IMG/VR virus record: IMGVR_UViG_3300044984_000367
Location: 1-32,519 of that record
Origin: a virus
Length of the DNA: 32,519 nt
Direction: 5' to 3' (one strand)
Positions within the stretch are counted from its first letter, which is position 1; the number at the start of each line of letters is the position of its first letter. The notes under the pieces were generated by a model. The model was not told where the DNA came from and made no database searches. It was given only the letters and a program-made list of their open reading frames with translations. The translations under genes and the position numbers were made by a program. Shown here piece by piece: positions 1 through 32,519 of the stretch.

Positions 1-787
1 TGTTCGATTGTTCCCGTTTCGCTGCATCTGCTTGACCCTGTGAGGCTTGCTGATGTTTTGTAAACAGGTCGTTATCTAGGCGTATTGCCTTTTGGTACGC
101 ATCATCCAAGTCCTTCGCCACACCGCTGTTAAGCAGTTGGATCATTGTTGGACGAGCTTCCTCAAAATACTCTGCTTTTGATTGAAACTGGTTAATTTCG
201 CTCAAAAGTGCTTCATTCTGTGCATTTTCCTGCGCTTGCTTCCAATTTAACACCTCGCCACGAACTTGTGCAAGCTCGTTTTGAATGGCGTAAAAGTTAG
301 GATCAGTAGGCTGAATCTGCACATCGCTCATGTTGATGCCGTACTGTTGAGCTAATTGGGCAAAATATGCTTGTTTCTGCTGTGGCGATCCGTGGCGCAA
401 GACGTTATCAGCCTCCATCAAGGCTTTGACCGCCTGTGGTGCTTCGATGCCTAAACCACGGATGTTGTTCATGTACGGCTCAATGGCCTGCTGCATTTGG
501 TCAGCATATTGAGCTTTAGTAAGCAAAGGCTGAACCCCTGCTCTCATTTCTTCTTCACGTTTCCAAGCGTATTCTTTTAGCTTTGGATCAGCGGTTGTCC
601 AGGCTTCGTGATAGTCCTTCTTCCACGATGCCGGTGGGCGTTCCCAAACTGGTGGCTCTGCCGGTGGCTCAAGATTGGGTTGTTCCTGCGTCCTTACTGC
701 CTCGACTGGTGCTTCATTCTGAACCTCATCGAACTGCTGTGACAGTAATTCTCGACGATCTGGCTGTTCAGTATTTTCCAATTGCAT
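1..787 (-). CDS. Scaffolding protein, N-terminal 262 residues (cut by window edge)
   Basis: The frame is open from the ATG at 787 to the left edge, so the C terminus is missing. The protein is hydrophilic and rich in Gln, Glu and Ala. It has a proline-rich N-terminal stretch (PPAEPPVWERPPASWKKDY, around residues 40-60) followed by predicted helical segments. A low-complexity acidic, helical protein immediately downstream of the portal and before the coat gene is the usual position and make-up of a phage scaffold, which assembles with coat protein inside the procapsid and then leaves. The coat gene would follow it leftward, and a coat C terminus is found at the other edge of the window, so the two ends probably join. 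The WERPPASWKKDYHEAW-type block is one I associate with scaffolds of environmental podovirus-like phages. Function is inferred from composition and position. Confidence 0.75.
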   Translation of the reverse strand, partial: MQLENTEQPDRRELLSQQFDEVQNEAPVEAVRTQEQPNLEPPAEPPVWERPPASWKKDYHEAWTTADPKLKEYAWKREEEMRAGVQPLLTKAQYADQMQQAIEPYMNNIRGLGIEAPQAVKALMEADNVLRHGSPQQKQAYFAQLAQQYGINMSDVQIQPTDPNFYAIQNELAQVRGEVLNWKQAQENAQNEALLSEINQFQSKAEYFEEARPTMIQLLNSGVAKDLDDAYQKAIRLDNDLFTKHQQASQGQADAAKREQSN

Positions 788-793
788 ACCCCT

Positions 794-1114
794 TTAGGTA
801 AATTTACGGCGAAGTTGTGAAAGAACTTGATTTGCCTGTTTGTGCGTCATGTTCGCCAGCTGCTGCCGCATGACTTCCCTGCGTGTGTCAACAGGCGGTG
901 GCAACTTGGTTTCCATCTTTTCATTGCCCACTTCAAAGCAATTATGTTGACGCAAGTGTTCTCGATGTATTGACCGGCTCGTAATCATTGACCCGTCAAT
1001 CATGGATTTGTAGGGTTGAATGTCTGGCATCACCATTGGGCCAAGGCTCTCGTAATGCTCTTTTGAGCCTTTCTCGACCAGTTCGCCATTAACGTATATG
1101 TAAGTTTTTTTCAT
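794..1114 (-). CDS. Conserved phage protein of unknown function (106 aa)
   Basis: Starts at an ATG overlapping the stop of the preceding 119-aa gene by four bases and ends a few bases before the scaffold start, so it belongs to the head-gene operon. It begins with a short beta-like segment (KKTYIYVNGELVEKG), then has a block MIDGSMITSRSIHREHLR that I recognise as recurring in small proteins beside phage portal and scaffold genes; the C-terminal third is basic and helical. No enzyme motif or membrane segment is visible. A role in head assembly is inferred only from position. Confidence 0.75.
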   Translation of the reverse strand: MKKTYIYVNGELVEKGSKEHYESLGPMVMPDIQPYKSMIDGSMITSRSIHREHLRQHNCFEVGNEKMETKLPPPVDTRREVMRQQLANMTHKQANQVLSQLRRKFT

Positions 1115-1470
1115 AACAGAGCTATAACGTCCTCATCATCCATTTCTATGTGTTCGTTGTAAATCCGGTTTACCCGATCTAAATCAGCCAACATCGCATC
1201 GTAATTGATTACCGCCGGCGCTTGGGCTGTGGCCTCAATGACAAACGGTTCTGCAATTTCTTCTGCGATTCTTGGTTTACCCTCTACTATTTGCTCAAAT
1301 AACGCAATAACCTTATCTCGCCTTGCTTTTGCCTTTGCTGCCTCTGCCCTGCGGTGTTCTTCTTCCTTTCTCTTGCGGTCAACGCCATCGTGGGTGTCAA
1401 CGTCAATTAGGACGGGTACATAGTCCCATGTTGCATCGTCCCACGTTCCGGTGTCCCAATACCCGTTCAT
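1111..1470 (-). CDS. Hypothetical protein downstream of portal (119 aa)
   Basis: The ATG at 1470 overlaps the portal stop codon (ATGA), which implies translational coupling. The N terminus is Trp/Asp-rich with a short repeat (YWDTGTWDDATWDYVP). It is followed by a strongly charged Lys/Arg/Glu/Ala helix (about residues 30-60), likely coiled coil, and an acidic C-terminal tail (MDDEDVIALL). The WD-type repeat resembles N-terminal motifs in other small phage structural proteins, but I recognise no family. Probably a minor head-associated protein, by position. Confidence 0.7.
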   Translation of the reverse strand: MNGYWDTGTWDDATWDYVPVLIDVDTHDGVDRKRKEEEHRRAEAAKAKARRDKVIALFEQIVEGKPRIAEEIAEPFVIEATAQAPAVINYDAMLADLDRVNRIYNEHIEMDDEDVIALL

Positions 1471-3812
1471 GCAAGTTCAACCCCAGCGGCTCTCCCGTCT
1501 GCGCCACGGATAATCTTCTTAGGCGCCGCAATGACAGTCATCACACCGTTGATTTTATCCATTGCGGTGTTGTGCATATTGCTCATGTTGTCGTGCATCT
1601 GCACCATACGGTTCATTGCTTGCGTAACATTGTCACCCAGTTCTGCGGCAATCTTGGTGCTTGCTGCCTCTTGCGCCTCAAGTAACGGCAAGTCTAAGCC
1701 TGGGTTCGCCCCAATCCTAGCCACCATAATCTTGGTTGCAGACTCTAGCTCTGTTTTCCACTTCTCCAATTCTTCGGCAGCTTGCAACTTGGCTTGTTCC
1801 ATTGCCTGCATATACTGTTGTTTTTGCGCCTCTAGTTGCATTTCGGCTTGCAATTTCATTTGTGCCATTTGTACATCAGCCTGTGCTTTGGCTTGGGCAA
1901 CCTGAATATCGGCTTGCGCCCTCAGTTGTTCAGCCTGCGCCGTGGCCTGCATCTTCATCTGCTCGTTTTGAGCTTGAGCTTGCATCTTCATTTGCTCAAA
2001 CTGCTGCTCTGCCTGCATCTTCATAACTTCAGGGTTGGGCGGTGGTGGCTGCTGCGCCATTTGTTGCTGTTTCATTTGCAACTCTTGCATAGCTTGGTCA
2101 ATCGTACCTTCAATCGGTGCGGCTTTCTTGTATGCGCCAACACCGAACTTGACCAACTCAATCAGCATAGGCACTAACTCTGGCGCTTGTTGACCCATTG
2201 GCAAGGCTTGCGTTAAGAACCCACCCATCGCTTGCAAGAACTCAACTCGTTCACGTTTGTTTTGGTTCTCGTCGATCTGCACTAGGCTATCTGAGTCCAC
2301 TTGGATGCGAAACGAACGCAAAGGTTTGTCTTGGATTAGCTGTAACGCCTGCGGAATTAGCGCCTGATCTGCCGGTTGCATACCTTGTGCGGCAGCGTAC
2401 ATAAGGATTGTTGTGGGTTGAAACTTAGTGCAGATAACTTGGGCTTTTAACTGGAATAGCTCACTCGCAAACAGGGCAACATCTTCTTGCATCGAGCGCA
2501 AGCGCAGTCCTGCATACTGACCCTTAATCTGTTGTGCCGTGGCGGTTTCAGAGGCTTGTCCCTGTCCCCGAATAATGTCACTAATACCTGTAATTTCATA
2601 GATTTGGGTTTTGATTTCATTCATTGCTCGATAGCATTGCATGAGCGTTGCCGCCATCACATCAATTGGCAACAAGTCAATCGACCCTTTTAATCCACCT
2701 TTTTCAGAGAACGCCATCCACTTATCGACAGGAATCAATGTGTTGTTATCGCCCTCAGTCAAAAGACGCTGCAAAGTGGGTTGTGATGCGTCATAGACCC
2801 CACGAACACGCAACGCTTTAACTAACCCGTCAATGCGGTCAGTCAAAATGTCTAGGTCTGTCGCTTGGTCTTGATACAGCACAAAGTCAGGTACAGGCAC
2901 AAGCGTGTCGCTCGTCATTGTGGCGTACAAAGGTTTGGCACACGGAAAGAAGTTCTCAAGCTCGAGCGGATCTTCACGTTCATCAAGAATGTTTGGGCAA
3001 CTCTTGCTAATCCAGTACACCTTGCCACTTTCTTTGTCCCACAGTTCGCAAATCTTAGCCCGTGTGAAGTCTTTGGATTGTGTCGAATACTGTTTATTGG
3101 TTTCCGGCCCTGCATCTAGCGGAATGGATTTAGCCGTTTCTTCGCCAAATCGTTCGATGAGGCTATCTTTGGTCATGTACACCCAGCGCCAAACTTGAGT
3201 GACTTCCTCCCATGTCCTAGCTACAGAATGTCCAAAGTCTTTCCAATGAACGTAATCGGTAGGCGCACACTCGTACTCAATTTCCTCTTGTGGCTCGACT
3301 TCCTCGCCCATAGCGCCATCAAGCGTCATAGCAGTCTTGACTTGCTGACCTGTACTGTCAACCTCGTCAACATCTTCGGTTACTTGCAGCCCATCTTCAG
3401 GAATGTCTTGCGCCCGAACGTGCGGTTCGTAACGCACCCATGCCACGCCTCGACCACCCAAGAACCTATCCTCAACTGCGTGTTTCATGGTCGATCTGAA
3501 ATCGGTGTAATGCTCGATCTCAAAGTCCAAGGCACGTTCGATCAATTGACTCGCAACACGGGCAACTGGGTCGTTATCCCCAAAGCGTCGAGATACGTCA
3601 GCCTTTGGCAACCTGGCATACACCGCAGGGATCAGCGTCTGTACGTTAGACCACAGAATGTTGAATTTAGCGGTTTCGTTAGTGTTCTGATTGCGGTTGT
3701 CATCACGGTAGCGCCTCACAATCTTATTTGTGCGAGCTTCCCATTTTTTAAACTCATTGTCGTATTGGCTGATTACGTTTAGCCACTTCTGAACGCCAGT
3801 TAATGCTTCCAT
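1467..3812 (-). CDS. Portal protein (781 aa), P22-like size with glutamine-rich C-terminal coiled coil
   Basis: Forms the dodecameric ring at the DNA-entry vertex through which the terminase pumps DNA. Length and organisation fit the large P22-type portals: an N-terminal alpha/beta body (segments such as RRYRDDNRN and WSNVQTLIPAVYARLPKADV), a clip/stem region containing EITGISDIIRGQGQ, and a long C-terminal extension. The extension (roughly residues 590-720) is built of repeats such as EQMKMQAQAQ, rich in Gln, Met and Ala and strongly predicted coiled coil, like the portal barrel. I chose the ATG at 3812, one base after the FkbM stop. A TTG at 3827 in frame would add five residues. It is coupled to the downstream 119-aa gene by ATGA. 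The family call is strong; the exact portal subfamily is inferred. Confidence 0.9.
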   Translation of the reverse strand: MEALTGVQKWLNVISQYDNEFKKWEARTNKIVRRYRDDNRNQNTNETAKFNILWSNVQTLIPAVYARLPKADVSRRFGDNDPVARVASQLIERALDFEIEHYTDFRSTMKHAVEDRFLGGRGVAWVRYEPHVRAQDIPEDGLQVTEDVDEVDSTGQQVKTAMTLDGAMGEEVEPQEEIEYECAPTDYVHWKDFGHSVARTWEEVTQVWRWVYMTKDSLIERFGEETAKSIPLDAGPETNKQYSTQSKDFTRAKICELWDKESGKVYWISKSCPNILDEREDPLELENFFPCAKPLYATMTSDTLVPVPDFVLYQDQATDLDILTDRIDGLVKALRVRGVYDASQPTLQRLLTEGDNNTLIPVDKWMAFSEKGGLKGSIDLLPIDVMAATLMQCYRAMNEIKTQIYEITGISDIIRGQGQASETATAQQIKGQYAGLRLRSMQEDVALFASELFQLKAQVICTKFQPTTILMYAAAQGMQPADQALIPQALQLIQDKPLRSFRIQVDSDSLVQIDENQNKRERVEFLQAMGGFLTQALPMGQQAPELVPMLIELVKFGVGAYKKAAPIEGTIDQAMQELQMKQQQMAQQPPPPNPEVMKMQAEQQFEQMKMQAQAQNEQMKMQATAQAEQLRAQADIQVAQAKAQADVQMAQMKLQAEMQLEAQKQQYMQAMEQAKLQAAEELEKWKTELESATKIMVARIGANPGLDLPLLEAQEAASTKIAAELGDNVTQAMNRMVQMHDNMSNMHNTAMDKINGVMTVIAAPKKIIRGADGRAAGVELA

Positions 3813-3813
3813 C

Positions 3814-4425
3814 TTAGTATCTCGCAAAAATTACGTCACGGTTTACCCGCCCGACAATCTCGTAGCCCCATTCTTGGAGTAGGTTGATTGTGTCCTCGTC
3901 GGTGTATCCATAACGACTGCCCAAGCCTTTCAGCTCAAGAGTGATAACCGGATACGTTCTCTTAATTGTTTGTTCAGCGCCCAATATGGCTAGATGCTCG
4001 TAGCCTTCAATGTCCAATTGGATAAAATCGCAATCATCCACCTCTAAAGCATCAATTGGTATAACTTGCACATCTTTGCCTACCTTTAACTGATGCGCCC
4101 CAATGTTCTCAGGGTATGGGTGATCGACTGCCGCTGTGCCGTTCTTGTCACCAAATGCAGCTCGATGATGCTCGATATTGTCGTGGCCTGCGACATTTAG
4201 CAGCAAAGCCTGATAATTGACCAAATCAGGTTCGACTGTAATGACACGCTCAAATTGCCCTGCCATCGTAGCGGGATAAACGCCAATGTTGCCGCCTGCT
4301 TGAATGACTGTGCGGAACTGGTTCATGTGGGTATAGCTCACATTCAAGTCTGGCAGCTCAACCAAGAGTGCGTTAATGCAGCACTCGTCAATATCAGGAA
4401 CTTGCCAGCCTTCAACCAATTTCAT
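3814..4425 (-). CDS. FkbM-family SAM-dependent methyltransferase (203 aa)
   Basis: A Rossmann-fold methyltransferase. The SAM-binding motif I region (VIQAGGNIGVYPATMA) lies near residues 40-55, an acidic end of strand beta2 follows (VITVEPD), and the later block DFIQLDIEGYEHLAILGA is the signature of the FkbM family. The FkbM family usually O-methylates sugars or polyketides. It overlaps the glycosyltransferase gene upstream by 14 bases, so both are made from one message between terminase and portal. The pairing suggests transfer and methylation of a sugar on a virion protein or a host surface glycan; the substrate is not deducible. In the first motif the usual acidic residue (VxDxGAN) is Gln-Ala, a departure that may affect activity. 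I see no frameshift. Confidence 0.85.
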   Translation of the reverse strand: MKLVEGWQVPDIDECCINALLVELPDLNVSYTHMNQFRTVIQAGGNIGVYPATMAGQFERVITVEPDLVNYQALLLNVAGHDNIEHHRAAFGDKNGTAAVDHPYPENIGAHQLKVGKDVQVIPIDALEVDDCDFIQLDIEGYEHLAILGAEQTIKRTYPVITLELKGLGSRYGYTDEDTINLLQEWGYEIVGRVNRDVIFARY

Positions 4426-5002
4426 ACGGTATCCTTGTTTGTTCCCACGGTCTAGGCTTGCCGTGAAATATCACCACCTTGGCATCGTCTAACCCTTTGG
4501 GCAGCACATCAGCCTTAAAGCTAACAATCCCATCTGCAATGTCTTGCCAGTACGTTACTTTGTCACGCATATGGTGTTCGATATAGCTCTGATCGCCACC
4601 CGCTGCGTACATCTGTAATGCAGCAAACTTGTCGTACAAATCAACAGGTTTCGACCAATACATCATGCTCGACTGCATCGCTTTTGGGTTGTACTGACCC
4701 CGATAAACGTCACGCATAATGACAAAATCGTGCTGTTTTGCCGCCTCAATCATTGCCGTACAGTCACCAATAATGACGGTATCCAAGTCAAAGTACAACG
4801 CACTCGATAGCCGAAACAACTCCATCTTTGCCCACCAACCCGCCCAATCGTGCCGCAACGGTATGGTATCGCAACTTAACTGAATGTCTGACAAACAGAC
4901 AAACTCATGCGGTGGCAAATACTTAGCGCACATTCGTTGCAGCTTGTAAACGTGCTGCGGCTCAAAGTCCCCCCCAGACCGCAAGACCGAAGCTACGATC
5001 AT
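4412..5002 (-). CDS. GT-A-type glycosyltransferase-like protein (196 aa)
   Basis: Begins with a short hydrophobic strand (MIVASVLRSGG). It carries the metal/nucleotide-binding DxD motif in LYFDLDTVIIGD (D72 and D74), then a block AGGDQSYIEHH and a C-terminal VVIFHGKPRPWE, the pattern seen in small GT8-like nucleotide-sugar transferases. Such enzymes move a sugar from UDP-sugar to an acceptor. It is coupled by ATGA to the upstream 104-aa gene and overlaps the FkbM methyltransferase gene. It lies within packaging/head genes, so it is expressed late with virion proteins. The acceptor could be a capsid or tail protein or a cell-surface glycan; this is inference. No signal peptide or membrane anchor is seen, so it acts in the cytoplasm. 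Confidence 0.8.
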   Translation of the reverse strand: MIVASVLRSGGDFEPQHVYKLQRMCAKYLPPHEFVCLSDIQLSCDTIPLRHDWAGWWAKMELFRLSSALYFDLDTVIIGDCTAMIEAAKQHDFVIMRDVYRGQYNPKAMQSSMMYWSKPVDLYDKFAALQMYAAGGDQSYIEHHMRDKVTYWQDIADGIVSFKADVLPKGLDDAKVVIFHGKPRPWEQTRIPYEIG

Positions 5003-5313
5003 GCGCTAAAGATGCCAATTGCCAACACTTCCACGCCTGCGCCTGTCGTGATTCTCCACGATCCAAACTTAGAAATAGAGCCTACCTCAATGTTGTAAGT
5101 GTTAATGCCTGTGCCGCACAACGCTGGCAAAACGGTATGTGAAACGCCTGCACCGTCAAACAAAACAACGTTGCCCGTGGCAGATGTTGACACGGTACAA
5201 ATTAAACGGGCTAGATAGTCACCAACTGCGCCTGTGCCGCCTAGGACTTGTGCGGTTTGGCCTGCTGCAACGTGTTCGTATTGATACTCATAAGGATGTT
5301 GTACGCCGCTCAT
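4999..5313 (-). CDS. Hypothetical small beta-rich protein after terminase (104 aa)
   Basis: The start overlaps the TerL stop (ATGA) and its own stop overlaps the next start the same way. The sequence is rich in Gly, Thr, Val and Ala and looks all-beta (for example QVLGGTGAVGDYLARLICTV and GSWRITTGAGVEVLAIG). Small beta proteins of this sort in phage head operons often decorate capsids or form fibre knobs. I know no defined family for it, and function is inferred from position and composition only. Confidence 0.7.
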   Translation of the reverse strand: MSGVQHPYEYQYEHVAAGQTAQVLGGTGAVGDYLARLICTVSTSATGNVVLFDGAGVSHTVLPALCGTGINTYNIEVGSISKFGSWRITTGAGVEVLAIGIFSA

Positions 5314-6647
5314 AATCTTCTACTCCGGTTTGTTGTGTGGGTTGCCCACATATCATTTAAAGTTACTGTGTTCTCAGGCCCGACAATCAACGGCTTGACC
5401 ATATCTGGCTGCTTAACCTTTGGCTCTAGCCTCCAAGCAATCGCCAACATTCGGAACGCATCTGCTGGGTGGCTTGTCCAATCATGCCTGGGCGTTTGCC
5501 TAAATGCCTTCTTATCCTCGTCGTATTCACGCTGATATTGCCTTAGTGCCTCTAGCCCATCATGCGTTCGTTCGCTGTCAAACCAACACATTGGCAGCAT
5601 TTGACGTACCGCCTGAATTCCGTCTTGCACCGACAAGTCAGGCACGATAGCCATATTGTTGATGCCTAGATACTCACTCAACTGCTCAATAACTGACTTA
5701 CCCGCTGCTGCTAGTGTTTTAGCCCTTGCATCGTGCGGTAAGTAATGTTTTGCGTATTTATACGGCTTTTCTACGACTATTTTAGCTATTTCTGCAATGT
5801 TTGCACCACTTATTGCAAAATAATCAATGATGTGGATTTCGTTGCGTACCACCTGATACCACCAAATAGCCGTGTCATCTCGATAGCCTAAGTCCCAAGC
5901 CGTGTAAGTTGGCAGGTGCGGATCGTAGTCAACACGCCTAACTTGCCCTGCATCTGTAATTTTGCGTAAGTCCTCGCCAAAGAACGCCCCCATTATGGCA
6001 GCTTCAAAACTACACTCATACTCTTGCAAAAATTGGTCTTGAGAAATTTGTGCGGCTGCTGCCCGTAGCTCTGTGTCAGGCAACAGCCCAGACTCACTAG
6101 CCTTTAGGACAAGGTGAAACCACTCGTTAGGCGTTTTCTTAGCTGTTTCAAATATTTGCCAAAACTGGTTTTTACCCTTTGGCGTACCGGCGAACACCGC
6201 CCAACCCTGCTTGTCTGACAATGTAGGTCGAATGACGTTACCCCACACGCTAGGTCTGAAGTCACCATATTCGTCCATAAACACGCCATCAAAGCCCAAG
6301 CCCCGCATTGCATCTGCGTTGTCAGCCCCGAACAAGCGTATCTTGCCGCCAGTTATAAGCTCGATGGTTAGCTCGGCCTCGTTGGATGACGCAAGTACAG
6401 GCGCTGCAAAGTGTTTAAGGTAATCCCAAGCCACGGATTTAGCTTGACTGCGAAATGGCGCAATGTAAGCAAATAGGGGATTTGTGCTTTTGCACATAAG
6501 CGCAGCACGAACAATGTCGTTAATGGCTGCGACAGTTTTACCAGCTCGTCGATGTGCAACTAGGCAAGCCCAACGTTCGGTGCGGTTATGAAATGGTTTG
6601 AAAGCGCCCCGTGGACTGTAGGGCAGCGTTACTTCCCGTCTTGCCAC
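5310..6647 (-). CDS. terL: Terminase large subunit (445 aa), packaging ATPase/nuclease
   Basis: The DNA-packaging motor. The N-terminal ATPase domain shows a Walker A-like AHRRAGKT at residues 31-38, an adenine-side PFRSQAKSVAWDYL near 64-77, and Walker B FDGVFMDEYGD with the DE pair at 125-126. The C-terminal RNase H-like nuclease domain begins with AWDLGYRDDTAIWW, carrying metal-binding Asp residues. It has further acidic positions late in the protein, including HPADAFRMLAIAW near the end. Full length for the family, with no truncation. The start at 6647 overlaps the small-subunit gene by 19 bases. It lies between TerS and the glycosyltransferase/portal block. The packaging strategy cannot be read from this sequence alone, though the apparent circular permutation fits headful packaging. 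Confidence 0.95.
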   Translation of the reverse strand: MARREVTLPYSPRGAFKPFHNRTERWACLVAHRRAGKTVAAINDIVRAALMCKSTNPLFAYIAPFRSQAKSVAWDYLKHFAAPVLASSNEAELTIELITGGKIRLFGADNADAMRGLGFDGVFMDEYGDFRPSVWGNVIRPTLSDKQGWAVFAGTPKGKNQFWQIFETAKKTPNEWFHLVLKASESGLLPDTELRAAAAQISQDQFLQEYECSFEAAIMGAFFGEDLRKITDAGQVRRVDYDPHLPTYTAWDLGYRDDTAIWWYQVVRNEIHIIDYFAISGANIAEIAKIVVEKPYKYAKHYLPHDARAKTLAAAGKSVIEQLSEYLGINNMAIVPDLSVQDGIQAVRQMLPMCWFDSERTHDGLEALRQYQREYDEDKKAFRQTPRHDWTSHPADAFRMLAIAWRLEPKVKQPDMVKPLIVGPENTVTLNDMWATHTTNRSRRL

Positions 6648-6928
6648 TTGACCACCATTTCAATCGGGCCATCATTAGCGCCAGTATGTTCGGTTCGTGC
6701 AAGTTTAGGAACGTGGTACTCAGCGACTGACATAAAGCAATCAAACGCCGTCTTTGGGCCGTACCGTTCATCCAAGGCAATGTCCTCAAGCCACTTTTGC
6801 AATAGGTGGGCGTTACCATCCACGAACGCTGCAATCGCCTCTCTAGCCTTCGCTGTGGACTTATTAGGCGTACCTACGGCTCGACCACCAACCCTTGATC
6901 TAGTTTTAGCTACTTTAGCTTGCTGCAT
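6629..6928 (-). CDS. terS: Terminase small subunit candidate (99 aa)
   Basis: Directly precedes and overlaps terL, the usual place for the small subunit that recognises phage DNA and loads the large subunit. The N terminus is basic (KTRSRVGGRAVGTPNKST), followed by helical segments (AREAIAAFVDGNAHLLQKWL) and a short C-terminal tail ending MVVKWQDGK that could dock on TerL. It is shorter than P22 gp3 but similar to the compact small subunits seen in environmental podoviruses. The call is mostly positional with supporting composition. Confidence 0.8.
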   Translation of the reverse strand: MQQAKVAKTRSRVGGRAVGTPNKSTAKAREAIAAFVDGNAHLLQKWLEDIALDERYGPKTAFDCFMSVAEYHVPKLARTEHTGANDGPIEMVVKWQDGK

Positions 6929-6970
6929 ATCTTTCTCAATTGTCTTAGATTTAGATATTTTAAGTTTAGC

Positions 6971-7255
6971 TTACTTATTGCGTTCGCTGATATTCTTAGC
7001 TTTTGCCCTTGCATCTTCTTTGCTTGATGCGCCCCATGCTTTTAAGGCTAAAGCTAACCTAGTAGGTTTCCCGTCTTTTTCCATTGGCCCTGGCATATTG
7101 CCCATGCGTGCGAGAAAACTGGCTCTGCGTGGGTTATCGCCTGACTTGACTGGTGGCTTGAGGTTCATACCCTCTGCTTTGGCACTCGCTCGACCTTTGG
7201 CATTTAGACCGCCAGCAGGGTTTTGCCCTTCTTTGCGTTGCCAAGCCGCTGTCAT
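6971..7255 (-). CDS. DUF6321-like basic protein upstream of terminase (94 aa)
   Basis: A highly basic, glycine-rich protein. The blocks TAAWQRKEGQNPAGGLNAKG and RRASFLARMGNMPGPMEKDG, then PTRLALALKAWG, match a small phage family that I recall as DUF6321. It is found next to terminase or head genes in many tailed phages and its function is unknown. The start ATG overlaps the stop of the 50-aa gene before it (ATGA). The charge suggests nucleic-acid binding; that is inference. Confidence 0.75.
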   Translation of the reverse strand: MTAAWQRKEGQNPAGGLNAKGRASAKAEGMNLKPPVKSGDNPRRASFLARMGNMPGPMEKDGKPTRLALALKAWGASSKEDARAKAKNISERNK

Positions 7256-7404
7256 TTCTTCTCGTCTTTAGCTGTCTTAGCTGATTCTTTAAAGTCTTTA
7301 GCCGTTGGTGCGCCTGGATCGCCTGGCTTTCTCATCTTCTCACCGCTGCCGGCTTTGATACGCTCTTGTTTGGCAAGAATATTGGCATAGAGTCCCGCTT
7401 TCAT
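7252..7404 (-). CDS. Small basic conserved phage protein (50 aa)
   Basis: A short gene with ATG at 7404 and a stop overlapping the next start by ATGA. The sequence is lysine-rich: MKAGLYANILAKQERIKAGS, then GEKMRKPGDPGAPTAKDF and a Lys/Ala tail. The KRIxAGSGEKMRKPG-type block recurs in small proteins beside the DUF6321-like gene in other phages, so this pair travels together. Role unknown. The tight coupling with the next gene is the best evidence that it is translated. Confidence 0.75.
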   Translation of the reverse strand: MKAGLYANILAKQERIKAGSGEKMRKPGDPGAPTAKDFKESAKTAKDEKK

Positions 7405-7413
7405 TTTTGTGTC

Positions 7414-7908
7414 CTATTCATGTCTGGCAAAAGAACCGTGGGCTTTATTTCTAAACGCCATTAAATTTTGGGTTGCATCTTCAAGTTTATCAAATTGACC
7501 TATAAAAAAGCTAACCCCGTTACTCATGCATCTAGCCGTGTATTTTTTGGCTTTTTTACTGTAACTAATACCTTTAACGCCAGTTGTGTTTGTACTACGT
7601 TTCTTTTGATTCCACACGTTTTCAATCATTTGTGCTTCACGCAAATTGGCAATTTGATTGTTTTTAGGGTTTCCATCAATGTGGTCAACAATCTTAGGCA
7701 AATAACCGTGGTGCATCAAATAAATCAATCTGTGCGCTTTGTACGTTTTTCTTTTAAACCCAATACAAGCATATCCAAGCCCATCAACCCAACCAGATCG
7801 TTCTCGTAAAATGCCCGTACCTTTGGTTTTCCAATACAAATTGCCATCTTTGTACTCAAAATGCTTTTGCAATAATTCTTTTGTAAGAATAAAATTAGAC
7901 TTATCCAT
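7414..7908 (-). CDS. Free-standing HNH homing endonuclease with AP2-like DNA-binding tail (164 aa)
   Basis: The central block AHRLIYLMHHGYLPKIVDHI, followed by DGNPKNNQIANLREA, is the HNH_3-type nuclease core, with the catalytic His in the VDHIDGN segment. The C-terminal third (NTTGVKGISYSKKAKKYTAR, then FIGQFDKLEDA) is the AP2-like DNA-binding domain common in phage HNH homing enzymes. A strong ribosome site (AAGGAG) precedes the ATG at 7908. It stands alone with short untranslated gaps on both sides and does not interrupt another gene. It is a paralogue of the HNH gene at 9096-9581. It would cut and copy itself into related phages lacking it. Confidence 0.9.
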   Translation of the reverse strand: MDKSNFILTKELLQKHFEYKDGNLYWKTKGTGILRERSGWVDGLGYACIGFKRKTYKAHRLIYLMHHGYLPKIVDHIDGNPKNNQIANLREAQMIENVWNQKKRSTNTTGVKGISYSKKAKKYTARCMSNGVSFFIGQFDKLEDATQNLMAFRNKAHGSFARHE

Positions 7909-7936
7909 TTCAACTCCTTAGCTGTTGTTTTGGTAG

Positions 7937-7968
7937 AACCCCATTAGCTTTGCCGAGCTTTTGGGGTT
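7937..7968 (-). other. Stem-loop after the DUF5856-like gene (possible terminator or processing site)
   Basis: Six-base arms AACCCC (7937-7942) and GGGGTT (7963-7968) pair, and an inner AGCT/AGCT pair can extend the stem. On the minus strand it begins at the stop codon of the 118-aa gene and precedes the HNH gene. No run of T follows on the minus strand, so it may protect or pause the message rather than end it. Confidence 0.4.
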
Positions 7969-8324
7969 TATTTAAATGATTTGAGCTTGTACAGCGTACT
8001 GTCAATCAATCCTGCAATTTCATCAACAATGTTAGATAGTTCTGAATCTTGTGGCAACTCGGTTCGAATGTCTTTAACAAATGCTTTGACGCTCGTCATG
8101 TATTTTACGGGGTCAGTAGCTAAATGAAAATCCTTTGGATAGGATTTAATGATTTCATAAGACCCTTGATAAGCCTCGGCCCATTTGTCTGTCAAATCAA
8201 CAATGCCATCGTAATACTCAGCCAGCGCAACGTGCTTTGCGTAGCTATCGGTCATTAGATGTTGAAAGTGCGCGTTTGTCCCGCTATGGAACAAAGTAGA
8301 CACGAAAACGGCAGGATAATCCAT
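7968..8324 (-). CDS. DUF5856-like phage protein, predicted all-helical (118 aa)
   Basis: The sequence (FHSGTNAHFQHLMTDSYAKH, then EYYDGIVDLTDKWAEAYQGS) matches a small helical family found widely in phages, which I recall as DUF5856 with a ferritin-like four-helix bundle. Conserved His, Asp and Glu residues on the first two helices (HFQHL, EYYDGIVDLTD, EAYQG) resemble metal-ligand patterns, but no ligand set is proven. It lies just downstream of rusA, with a 7-base gap, as the last gene before the HNH insertion. Function unknown. The family name is from memory and the fold is inferred. Confidence 0.7.
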   Translation of the reverse strand: MDYPAVFVSTLFHSGTNAHFQHLMTDSYAKHVALAEYYDGIVDLTDKWAEAYQGSYEIIKSYPKDFHLATDPVKYMTSVKAFVKDIRTELPQDSELSNIVDEIAGLIDSTLYKLKSFK

Positions 8325-8331
8325 AGTGGCC

Positions 8332-8682
8332 TCACAAGGTAGCTATAACAATTGTACAACCGCCGCCCGATTTAATCGACCCCCTTGCAATCTCTATTTT
8401 GTCAAACTGACCGTCATCCTCAAACACGCCGGCATCTTGCAATGCGTCAAATAAGCCTTTAAGCCTATTGTCTAAGTCAATGCTGCGCCTATCTTTTGGG
8501 AAGATAGTAATGATCGCCATAAGCCTGTTTGAACCAAAACTGGGTATTTTATTGATTGTGACGTACTCTTGCACCGCTTGTTTGTAATCTCGCCCACCCT
8601 GACTAAGTATTGTCCTGCCTCTAAAATTGCGCCAGTAAGTGTTTACACTTGGCGGTATCGGTAGTTGCAGCGTGGCGATCAC
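8332..8682 (-). CDS. rusA: RusA-family Holliday junction resolvase (116 aa)
   Basis: Cuts four-way DNA junctions, here probably clearing recombination or replication branches before packaging. The family pattern is clear: N-terminal LPIPPSVNTYWR and the acidic catalytic block SIDLDNRLKGLFDAL, with D69 and D71 followed by K75. GVFEDDGQFDKIEI follows and supplies further acidic residues. Length matches RusA (about 120 aa). The start is GTG at 8682, overlapping the upstream HNH stop (GTGA). It sits with other recombination genes and a few kilobases from the ERF/SSB/exonuclease set. Confidence 0.93.
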   Translation of the reverse strand: MIATLQLPIPPSVNTYWRNFRGRTILSQGGRDYKQAVQEYVTINKIPSFGSNRLMAIITIFPKDRRSIDLDNRLKGLFDALQDAGVFEDDGQFDKIEIARGSIKSGGGCTIVIATL

Positions 8683-8945
8683 AATAAAGCCTCAGTTTGG
8701 GCTAATAAATCTTCTTCTGTAACCCCATACTTTTGAGCAAACGCCTTTTTGCCCAGTCCATGTACCCCATCATTGCCGGTATGATGATTTGGGCATAGCG
8801 GTATAACCGGCGCATTTTCACGTTTCATTCCTAATCGTCTAATGTGATGAATATGGGCTGGTGTTTCGCCATATCCCAAGTGTCGGCACAACGAGCATCC
8901 AAGGTTAGCCAGTTTCTCAAAGTGTTTACGTTGCGCTTTGGTCAA
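8679..8945 (-). CDS. Ref-like HNH nuclease (88 aa, TTG start preferred)
   Basis: A compact zinc-bound HNH protein: LGCSLC (C17, C20), AHIHHIRRLGM with the HH pair at 33-34, and IPLCPNHHTGNDGVHGLG with C51 and H54. The layout resembles the RecA-dependent nuclease Ref of phage P1 and related lambdoid proteins next to rusA. I place the start at TTG 8945, giving MTKAQRKHFEKLANLG, because relatives start at this point and a GAGG site lies a few bases upstream. An ATG at 9020 would add 25 unlikely residues inside the previous gene. It is coupled to rusA by GTGA. Likely a nuclease in recombination; the RecA link is inferred from family knowledge. Confidence 0.82.
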   Translation of the reverse strand: MTKAQRKHFEKLANLGCSLCRHLGYGETPAHIHHIRRLGMKRENAPVIPLCPNHHTGNDGVHGLGKKAFAQKYGVTEEDLLAQTEALL

Positions 8946-9099
8946 CTTGAGCCTCAGTCCATTGTTGCAAGTCAACCAAGACAATCTGCATATCCACAGC
9001 AACGTCAGCAGCTGCGTCATATTTTCCTTGCAATACTAGTTTTTGGTATTGGTGCATCATTGCTTTAAGTTTAATTAGGCTTTCAGAATAGTCAATCAT
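8926..9099 (-). CDS. Small conserved phage protein (57 aa)
   Basis: A short gene from ATG 9099 to TAA 8926. It reads MIDYSESLIKLKAMMHQYQK, then LVLQGKYDAAADVAVDMQ, then a short acidic tail. This is a helical hairpin-like pattern that I recognise from many small phage proteins near recombination genes. Its start overlaps the upstream HNH stop (ATGA), and its 3' end overlaps the Ref-like gene by 20 bases. The 161-aa HNH gene therefore sits between two members of one operon. Function unknown. Confidence 0.75.
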   Translation of the reverse strand: MIDYSESLIKLKAMMHQYQKLVLQGKYDAAADVAVDMQIVLVDLQQWTEAQVDQSAT

Positions 9100-9581
9100 T
9101 GATGCCTCGCAAATTCTTTATGGTATTTGTTTCTTACTTCTGTTGCCACCAGCTCGGCTAATTCAATATCATCATAAATACCAAAATACTTTTCTTTTTT
9201 GTTAACTCTGACGCAAACCATCCATTTTTGCGTAGCTTTATGCCATTTAACATTTTTAATTTTTGATCGGCTATCTTTTCTTACTCTTGAATTGTATTGA
9301 TTTTGCGAACAGGTTGATTCTCTTAAATTTTCAATTTTATTGTTTAACGCATTATTGTCAATATGGTCTACAAAGTTGGGCAAGTATCCGTGATGCATTA
9401 AAAATATTGCTCTATGTTCGGCTATTGTTTTTTGTTTTATTTGAATATGCCAATAACGATGCCCTGTGCCTAAACTACCAGCTTTTTGATCTTTTTTTGC
9501 TCTGTAATTTCTATCTGAAATCCAATATAAACCACCATTTTTGTAATAAAAATTTTGATTTAACAATTCTTGAGTAATCAT
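9096..9581 (-). CDS. Free-standing HNH homing endonuclease, second copy (161 aa)
   Basis: Same architecture as the gene at 7414-7908: an N-terminal segment (NQNFYYKNGGLYW), an HNH_3-like core (AEHRAIFLMHHGYLPNFVDH, then IDNNALNNKIENLRES), and a C-terminal AP2-like domain (KIKNVKWHKATQKWMV, then KYFGIYDDIELAE). The two proteins share the phrase HHGYLPxxVDHID and the ending KxHxxFARH. The gene is visibly AT-richer than its neighbours, a sign of recent insertion. A 95-base untranslated stretch lies upstream, and its stop overlaps the next start (ATGA), so the downstream gene has come to depend on it or was trimmed at insertion. Confidence 0.9.
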   Translation of the reverse strand: MITQELLNQNFYYKNGGLYWISDRNYRAKKDQKAGSLGTGHRYWHIQIKQKTIAEHRAIFLMHHGYLPNFVDHIDNNALNNKIENLRESTCSQNQYNSRVRKDSRSKIKNVKWHKATQKWMVCVRVNKKEKYFGIYDDIELAELVATEVRNKYHKEFARHQ

Positions 9582-9676
9582 AATTCACCCCATCTAGGCA
9601 AAGTCATCACGGAAGTGCAGCAACAGGACGGTGATGAATCGTCTTTTCCCCCGCTAAAGGTAGTTGCTACGGTAAT

Positions 9677-10000
9677 CTATTTTACCATTTTGTCTATTTG
9701 TCGATTGTTATATTGCTCAACTTTATATGATTCAAACCGCATTTTGGCGCTTTCAAGCCGCCATTTAAGCGTTTCAGCCGTTTCTGTAGCTTCTCCTATA
9801 GCTTTACATAGGTTTTGGTATTCAGGGCTTGCAAGGGCTTCTTTCTCTTGACCGCCAATTGTGGTTTCCTTTGATTTGCTCATCATAATTGCCCGTAGGC
9901 TGTGCTTGTATGCCTCCAGTTCAGCAACTCGACCTTTAGCTTGACCATAGATCGGTGCTGTGTTGTATATGTAATCAATTGCATCGTGCTGGTCTTTCAC
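9677..10000 (-). CDS. Conserved phage protein of unknown function, helical (107 aa, GTG start)
   Basis: I prefer GTG at 10000, which overlaps the upstream stop as GTGA and gives MKDQHDAIDYIYNTAPIYGQ; an ATG at 10027 would lie inside the upstream gene. The protein is nearly all helix with charged heptad-like stretches: KGRVAELEAYKHSLRAIMMS, then ASPEYQNLCKAIGEATE, then KWRLESAKMRFESYKVEQ. Similar proteins, with a lysine/alanine-rich AIMM block and an EYxxL segment, occur in the early recombination regions of many podo- and siphoviruses. No enzymatic motif is seen. Probably a dimeric or trimeric coiled-coil factor. Confidence 0.75.
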   Translation of the reverse strand: MKDQHDAIDYIYNTAPIYGQAKGRVAELEAYKHSLRAIMMSKSKETTIGGQEKEALASPEYQNLCKAIGEATETAETLKWRLESAKMRFESYKVEQYNNRQIDKMVK

Positions 10001-10626
10001 GTTCGTTCCCCAATGTCGTAAAACCAATCGTCACCAGCTGACCATTTGCGTGACCCGTCTACTGTCCAAATGTGGCGTGATGCTTGAAAGTCTGGAAACT
10101 CCGTCTTAGCCGGTATTAACGATTGGTCGTACCAAAGGCATCTATTGTTAGGCTGCGCTGCAAATTGCCCATTGTCTAGCCGGATAAAGTTAAATGATTT
10201 GTGTTCTTCAGCGACTTCAGTAAAACCTGTGTCTACATCCATACCATCGGCACAAAAATCCACGGTAAACAGGTATTTACCAAAATGCCATTCTTTGTCT
10301 TTTCCTAAGAATTTCACCCCAAGGTTACGCAAGCCGATCTTTTCATGGACCGTAAACCTGTAGCCCATGCAATCCCATAGCTGCAATATGTCGTAATCCA
10401 GATCCCCATGTTTAGTATTCCAAACATAAGCCTGGATAGGCAACTTATCGTACAAAGCGCCGTACCGTGGCAACAGGCTTTCAATGCGAAATACTTGCCC
10501 ACGGATTGCCTTAATGCTTACCCAGATGCAAGACTCAAGCTCACCGTGGCCTTTCTCAAAGTTGTACAAATACTCACGCCGAACAAAACACTTAATTGGC
10601 GGTAAATTGCCAATGATGTAACTCAT
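9997..10626 (-). CDS. Conserved hypothetical phage protein (209 aa)
   Basis: Coupled on both sides (ATGA at its start, GTGA at its end). The N terminus IGNLPPIKCFVRREYLYNFE and the block LPRYGALYDKLPIQAYVW look like alternating strands and loops. Many Trp, Tyr and His residues follow, including CLWYDQSLI. I have seen similar proteins in early operons of environmental phages, always without assigned function. A mixed alpha/beta soluble protein; nothing marks it as an enzyme, though the conserved aromatic and acidic residues would allow one. Confidence 0.7.
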   Translation of the reverse strand: MSYIIGNLPPIKCFVRREYLYNFEKGHGELESCIWVSIKAIRGQVFRIESLLPRYGALYDKLPIQAYVWNTKHGDLDYDILQLWDCMGYRFTVHEKIGLRNLGVKFLGKDKEWHFGKYLFTVDFCADGMDVDTGFTEVAEEHKSFNFIRLDNGQFAAQPNNRCLWYDQSLIPAKTEFPDFQASRHIWTVDGSRKWSAGDDWFYDIGERT

Positions 10627-10919
10627 ATTAGCCCCATCTGTTTAGGCATTACTTTCCATTCCCGTTCGGCCCGACCACTTTTGCTTTGCACATTGCGACC
10701 AGTTAGCAAAATCTCGTGGTTGCGTTCTAGCTCACTAAGCCGCCTGGCTACCTGATTACCATCAAGTCCTGTAATCGTGGCTATACCGTCTTTTCCCATT
10801 GCCCCATACTTGCATAAGGCTTGAATGATTATCGTGGCGTGTTGAGCCGCTAAAGACTTTGCAGAGTCGGCAGCAGCCCAGCTGGTTGACGGATCGGTGT
10901 TGCGAGCGACTTGGTTCAT
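10623..10919 (-). CDS. Winged-helix-like phage protein (98 aa)
   Basis: An in-frame ATG at 10988 gives a longer product with a membrane-like N terminus. The ATG at 10919 is better: it overlaps the upstream stop (ATGA) and yields MNQVARNTDPSTSWAAADSA, a start typical of phage proteins carrying the xNTDPxTS motif. The C-terminal part (GKDGIATITGLDGNQVARRL, then SELERNHEILLTG) reads as a winged helix-turn-helix. It could bind DNA as an early regulator or recombination accessory. Ends with a basic stretch (SKSGRAEREWKVM). Confidence 0.75.
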   Translation of the reverse strand: MNQVARNTDPSTSWAAADSAKSLAAQHATIIIQALCKYGAMGKDGIATITGLDGNQVARRLSELERNHEILLTGRNVQSKSGRAEREWKVMPKQMGLI

Positions 10920-11104
10920 AGCATCACCAATGATAAAAGTGGAAAGAAACCAAACACTAACGCTAATGCCAACAAACCCATTACCCACGCAACAGGTGGT
11001 ATACGGTCATCAGGTCGTTTGTAATCACGCATTTGTCGAGCCGTGCGACCCGTCCAGTTTGGTTCGCTCATGTCCGTGCCGTAAGGCCAGTTACGCTTAT
11101 TCAT
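10916..11104 (-). CDS. Small single-pass membrane protein (62 aa)
   Basis: The hydrophilic, Arg-rich N terminus (GRTARQMRDYKRPDDR) is followed by one long hydrophobic segment (WVMGLLALALVFGFFPLLSL, about residues 40-59) at the very end. That suggests a C-tail-anchored inner-membrane protein with its N terminus in the cytoplasm. The start overlaps the previous stop by eight bases, and its stop overlaps the next start as ATGA. Function unknown; early expression and tail anchoring would fit host takeover or superinfection exclusion, which is speculation. Confidence 0.65.
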   Translation of the reverse strand: MNKRNWPYGTDMSEPNWTGRTARQMRDYKRPDDRIPPVAWVMGLLALALVFGFFPLLSLVML

Positions 11105-11357
11105 TACCGTCCTCCTCGTTAGCGGTCACGGTTTCAATGTGATTAACGTCGATGAAGTGTGTGTACATTGGCACAGCGCAACACAATACGTCATCAGCAT
11201 CAATTTTGATGTACGGTTCGCTATTACTGTCTGTTTTTACGCCATCTGCAAATTGATCCATAAGCTCTGCAATCTTTTTGTCGGTAAGCTCACGGCTAAG
11301 TTCACGCATTAACTGGCGTTTGCCTTCGTCTGTCATTTGAATGTATGAGTATTTCAT
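11097..11357 (-). CDS. Hypothetical early protein (86 aa)
   Basis: A soluble, acidic protein: a helical, basic/acidic N terminus (DEGKRQLMRELSRELTDKKI, then AELMDQFADG) and a C terminus with possible strands (PYIKIDADDVLCCAVPMYTH). The start lies three bases after the stop of the 49-aa gene. No family recognised. Confidence 0.65.
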   Translation of the reverse strand: MKYSYIQMTDEGKRQLMRELSRELTDKKIAELMDQFADGVKTDSNSEPYIKIDADDVLCCAVPMYTHFIDVNHIETVTANEEDGNE

Positions 11358-11360
11358 GGC

Positions 11361-11510
11361 TTATCCCTTAAATCCGTTAGCTTTTAAAAATTGCTGCTCG
11401 TCAGGGCTTGCCATGCAAATCGCCATCATGTGTTTTTGCAAGTACGCCTGCAACTTTGCACGGTTCTTGTCGGATGGTTCTGCTTTAAATGTTTGTATTA
11501 ACTTGCTCAT
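11361..11510 (-). CDS. Small helical early protein (49 aa)
   Basis: ATG at 11510, stop at 11361. The product starts MSKLIQTFKAEPSDKNRAKL, continues with QAYLQKHMMAICMASPDEQQ, and ends FLKANGFKG. It is preceded by the ribosome-site phrase AGGTACATAA joined directly to the ATG, the same leader used by the 76-aa gene upstream, which supports translation. Function unknown. A two-helix protein of this size could be a host-protein inhibitor. Confidence 0.7.
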   Translation of the reverse strand: MSKLIQTFKAEPSDKNRAKLQAYLQKHMMAICMASPDEQQFLKANGFKG

Positions 11511-11534
11511 TTATGTACCTTTTGTCGTAGTGAT

Positions 11535-11548
11535 GGGGCTTGCGCCCC
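11535..11548. other. Perfect GC stem-loop between two small early genes
   Basis: GGGGC-TTGC-GCCCC forms a 5-bp perfect stem with a 4-base loop, between the stop of the 76-aa gene and the leader of the 49-aa gene. No T run follows on the minus strand, so it may be an attenuator, an mRNA stabiliser or a weak pause. Confidence 0.45.
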
Positions 11549-11554
11549 GTTTAA

Positions 11555-11785
11555 TTAACGTTGCACAGTACCAATCAAATTACCATCACTAATTTCGCCA
11601 ATAATGTATTTTGCTAAATTTAAAGTTTGACGGGCTTGCTCTTTTGCATCTGCGGCAATCAATTCTTGAGCATCTGACATAAGGCCCATTGCAACCATGT
11701 ATGCACCGCTAAATTTGTATGTAATCGAATCTTTAACGCTTTCGATAAATTTGTCTGGGTTGCAACCGAACATTTCGTTATTCAT
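11555..11785 (-). CDS. First gene of the second leftward unit, hypothetical (76 aa)
   Basis: The product starts MNNEMFGCNPDKFIESVKDS and continues with helices (GAYMVAMGLMSDAQELIAAD, then EQARQTLNLAKYIIGEIS). It is the first gene after the promoter at about 11.84 kb, with ribosome site AGGTACATAA just before the ATG. It is mostly alpha-helical and soluble, and I recognise no family. Its place as leader gene of the operon that continues into recombination and packaging genes makes a regulatory role possible. Confidence 0.65.
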   Translation of the reverse strand: MNNEMFGCNPDKFIESVKDSITYKFSGAYMVAMGLMSDAQELIAADAKEQARQTLNLAKYIIGEISDGNLIGTVQR

Positions 11786-11830
11786 TTATGTACCTTTTTT
11801 CGTGGTTTGTGGCGTTGTTGCCATGTACAG

Positions 11831-11859
11831 ATATTAAGCTATCTAAATAATAAAAGCAT
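11831..11859 (-). promoter_or_regulatory. Leftward promoter candidate with shared 15-bp operator motif
   Basis: On the minus strand the 15-bp motif TTTAGATAGCTTAAT (11833-11847) overlaps a -10-like TAATAT (11831-11836), exactly as at 15.14 kb. The -35 at 17-base spacing (ATGCTT) is weak, which suggests activation or a different geometry such as TTAACA-17-TAGATA a little upstream. It lies 46 bases before the 76-aa gene and just after a terminator, so it would start the second leftward transcript. Confidence 0.65.
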
Positions 11860-11908
11860 AGGTGTTAACCCTAGTTTTACAATTATTTTTAATTTATTTG
11901 GATTTTTA

Positions 11909-11934
11909 CAACAAAACGCCCCAATTAAGGGGCG
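11909..11934 (-). terminator. Intrinsic terminator of the early leftward operon
   Basis: CGCCCC (11917-11922) pairs with GGGGCG (11929-11934) around a six-base AT loop. On the minus strand it is followed by TTTTGTTG. It lies 38 bases beyond the stop of the exonuclease gene and before the next promoter, separating two leftward units. Confidence 0.7.
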
Positions 11935-11971
11935 GTCGATGGAACAAGGAGTGAACAACACCGACGATTTA

Positions 11972-12706
11972 TTATAAGTTGTTTTTACGCTTGTAGAACG
12001 CTAAAAGATACTGAAAGCAATCCCATGCAGAGGCTAAATCTTCTTCTGAATGTTCGATCAGTTTCACATCGCCTTCGGCAGTAAAGAATACGTTGGCGCA
12101 TCTGGCTGTGGGTTTGCCAAGGCCGACACGGTAAGCCGCCAGTTGCATCAGTTGTTCGTGATACGGCACAACCTTGTCGAGCTTATCTTTGCTCTTAAAG
12201 TCAATCACGATGTTTTCAGCAATCAAATCCACCTTGCCGCCAAACCCTTCGTATGCAAACGAGCGTTCTGCCTCCCAAGTCTGGTCATGCCCAAAGTGAA
12301 TCTTGATCGACGCATCAACCTGATTAACATAAACAGGGTATTCGTCTTGTTCACCACGGTAAAAACGCTCAAGCACCCCATGCATTTGTGTGCCTCTGTC
12401 CATAGCGTCACGGCCCGTAGACTTAGAATCTGACATTACTCGTTCTAGCCAGTTTTCCTCTGTTTCACCAGCAATGCGTGGCAACGTCAGCGCAGCCAGT
12501 AAGACCTGTTGTTGCAGCCAGTTGGATAAGCCAGGCTTGGCAACCAATCCCAACACGGTAGTGACTGATGGAACAAGGTTACGCTCTCTTGCGTCACGAA
12601 CCGTTGTATTACGCTCTTTGCCGTTCTTACCAATGATTTTGTACGCTGGTGAACCGTCAGCTGCGTACCAATGGCCTGATTCTGAGTCTGCTGATTTGAT
12701 AATCAT
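11972..12706 (-). CDS. PD-(D/E)XK exonuclease, Cas4/RecB-like (244 aa)
   Basis: Motifs in order: GTQMHGVLERF near residues 105-115 with H109; FGGKVDLIAENIVIDFKSKD with D160, D169 and K171 forming the metal-binding core; and EQLMQLAAYRVGLG near 184-197, the usual QxxxY helix. This is the RecB/Cas4-type exonuclease arrangement. In phages it works with a single-strand annealing protein: it resects DNA ends so that ERF can anneal strands. It is the last gene of the early operon that also holds ERF and SSB, and overlaps the 85-aa gene by ATGA. No cysteine cluster for an iron-sulphur site is visible, which differs from true Cas4. Confidence 0.88.
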   Translation of the reverse strand: MIIKSADSESGHWYAADGSPAYKIIGKNGKERNTTVRDARERNLVPSVTTVLGLVAKPGLSNWLQQQVLLAALTLPRIAGETEENWLERVMSDSKSTGRDAMDRGTQMHGVLERFYRGEQDEYPVYVNQVDASIKIHFGHDQTWEAERSFAYEGFGGKVDLIAENIVIDFKSKDKLDKVVPYHEQLMQLAAYRVGLGKPTARCANVFFTAEGDVKLIEHSEEDLASAWDCFQYLLAFYKRKNNL

Positions 12707-12960
12707 TTCCTTGCCTCCATCATTGCGTCTGCCATTTTGTAAGCATCGTCAGCAACCAATTTCATTATGCCCTCATCAAAATCACTACGTTCATCGTCAA
12801 CGCGAAATTCTGCGTCACTACTATCTGGATGGTAATAATCTTCCATCCAAAACTTGTAAGTTAATGCCATAGATTTTGCGGCAAAATAATCCCGCAATGT
12901 CATGCCTTGTTTAATATCTACTACGTTCCACGTTGGAAAAGCTGGTGAATCATCTTTCAT
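12703..12960 (-). CDS. Small conserved phage protein with MTLRDYFAAK motif (85 aa)
   Basis: The block GMTLRDYFAAKSMA and the ending DDAYKMADAMMEARK identify a small family often found in early regions of tailed phages, function unknown. Coupled by ATGA to the exonuclease gene downstream and to the 47-aa gene upstream. Acidic, helical and soluble. Its usual placement beside recombination genes suggests an accessory role. Confidence 0.75.
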   Translation of the reverse strand: MKDDSPAFPTWNVVDIKQGMTLRDYFAAKSMALTYKFWMEDYYHPDSSDAEFRVDDERSDFDEGIMKLVADDAYKMADAMMEARK

Positions 12961-13100
12961 TTTTGCACCTGTTTAGCTAATGTTTTAAGCATCTCGATTG
13001 CATCCTGAAGGTCTTGCATGGCTCTAGCGTCTAAAACCATGCCCTCGTACCATTGCTGCAATCGCCAAGAAATAAGTATTGCCTCCTCCGTCTGATTCAT
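12957..13100 (-). CDS. Small helical protein (47 aa)
   Basis: ATG at 13100 directly after the TAA of the 152-aa gene; stop overlaps the next start (ATGA). The product reads MNQTEEAILISWRLQQWYEG, then MVLDARAMQDLQDAIEML, ending KTLAKQVQK: two amphipathic helices, probably a coiled-coil dimer. The close packing between neighbours makes translation likely. Function unknown. Confidence 0.7.
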   Translation of the reverse strand: MNQTEEAILISWRLQQWYEGMVLDARAMQDLQDAIEMLKTLAKQVQK

Positions 13101-13559
13101 TTAATTTTTAATAACGGACATCAGTTTTTCAAGTTTTCCGTTTTTATCCAATTCTGACAAAACAGACATAGCGGCAGCAGTACGTTCAAGCAAAACAACA
13201 TAACGATCTAATTTATCAAAATTAGCCATTTTTTCAATTGCTGCCATACCCGTCATCAAATCATGGGCAGATTTACGAACTGAACCGCTTACTTTTTTTG
13301 ATTGTTCCATTAAATTTTGTTCTGATTTTTGCATTTTTTGCAAAGACGTTTCAAGCATTTTTGACGATTCGTCAATTATTAACGTAGCATCTTCAAAATC
13401 TTTTGACATAATTTTTGCCCTATTTTTAAAATAATCGTTAACTTTTATGTGACCAACAATGCTTTTGTGCGCTGCTTTTTTATCCCAAATAAGTCCTTTG
13501 CTATCTTGACCACATGGAAAAATGCCGCCAAGCGTAATAGTTTCTAATCCATGAAACAT
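13101..13559 (-). CDS. Coiled-coil early protein (152 aa)
   Basis: A short N-terminal domain (MFHGLETITLGGIFPCGQDS) precedes a long helical stretch from about residue 50 to 110 with many Lys, Ser, Met and Glu (KMLETSLQKMQKSEQNLMEQ), then a second helix (RYVVLLERTAAAMSVLSELD). It lies directly downstream of the SSB gene, with an 8-base gap. I know no family; it may partner SSB or ERF. It is AT-richer than SSB and ERF. Confidence 0.65.
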   Translation of the reverse strand: MFHGLETITLGGIFPCGQDSKGLIWDKKAAHKSIVGHIKVNDYFKNRAKIMSKDFEDATLIIDESSKMLETSLQKMQKSEQNLMEQSKKVSGSVRKSAHDLMTGMAAIEKMANFDKLDRYVVLLERTAAAMSVLSELDKNGKLEKLMSVIKN

Positions 13560-13567
13560 AGCAACCC

Positions 13568-13999
13568 CTAAAAAGGTACATCGTCTTGCATATCTTCAAG
13601 CGGAATGACTATTCCTTCTTTAATTGCTCGATACGCATCTGACTTAGGTTTTGCAGGCACAGCTGGTGCATCCTCCGCAGGCCGACTACCCAACATCTGC
13701 ATTTGGTCAGCAACCACCTCAGTTGTGTATTGATCTACCCCATCTTTGTTCTGCCACTTGCGAGTGGTCATACGACCCGCCACAAAGACCTGTGAGCCTT
13801 TCTTTAAGTAGTCGGCACATATTCCTGCCAACTTACCAAACGCCGTGATCCTGACCCATTCTGTCGTTTCTTTAGTTGCGGTCTTGTAACCCACAGCAAT
13901 GCTGAAATTACAGATTGCATTACTGTCAGCGGTGTAACGTACTTCAGGGTCTTTGCCCAAGCGCCCAATAAACTCGCAGCGGTTAAGATCGTTTGCCAT
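13568..13999 (-). CDS. ssb: Single-stranded DNA-binding protein (143 aa)
   Basis: A bacterial-type OB-fold SSB: NRCEFIGRLGKDPEVRYTAD, then CNFSIAVGYK, TEWVRITAFGKLAGICADYL, KKGSQVFVAGRMTTRKWQNK and YTTEVVADQMQMLG fill about residues 5-110. The C terminus ends DMQDDVPF, an acidic tip like the DDDIPF tail that recruits partner proteins. It protects single strands in replication and recombination. The stop of ERF and the start here meet at 13999, so the two are expressed together. Full length. Confidence 0.97.
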   Translation of the reverse strand: MANDLNRCEFIGRLGKDPEVRYTADSNAICNFSIAVGYKTATKETTEWVRITAFGKLAGICADYLKKGSQVFVAGRMTTRKWQNKDGVDQYTTEVVADQMQMLGSRPAEDAPAVPAKPKSDAYRAIKEGIVIPLEDMQDDVPF

Positions 14000-14562
14000 T
14001 ATTGGTTCTCCCAGTTTGCTTTGATTCCGTCATACATTGCTTTCAAGACGGGCTGTTGTTCTTTCAGGCATTGTGTCCAAGCCAGTCTAAATATGTCCTT
14101 CAGGCTTTCATAGCTGACCGCTGCCGCCATTTGGTCAACAGTTGCATCCATATCTATGCCTTTAGGTTTCTCAACCTTTGGTGGCGCTGATTTAACGGCA
14201 GATTCACCATCATCGTCAGCCGAGGCAACGCACATGGCTGTTTGGATTGAGTACCTCTTTGCGTAGCTCAAAGCTGAACCGAAACCCTGACTGTCGTGTT
14301 TGCTTGCAGGCACAAACAGTTTGCCAAATGACATTTCTTGACCTGATTCGTGAATAATCACGGTTTCCACACAAACACCACCTTCGGCATCGTGTGTCTT
14401 TTGTACAACGGCTAATCCGTTTGCAGACAAATGCGGTCTAACAGCGTCGATGACTGATGCCAGACTTGAGTATGCAGATTTAAAGTGTGGGTTTTTACTA
14501 TCTTTGGCTGCGTGTGACATTGCTGCCTGAGCCGTGACTAATGCTTTTGCTAGTTCTTTCAT
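13999..14562 (-). CDS. erf: ERF-family single-strand annealing protein (187 aa)
   Basis: Shows the ERF core: KNPHFKSAYSSLASVIDAVR, then HLSANGLAVVQKTHD, and GFGSALSYAKRYSIQTAMCV followed by ASADDDGE. These proteins form rings that anneal complementary strands, and in P22 the homologue circularises terminally redundant DNA. With SSB, exonuclease and RusA it makes a complete recombination set. The C-terminal third after residue 130 is variable (KSAPPKVEKPKG linker, then a small helical domain). Preceded by GTGCATAA before the ATG and coupled to the zinc-binding protein by ATGA. Confidence 0.95.
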   Translation of the reverse strand: MKELAKALVTAQAAMSHAAKDSKNPHFKSAYSSLASVIDAVRPHLSANGLAVVQKTHDAEGGVCVETVIIHESGQEMSFGKLFVPASKHDSQGFGSALSYAKRYSIQTAMCVASADDDGESAVKSAPPKVEKPKGIDMDATVDQMAAAVSYESLKDIFRLAWTQCLKEQQPVLKAMYDGIKANWENQ

Positions 14563-14858
14563 TTATGCACCTGTATGTTTAAAAGCGTTTTGGTTAAAAA
14601 TTCAGCAAATGCTAAATCTAATTCATCTCTTGGCAAACCCAAATAAGGGTAATGAAATTGTTTTTTACAATTGTATTCACTAGTGTTTGTAAGAATAAAC
14701 CCCTTATCAAGCCACCATTTAGTTAAAGTTTTTTTACTGTCTTTTCTCCATAATTTATTGTGATGTTGGCATAAAGTTACAAACTTTTTTTGATTGCCAA
14801 ACCAATCGGCACAATCTGCCGGTTCATTGCAAATTAAACAATTAAACTTTAGCTGCAT
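14559..14858 (-). CDS. Zinc-binding-like early protein (99 aa)
   Basis: The N-terminal half has a Cys/His set typical of a zinc knuckle: CLICNEPADCADWFG, then VTLCQHHNKLW, which gives C-x2-C and C-x-H-H pairs about 20 residues apart. This resembles the scaffold of small HNH proteins but lacks a clear catalytic HNH pattern. The rest is Lys-, Trp- and Leu-rich (TLTKWWLDKGFILT). It overlaps its neighbours by 4 and 17 bases. It may be a DNA-binding or degenerate HNH protein. Confidence 0.65.
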   Translation of the reverse strand: MQLKFNCLICNEPADCADWFGNQKKFVTLCQHHNKLWRKDSKKTLTKWWLDKGFILTNTSEYNCKKQFHYPYLGLPRDELDLAFAEFLTKTLLNIQVHK

Positions 14859-15093
14859 TTTTTACACCAATTTTTAAGCCTTTAGCGGTTAAAGCTAACG
14901 GAACAAACTTTAAACCTTGAGCGTGAAACGATGCTGCCTCAATTTCTAATTTTTTTGTATTGATAATTTGTACCGCTAATTTTGCTACGGCAGCAGCTCG
15001 ATGTGGATCGCTTTTGCCGTTTCTCAACAAATCAAATTCTTCAAACAATGCGGCGCATAAACCTGAACTTGTTTGGTCTGTATGTTTAATCAT
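14842..15093 (-). CDS. First gene of the early leftward operon (83 aa)
   Basis: The block SGLCAALFEEFDLLRNGKSD, then HRAAAVAKLAVQIINTKKLE and IEAA, matches a small helical family found in early leftward operons of many phages (LRxxKAxPxxAxAVAxLAxQIINTxKxEI). Its function is unknown. It lies 35 bases after the predicted start point of the strong leftward promoter; a ribosome site AGGTACACAA precedes the ATG. Leading position suggests early host takeover or regulation. Confidence 0.75.
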   Translation of the reverse strand: MIKHTDQTSSGLCAALFEEFDLLRNGKSDPHRAAAVAKLAVQIINTKKLEIEAASFHAQGLKFVPLALTAKGLKIGVKNAAKV

Positions 15094-15130
15094 TTGTGTA
15101 CCTGTATTGGTTAAAGTGCAATTTGCACAA

Positions 15131-15163
15131 TTAGATATTAAGCTATCTAAACAGATAAGTCAA
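15131..15163 (-). promoter_or_regulatory. Strong early leftward promoter with operator palindrome
   Basis: On the minus strand TTGACT (15158-15163) and TAATAT (15135-15140) are separated by exactly 17 bases, close to the sigma70 ideal. An inverted repeat TTAGATA-6-TATCTAA (15131-15150) covers the -10, so a bound repressor would block polymerase. The segment includes the 15-bp motif shared with promoters at 11.84 and 16.03 kb. Confidence 0.85.
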
Positions 15164-15195
15164 CACATACAAATGCTCATCTGTTAAGATATCTA
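15160..15195 (+). promoter_or_regulatory. Rightward promoter of the Cro-like gene, likely leaderless, with operator over the -10
   Basis: A -35-like TCAACA (15160-15165) and -10-like TAAGAT (15185-15190) place the start point at about the ATG itself (15197). There is no Shine-Dalgarno sequence, which fits a leaderless message, as for lambda cI from PRM. TTAAGATATCTA (15184-15195) matches the shared operator core TTAAGCTATCTA at 11 of 12 positions and contains the palindrome AGATATCT. The -35 region is shared back-to-back with the leftward promoter. The 19-base spacing is long, so the promoter is weak or needs help. Confidence 0.55.
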
Positions 15196-15196
15196 C

Positions 15197-15412
15197 ATGA
15201 ATACAACAGAAATCATCCAAACATTAGGTGGCACATTTGCCGTAGCCAAGCTCTGCCGTGTCAGTCCACCAGCTGTATCGCAATGGCGCAACAATGGTTT
15301 GCCTGGCGATAAGTTAGTGTTGTTGGCCGCCGAGCTTGAAAAGAAATCAAATGGTAAATGGTCAAGAAAAGAAATCCCCAATTGGCAACAAATCTGGCCT
15401 GAGTTGCATTAG
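15197..15412 (+). CDS. Cro/YdaS-like helix-turn-helix regulator (71 aa)
   Basis: A compact HTH protein: TLGGTFAVAKLCRVSPPAVS, then QWRNNGLPGDKLVLLAAELE. The recognition helix is around VSPPAVSQWRNNG, as in the YdaS/Cro family, and the C-terminal part is WSRKEIPNWQQIWPELH. It is the only gene facing right at the divergent promoter, opposite the early leftward operon, like cro in lambdoid phages. The operator motif lies over both promoters and again over the promoter of the 16.06-kb operon and the one at 11.84 kb, so it is the natural candidate reader of that motif. No CI partner is seen. Start ATG 15197, with no ribosome site (leaderless). Confidence 0.88.
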   Translation: MNTTEIIQTLGGTFAVAKLCRVSPPAVSQWRNNGLPGDKLVLLAAELEKKSNGKWSRKEIPNWQQIWPELH

Positions 15413-15484
15413 ACTGATTGAGCCTTTAGCAAGCATGAAACAAACAATGATAAGGGTCGTGTTTCACTAGGTTAGCTTTAGACC

Positions 15485-15513
15485 TTGACACATCGGAAAG
15501 ACGGTGGCAGAAT
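15485..15513 (+). promoter_or_regulatory. Promoter candidate for the small RNA
   Basis: A perfect TTGACA (15485-15490) is followed 17 bases later by CAGAAT (15508-15513), a 4/6 match to TATAAT. The start point would be near 15520, just before the first arm of the structured RNA and not before any open frame. Confidence 0.6.
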
Positions 15514-15519
15514 TGAATT

Positions 15520-15641
15520 GTTGTCTTGGTCGACGATGTAAGCCGTTTTAGTGAGTATTTTGATTCTCTTGCGCCTTGAAGCCGATAGAGAATGTCCCGA
15601 AAGGGTCGACCAACAAAATACTCTCTAAAACGGCTTTTTTG
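15520..15641 (+). ncRNA. Candidate structured small RNA with crossing helices and intrinsic terminator
   Basis: Between a TTGACA promoter and a T-rich end lies a ~120-base stretch without a gene but with strong pairing. Helix B: 15540-15562 pairs with 15614-15636 (22 of 23 positions), followed by TTTTGTTTTT, a textbook terminator. Helix A: TTGGTCGAC (15526-15534) pairs perfectly with GTCGACCAA (15605-15613). A lies before B and its partner just before B', so A and B cross (pseudoknot order). Inside are ATTCTCT/AGAGAAT (15563-15569 with 15587-15593) and CCC-GAAA-GGG (15596-15605). Full A and B together seem sterically strained, so the RNA may switch between folds. It may also serve as the terminator for the upstream Cro-like gene. 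Confidence 0.65.
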
Positions 15642-16013
15642 TTTTTAAAGATAACTGTCAGGGCGCATCAGCTAATAGAGTGACCACTCGTACCCAGAAT
15701 AGGTCAGTTATACAGTTGTTATATAGCTTTATCCCGTGTGACCCGCACGCCCCAGTAGAGAAATCGAACAGGATATAGACAGAGTTTGGAAACAAACTAA
15801 AACCATTTACTCTAGGTATTGATCTTCTACAGCTGCAAGGACTGCTACTGTTTTAGGGAATCTAGGGGTGGGGTGAGATGCCTGCCATAAACCTAACAAG
15901 GTACAGGTCTGTCGTAAAGGATTTATCCTCAACTACTACGGTGGGTGGGTATAAGGGTAGGGTATCTATATTTAAAATAAACAGAGTAAGTGTTATCACC
16001 TAGTTAATACTTC
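15642..16013. other. Non-coding stretch with structure, possible origin or regulatory region
   Basis: About 370 bases with no open frame of useful length on either strand. It contains a hairpin AGTTTG-GAAA-CAAACT (15783-15798), a short hairpin GAGT-GACC-ACTC (15678-15689), G-runs at 15865-15876, and DnaA-box-like sequences TTATACAGT (15708-15716), TTATCCCGT (15729-15737) and TTATCCTCA (15923-15931, one mismatch to TTATCCACA). A G-quadruplex motif closes it. The mix would suit a replication origin, but a transcript leader or further RNA is equally possible. Confidence 0.4.
15943..15962 (+). other. Canonical G-quadruplex motif
   Basis: Reads GGG-T-GGG-TATAA-GGG-TA-GGG on the plus strand: four runs of three G with loops of 1, 5 and 2 bases. 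It is about 50 bases upstream of the rightward promoter at 16.03 kb, in a gene-free stretch of otherwise moderate GC content. Confidence 0.7.
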
Positions 16014-16042
16014 TTGAATGTTGTGTTTAGATAGCTTAATGT
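16014..16042 (+). promoter_or_regulatory. Rightward promoter of the five-gene operon, with shared operator
   Basis: TTGAAT (16014-16019) and TAATGT (16037-16042) are 17 bases apart. The shared motif TTTAGATAGCTTAAT (16026-16040) fills the spacer and -10, in the same register as at the two leftward promoters. An AAGGA ribosome site (16052-16056) and the ATG at 16062 follow. Confidence 0.75.
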
Positions 16043-16061
16043 ATCCTTTTAAAGGAAATAT

Positions 16062-16334
16062 ATGTCAACAGAACAAAAGATATTGCGGTATTGCATCGAG
16101 CCTAAAACAACAGTTGATATTGCTGATTACTGTGGCCTTGAAAAGATCAGCATCTACACACAACTTGCCAAACTTCAGCGCAACAACAAGATCGAGAAAC
16201 GTGGGGATGGTAGGCGTGGCTCACCTTGTGTGTATGTCACTATTCGACAAGCACCGACTGCTACAGAATCTTCAGACAATTACGAAAACCTCGTTGTTAA
16301 ACACGCTCACAACCCGTTTGGATTACGTTTATGA
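16062..16334 (+). CDS. Winged-helix DNA-binding protein (90 aa)
   Basis: MSTEQKILRYCIEPKTTVDI, then ADYCGLEKISIYTQLAKLQR and NNKIEKRGDGRRGSPCVYVT is a classical winged helix: helix-turn-helix (TTVDIADYCGLEKISIYTQL) followed by a beta wing with basic tip (KRGDGRRG). The tail after residue 62 is disordered and ends AHNPFGLRL. First gene of the rightward operon, coupled by ATGA to the next. In phages such proteins regulate transcription or open origins. With no other replication protein in view and a possible origin just upstream, initiation is one possible role. Start fixed by AAGGA. Confidence 0.8.
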   Translation: MSTEQKILRYCIEPKTTVDIADYCGLEKISIYTQLAKLQRNNKIEKRGDGRRGSPCVYVTIRQAPTATESSDNYENLVVKHAHNPFGLRL

Positions 16335-16552
16335 ACAAGGCCGACTATATCCATCTGTTTAAAGAGGCTTGCGGTGGCAAATGCAACGCTGAATATAACC
16401 CTTGTGCGTTTCGCCAGGCTGCTGACAATCTAACTAAATTAAAGCCTACAGGCTACATTGGGGACAAAGGCGTACTACTCAACGACACAACGCATCCGCA
16501 TCTGTATACAGCCCTCTACGCATTAGACAAGGCAAACAATGAACCCACTTAG
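16331..16552 (+). CDS. Small hypothetical protein with two cysteines (73 aa)
   Basis: Reads MNKADYIHLFKEACGGKCNA, then EYNPCAFRQAADNLTKLKPT. There are three Cys in a C-x3-C-x6-C pattern near residues 14-25 and a Thr/His/Tyr-rich tail (TTHPHLYTALYALDKA). Coupled to the winged-helix gene by ATGA and overlapping the next gene by 14 bases. No family recognised. The cysteines may bind metal or form a disulfide. Confidence 0.65.
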   Translation: MNKADYIHLFKEACGGKCNAEYNPCAFRQAADNLTKLKPTGYIGDKGVLLNDTTHPHLYTALYALDKANNEPT

Positions 16553-16742
16553 CCCGAAACAAATACTAAGAAACCTTGAGAATGGGTTTTTTATGACGCA
16601 TCAAGAGCAAACTGAGGCAGCAAATCTAATACGCCAGTTGCAAGAATCCAACAGAGTGTTATCTGAGGGAATACTGGAATACGCAGAGGCAGCTGACAGG
16701 TTGCGCCGTGAATTGGTCGATATATCAAAAGGATTAAAATGA
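16539..16742 (+). CDS. Small coiled-coil protein (67 aa)
   Basis: MNPLSPKQILRNLENGFFMT leads into a charged, continuous helix (QEQTEAANLIRQLQESNRVL, then EYAEAADRLRRELVDISK), strongly coiled-coil-like. It overlaps the gene before it and is coupled to the one after (ATGA). Similar short helical proteins sit in early operons of many phages without known function. Confidence 0.65.
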   Translation: MNPLSPKQILRNLENGFFMTHQEQTEAANLIRQLQESNRVLSEGILEYAEAADRLRRELVDISKGLK

Positions 16743-17017
16743 AACTAACCAATTTGTACGTTGCTGCTGCCGACAAACTACGCTCTAAAGGCTTGGTTTC
16801 CGATAGCCGTGAAATGACGTTATCCATGTGCTTGTCAGAACTTGGTCTATTAGCCCCGACTAGCGAACGTGCGTTACTTGAAAAATACCTGACTCACATC
16901 GACAAGAAGATCGACAGGTTTGACAGACCGGCTTACAGGCTATCACCAGCCATGCGTATAGCCGCTCAGAGAGCCGAACGAGAGCAAACGGTACTTATGG
17001 GTGTGGGAGGCTGGTGA
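16739..17017 (+). CDS. Hypothetical protein (92 aa)
   Basis: MKLTNLYVAAADKLRSKGLV begins a helical, basic protein with EMTLSMCLSELGLLAPTSER and a basic second half (YLTHIDKKIDRFDRPAYRLS, then AMRIAAQRAEREQ). It ends one base into the next start (TGATG). Mostly alpha, soluble, possibly nucleic-acid binding by charge. No family recognised. Confidence 0.65.
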   Translation: MKLTNLYVAAADKLRSKGLVSDSREMTLSMCLSELGLLAPTSERALLEKYLTHIDKKIDRFDRPAYRLSPAMRIAAQRAEREQTVLMGVGGW

Positions 17018-17226
17018 TGACGCTATGGGACTGGATGTTCGTGTTTTACGCTTCTGCAGCATTAGGCGTAGCTGCGTTACTTTTTATCCGTTGGTCACGT
17101 TGCACCAAGTTTCCTAAAGAGTTCGTGTGTGATGGCTGCGGTCAAGTCTGTACAACGTTGCGTGACGGGCTTTGTGTTTACTGCGATAGGCACTTTAAGC
17201 CAACATCGCAGAAGCCTTTACCTTAA
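17017..17226 (+). CDS. Membrane-anchored zinc-ribbon-like protein (69 aa)
   Basis: An N-terminal membrane helix (about residues 6-25, WMFVFYASAALGVAALLFIR) is followed by a cysteine set FVCDGCGQVCTTLRDGLCVY, then CDRHF. The CxxC...CxxC pattern (VCDGCG and LCVYC) looks like a small zinc ribbon on the cytoplasmic side. ATG 17017 is preferred over GTG 17014 because GGGAGG lies six bases upstream. Its last 32 bases overlap the 3' end of the endolysin gene on the other strand. Function unknown. Confidence 0.7.
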   Translation: MTLWDWMFVFYASAALGVAALLFIRWSRCTKFPKEFVCDGCGQVCTTLRDGLCVYCDRHFKPTSQKPLP

Positions 17227-17707
17227 CGTCAGCAACCCGATTTAGCCACCCTTTGCCAAACGTTGCAAAGGTAGTCAAAGACCGATAGAAGTCCTCTTTG
17301 GCTTGGCTAAATCGCTCAATCAGATCAACAGGGTCAACAGCCTGCACAGCTGCCATTGTCATCGGGCCAAACCCACCGTCTGGCGTAACCCCAACTGCGG
17401 TTTGCAATGTTTTGATTGCTCTGCCTGCGCCGGCATTAACGGCAAAATCAAACATCAGGTAATCAAGACCTACTGGCAACTCATCGCCACGCACAGCGTC
17501 GAAATACTTTTTTTTATACAAAGGCTCAACCTTTTCCGGTGTTAGCCCACGCATTTCAGCCTCATCGGACTCACGGCCCACCCAGTTTTCCCAAGTTGCC
17601 TTGGTCACGCCTAGGTTAGTCATGCCGCCTGGATCACTTGGATGGTTTACAAACCCGCCTTCCGATTTCAACATCAATTTAAAAGCATTGTCCCAATTAC
17701 TTTGCAT
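17195..17707 (-). CDS. Endolysin, glycoside hydrolase 108-type muramidase (170 aa)
   Basis: Degrades peptidoglycan at lysis. The N-terminal GH108 signature is SEGGFVNHPSDPGGMTN, with the catalytic Glu at residue 16, followed by LGVTKATWENWVG. The C-terminal domain (DYLMFDFAVNAGAGRAIKTL, then QTAVGVTPDGGFGPMTMAAV) is the peptidoglycan-binding-3-like module. Length is standard. No signal peptide or SAR segment, so a holin must let it through. Its start overlaps the 70-aa membrane protein gene by 11 bases, and its end converges with the plus-strand operon. Confidence 0.95.
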   Translation of the reverse strand: MQSNWDNAFKLMLKSEGGFVNHPSDPGGMTNLGVTKATWENWVGRESDEAEMRGLTPEKVEPLYKKKYFDAVRGDELPVGLDYLMFDFAVNAGAGRAIKTLQTAVGVTPDGGFGPMTMAAVQAVDPVDLIERFSQAKEDFYRSLTTFATFGKGWLNRVADVKVKASAMLA

Positions 17708-17909
17708 CGTCTTTTCCTATTTTTATACCGGCTATAGTGCCAACAAAAGCCCCAACAATCATGTTAAAGGCTGGGTTAATCAGTTTAAAAATTTCAGCGT
17801 TATCAACCAACGGGTCGAACAATCCAATTAAGACCACAACCACCGTTGACAGCAATACAACAGCGAGGGACACGCAACAAATTATGGTTATACGGTCAGC
17901 AACAGTCAT
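17697..17909 (-). CDS. Two-pass small membrane protein, holin candidate (70 aa)
   Basis: Two hydrophobic segments (residues ~8-29, IICCVSLAVVLLSTVVVVLI, and ~47-63, AFNMIVGAFVGTIAGIKIG) are joined by a loop FDPLVDNAEIFK, and the tail ends KIGKDDAK. It lies between the spanin and endolysin genes with overlaps on both sides. Size, topology and position suit a class II holin, but other small membrane proteins in this cassette are also candidates. Confidence 0.7.
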   Translation of the reverse strand: MTVADRITIICCVSLAVVLLSTVVVVLIGLFDPLVDNAEIFKLINPAFNMIVGAFVGTIAGIKIGKDDAK

Positions 17910-18316
17910 TTGATACTTCGCACCCAGTTTTGTAATTCAGTCAACATTAAGGTCGTTTCAGCGCATTGTCTAATAAATTCTGTGTTGGTGGAGGCTGCAT
18001 TAGGGCAACTGGTGGGCTTGGGAATGGTGGGCAAGTTACCGCTACTGGGATTTGGCTGCACCCTGTCAGCGTAATAACTATGAACAGCAGACAAACGAGC
18101 TTCATATTGATTTGCGATTGAAGTCGATATAGTTTCATGTTCTTTTACCTTGGCAGCGTTAATGGTTTCCTGTGCTTTACCCAATGCAGCAATCTCAGCC
18201 TTAAAAGCAACGAATTTCTTGTGTTCATTGTTCCACCCCAAAAAGTACATTAGCGCACATAGCGCAAGAATTGCACTAATTTTCATCCACAAAGCACTAG
18301 GAAATATTGGGAACAT
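17906..18316 (-). CDS. Inner-membrane spanin, Rz-like (136 aa)
   Basis: One N-terminal membrane helix (KISAILALCALMYFLGW) precedes a periplasmic helical part rich in Ala, Lys and Glu (FKAEIAALGKAQETINAAKV, then KEHETISTSIANQYEARLSA). It ends in a Pro-containing linker and a Cys-bearing tail. This is the plan of an i-spanin that fuses inner and outer membranes during lysis. A second gene, an Rz1-like lipoprotein, lies inside it in another frame. I take ATG 18316, whose A overlaps the stop before it (TGATG), over TTG 18319. Confidence 0.85.
   Translation of the reverse strand: MFPIFPSALWMKISAILALCALMYFLGWNNEHKKFVAFKAEIAALGKAQETINAAKVKEHETISTSIANQYEARLSAVHSYYADRVQPNPSSGNLPTIPKPTSCPNAASTNTEFIRQCAETTLMLTELQNWVRSIK
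17947..18105 (-). CDS. Outer-membrane spanin lipoprotein, Rz1-like, embedded in Rz (52 aa)
   Basis: Reads MKLVCLLFIVITLTGCSQIP: a lipoprotein signal with lipobox LTGC, Cys at 16. The mature part is Pro-rich (VTCPPFPSPPVALMQPPPTQ), as in Rz1. The whole gene lies within the Rz frame in a different reading frame, as in lambda. An upstream ATG at 18138 would add 11 residues before the signal and is less likely. Together with Rz it forms the spanin complex. Confidence 0.88.
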   Translation of the reverse strand: MKLVCLLFIVITLTGCSQIPVAVTCPPFPSPPVALMQPPPTQNLLDNALKRP

Positions 18317-18513
18317 CAATGCCCTCTAAAGTTGTTGTCATCTATCGTTGCAAAGCCCATATACGAGCCTACAACAGCGCTGACAAAGATATAGAAAGGC
18401 ATAGCTATAGTGCCAAGAGTAGGGGACTCAGACACAAGAATAAGCAACGGAAAGACTAACGCAGCAAGCATAGACAACCATGCCATTCTGCGTCGATTTT
18501 TCCAACGATCCAT
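18316..18513 (-). CDS. Small membrane protein of the lysis cassette (65 aa)
   Basis: Begins with a positively charged MDRWKNRRRM, then two hydrophobic segments (AWLSMLAALVFPLLILV and IAMPFYIFVSAVVGSYMGF) and a short acidic tail. A second holin or antiholin candidate. Its start shares the TAATG overlap with the 23-aa micro-gene. Confidence 0.7.
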   Translation of the reverse strand: MDRWKNRRRMAWLSMLAALVFPLLILVSESPTLGTIAMPFYIFVSAVVGSYMGFATIDDNNFRGH

Positions 18514-18584
18514 TAAAACTTAGCAACCATGCGCCACAACCACGCTGTAAAGGCTTGCCATTCTGATTTCAAGTAATCAATCAT
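18513..18584 (-). CDS. Micro-gene, 23 aa, Trp/Phe-rich amphipathic peptide
   Basis: ATG at 18584 overlaps the stop of the 84-aa gene (ATGA). It ends TAA at 18513, overlapping the next ATG (TAATG). The product MIDYLKSEWQAFTAWLWRMV, plus AKF, would be an amphipathic helix with three Trp, as in membrane-active peptides. Double coupling on both sides supports real translation, although so short a frame could be chance. Confidence 0.55.
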   Translation of the reverse strand: MIDYLKSEWQAFTAWLWRMVAKF

Positions 18585-18835
18585 TTGTCTACCTTTGATT
18601 CAAGTTTATCGAACAAACGGTCAAGCAACATTTCAACACGATCAAAACGTTTGTCCATTTCGGACTTGAGCGTATCCATTTCTGACTTTTTGACGTAAGC
18701 ATCGCTTACATGAAGTTTAAGGTCTGCAATGTCAGACTTCAATTCTTTGACGGAATCCCACAACTGGCGAGCGAACCAACCTACAACGCCTAAACCAGCG
18801 CCAGCACCTATATTGATAAGATTCTGCCAATCCAT
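18581..18835 (-). CDS. Membrane-anchored coiled-coil protein, XhlA- or holin-like (84 aa)
   Basis: An N-terminal hydrophobic stretch (NLINIGAGAGLGVVGWFARQ) is followed by a long coiled coil (SVKELKSDIADLKLHV, then EMDTLKSEMDKRFDRVEMLL and DRLFDKLESK). Such membrane-plus-coiled-coil proteins occur in lysis cassettes. Its start overlaps the stop of the 33-aa micro-gene (TAATG). Confidence 0.7.
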   Translation of the reverse strand: MDWQNLINIGAGAGLGVVGWFARQLWDSVKELKSDIADLKLHVSDAYVKKSEMDTLKSEMDKRFDRVEMLLDRLFDKLESKVDK

Positions 18836-18936
18836 TATTTACCCTTAAACATTGCAAAGATTGCCCACGGTATCAACCACACCCCGCAAAGCAGTAATAA
18901 TGGTGAAATTAACAATACGGCAATAAAGTTAAGCAC
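18835..18936 (-). CDS. Micro-gene, 33 aa, single membrane helix (GTG start)
   Basis: GTG at 18936 overlaps the last codons of the upstream 132-aa gene, and TAA at 18835 overlaps the next ATG (TAATG). Product MLNFIAVLLISPLLLLCGVW, then LIPWAIFAMFKGK: one long hydrophobic segment with a basic end. Fully overlapped at both ends, hence probably real. Role unknown; it heads the lysis cassette. Confidence 0.6.
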   Translation of the reverse strand: MLNFIAVLLISPLLLLCGVWLIPWAIFAMFKGK

Positions 18937-19327
18937 TTGCTACCCAAGATTCTGTAGCTTCGTCCCAAACATAAGACCCGCCACTTTTTGGATACGGAAC
19001 GGGAGATTCCCACAAATATGTTTGAGTGTTTAAAATCCATGATGGGTATGGTTGTGGTGAATAAAACACGCCAACCACACCATCCTGCACAACAGTCGTG
19101 TCAAGCGTGTAACCAATTCCGGCATAGTTTGCTCTTAACGCTACGCCACCATCTGGTTGACCGTCAGGGCCGTAATGCACGTTCCCACGAGTGTTGTAAG
19201 AGGTTTGCCACCACATAGTCGGATCACCTTCAACGCTTGAATCAATGAACGATTGGTCAGCAGCAATAACATTATCAACAATGCCTTTGCCGTCTGTAAA
19301 TGTAGGTACTTTTGCAAAATATGACAT
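18929..19327 (-). CDS. Tail/virion protein with YNTxGNVHYGPDGxPDG motif (132 aa)
   Basis: The phrases SYNTRGNVHYGPDGQPDGGV, GIGYTLDTTVVQDG and YPSWILNTQTYLWESPVPYP are hallmarks of a small protein family of aquatic phages (including T4-like cyanophages), usually annotated as structural. It begins with MSYFAKVPTF, and the ending YVWDEATESWVASA has the recurring Trp repeats. It lies between the adhesin and the lysis cassette, consistent with a fibre-associated or tip role; the exact function is unknown. Confidence 0.8.
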   Translation of the reverse strand: MSYFAKVPTFTDGKGIVDNVIAADQSFIDSSVEGDPTMWWQTSYNTRGNVHYGPDGQPDGGVALRANYAGIGYTLDTTVVQDGVVGVFYSPQPYPSWILNTQTYLWESPVPYPKSGGSYVWDEATESWVASA

Positions 19328-19343
19328 TTAAATATTTCCTTGT

Positions 19344-20225
19344 TTACCCCGTAAATGTGCCAGATGTGGTGAAAGTATGCACCCAAATTGTGTTTGCGCC
19401 TGACGCATATGATGTAACTGTTCCCCCGCTACCTAACTGCGTGGCGTTTGCATAAGTAATAATTACGATTCCTAATCCACCTGAGCCTCCCGCATTGCCA
19501 CCACCGTTAAAACCACCACCGCCACCACCACCACCTGTATTTATTGTGCCATTACCGCCTGGCGTTGCAACTGCCGACGAACCATTACCGCCACCACCAG
19601 CACCACCAGTGCCGCCAATTTTCCCTCCGTTGCCATCCCCACCACCGCCACCGCCACCTGCATACGTTGTGGAAACGCTTGTAAGAAATGGAAACCCAGC
19701 ACCACCATTACCACCACCACCTGCTGCGGCATTTGCACCAACAGCTAATTTACCGCCGCCGCCGCCACCACCTGTTGCGGAGAAACCTGCGCCTCCCGCA
19801 CTTCCTTCACCAGTTGTACCCGCGCCCCCTGCATTTGGCCCATAACCGCCACCGCCACCAGAGCCACCTGACAGACCAGCCAAAGTTGAGCCGCCTCCCC
19901 CACCACCGCCACCTGTTGATGTATTTATAGAAGCAATTGATGAGTTTGATCCACTTGTTCCATTTACACCTGACGTTGCACCCGCACCGCCTGCCCCAAC
20001 AGTAACCACATAACTGATAGTGGGTAATACAGTTGCAATTGATGAAATAAAACCACCGCCACCGCCGCCACCACCTCGTTCAAACCCACCCCCACCACCG
20101 CCTGCAACAACAAGATAGTTAATGCAATAAGGTGAAGATTTATTTTGCTGTAAAGAACTTAGCCGCAGCATCCCACTTGTGGGCGCACGATACGGGCCAA
20201 TTTGCCCTTGGTTTCCTAAAGCCAT
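19344..20225 (-). CDS. Glycine-rich tail adhesin/fibre tip (293 aa)
   Basis: After an N-terminal linker (MALGNQGQIGPYRAPTSG), a conserved YCINYLVVAGGGGGG leads into more than 150 residues dominated by Gly runs (GGGGGGGG) separated by short variable loops (SIASINTSTG, TLAGLSGG, KLAVGANAAAGGGG). It ends with a short beta domain (GIVIITYANATQLGS, then WVHTFTTSGTFTG). Such Gly-rich repeats form polyglycine-II sandwiches in T-even-type gp38 adhesins, where the loops bind receptor. This is the probable host-range determinant. The start TAATG overlaps the 124-aa gene. Frame kept throughout; low-complexity DNA is prone to errors. Confidence 0.82.
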   Translation of the reverse strand: MALGNQGQIGPYRAPTSGMLRLSSLQQNKSSPYCINYLVVAGGGGGGFERGGGGGGGGFISSIATVLPTISYVVTVGAGGAGATSGVNGTSGSNSSIASINTSTGGGGGGGGSTLAGLSGGSGGGGGYGPNAGGAGTTGEGSAGGAGFSATGGGGGGGKLAVGANAAAGGGGNGGAGFPFLTSVSTTYAGGGGGGGDGNGGKIGGTGGAGGGGNGSSAVATPGGNGTINTGGGGGGGGFNGGGNAGGSGGLGIVIITYANATQLGSGGTVTSYASGANTIWVHTFTTSGTFTG

Positions 20226-20599
20226 TACGAAATGTCCTCATAAGAACAAACGACTTTTAATTTGCTTGATGTACCAGCTGTAGCGCCGATTGACATATTT
20301 TCTTCAAGATAGATCATGGTTGTTTTGTCAATCACAATTAAACTTGAATTTGCAGGAACAGAAATTGTTGAGGCAATAGGTGTCGCAGTCCCGCCAAGCG
20401 CCGCAGCTGAATAATGATTTACCGTAACGTTTACAGCATTAGCAGTATCAATATTAGCCACCACAAGCGAATCAACTTTAAACACTTTACCGCTTGATGC
20501 AGCATTGCTTAAAACTGAAATTGCAGAGGTTGAAGTTAGATCGGCAGTTACGACTTTGCCAAAAATTGCGCTAACGTTAACAATATTAGGTGCGGCCAT
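20225..20599 (-). CDS. Small beta-rich virion protein (124 aa)
   Basis: Ser/Thr/Val-rich, all-beta pattern: MAAPNIVNVSAIFGKVVTAD, then LVVANIDTANAVNVTVNHYS and SSLIVIDKTTMIYLEENMSI. Typical of small structural proteins of tail fibres in aquatic phages. It is followed by the adhesin gene with a TAATG overlap. No enzyme motif; likely part of the fibre or its base. Confidence 0.75.
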   Translation of the reverse strand: MAAPNIVNVSAIFGKVVTADLTSTSAISVLSNAASSGKVFKVDSLVVANIDTANAVNVTVNHYSAAALGGTATPIASTISVPANSSLIVIDKTTMIYLEENMSIGATAGTSSKLKVVCSYEDIS

Positions 20600-20602
20600 G
20601 AT

Positions 20603-21169
20603 TTATAGTCCAAAAATGATTGAAAAAGCGATTGCTTTGCCAGCTGTTACGCCGCCAGCCCCGATAAGTTGAAATTGTGTACCATCATAAACAATTTGAT
20701 ACATTGAACCGCTAACTAATTCACCCGCAGATAACGCTGTTGAACCGTTTTTCACAATAGATTTAGCACCGAGCGCACTAATGTTAATTGTGACTGCACC
20801 AGTATTAGTTGCAGCAGCAATAAACTTAAACGTTTGACCAACAGCATATGCAGTTAATGATGGGCTAACCGACGCTGTAATAGTGTCTGTGCCTGACGCT
20901 GTTAAAAACGAACCAACTGAGCTTTGCACTTGCGATATATTTGCAGAATCAGTCGCAGCCGAGCCAACCCCTAGTCCTGTGAACTTAAATGTTCCCATTG
21001 GAATATTGGCTGTTGCTGTTGTTTGACCGTCTTTAGTCATTGCAGTCGATAAGCCGGTAGCTAAGTCAGCGGTCAGCGCATTAAACGCTGTTGATGAAAT
21101 GACCGTGTTGGTGACAACTGGCTGACCAGTTGAGTTAATTACGAACGTTCCTGAACCGTTATAACTCAT
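20603..21169 (-). CDS. Tail fibre protein (188 aa)
   Basis: The N terminus MSYNGSGTFVINSTGQPVVT, then NTVISSTAFNALTADLATGL and TAMTKDGQTT is a pattern I recognise in phage tail fibres, where this piece attaches to the tail. It then continues with beta-rich segments (SLTAYAVGQTFKFIAAATNT) and a C-terminal strand (YDGTQFQLIGAGG). It lies directly after the ejection protein gene. Probably trimeric. Confidence 0.82.
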   Translation of the reverse strand: MSYNGSGTFVINSTGQPVVTNTVISSTAFNALTADLATGLSTAMTKDGQTTATANIPMGTFKFTGLGVGSAATDSANISQVQSSVGSFLTASGTDTITASVSPSLTAYAVGQTFKFIAAATNTGAVTINISALGAKSIVKNGSTALSAGELVSGSMYQIVYDGTQFQLIGAGGVTAGKAIAFSIIFGL

Positions 21170-21171
21170 GA

Positions 21172-23169
21172 TTATTGTTCCTCTTTTTCTAGCGGACTAG
21201 TAGCAACATTGCCGCCAGCAAGTGTGTTTGCAAGTGCTTGCGCTTTTGCAGATTGTGGCTTAGTTTTTGATAATTCAACAAACAACTTAACACCTTCAGG
21301 GTTTGTCAAAAGTCTTGCCAATTCCTGAGTATTTTTTCCAAGCCGCCAATCTTCATACCATCCGGTTACTGTTGATGGTTTAAAGATTGATTTAGGTATA
21401 GCCCCAATGCCGCCACCTTTTAACTCTTTTTGCGCTTCAATATTTGATGCGGTTAAAGAGCCTTGACCTTGACGCTTGCCTTGCGCTTCCATAACTTCAG
21501 CAAAATTATCAAATCCTCGCCACGCTGCGGGGCTTACGCCTTCCGAAATCAAGGCTTTTAAGTTTTCTTTTTGTTGTGCATTGCCTGTAATGTTTGTAAT
21601 GAACTTAGCGCCGCCTGCTTGGTTTGCGCCACTTTGCAAATTTTGAGAATTTTCATTAAAAATTCCTTCAAGGTTTTGCCGTGTCCAATCTTGAACAATG
21701 TTTGGATCTTTGCTTTTTAAAATTTGAACAGTTTTGCTTATTTCTGTAGGAGTTAATGCTCTAGGATTAGCAGGCATTAAAATATTGCGTTGTGCGCCAG
21801 CAATATCTTCGCCATACCCAACGGTTTCAGCAATTTTTCCAAGTGGTAATTTCTGCATTGGTTCAACAACATCAGTCATGTTTTGTTGAACAATACCTCT
21901 CGCACGTTGATAGGCAGGAGAAATTACGTCAATGTTAGACGTAATGGTTCTAGCTGCTGACGAGGCAACATCTGACGCATTATTGTTGCCTGCTCGTGCA
22001 AACTCACTTGACTTATCATTTAAGTATTTTTTTGCCGCATCAAATACTTGAATTGAATTTGGATTTGCGTTTGTTACCCTGTAAAAAGGGTCTTTCATTA
22101 CAGCTGTTACGGCTTTTTCAATTGCTGGGTCGCTCATCAAGCTAACCATTGTTGAATTGTCTACTAGTTGCCTTTCTGATGCTTTATAGAAAGGTTCAGC
22201 TAATACATTGCCTTCTTTTCTTGCTGCATCGATAGATTCTTTAGCAACAACTTGCATACGTTCAGGTATTTCTAATCCGCCTTGAGTAGGACTAATTTCA
22301 TCAACCGTTCGTGCAAAATATTGAGCATTACCCGCTGGTCTAGCCGCCATAAATGGTGACATTACCGAAGCACCTTTTGGAGAAGATTCAACAATACGTT
22401 GAATATTTGATAAAGGACTGCCCCCAGTAGTTTGAGAAATTGCTTCAGCAGCTGTTACAGGCGCACCAGCGCCAAAAGATTGATTTTGTAATGCTTGAGC
22501 TAATCTAAGTTGTTCAGGTGTTGCGCCTTTTAATGATTCGTTTGCAATCGTTGCCGTAGATGGTCGCAACGACATTGCCGCACCCGTTACTCCCATTGGC
22601 AACATTGTTCCCAATCCTAAAACTAAAGGATTGTCTATACCAAGAGCTTGCATACCTTGTAATGCTGTGCTGCCAACAATTCCTTGAGCGCCAGTTCGTA
22701 GCCCTTGACCGCCAAGATTGCGAGCCGCAGCGGGCAACCCAGAAGTTAATGCTGATCGACCAATGGTATACGGGTTAATACCACCACCACCTGCCAATTG
22801 TGCCGTAAAATCAATTCCTTTTAATATAGGATTTGAGCCTGGCTCATTTTCAGGAACAATGTAACCACGTTCTTTTGCAATGTCGGTTATTGGTTGGTAT
22901 TTTTGAGGGACTGGTGCGCCTTGTGTGGTGAAATACTTATATAGTCGTTTTATATCTTCTGGCAAACCAACCACTACATCGCCAAGTCCTGCTGCACCTT
23001 TTAATAAACTTTGACCAACCATAGGCAACAATTGACGATCACCTGTCATGCCAGGCATCACGCTTTCATTTTGATTCGCCGCTTGTAGTTTTGCATCAAT
23101 TTCAGCAAGCACAGCGGCTCTAGCATCAGCCTGTGCTAATGCTGCTTGTTGCGCTTCTGTCATTGCCAT
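21172..23169 (-). CDS. Large internal/ejection protein candidate (665 aa)
   Basis: Third and largest of a run of Ala/Gln-rich proteins between the gp10-like gene and the fibres, the place where P22 encodes its ejection proteins (gp7, gp20, gp16) that leave the virion with DNA and form a channel. It is mostly helical with a Gly-rich hydrophobic middle (GQGLRTGAQGIVGSTALQGM, GTMLPMGVTGAAMSL) that could enter membrane. No lytic motif is visible. Function is inferred from position and make-up. The start overlaps the 466-aa gene by ten bases. Confidence 0.7.
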   Translation of the reverse strand: MAMTEAQQAALAQADARAAVLAEIDAKLQAANQNESVMPGMTGDRQLLPMVGQSLLKGAAGLGDVVVGLPEDIKRLYKYFTTQGAPVPQKYQPITDIAKERGYIVPENEPGSNPILKGIDFTAQLAGGGGINPYTIGRSALTSGLPAAARNLGGQGLRTGAQGIVGSTALQGMQALGIDNPLVLGLGTMLPMGVTGAAMSLRPSTATIANESLKGATPEQLRLAQALQNQSFGAGAPVTAAEAISQTTGGSPLSNIQRIVESSPKGASVMSPFMAARPAGNAQYFARTVDEISPTQGGLEIPERMQVVAKESIDAARKEGNVLAEPFYKASERQLVDNSTMVSLMSDPAIEKAVTAVMKDPFYRVTNANPNSIQVFDAAKKYLNDKSSEFARAGNNNASDVASSAARTITSNIDVISPAYQRARGIVQQNMTDVVEPMQKLPLGKIAETVGYGEDIAGAQRNILMPANPRALTPTEISKTVQILKSKDPNIVQDWTRQNLEGIFNENSQNLQSGANQAGGAKFITNITGNAQQKENLKALISEGVSPAAWRGFDNFAEVMEAQGKRQGQGSLTASNIEAQKELKGGGIGAIPKSIFKPSTVTGWYEDWRLGKNTQELARLLTNPEGVKLFVELSKTKPQSAKAQALANTLAGGNVATSPLEKEEQ

Positions 23170-24560
23170 AATTTCCTCTGCTCAGGAGTCATTGCGTTCC
23201 ATTGCTGTTGCGTTACTCCCGAACCAGCAGGAGGGCTTTGTGGTGTTGATGCCCTAGTTGGTGGCAAATTAACCGGACTTACGCCTGTTGGCCCTGATGC
23301 TGATTTTGGCAATTCTCCGAGCCTTGTATTCCATCTGTTAGCAATTTCTCTAGCAATTTTTTCTTCAATGTTTAATTGACGCTCTAGATTGTCTTTGGTG
23401 TATGTAATATTTCCAAGTTTTGCATCTTTCAAGAATTTCAAATCTTTGTCTGTAAATCCTTGACCAGTTCCAAGTCCGGCAGTTGCAATTGAATCTAAAG
23501 TGGAAGTTGCTCTGTCTGCATACAAAGCAGTTGTGTTTTTAACTTTTTCAGCAGTTGTAGTACCGCCAATTCCAATTGAAGTAGCCCATGATGCAAGTTC
23601 ATTTTGCCAATCTGCGCCTTTACCTGTAAAAATATTTCCGCTACTTAACAATTCTCGTTGACCTTCAATATTTTGAATTTGTGAAGGTGTTTTGTTTGCC
23701 ATAGCTCTTAATTTAACGTCATCGTCTGCAATACCTTTAGCAAATACTTCGCCATAACCTTTTTCTGTATTTACAGGAACATTGACAGATACTCGTGTGC
23801 TTTTTTGAGCATTTTGATTAGCTAACCATTGGTCAAAAGGTAAACCTGAGTTAGATGCTTTCCAATTTTTAATGTCAGTTGTACCTGACGAACGCAACTC
23901 TTGTAAGCCAATTTCACCCAATTTTGCTAAGCGAGGATTGCCACTTACAACAAAATCAGAATATATCTTGCGTTGTTCATCTTCCGTTGGTGGTTTGGCA
24001 GGTTGCGCTGGTCTGCCTAGCTGCGCTGGCGTTCCCGCAACAGCAGGAATTGTCGGCACAGCAGGCACGGCAACATCGCCAGGCGCAACAAACGGTTGAC
24101 CCGCTTGCGGTGTTTCACCCATACTCATTTTTAGATTTGGGTTATCTTCAAAATCTGAACCCATTGGCGTAAATGAGGTTGCCGGTTTACCTGGTATCTC
24201 AGGCGTACCCATTGTTGCAGGCGTTGCTGGTATAGCTGGTGAACCTTGCGACCCTAGTAAACGAGCCAATTGAGTTTGAGTGTCGGTTTCCATTTTCTTA
24301 GCGACACCTAATCTTTCTTCATCAGCACGATCTTGTCCTGTTACACCTACATACATTTGCAATGCTTTAGCAATGCTTGAAAATGGAGAAATAGGGGCTT
24401 GAATACCTTGATAACTATTTACTTCAATAGGTTGAAAAGCCTGTTGTTGCATAATTTGCGCTAACCGCTCACGCCTTTGAATTGCTGCCAATTCCGATGA
24501 ATAAGGGCTTGGTATTTGCATTGCTGCGTTAGACTGAGTGCCATAAATATTATCAGCCAT
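23160..24560 (-). CDS. Internal/ejection protein candidate (466 aa)
   Basis: N-terminal helices (YSSELAAIQRRERLAQIMQQ) and IKALQ-type segments, then a Pro/Ala/Thr-rich low-complexity linker (GSPAIPATPATMGTPEIPGK, PAVPTIPAVAGTPAQLGRP). A helical C-terminal half follows (KLRAMANKTPSQIQNIEGQR), with a C-terminal tail TQQQWNAMTPEQRKLWQ. Similar proteins are annotated as virion/internal proteins in environmental podoviruses. It lies between the 102-aa and 665-aa genes. Role inferred from context. Confidence 0.7.
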   Translation of the reverse strand: MADNIYGTQSNAAMQIPSPYSSELAAIQRRERLAQIMQQQAFQPIEVNSYQGIQAPISPFSSIAKALQMYVGVTGQDRADEERLGVAKKMETDTQTQLARLLGSQGSPAIPATPATMGTPEIPGKPATSFTPMGSDFEDNPNLKMSMGETPQAGQPFVAPGDVAVPAVPTIPAVAGTPAQLGRPAQPAKPPTEDEQRKIYSDFVVSGNPRLAKLGEIGLQELRSSGTTDIKNWKASNSGLPFDQWLANQNAQKSTRVSVNVPVNTEKGYGEVFAKGIADDDVKLRAMANKTPSQIQNIEGQRELLSSGNIFTGKGADWQNELASWATSIGIGGTTTAEKVKNTTALYADRATSTLDSIATAGLGTGQGFTDKDLKFLKDAKLGNITYTKDNLERQLNIEEKIAREIANRWNTRLGELPKSASGPTGVSPVNLPPTRASTPQSPPAGSGVTQQQWNAMTPEQRKLWQ

Positions 24561-24562
24561 GA

Positions 24563-24871
24563 TTAAGTCCCCATGTCACCAGTATATTTTGGCGCTTGAG
24601 CATTAGCCGAATCAAACATACCGCCAGTTTGTGCTTGACCAAGTTTAAGCCGAGCAATGTAGTCTTTATAATCCTGCATATCGCCTTGCTGATTAAACTG
24701 GTTGTACATTTTCATTGCATCTTGTACGCCGCCAAACGGGTTTTGAGCCGCTGCTTGGCCCATTGATTGCGGCATTTCTTGCTGCCCTTGCAATGAAGTC
24801 TGCTGGGCTTGCTGTTGCAGCATCTGCGCCATTTTTTGTTGCGGAGAAAGGTTTACATATTGATTAAGCAT
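24563..24871 (-). CDS. Gln/Met-rich small internal protein (102 aa)
   Basis: Strikingly rich in Gln and Met: LNQYVNLSPQQKMAQMLQQQ, AQQTSLQGQQEMPQSMGQAA, then NPFGGVQDAMKMYNQFNQQ. The N terminus resembles that of the following 466-aa protein (LAxIMQQQAFQ), which hints at a related partner or a duplicated segment. The start overlaps the PAPS-reductase-like gene by eight bases. A small component of the internal protein set is the likely job. Confidence 0.65.
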   Translation of the reverse strand: MLNQYVNLSPQQKMAQMLQQQAQQTSLQGQQEMPQSMGQAAAQNPFGGVQDAMKMYNQFNQQGDMQDYKDYIARLKLGQAQTGGMFDSANAQAPKYTGDMGT

Positions 24872-25556
24872 CGCAATTCCTTAATAACTCTAAAGTAGGC
24901 AACAAGGCAGACTTTAGTGCCGCCATGTTTATTTTATATTTTTCATGCAAACTTGGGTGTTTTTCTTTCATCCATGCCACTCGATCTGTTGAGTGTGCCA
25001 AATACGCTGTGCAATCGTAACAATCAAGGCTTGAATGGTCGATTGCATAATGTTCTGGTAACTGGCATTGAGTCCGCAAAAACGCCAAAACTTGTTCTTT
25101 AGTCCATGTTTCTATCGGCTGAATGTACGTCACACCATTCACTACCGACCCATGCCGAGCCGTGGATTTATGGCTTTCATCTAGCCTTTGCCCACGAATC
25201 AAATGCGTAATGCCACGTTTAGCTATCGCCTCTGTAAGAGGTTGCCCAACGTTTGCCCAACAACAATTTAAATAACTCTGTACTCGTACTGGCTTATCGC
25301 CTGCAAACACCATACCTTCAAGGCTATGGTCAACTGGCACAACATCACTTGGATAACCGTAAAACTTAATCTGCTGCTCTTGGTCTGACTTTACTTCAAT
25401 AAACTCAACCGCCTCTGCCTTTACTTGTTCAATAATCTTTATCGTTTCAGGATAAGCCTTCCCAGTATTTGCCCAAAAAACAACTGGATTCTTTTCACGG
25501 TATAAATACCAACACGCTAAAGAATCTTTGCCACCTGAGAACGCTAATCCAAGCAT
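24864..25556 (-). CDS. PAPS-reductase-like PP-loop enzyme (230 aa)
   Basis: PP-loop SGGKDS at residues 7-12, then VVFWANTGKAYPETIKII, typical of the PAPS reductase/CysH superfamily. Cysteines follow in LNCCWANVG and at SLDCYDCTAYL, and RGQRLDESHKSTARHG is a conserved substrate-site block. These enzymes activate substrates through adenylation-type chemistry: sulfate reduction, tRNA thiolation, or DNA phosphorothioation (DndC). It is embedded in the virion operon with TAATG and 8-base overlaps, so it is a genuine late gene. The substrate is unknown; similar genes occur in many phages. Confidence 0.88.
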   Translation of the reverse strand: MLGLAFSGGKDSLACWYLYREKNPVVFWANTGKAYPETIKIIEQVKAEAVEFIEVKSDQEQQIKFYGYPSDVVPVDHSLEGMVFAGDKPVRVQSYLNCCWANVGQPLTEAIAKRGITHLIRGQRLDESHKSTARHGSVVNGVTYIQPIETWTKEQVLAFLRTQCQLPEHYAIDHSSLDCYDCTAYLAHSTDRVAWMKEKHPSLHEKYKINMAALKSALLPTLELLRNCDA

Positions 25557-26854
25557 TAGAAATACATTGCCGCCATACCACCCAACGATGCAAGACCTTG
25601 AATACCCGCATTAGCGCCTGATTGCTGAATACCGTAACGTGTCATATCAGCTTGACCTTGCGCTTGCGTACCCGCAAAGGTAGGCGCTGGCGCTACGCTC
25701 ATGCCTTGATAACCTTGGAATTGAGGCAATTGAATCTGTGAACCGCCCATTAACCCAATGACTTCATTGATTGGCTGTTGTCGCAACGCCAAATCCTGCG
25801 CTAATTGCTGTTGTTGCGCTGTATTTTGGAATTGGGCTTTTGCTAATGCTTGGTTGTACTGTTGACCTTGTGCCGTAATACCTTGACCAAAGTTTTGACC
25901 AACCGCAGCATTTGCCAGTTGATCCGCAGTTACACCTTGACCAAAGTTTTGACCAATTGCCGTGTTATACAAGCCAGCCTGCGACAATTGCTCATTTAAT
26001 CCTTGTTGACGAGCCGCCATATCAAGGTTAATGCCTTGCAGAGCCGCTTGGTTATACAAGTCGTTTTTGCTCATCTCACGATTTCTAAACGCAGCATCAT
26101 ACGCAGCTGTGCCTGGCGCTAAACCTTGGTTTGCTAATGCTTGTTTAAAAGATACATCACCAGCTTGAATAGTGGGGTCAAGTCTTGCCAAAATAGCTTG
26201 TTGAGCGTTTATGCCTGCATTAGTAGGCATGACAGTTAAACCACTTGTATCAATTTGTCGTTGCGCTAAACCGTATGTATCGGCAGCTGTTTTTGCTTGC
26301 GCTAAACCATATTGATCGGCTAATGGCGCTGCTTGATACCCAGTAAAATCTTTTTTAATCTCAGTTGATGTTGGTGTAAAAGGCTGCGACAGCGTAGCGT
26401 AAGCATTTGAAATGCCTCTTTCACCAAGGTTGGCTAATGAAGTTTGCACACGTTGCTGTGCATCTAGTGTTTGTTGCGCTTGTGGGGTTAACGTTTGGGT
26501 AACAGTCGGTTGACCACCGCCAGTCATAAACCCTTCACGGGTTGGCGCAGCGCCTCGTTTTGCATTGGCTAAATCAAACCCAGCTTGATCGAAACTTGTT
26601 TGACCGCCTTCCCCAGTCCGATAATAAGAATTTGGGTCGATTTTGTCTGCGTTGTATTTAGCCAACGCTGTTTCATATGACGATTGGTCAAATGTTGGGT
26701 TTGAATAAGTGACAGTTTGATTCCCAAATGGTGTATACATATTTGGGTTTGACATTATGTTTGACTGCCTAGCCGCTGTTAGGTTATCAATACCTTGCTG
26801 CTTGGCTGCGCCAATATAATCTGGTGCTGGTGGTGCTGCGCTTGACTTACCCAT
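25556..26854 (-). CDS. Internal/tail-associated protein with 18-residue repeats (432 aa)
   Basis: Ala/Gln/Asn-rich. N-terminal MGKSSAAPPAPDYIGAAKQQ is a motif common in phage internal or tail proteins of aquatic podoviruses. The middle contains tandem imperfect units NTAIGQNFGQGVTADQLA and NAAVGQNFGQGITAQGQQ. A helical C-terminal part ends in a hydrophobic GIQGLASLGGMAAMYF. It lies immediately after the GNAT-like gene and before the PP-loop gene. Probably the first ejection-type protein of the set; no catalytic motif is seen. Confidence 0.75.
   Translation of the reverse strand: MGKSSAAPPAPDYIGAAKQQGIDNLTAARQSNIMSNPNMYTPFGNQTVTYSNPTFDQSSYETALAKYNADKIDPNSYYRTGEGGQTSFDQAGFDLANAKRGAAPTREGFMTGGGQPTVTQTLTPQAQQTLDAQQRVQTSLANLGERGISNAYATLSQPFTPTSTEIKKDFTGYQAAPLADQYGLAQAKTAADTYGLAQRQIDTSGLTVMPTNAGINAQQAILARLDPTIQAGDVSFKQALANQGLAPGTAAYDAAFRNREMSKNDLYNQAALQGINLDMAARQQGLNEQLSQAGLYNTAIGQNFGQGVTADQLANAAVGQNFGQGITAQGQQYNQALAKAQFQNTAQQQQLAQDLALRQQPINEVIGLMGGSQIQLPQFQGYQGMSVAPAPTFAGTQAQGQADMTRYGIQQSGANAGIQGLASLGGMAAMYF
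25881..25956 (-). repeat. Direct repeat of 22 identical bases, 54 bases apart, in the 432-aa gene
   Basis: 25881-25902 and 25935-25956 are identical and encode the shared GQNFGQG core of two 18-residue units. The spacing is an exact codon multiple, so unit gain or loss by recombination would keep frame. Confidence 0.8.
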
Positions 26855-27293
26855 TTTCTACCCCTAGAAATCGGCACTTTTCCCGTGCCAATGTCAAAAA
26901 TATAATATCGCCATCCGGTGCTGCATCTTTAACCCTTGCTTCTTCAACAAAACCCATCTTAGTAACTAATTTTAGGCTTTTTGCATGGGTACTGCTCACC
27001 GGCACAATAATCTTTTTTACCTTACAAAACTCAAAAGGGTAACTAAATATCGCTTTTAAATACCCTTTTGTAATTCGTCCTTCAATTGCTATATGGCACA
27101 CAATCGAGGCTTTGTTCCAATTCTCGTAAATCACGCCTGCAATAATCTGACCGTCACGCTCTAACCCAATTGCTTGCGAACCATCTGCAAAATACTTACC
27201 CTGCACTCGCTCTGCAACCCAATGGCCTATATCAGCGCCTTGGGTTATATGCCACCCCAACCTTGTTGGTAAACAATGTCCGTCGATGCCCAT
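26847..27293 (-). CDS. GNAT-like acetyltransferase (148 aa)
   Basis: Follows the GNAT fold: QAIGLERDGQIIAGVIYENW (beta strands), SIVCHIAIEGRITKGYLKAI, a helix, then IIVPVSSTHAKSLKLVTKMG and FVEEARVKDAAPDGD with the usual late motif (KxGFxEE). The acetyl-CoA pyrophosphate loop is not sharp. Similar proteins stand beside tail genes in many podoviruses. The start at 27293 overlaps the gp10-like gene by 49 bases; TTG 27260 would give MGWHITQGADIGHWV, similar to relatives, so the start is uncertain. Acceptor unknown. Confidence 0.8.
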   Translation of the reverse strand: MGIDGHCLPTRLGWHITQGADIGHWVAERVQGKYFADGSQAIGLERDGQIIAGVIYENWNKASIVCHIAIEGRITKGYLKAIFSYPFEFCKVKKIIVPVSSTHAKSLKLVTKMGFVEEARVKDAAPDGDIIFLTLAREKCRFLGVENG

Positions 27294-28774
27294 AGAATTG
27301 TCGTTCCTTGAGAGGCAGATTTAAACTGTGTTGCGGCGCAATAACCAATGCCAGTTACGCCTTGCCAATTGTTTGTGATTACTGTGTCCGTAGCCCAATA
27401 GCCAACATCCCACAACGCAACGTCCCATTTAGCAGATACTTGTGGGCTAAAACTTAACGCCGCAGTCGTGTCTGCCAAGTCAAAATCCATGTTTAAACCA
27501 ATGAATATTGACGGTGTGCCGTTAGTAAATATCGACGGTCTAGCTCTAGTGAAATACTTTTTGTACCCACGGGCATCAAAGTAATTAAACGCTTGTAACG
27601 CATAGCCGTTTATGTCGCTTACATCATCAGCGTAATTGTCATCCCACGCATGGGCAACAAATCCATTGCCACCCCAGTACGGCTCGTTGTCAAAGATTGC
27701 CCAACAATTAGCAGCTTGGCCCGTAAAGTTGCACCAGGCTTTTGTGATGTTATTCATCACATATTGCTGCTGTTGACCTTCAGCAACTGGCACATTAACG
27801 GTCAACGCATTGTGTTGCGGGTCAAAAATAATATCCCACCCAAAATTACCGCCATATTGTTGCGTTGCTGCGGTAAATGCACCTTGTATCTTGTCCGACA
27901 GCGCAACACGGGGATCAAGTCTGGATGATTGCAGGCTTGCAGCAAGTGGATATAGACCGTTATAAGTCAGCATCAACATATCGCCGCCGTACTTTAGTAG
28001 GCATCGCTTACCAACGGGCTTGCCAACCCTCCAAACGCCCACTAGCGCCCATTTCGTAGCATCTGAGGGATCAGTACCCGCCCAAACAATAACCTCGCCA
28101 TTGGACGTTATAAACACTAAGTTATCGTCTACGCCGTAGCCTGCATCAATCGTCCACGTTCCAACGGCAACCAAGAATCCACCAAGTTGGGCAACCGAAC
28201 TCATGTCAATTGCGTTAGCTGCGCCTGCAATGCTTAAAGTTGGCAAATAATATGCTTTGAGCGAATTGTTTTGCGTAAACCACACTTGGTTTTTAAATAT
28301 AGCAATGTTGCTTAAACTGCTTGCCCCAACTCCAGTAATTGTTGGATTTGTCCATACTGACCCGTCATACAGTAACGGCGCATCTACGCCATTGACCAAA
28401 TACAAGTAACCGCCGGCAGGCGTTGTAACGTTGGTGTATTCCCATCTTGCATTAGTTAACCCCGTCTTGACCGCTGCGCCAACCGCACCGCCGGCAGTAC
28501 AGTCATAAATTGACGTTCCTGCAATTGCAAACAATTCATCAGTTGCGCCGCTTGAATAACCCATCAACGTCTGAACTTGTGTAGGGATGCCGGTGGAGTA
28601 TTTTGTGTATCCACCACGCAACACTACATTATTGACCGTGGGAAACAAATTGGTTAATTGAACGGCATCGAGCGTATCCATGTTTGCAATGGAATCTCGC
28701 ACGTTCCAACCACCGATAGGCGCTGGCAATGACTGAACCCGTGCCGCCGTACCTTGAACAAGTCGGCTCGCCAT
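27245..28774 (-). CDS. Packaged-DNA stabilisation/tail hub protein, P22 gp10-like (509 aa)
   Basis: Long beta-rich protein with repeated Trp/Gly/Tyr blades: VNNVVLRGGYTKYSTGIPTQ, TNARWEYTNVTTPAGGYLYL, WTIDAGYGVDDNLVFITSNG, MLMLTYNGLYPLAASLQSSR. The size and place right after the adaptor-like gene match P22 gp10, which closes the portal channel after packaging and forms the tail hub. The N terminus PAPIGGWNVRDSIANMDTLD is typical of this family in environmental phages. The call rests on position and pattern. Confidence 0.75.
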   Translation of the reverse strand: MASRLVQGTAARVQSLPAPIGGWNVRDSIANMDTLDAVQLTNLFPTVNNVVLRGGYTKYSTGIPTQVQTLMGYSSGATDELFAIAGTSIYDCTAGGAVGAAVKTGLTNARWEYTNVTTPAGGYLYLVNGVDAPLLYDGSVWTNPTITGVGASSLSNIAIFKNQVWFTQNNSLKAYYLPTLSIAGAANAIDMSSVAQLGGFLVAVGTWTIDAGYGVDDNLVFITSNGEVIVWAGTDPSDATKWALVGVWRVGKPVGKRCLLKYGGDMLMLTYNGLYPLAASLQSSRLDPRVALSDKIQGAFTAATQQYGGNFGWDIIFDPQHNALTVNVPVAEGQQQQYVMNNITKAWCNFTGQAANCWAIFDNEPYWGGNGFVAHAWDDNYADDVSDINGYALQAFNYFDARGYKKYFTRARPSIFTNGTPSIFIGLNMDFDLADTTAALSFSPQVSAKWDVALWDVGYWATDTVITNNWQGVTGIGYCAATQFKSASQGTTILWASTDIVYQQGWGGI

Positions 28775-29682
28775 TAGTTTGTCCCGTAGCCAGTATCAGG
28801 AATGTTGTCGTAGCCGATCAAGACTGTGCCTGGGCGTGGTGCAAACGACAAGTTAGCTGCCGAGGTATCCTGCGCCCGAACAATCTCAAATTCTTCGATA
28901 TAGTTGCGATACATCGCCGTAGTATCAAAGCCTTTAGCCTCAAAATACTTGAGCTTAGTAGCCAATACCATCAGTCGATCTGGGTAAATGCAAGTATCTG
29001 TGTCGGCAGTAAATGAATTCTTTACAACATCAGTTGACGATAATGCCCAACCTTTTGACCGATACTCGTAGCCTAACAACTCATTTGTTGAAACGCCAGG
29101 CCAAATCTGAAAGTATTTACCTAACAAACGCCAGCGAATTCGTGGTCCTGTAGCGATAAACCCTGAAAGCAACCATTCCCATTGCTGTGGGCTTTCAGGC
29201 CCTAGCATTTCCCAATGTTTTGATTTGTCCCAATGGGTTCTAGGAACGGTCGATTCATAATCTGAGGGTAGATCGTACTTGACCTTTTCAAAAGTGATTG
29301 AAGTGCCTAAATACGTCCCTGTGGCGGGTAAATTGATGGTTACTTGCGTAGCCGAGTCAACCGATTCAATATAAGCAGCATTTGAGATACCGTTACCCAC
29401 AACCTGATACGTTGTATCAAGCCCAGCTGTCGATGGGATGCCGGTAATTGTGTATGTATCTTCAACCACATCGCCAGTCGTTACGCTAAAAACGGTGGTA
29501 AATGTGTGCTGTTTGGTTAATTCTCGCCAGTCATGCTTTCGCAAGAACTCATAGCCGGCAGCGTTCATCAACGCCAAGATTTGAATTACATCTTGGTTCG
29601 TATTCGATGCCACAGTAGTTGGCGTTGATACACCCAATTCATTGGTAACTTGGGTGACTAGCTGTAGCATCGTTGATGACAT
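28774..29682 (-). CDS. Head-tail adaptor-like protein (302 aa), P22 gp4-type
   Basis: N-terminal helices (MLQLVTQVTNELGVSTPT, then QILALMNAAGYEFLRKHDWR), then an inserted beta module (around residues 60-130: VVEDTYTITGIPSTAGLDTT). Next a conserved YDLPSDYESTVPRTHWD and YRSKGWALSSTD segment, and a helical end. This is the usual plan of adaptor proteins that join portal and tail hub in podoviruses, with an Ig-like insert seen in several aquatic phages. It lies directly before the gp10-like gene. Confidence 0.8.
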   Translation of the reverse strand: MSSTMLQLVTQVTNELGVSTPTTVASNTNQDVIQILALMNAAGYEFLRKHDWRELTKQHTFTTVFSVTTGDVVEDTYTITGIPSTAGLDTTYQVVGNGISNAAYIESVDSATQVTINLPATGTYLGTSITFEKVKYDLPSDYESTVPRTHWDKSKHWEMLGPESPQQWEWLLSGFIATGPRIRWRLLGKYFQIWPGVSTNELLGYEYRSKGWALSSTDVVKNSFTADTDTCIYPDRLMVLATKLKYFEAKGFDTTAMYRNYIEEFEIVRAQDTSAANLSFAPRPGTVLIGYDNIPDTGYGTN

Positions 29683-30219
29683 TTATTCCTCTTTTTTTGG
29701 CCTCCCAACCTTCTTTTCCGACAACTGAGCCATCAAAGCCGCCATTTGCTCTTTGACTTGAGCAAGTTCCTGCTTGGTGTGTTCAATCTCAGTTTGACTA
29801 GAAGATTGGTTTTTAACTTGCAAATAACGCCTTGCCAACTCTCGCAAGCCCATCGCACCCATGCCAATACGCTGCAATTGGTTATCGGTAGCGGTAGCAA
29901 CTTGCTCAACGGTCTGGAACTTAAAGATTTGCAATTCTGCCATTTGCATATCGTTAAAGTTCTCAGGATCGTCTTTTACCCATTGTTCCAACGGTACGCC
30001 AATAACTTCAGCGTTGTTGTTTTGCATCTGAAAGTGCAACCATTGGCGTGGAAAACGTCTTTTGTGATCTTCCCGAACGGGTTGGTCAACAATGTTCGTT
30101 TTATCGCCTGGTACTGTAATTCTAACAAACGGCTTTTCTTTATACGGTTCTTTGTCGTAAACGTAAAATTCAACGTGCAAATGGTTGTCTGCGCTGTGAA
30201 TATCGCTGTCTAAAGCCAA
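29683..30219 (-). CDS. Structural/assembly protein with C-terminal coiled coil and AT-hook-like tail (178 aa)
   Basis: An N-terminal beta domain (HLHVEFYVYDKEPYKEKPFV), then helices (AELQIFKFQTVEQVATATDN), a coiled coil (ELAQVKEQMAALMAQLSEK) and a basic GRPKK end. The final VGRPKKEE matches the minor-groove AT-hook core (GRP flanked by basic residues), seen rarely in phage virion proteins. It lies between the coat-proximal and adaptor genes. Function unknown. Confidence 0.7.
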   Translation of the reverse strand: MALDSDIHSADNHLHVEFYVYDKEPYKEKPFVRITVPGDKTNIVDQPVREDHKRRFPRQWLHFQMQNNNAEVIGVPLEQWVKDDPENFNDMQMAELQIFKFQTVEQVATATDNQLQRIGMGAMGLRELARRYLQVKNQSSSQTEIEHTKQELAQVKEQMAALMAQLSEKKVGRPKKEE

Positions 30220-30220
30220 T

Positions 30221-30583
30221 TTAAGCCCCTGTTAATGTTACCCATGTAGTTGCGGAAGTTGCTTTTACCAACATCGTTTTAGCCGTTGCAAGCGTAACAC
30301 TTGACGCAGCTGCGTTCATTGTAGTACTTGTATTGAAAGGATAGACGGTAATTGTCTGACCCGAATCATTACGAATAATCATTTCAGCGCCAGTTTCGCA
30401 AGGTGGCAACTTAACGCCAGTCGATGCTGCTGAAGTCGTGATCGTGTTGTTTGACACGTTTAGCTGCAAAGCATCTGCTGCGGTTGTGCCAGTAGCAACT
30501 AGGCCGACAGCGCCTTCGCCACAGATTACTTGAGCCGATAACGATGAATTGCCTGCGCCCATAATTCTTGATGGAAATGCCAT
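30221..30583 (-). CDS. Small structural protein (120 aa)
   Basis: Beta-rich, low charge, many Thr/Ser/Ala: SRIMGAGNSSLSAQVICGEG, GAEMIIRNDSGQTITVYPFN, TLATAKTMLVKATSATTWVT. This pattern is common in decoration or small head proteins of aquatic phages. Neighbours are the DUF115-like and 178-aa genes. Role inferred from composition. Confidence 0.7.
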   Translation of the reverse strand: MAFPSRIMGAGNSSLSAQVICGEGAVGLVATGTTAADALQLNVSNNTITTSAASTGVKLPPCETGAEMIIRNDSGQTITVYPFNTSTTMNAAASSVTLATAKTMLVKATSATTWVTLTGA

Positions 30584-30598
30584 GATAATCCTTAAAGT

Positions 30599-31366
30599 TT
30601 AGTTACTCATCGCTTTTGCCATTTCGTGCAAAAGTCCATCGCCACATACTTCAATCGTAACATCACCAAAGCCTGCTACGACATTCTGAAAATCTGTTAC
30701 CTGTTGTGCCATCCACGGCGCACACTTGTACGTCACATCGTTAATCATAGCGTCAATTACACGTTCTGCGTCATTACTTTCTTGTTTGTAAGCATGATGT
30801 TCGCCATTTCGGTAGCTTGAATCCATGCCAAACATAAAGATGCGCTGAAACCCCTGCAACTTAGCCAATATCAACGACAAGATGCCAACAGTTGTAAACC
30901 CGCCCATCAGATGAACTGGTCGAGCTTTTTCATGCTCAAGCAACTCATAAACGCCAGGCGTATTGGCGTGAACTAACACCACTTTGTAACCTTCCAACGC
31001 ATCAAATACTGCATCGTCGCATTGGCTAGTGATGTAAAACGTAGTTGATTGTTGTGGATTCTGAACAAATCTCACGTTCTCTGGTCGAGCGTCAAGCATT
31101 ACCATTACGTCAGGGATGATGCCTTGGCTTTGCAAATGATCGTAAGAACCGTTCATTGCCCATACTTTTGCGCCGTTTTGATGACGGGCTTTCAACTGGT
31201 CAATCGTGTCAACCAGACTTGGCCCACCACCAACAAGACAGACGCTGCCTTGGGATGACTCGTCAAAATCAAACCAAGGCAGCGACCTTTTTACGGATCG
31301 CTGCACATTGCCCAACAAAACGTCAGGCTCTGTGTTCCCTACAACATCAAGTACAGCTTCAATCAT
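30599..31366 (-). CDS. DUF115/MptE-like protein (255 aa)
   Basis: Shows the conserved VCLVGGGPSLVDTIDQL, then WAMNGSYDHLQSQGIIPDVM, LDARPENVRF and a later GGFTTVGILSLILAKLQGFQ. It ends with IFMFGMDSSYRNGEHHAYKQ. This is the DUF115 fold shared by Maf-like proteins (flagellin glycosylation) and MptE (6-hydroxymethylpterin pyrophosphokinase). It lies between coat-associated genes, starting right after the stop of the 177-aa gene. Sugar transfer to a virion or surface target is likelier than pterin chemistry, but neither is proven. Confidence 0.82.
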   Translation of the reverse strand: MIEAVLDVVGNTEPDVLLGNVQRSVKRSLPWFDFDESSQGSVCLVGGGPSLVDTIDQLKARHQNGAKVWAMNGSYDHLQSQGIIPDVMVMLDARPENVRFVQNPQQSTTFYITSQCDDAVFDALEGYKVVLVHANTPGVYELLEHEKARPVHLMGGFTTVGILSLILAKLQGFQRIFMFGMDSSYRNGEHHAYKQESNDAERVIDAMINDVTYKCAPWMAQQVTDFQNVVAGFGDVTIEVCGDGLLHEMAKAMSN

Positions 31367-31900
31367 TTAGGTGATCTGTGACTGGAGATGTGGACGGTTA
31401 ATTGTCACGGTAATGGTTGAAGTCGTAGAAGTGACGGTGGTCAAGTTTGCTGAACGAGCAGCAACAACTTGCAAACCGGCAGATGCCAAGACTTTCACAC
31501 GACCGGCTGTAGCCGACAAGAACAGAGTGACGTTAGGTGCAACGGTCACAGCAGTTTTCTTGATGACTGCATTACCAGCGATTTGATACCAACCGTACAG
31601 ACCCGCAGTAGTAGCCGCCATAGCGACTGCAACTGGCACGTCTTGAACGGCGGTGTTGACAACTAAAGTCGTTTGGTAAGTTGTAGCGTTGTAGCGCACA
31701 ACAGAACCAACAACAGTCGATGCCACGCCTAACAACAGGATGAACTCACCCTCGCCGTAGACTGGATCAAATGCACGAACGATGTTGCCCAACATTGCTG
31801 GTGGCGTAGGAATAGTCGTGCCGCCTGCGGTTGTAACACCAGAGTCAGTTTGGTCGATATTTAAAACCCCGACACGAGGTTCGTCAAATGTATATGCCAT
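31367..31900 (-). CDS. Structural protein after coat, decoration-like (177 aa)
   Basis: MAYTFDEPRVGVLNIDQTDS, AFDPVYGEGEFILLLGVAST, LVVNTAVQDVPVAVAMAATT, then beta-rich Val/Thr/Ala segments. Small beta proteins right after coat often decorate or cement capsids. No enzymatic motif. Separated from the coat gene by 11 bases. Confidence 0.75.
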   Translation of the reverse strand: MAYTFDEPRVGVLNIDQTDSGVTTAGGTTIPTPPAMLGNIVRAFDPVYGEGEFILLLGVASTVVGSVVRYNATTYQTTLVVNTAVQDVPVAVAMAATTAGLYGWYQIAGNAVIKKTAVTVAPNVTLFLSATAGRVKVLASAGLQVVAARSANLTTVTSTTSTITVTINRPHLQSQIT

Positions 31901-31911
31901 GATGGTTTCCT

Positions 31912-32519
31912 TTAAGCGATCAGAACGCCGCAGAATTGCGGGCCTGAAGATGTGAGGTTGCCGGCAAAACCGATGAGCTTGACGATAGCGTCTTGGTTAA
32001 CAGCTTGACGTTCGCCGCCGATTGGCACGAAATTACGATCAGCGTGTGGACGGAACATCATGTATTTGGTGTTCAAAAACCACATATGATTGGCAGTTGC
32101 ATCGTTACCGATACCACCGTCCAAGATCACGTCTGATGCCATACCAGCGCCGTAGTATTTCAACGATGCAAAGCCTGCGCCAACTGCCGAATTACCGCCG
32201 TCGGAGATACGTTGAATTGACTGCAACGATTGCAAATACAGCTTGTAATAGTTGTTGTCGCAAACGATCAGATCAGGTTTGTCTGTTCCACGAATCAGCT
32301 GAACAGCAAGAGCATCCATGTACGACTGGATGTTTGATGCTGAAGTAGCTGAACCGCCATCAGTCACGCCTGAGAACTTAGCCGAACGCCAAAACGAGAA
32401 CGATGCACGATTGATGCCGCCGTATGTGCCGGTGCTTGGTGCGTCAGGAACAGCAGCGCCGAGGCCTGTGATGTTCTTGCCTGAGTTACCAGTACCGTCT
32501 AGGTAAATGTCACCCGAAA
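31912..32519 (-). CDS. Major capsid protein, C-terminal part (cut by window edge)
   Basis: Open from the window edge to the stop at 31912, so at least 200 residues: SGDIYLDGTGNSGKN, then GTYGGINRASFSFWRSAKFS, LIRGTDKPDLIVCDNNYYKL, QRISDGGNSAVGAGFASLKY, YMMFRPHADRNFVPIGGERQ, ending SSGPQFCGVLIA. The blocks IVCDNNYYKLYLQSLQSIQR, KYYGAGM and NTKYMMF are typical of coat proteins of P22-like/aquatic podoviruses. Upstream (rightward) it is cut; the scaffold gene is found at the opposite edge. Confidence 0.85.
   Translation of the reverse strand, partial: SGDIYLDGTGNSGKNITGLGAAVPDAPSTGTYGGINRASFSFWRSAKFSGVTDGGSATSASNIQSYMDALAVQLIRGTDKPDLIVCDNNYYKLYLQSLQSIQRISDGGNSAVGAGFASLKYYGAGMASDVILDGGIGNDATANHMWFLNTKYMMFRPHADRNFVPIGGERQAVNQDAIVKLIGFAGNLTSSGPQFCGVLIA

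Follow-up and report, generated by a model that had tools for sequence, protein, structure and literature searches.

A phage RNA element whose 5' hairpin loop pairs inside a predicted terminator

A real RNA element lies at positions 15485 to 15646 of the 32,519-nucleotide viral sequence analysed here (IMG/VR record IMGVR_UViG_3300044984_000367; the whole stretch is referred to below as the window), with a promoter, two crossing helices A and B, and a T-run where an earlier note on this DNA had placed them. In the RNA, the loop of a 5' hairpin base-pairs with a strand within the terminator loop, an arrangement that goes beyond two merely competing helices. This structure, on the + strand, is well supported by covariation among related phages. 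Its function we infer from the same comparisons: at about even chances, the element is a promoter-proximal, pseudoknot-tied terminator that would gate early phage transcription, the terminated product being a stable RNA of ~120 nt. Many related phages keep the knot while changing its letters, which marks it as a real RNA element; it probably controls whether the region beyond it is switched on. Whichever reading holds, it represents an RNA family absent from Rfam.

Architecture of the element

The element lies between two phage genes, in an interval that the earlier note had called gene-free, and no ORF of at least 60 aa is present within 15413-16017. Its parts, several of which overlap, are the following.

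15485-15513, + strand: promoter TTGACA-17-CAGAAT with an extended -10; the spacer carries the inverted repeat CATCG-GAAAGA-CGGTG
15520-15537, + strand: P1, the 5' hairpin GUUGUC-UUGGUC-GACGAU, at the predicted +1 (strands 15520-15525 and 15532-15537, from the MFE fold)
15526-15534, + strand: A, 5' strand of the pseudoknot helix, TTGGTCGAC, whose first six bases are the P1 loop (UUGGUC)
15540-15562, + strand: B, 5' strand of the 23-bp terminator stem, from pairing and homologues
15563-15604, + strand: inner hairpins (a 7-bp stem and CCC-GAAA-GGG, the last G of the latter being 15605)
15605-15613, + strand: A', 3' strand of the pseudoknot helix, GTCGACCAA, directly 5' of B'
15614-15636, + strand: B', 3' strand of the terminator stem, from pairing and homologues
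15637-15646, + strand: continuation of the T-run, the putative intrinsic-terminator tail; the run starts inside B' at 15635

The pairings reported in the earlier note are all present. Helix A is an exact 9-bp match between TTGGTCGAC and GTCGACCAA, helix B forms 22 of its 23 possible pairs before the T-run, and both the inner 7-bp stem (15563-15569/15587-15593) and the CCC-GAAA-GGG hairpin (15596-15605) are found. The promoter, described as perfect, deserves that word for its -35 (TTGACA, 15485-15490) and has the 17-nt spacer, but its -10 (CAGAAT, 15508-15513) matches the consensus at only four of six positions; the TG of an extended -10 is present. Overlooked in that note was hairpin P1, which holds the 5' part of A in its six-base loop. 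A GC-containing stem is followed immediately by a U-run, as in intrinsic terminators, and this is kept in the homologues; a terminator is thus predicted, although a simple terminator scan passed over it, the loop being too long for that scan.

Folding gave an MFE of -49.2 kcal/mol (z -7.6), and none of 200 shuffles folded equally well. By the architecture scan, the order A-B-A'-B' followed by a T-run is unique in the window, and no further copies of the element were found elsewhere in the same record. A weaker form (B of at least 14 pairs, A of at least 6) arose 55 times in total across 200 dinucleotide shuffles, with a longest chance B of 22 pairs (the A match at that B was not recorded). Since chance alone yields a B of this length, helix B by itself is not beyond chance, and it is the covariation among homologues that provides the decisive evidence for the element.

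Covariation among related phages

The protein encoded just upstream of the element, a 71-aa Cro-like protein (P22_Cro), was used as bait and gave 80 IMG/VR loci, in most of which the element is present in the DNA downstream of the Cro-like gene. The architecture scan returned 53 distinct segments, comprising 49 copies of the element and four chance matches, and 40 viral homologues were brought into one alignment (A1). Standard pairs fill 95.7% of the cells of P1, A and B in these 40 sequences, against 36-45% when the partners are slid by one to three columns; P1 taken separately is paired in 96.7% of its cells. Both sides have changed in 20 of the 35 pairs, and the 165 doubly changed cells compare with 44.6 in shuffled alignments, as many being reached in 0 of 500 shuffles. 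The earlier note had proposed that compensatory changes in both helices would support the crossing order A-B-A'-B', and they are seen in A/A' and B/B' alike.

The P1 loop exists in more than ten versions, every one of them matched by its own A': GTGGAA/TTCCAC, GTGAGA/TCTCAC, GTTGCA/TGCAAC, GTGAAG/CTTCAC, GTGATG/CATCAC, GTGACA/TGTCAC, GTAGAA/TTCTAC, TTGGTC/GACCAA, TTGGCA/TGCCAA, TTGGCG/CGCCAA and CTGGAA/TTCCAG, the GTGATG rows standing one column out of register in this comparison. In an unbiased scan for stems of at least four pairs, A/A' ranked first (7 bp, 69 doubly changed cells), followed by three blocks of B; no other stem had more than one doubly changed pair, and neither a rival nor an antiterminator helix covaried. 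The inner hairpins are exchanged freely or missing among homologues, the T-run is retained in nearly all of them, and the invariant columns fall almost entirely in the helix strands and the T-run.

A covariance model scored the window at 109 bits on the + strand versus 41 on the - strand, and detected the element in 48 of the 52 loci retrieved through the sequence downstream of it alone (region D, below). An RNA from the minus strand was rejected, as that strand scored lower in every full-length locus matched on both. Six pattern-scan matches in bacterial genomes came from unrelated taxa and reached at best 17 bits with covariance model R1, which does not support an occurrence there.

The promoter moves with the RNA. 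The distance from the end of its -10 to P1 stays near 6 nt in almost every homologous context, including those with unrelated upstream DNA (L005, L007, L053, L098), and from this constant spacing P1 would begin at or near +1. We take this as strong, if indirect, evidence that the promoter makes the element RNA. Most promoters have, around GGAAAGAC in the spacer, an inverted repeat whose arms vary; the repeat is missing in L005, L007, L012, L013, L053, L057 and L098, all of which nevertheless retain the RNA.

The DNA upstream of the promoter has features of its own. After the stop codon of the cro-like gene, in window 15422-15507, small hairpins co-vary between loci (AGGTT-AGCTTT-AGACCT, AGCCT-AGCTTT-AGGGCT and AGTTC-AGCTTT-AGAACT). 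Some phages carry a structured insert, GTTGGTATGTGAAAGC...ACATACCAAC, between the cro-like gene and the element (L102 ~5043-5170, L097 4284-4400, L132 7876-8000); it includes a GCTCA-NN-GGTAG stretch resembling a tRNA D arm, and ARAGORN finds no tRNA in it.

As the earlier note had suspected, the layout corresponds to no described family: no Rfam 15 model matches the region at its gathering threshold, and at E<=10 only miRNA, snoRNA and other models appear, far below cut-off. Literature searches, beyond whose reach many subscription papers lie, found no description of this RNA. Other candidates were discarded as well: no tRNA or tmRNA was found, a conserved catalytic core of the kind expected of a ribozyme is absent, and, unlike a type III toxin-antitoxin RNA, in which pseudoknots repeat in tandem ahead of a ToxN-like gene, the element is single-copy in the record, and the tested neighbours match no toxin of the ToxN kind. 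We therefore file it as an undescribed RNA family, under leader/terminator control in phages.

Genes and RNAs beyond the T-run

A divergent form of the element (variant 2, alignment A2), known from GenBank MW202520.1 (L004) and seven IMG/VR loci, retains P1, A/A', B and the T-run terminator. Its A/A' pairs are TGGCAG/CTGCCA, TTGGCGG/CCGCCAA and TGGTCGGG/CCCGACCA, and A' sits between two inner hairpins. Only 9-21 nt separate the T-run from a start codon in variant 2 and in L034 and L144, which belong to the window's type (11 loci, three gene types). The downstream gene of L004 encodes a DUF1376 protein with primosomal and replication-initiation O-like PHROGs, and L173 and L176 have near-identical protein starts, which places a replication-initiation gene behind the element in three loci. 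As 9-21 nt is too short for another promoter, these genes must, to judge from their positions, rely on read-through of the terminator or else on an undetected start inside the element. The earlier note is borne out as regards a distinct RNA element with a promoter, a terminator and crossing helices of its own, but its term small RNA is too narrow where a gene follows so closely, since there the element also stands as a leader and terminator.

What follows the element in the window's type is a second structured RNA together with small genes, and we infer that read-through may reach them. Region D (window 15645-16000) begins ~15 nt after the T-run and comprises ~350 nt that lack an ORF, look RNA-like and have no Rfam match. 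Thirteen pairs are doubly substituted among 37 sequences of D, and a GAAA-capped hairpin covaries within it (AGTTTG-GAAA-CAAACT versus AGTAGA-GAAA-TCTACT). Other loci have different D types after the element, and L012 has no obvious RNA directly downstream.

Several further RNAs were observed in these phages. In L088 (5514-5639) the region after the element matches Betaproteobacteria-1 RNA (RF02932) at 80 bits, with further occurrences in L168 and L169, so that this orphan sRNA family is placed in phage contigs beside the element. A third, sequence-unrelated RNA occupies the slot of the element in L141, L153, L165 and L097 and, by eye, has a hairpin, apparent crossing helices and a terminator. 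Within the window, an int-alpA RNA (RF02996, 38.7 bits) is found at 9604-9670 on the - strand, just upstream of a minus-strand HNH endonuclease gene.

Function and comparison with known systems

Mechanistically, a terminator that gates early transcription would work as follows. The element's own promoter would give a separate transcript starting with hairpin P1, whose loop would pair with a strand inside the terminator loop to form helix A. Transcription would end ~120 nt from the start, at the long stem B and its U-run. Termination, with release of a compact ~120-nt RNA, would be the default; when overridden, transcription would enter the replication-initiation gene in variant 2, or the second structured RNA and the small genes in the window's type. 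On the nascent RNA, A/A' would pair first and B would then zip from its loop end. A/A' is indeed the predicted fold once A' has been made but B' has not, and a transient A/A' intermediate before B' synthesis is plausible.

P1, A and most of B could fit together in a hairpin-loop pseudoknot alongside the terminator stem. In 38 of the 40 sequences only 1-2 nt connect P1 to B, and A' joins B' directly (0 nt); to judge from A-form geometry, the short linker between P1 and B would make the pseudoknot tight, so that B may fray in part or a mechanical coupling may arise. The knot may determine in what order the terminator folds and how stable it is, serve as a shape recognised by a factor, or both. 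Given that A and B share no bases and that no alternative partner covaries, an internal antiterminator switch is not supported. With no conserved antiterminator pairing, any switch would have to be external, and the likeliest trigger of read-through would be a protein, from phage or host, that targets either RNA polymerase or the knot.

Other explanations fit part of this evidence. Long T-runs and strong stems would also suit a plain RNA gene, and it is possible, if distinctly short of probable, that the element is an autonomous stable small RNA with an RNA or protein of the host as its target in trans, the knot conferring nuclease resistance, the terminator being a mere 3' end and the coding genes behind it being expressed by leak-through. 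The promoter, P1 at the predicted 5' end, a terminator at the 3' end, a length of about 100-130 nt and the presence of the cassette in differing gene contexts (L007, L012, L013) are what such an RNA would show; on the other hand, no unpaired seed is conserved, and the loop sequence changes fast and is consumed in A/A'. Nor do the loop sequences have a covarying partner elsewhere in the phage flanks, and the closeness of the variant 2 genes to the T-run counts against this explanation as well. An antisense role in trans within the phage was rejected, as loop 7-mers match their own flanks at 0.116 per kb and those of others at 0.122, with no excess. The conserved repeat around GGAAAGAC, together with a layout shared with lambda Q and AlpA (PMC6606751, PMC9371919), would also agree with a Q- or AlpA-like protein that binds the -35/-10 inverted repeat, loads on RNA polymerase and passes a terminator that the knot only strengthens. 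We think this unlikely: the RNA is kept where the repeat is absent, the repeat could be an operator instead, or belong to the upstream hairpins, inspection by eye showed no conserved pause site resembling a -10, and the conservation of A would be left unexplained.

The two mutually exclusive folds held plausible in the earlier note, with A/A' taken as the antiterminated state and B/B' as the terminated one, appear less likely still. The predicted nascent fold is A/A', and the short linkers make full A together with a full 23-bp B sterically tight; however, A and B do not compete for bases, P1, A and most of B are topologically possible together, neither B nor B' has a covarying alternative partner and, given P1, A becomes a six- to seven-base loop interaction compatible with P1 and the greater part of B. 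Least probable of all, and very unlikely, is that the element forms the 5' domain of a larger RNA running into region D with the T-run internal. The joint occurrence of the two in the loci fetched by D, and the RNA-like character of D itself, point that way, but a coding gene separates them in L034 and its relatives, a long T-run follows the GC-containing stem base, and the element is constant across loci with different D types.

In the classical picture, terminators gate phage early genes and are overridden by proteins (N, Q, AlpA) or by simple RNAs (put). The terminator described here belongs to a conserved pseudoknot that has its own promoter, and in some relatives it directly precedes replication genes; if the knot tunes termination, the element would be a compact RNA gate. 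A further extension, which we regard as doubtful, is a class of RNA-only gates: the nascent 5' hairpin would kiss the loop of its own terminator and so decide whether transcription stops or reads on into phage replication genes. The kissing sequences would drift from phage to phage like a lock with its matching key, and the same knot would have been reached by several unrelated sequences.

In its order of parts (P1 loop, helix, loop', helix') the element resembles the pistol self-cleaving ribozyme, where a 5' hairpin's loop of ~six bases pairs into the internal loop of the helix that follows. The likeness is of topology only: the element lacks a conserved unpaired catalytic core, has no Rfam match at E<=10, and possesses a 23-bp terminator stem in place of the short P2 of pistol. 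RF02932, which immediately follows the element in L088 and L084, is a separate RNA, matched neither by the element nor by the downstream region of the window. We know of no conserved pseudoknotted RNAs in the leaders of lambda Q and AlpA, whereas in the present element the RNA structure is the conserved part. Otherwise the lambda late promoter with Q and P. aeruginosa PalpB-tB with AlpA show the same succession of promoter, short leader, intrinsic terminator and genes, the DNA sites lying in the promoter (for AlpA between -10 and -35) with the intrinsic terminator downstream (PMC6606751, PMC9371919), and most of the present loci have a conserved element between -35 and -10. This inverted repeat, conserved in most though not all promoter spacers, makes loading of the Q or AlpA type at the spacer a concrete option for the override. 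By analogy, the closest phage RNA in role would be put of HK022, which has two stem-loops in ~70 nt; putL and putR are also structured early-region RNAs near early promoters that influence termination (PMC9378689), but their architecture differs, as they have neither a terminator of their own nor a loop-terminator pseudoknot, while the present element ends in a terminator.
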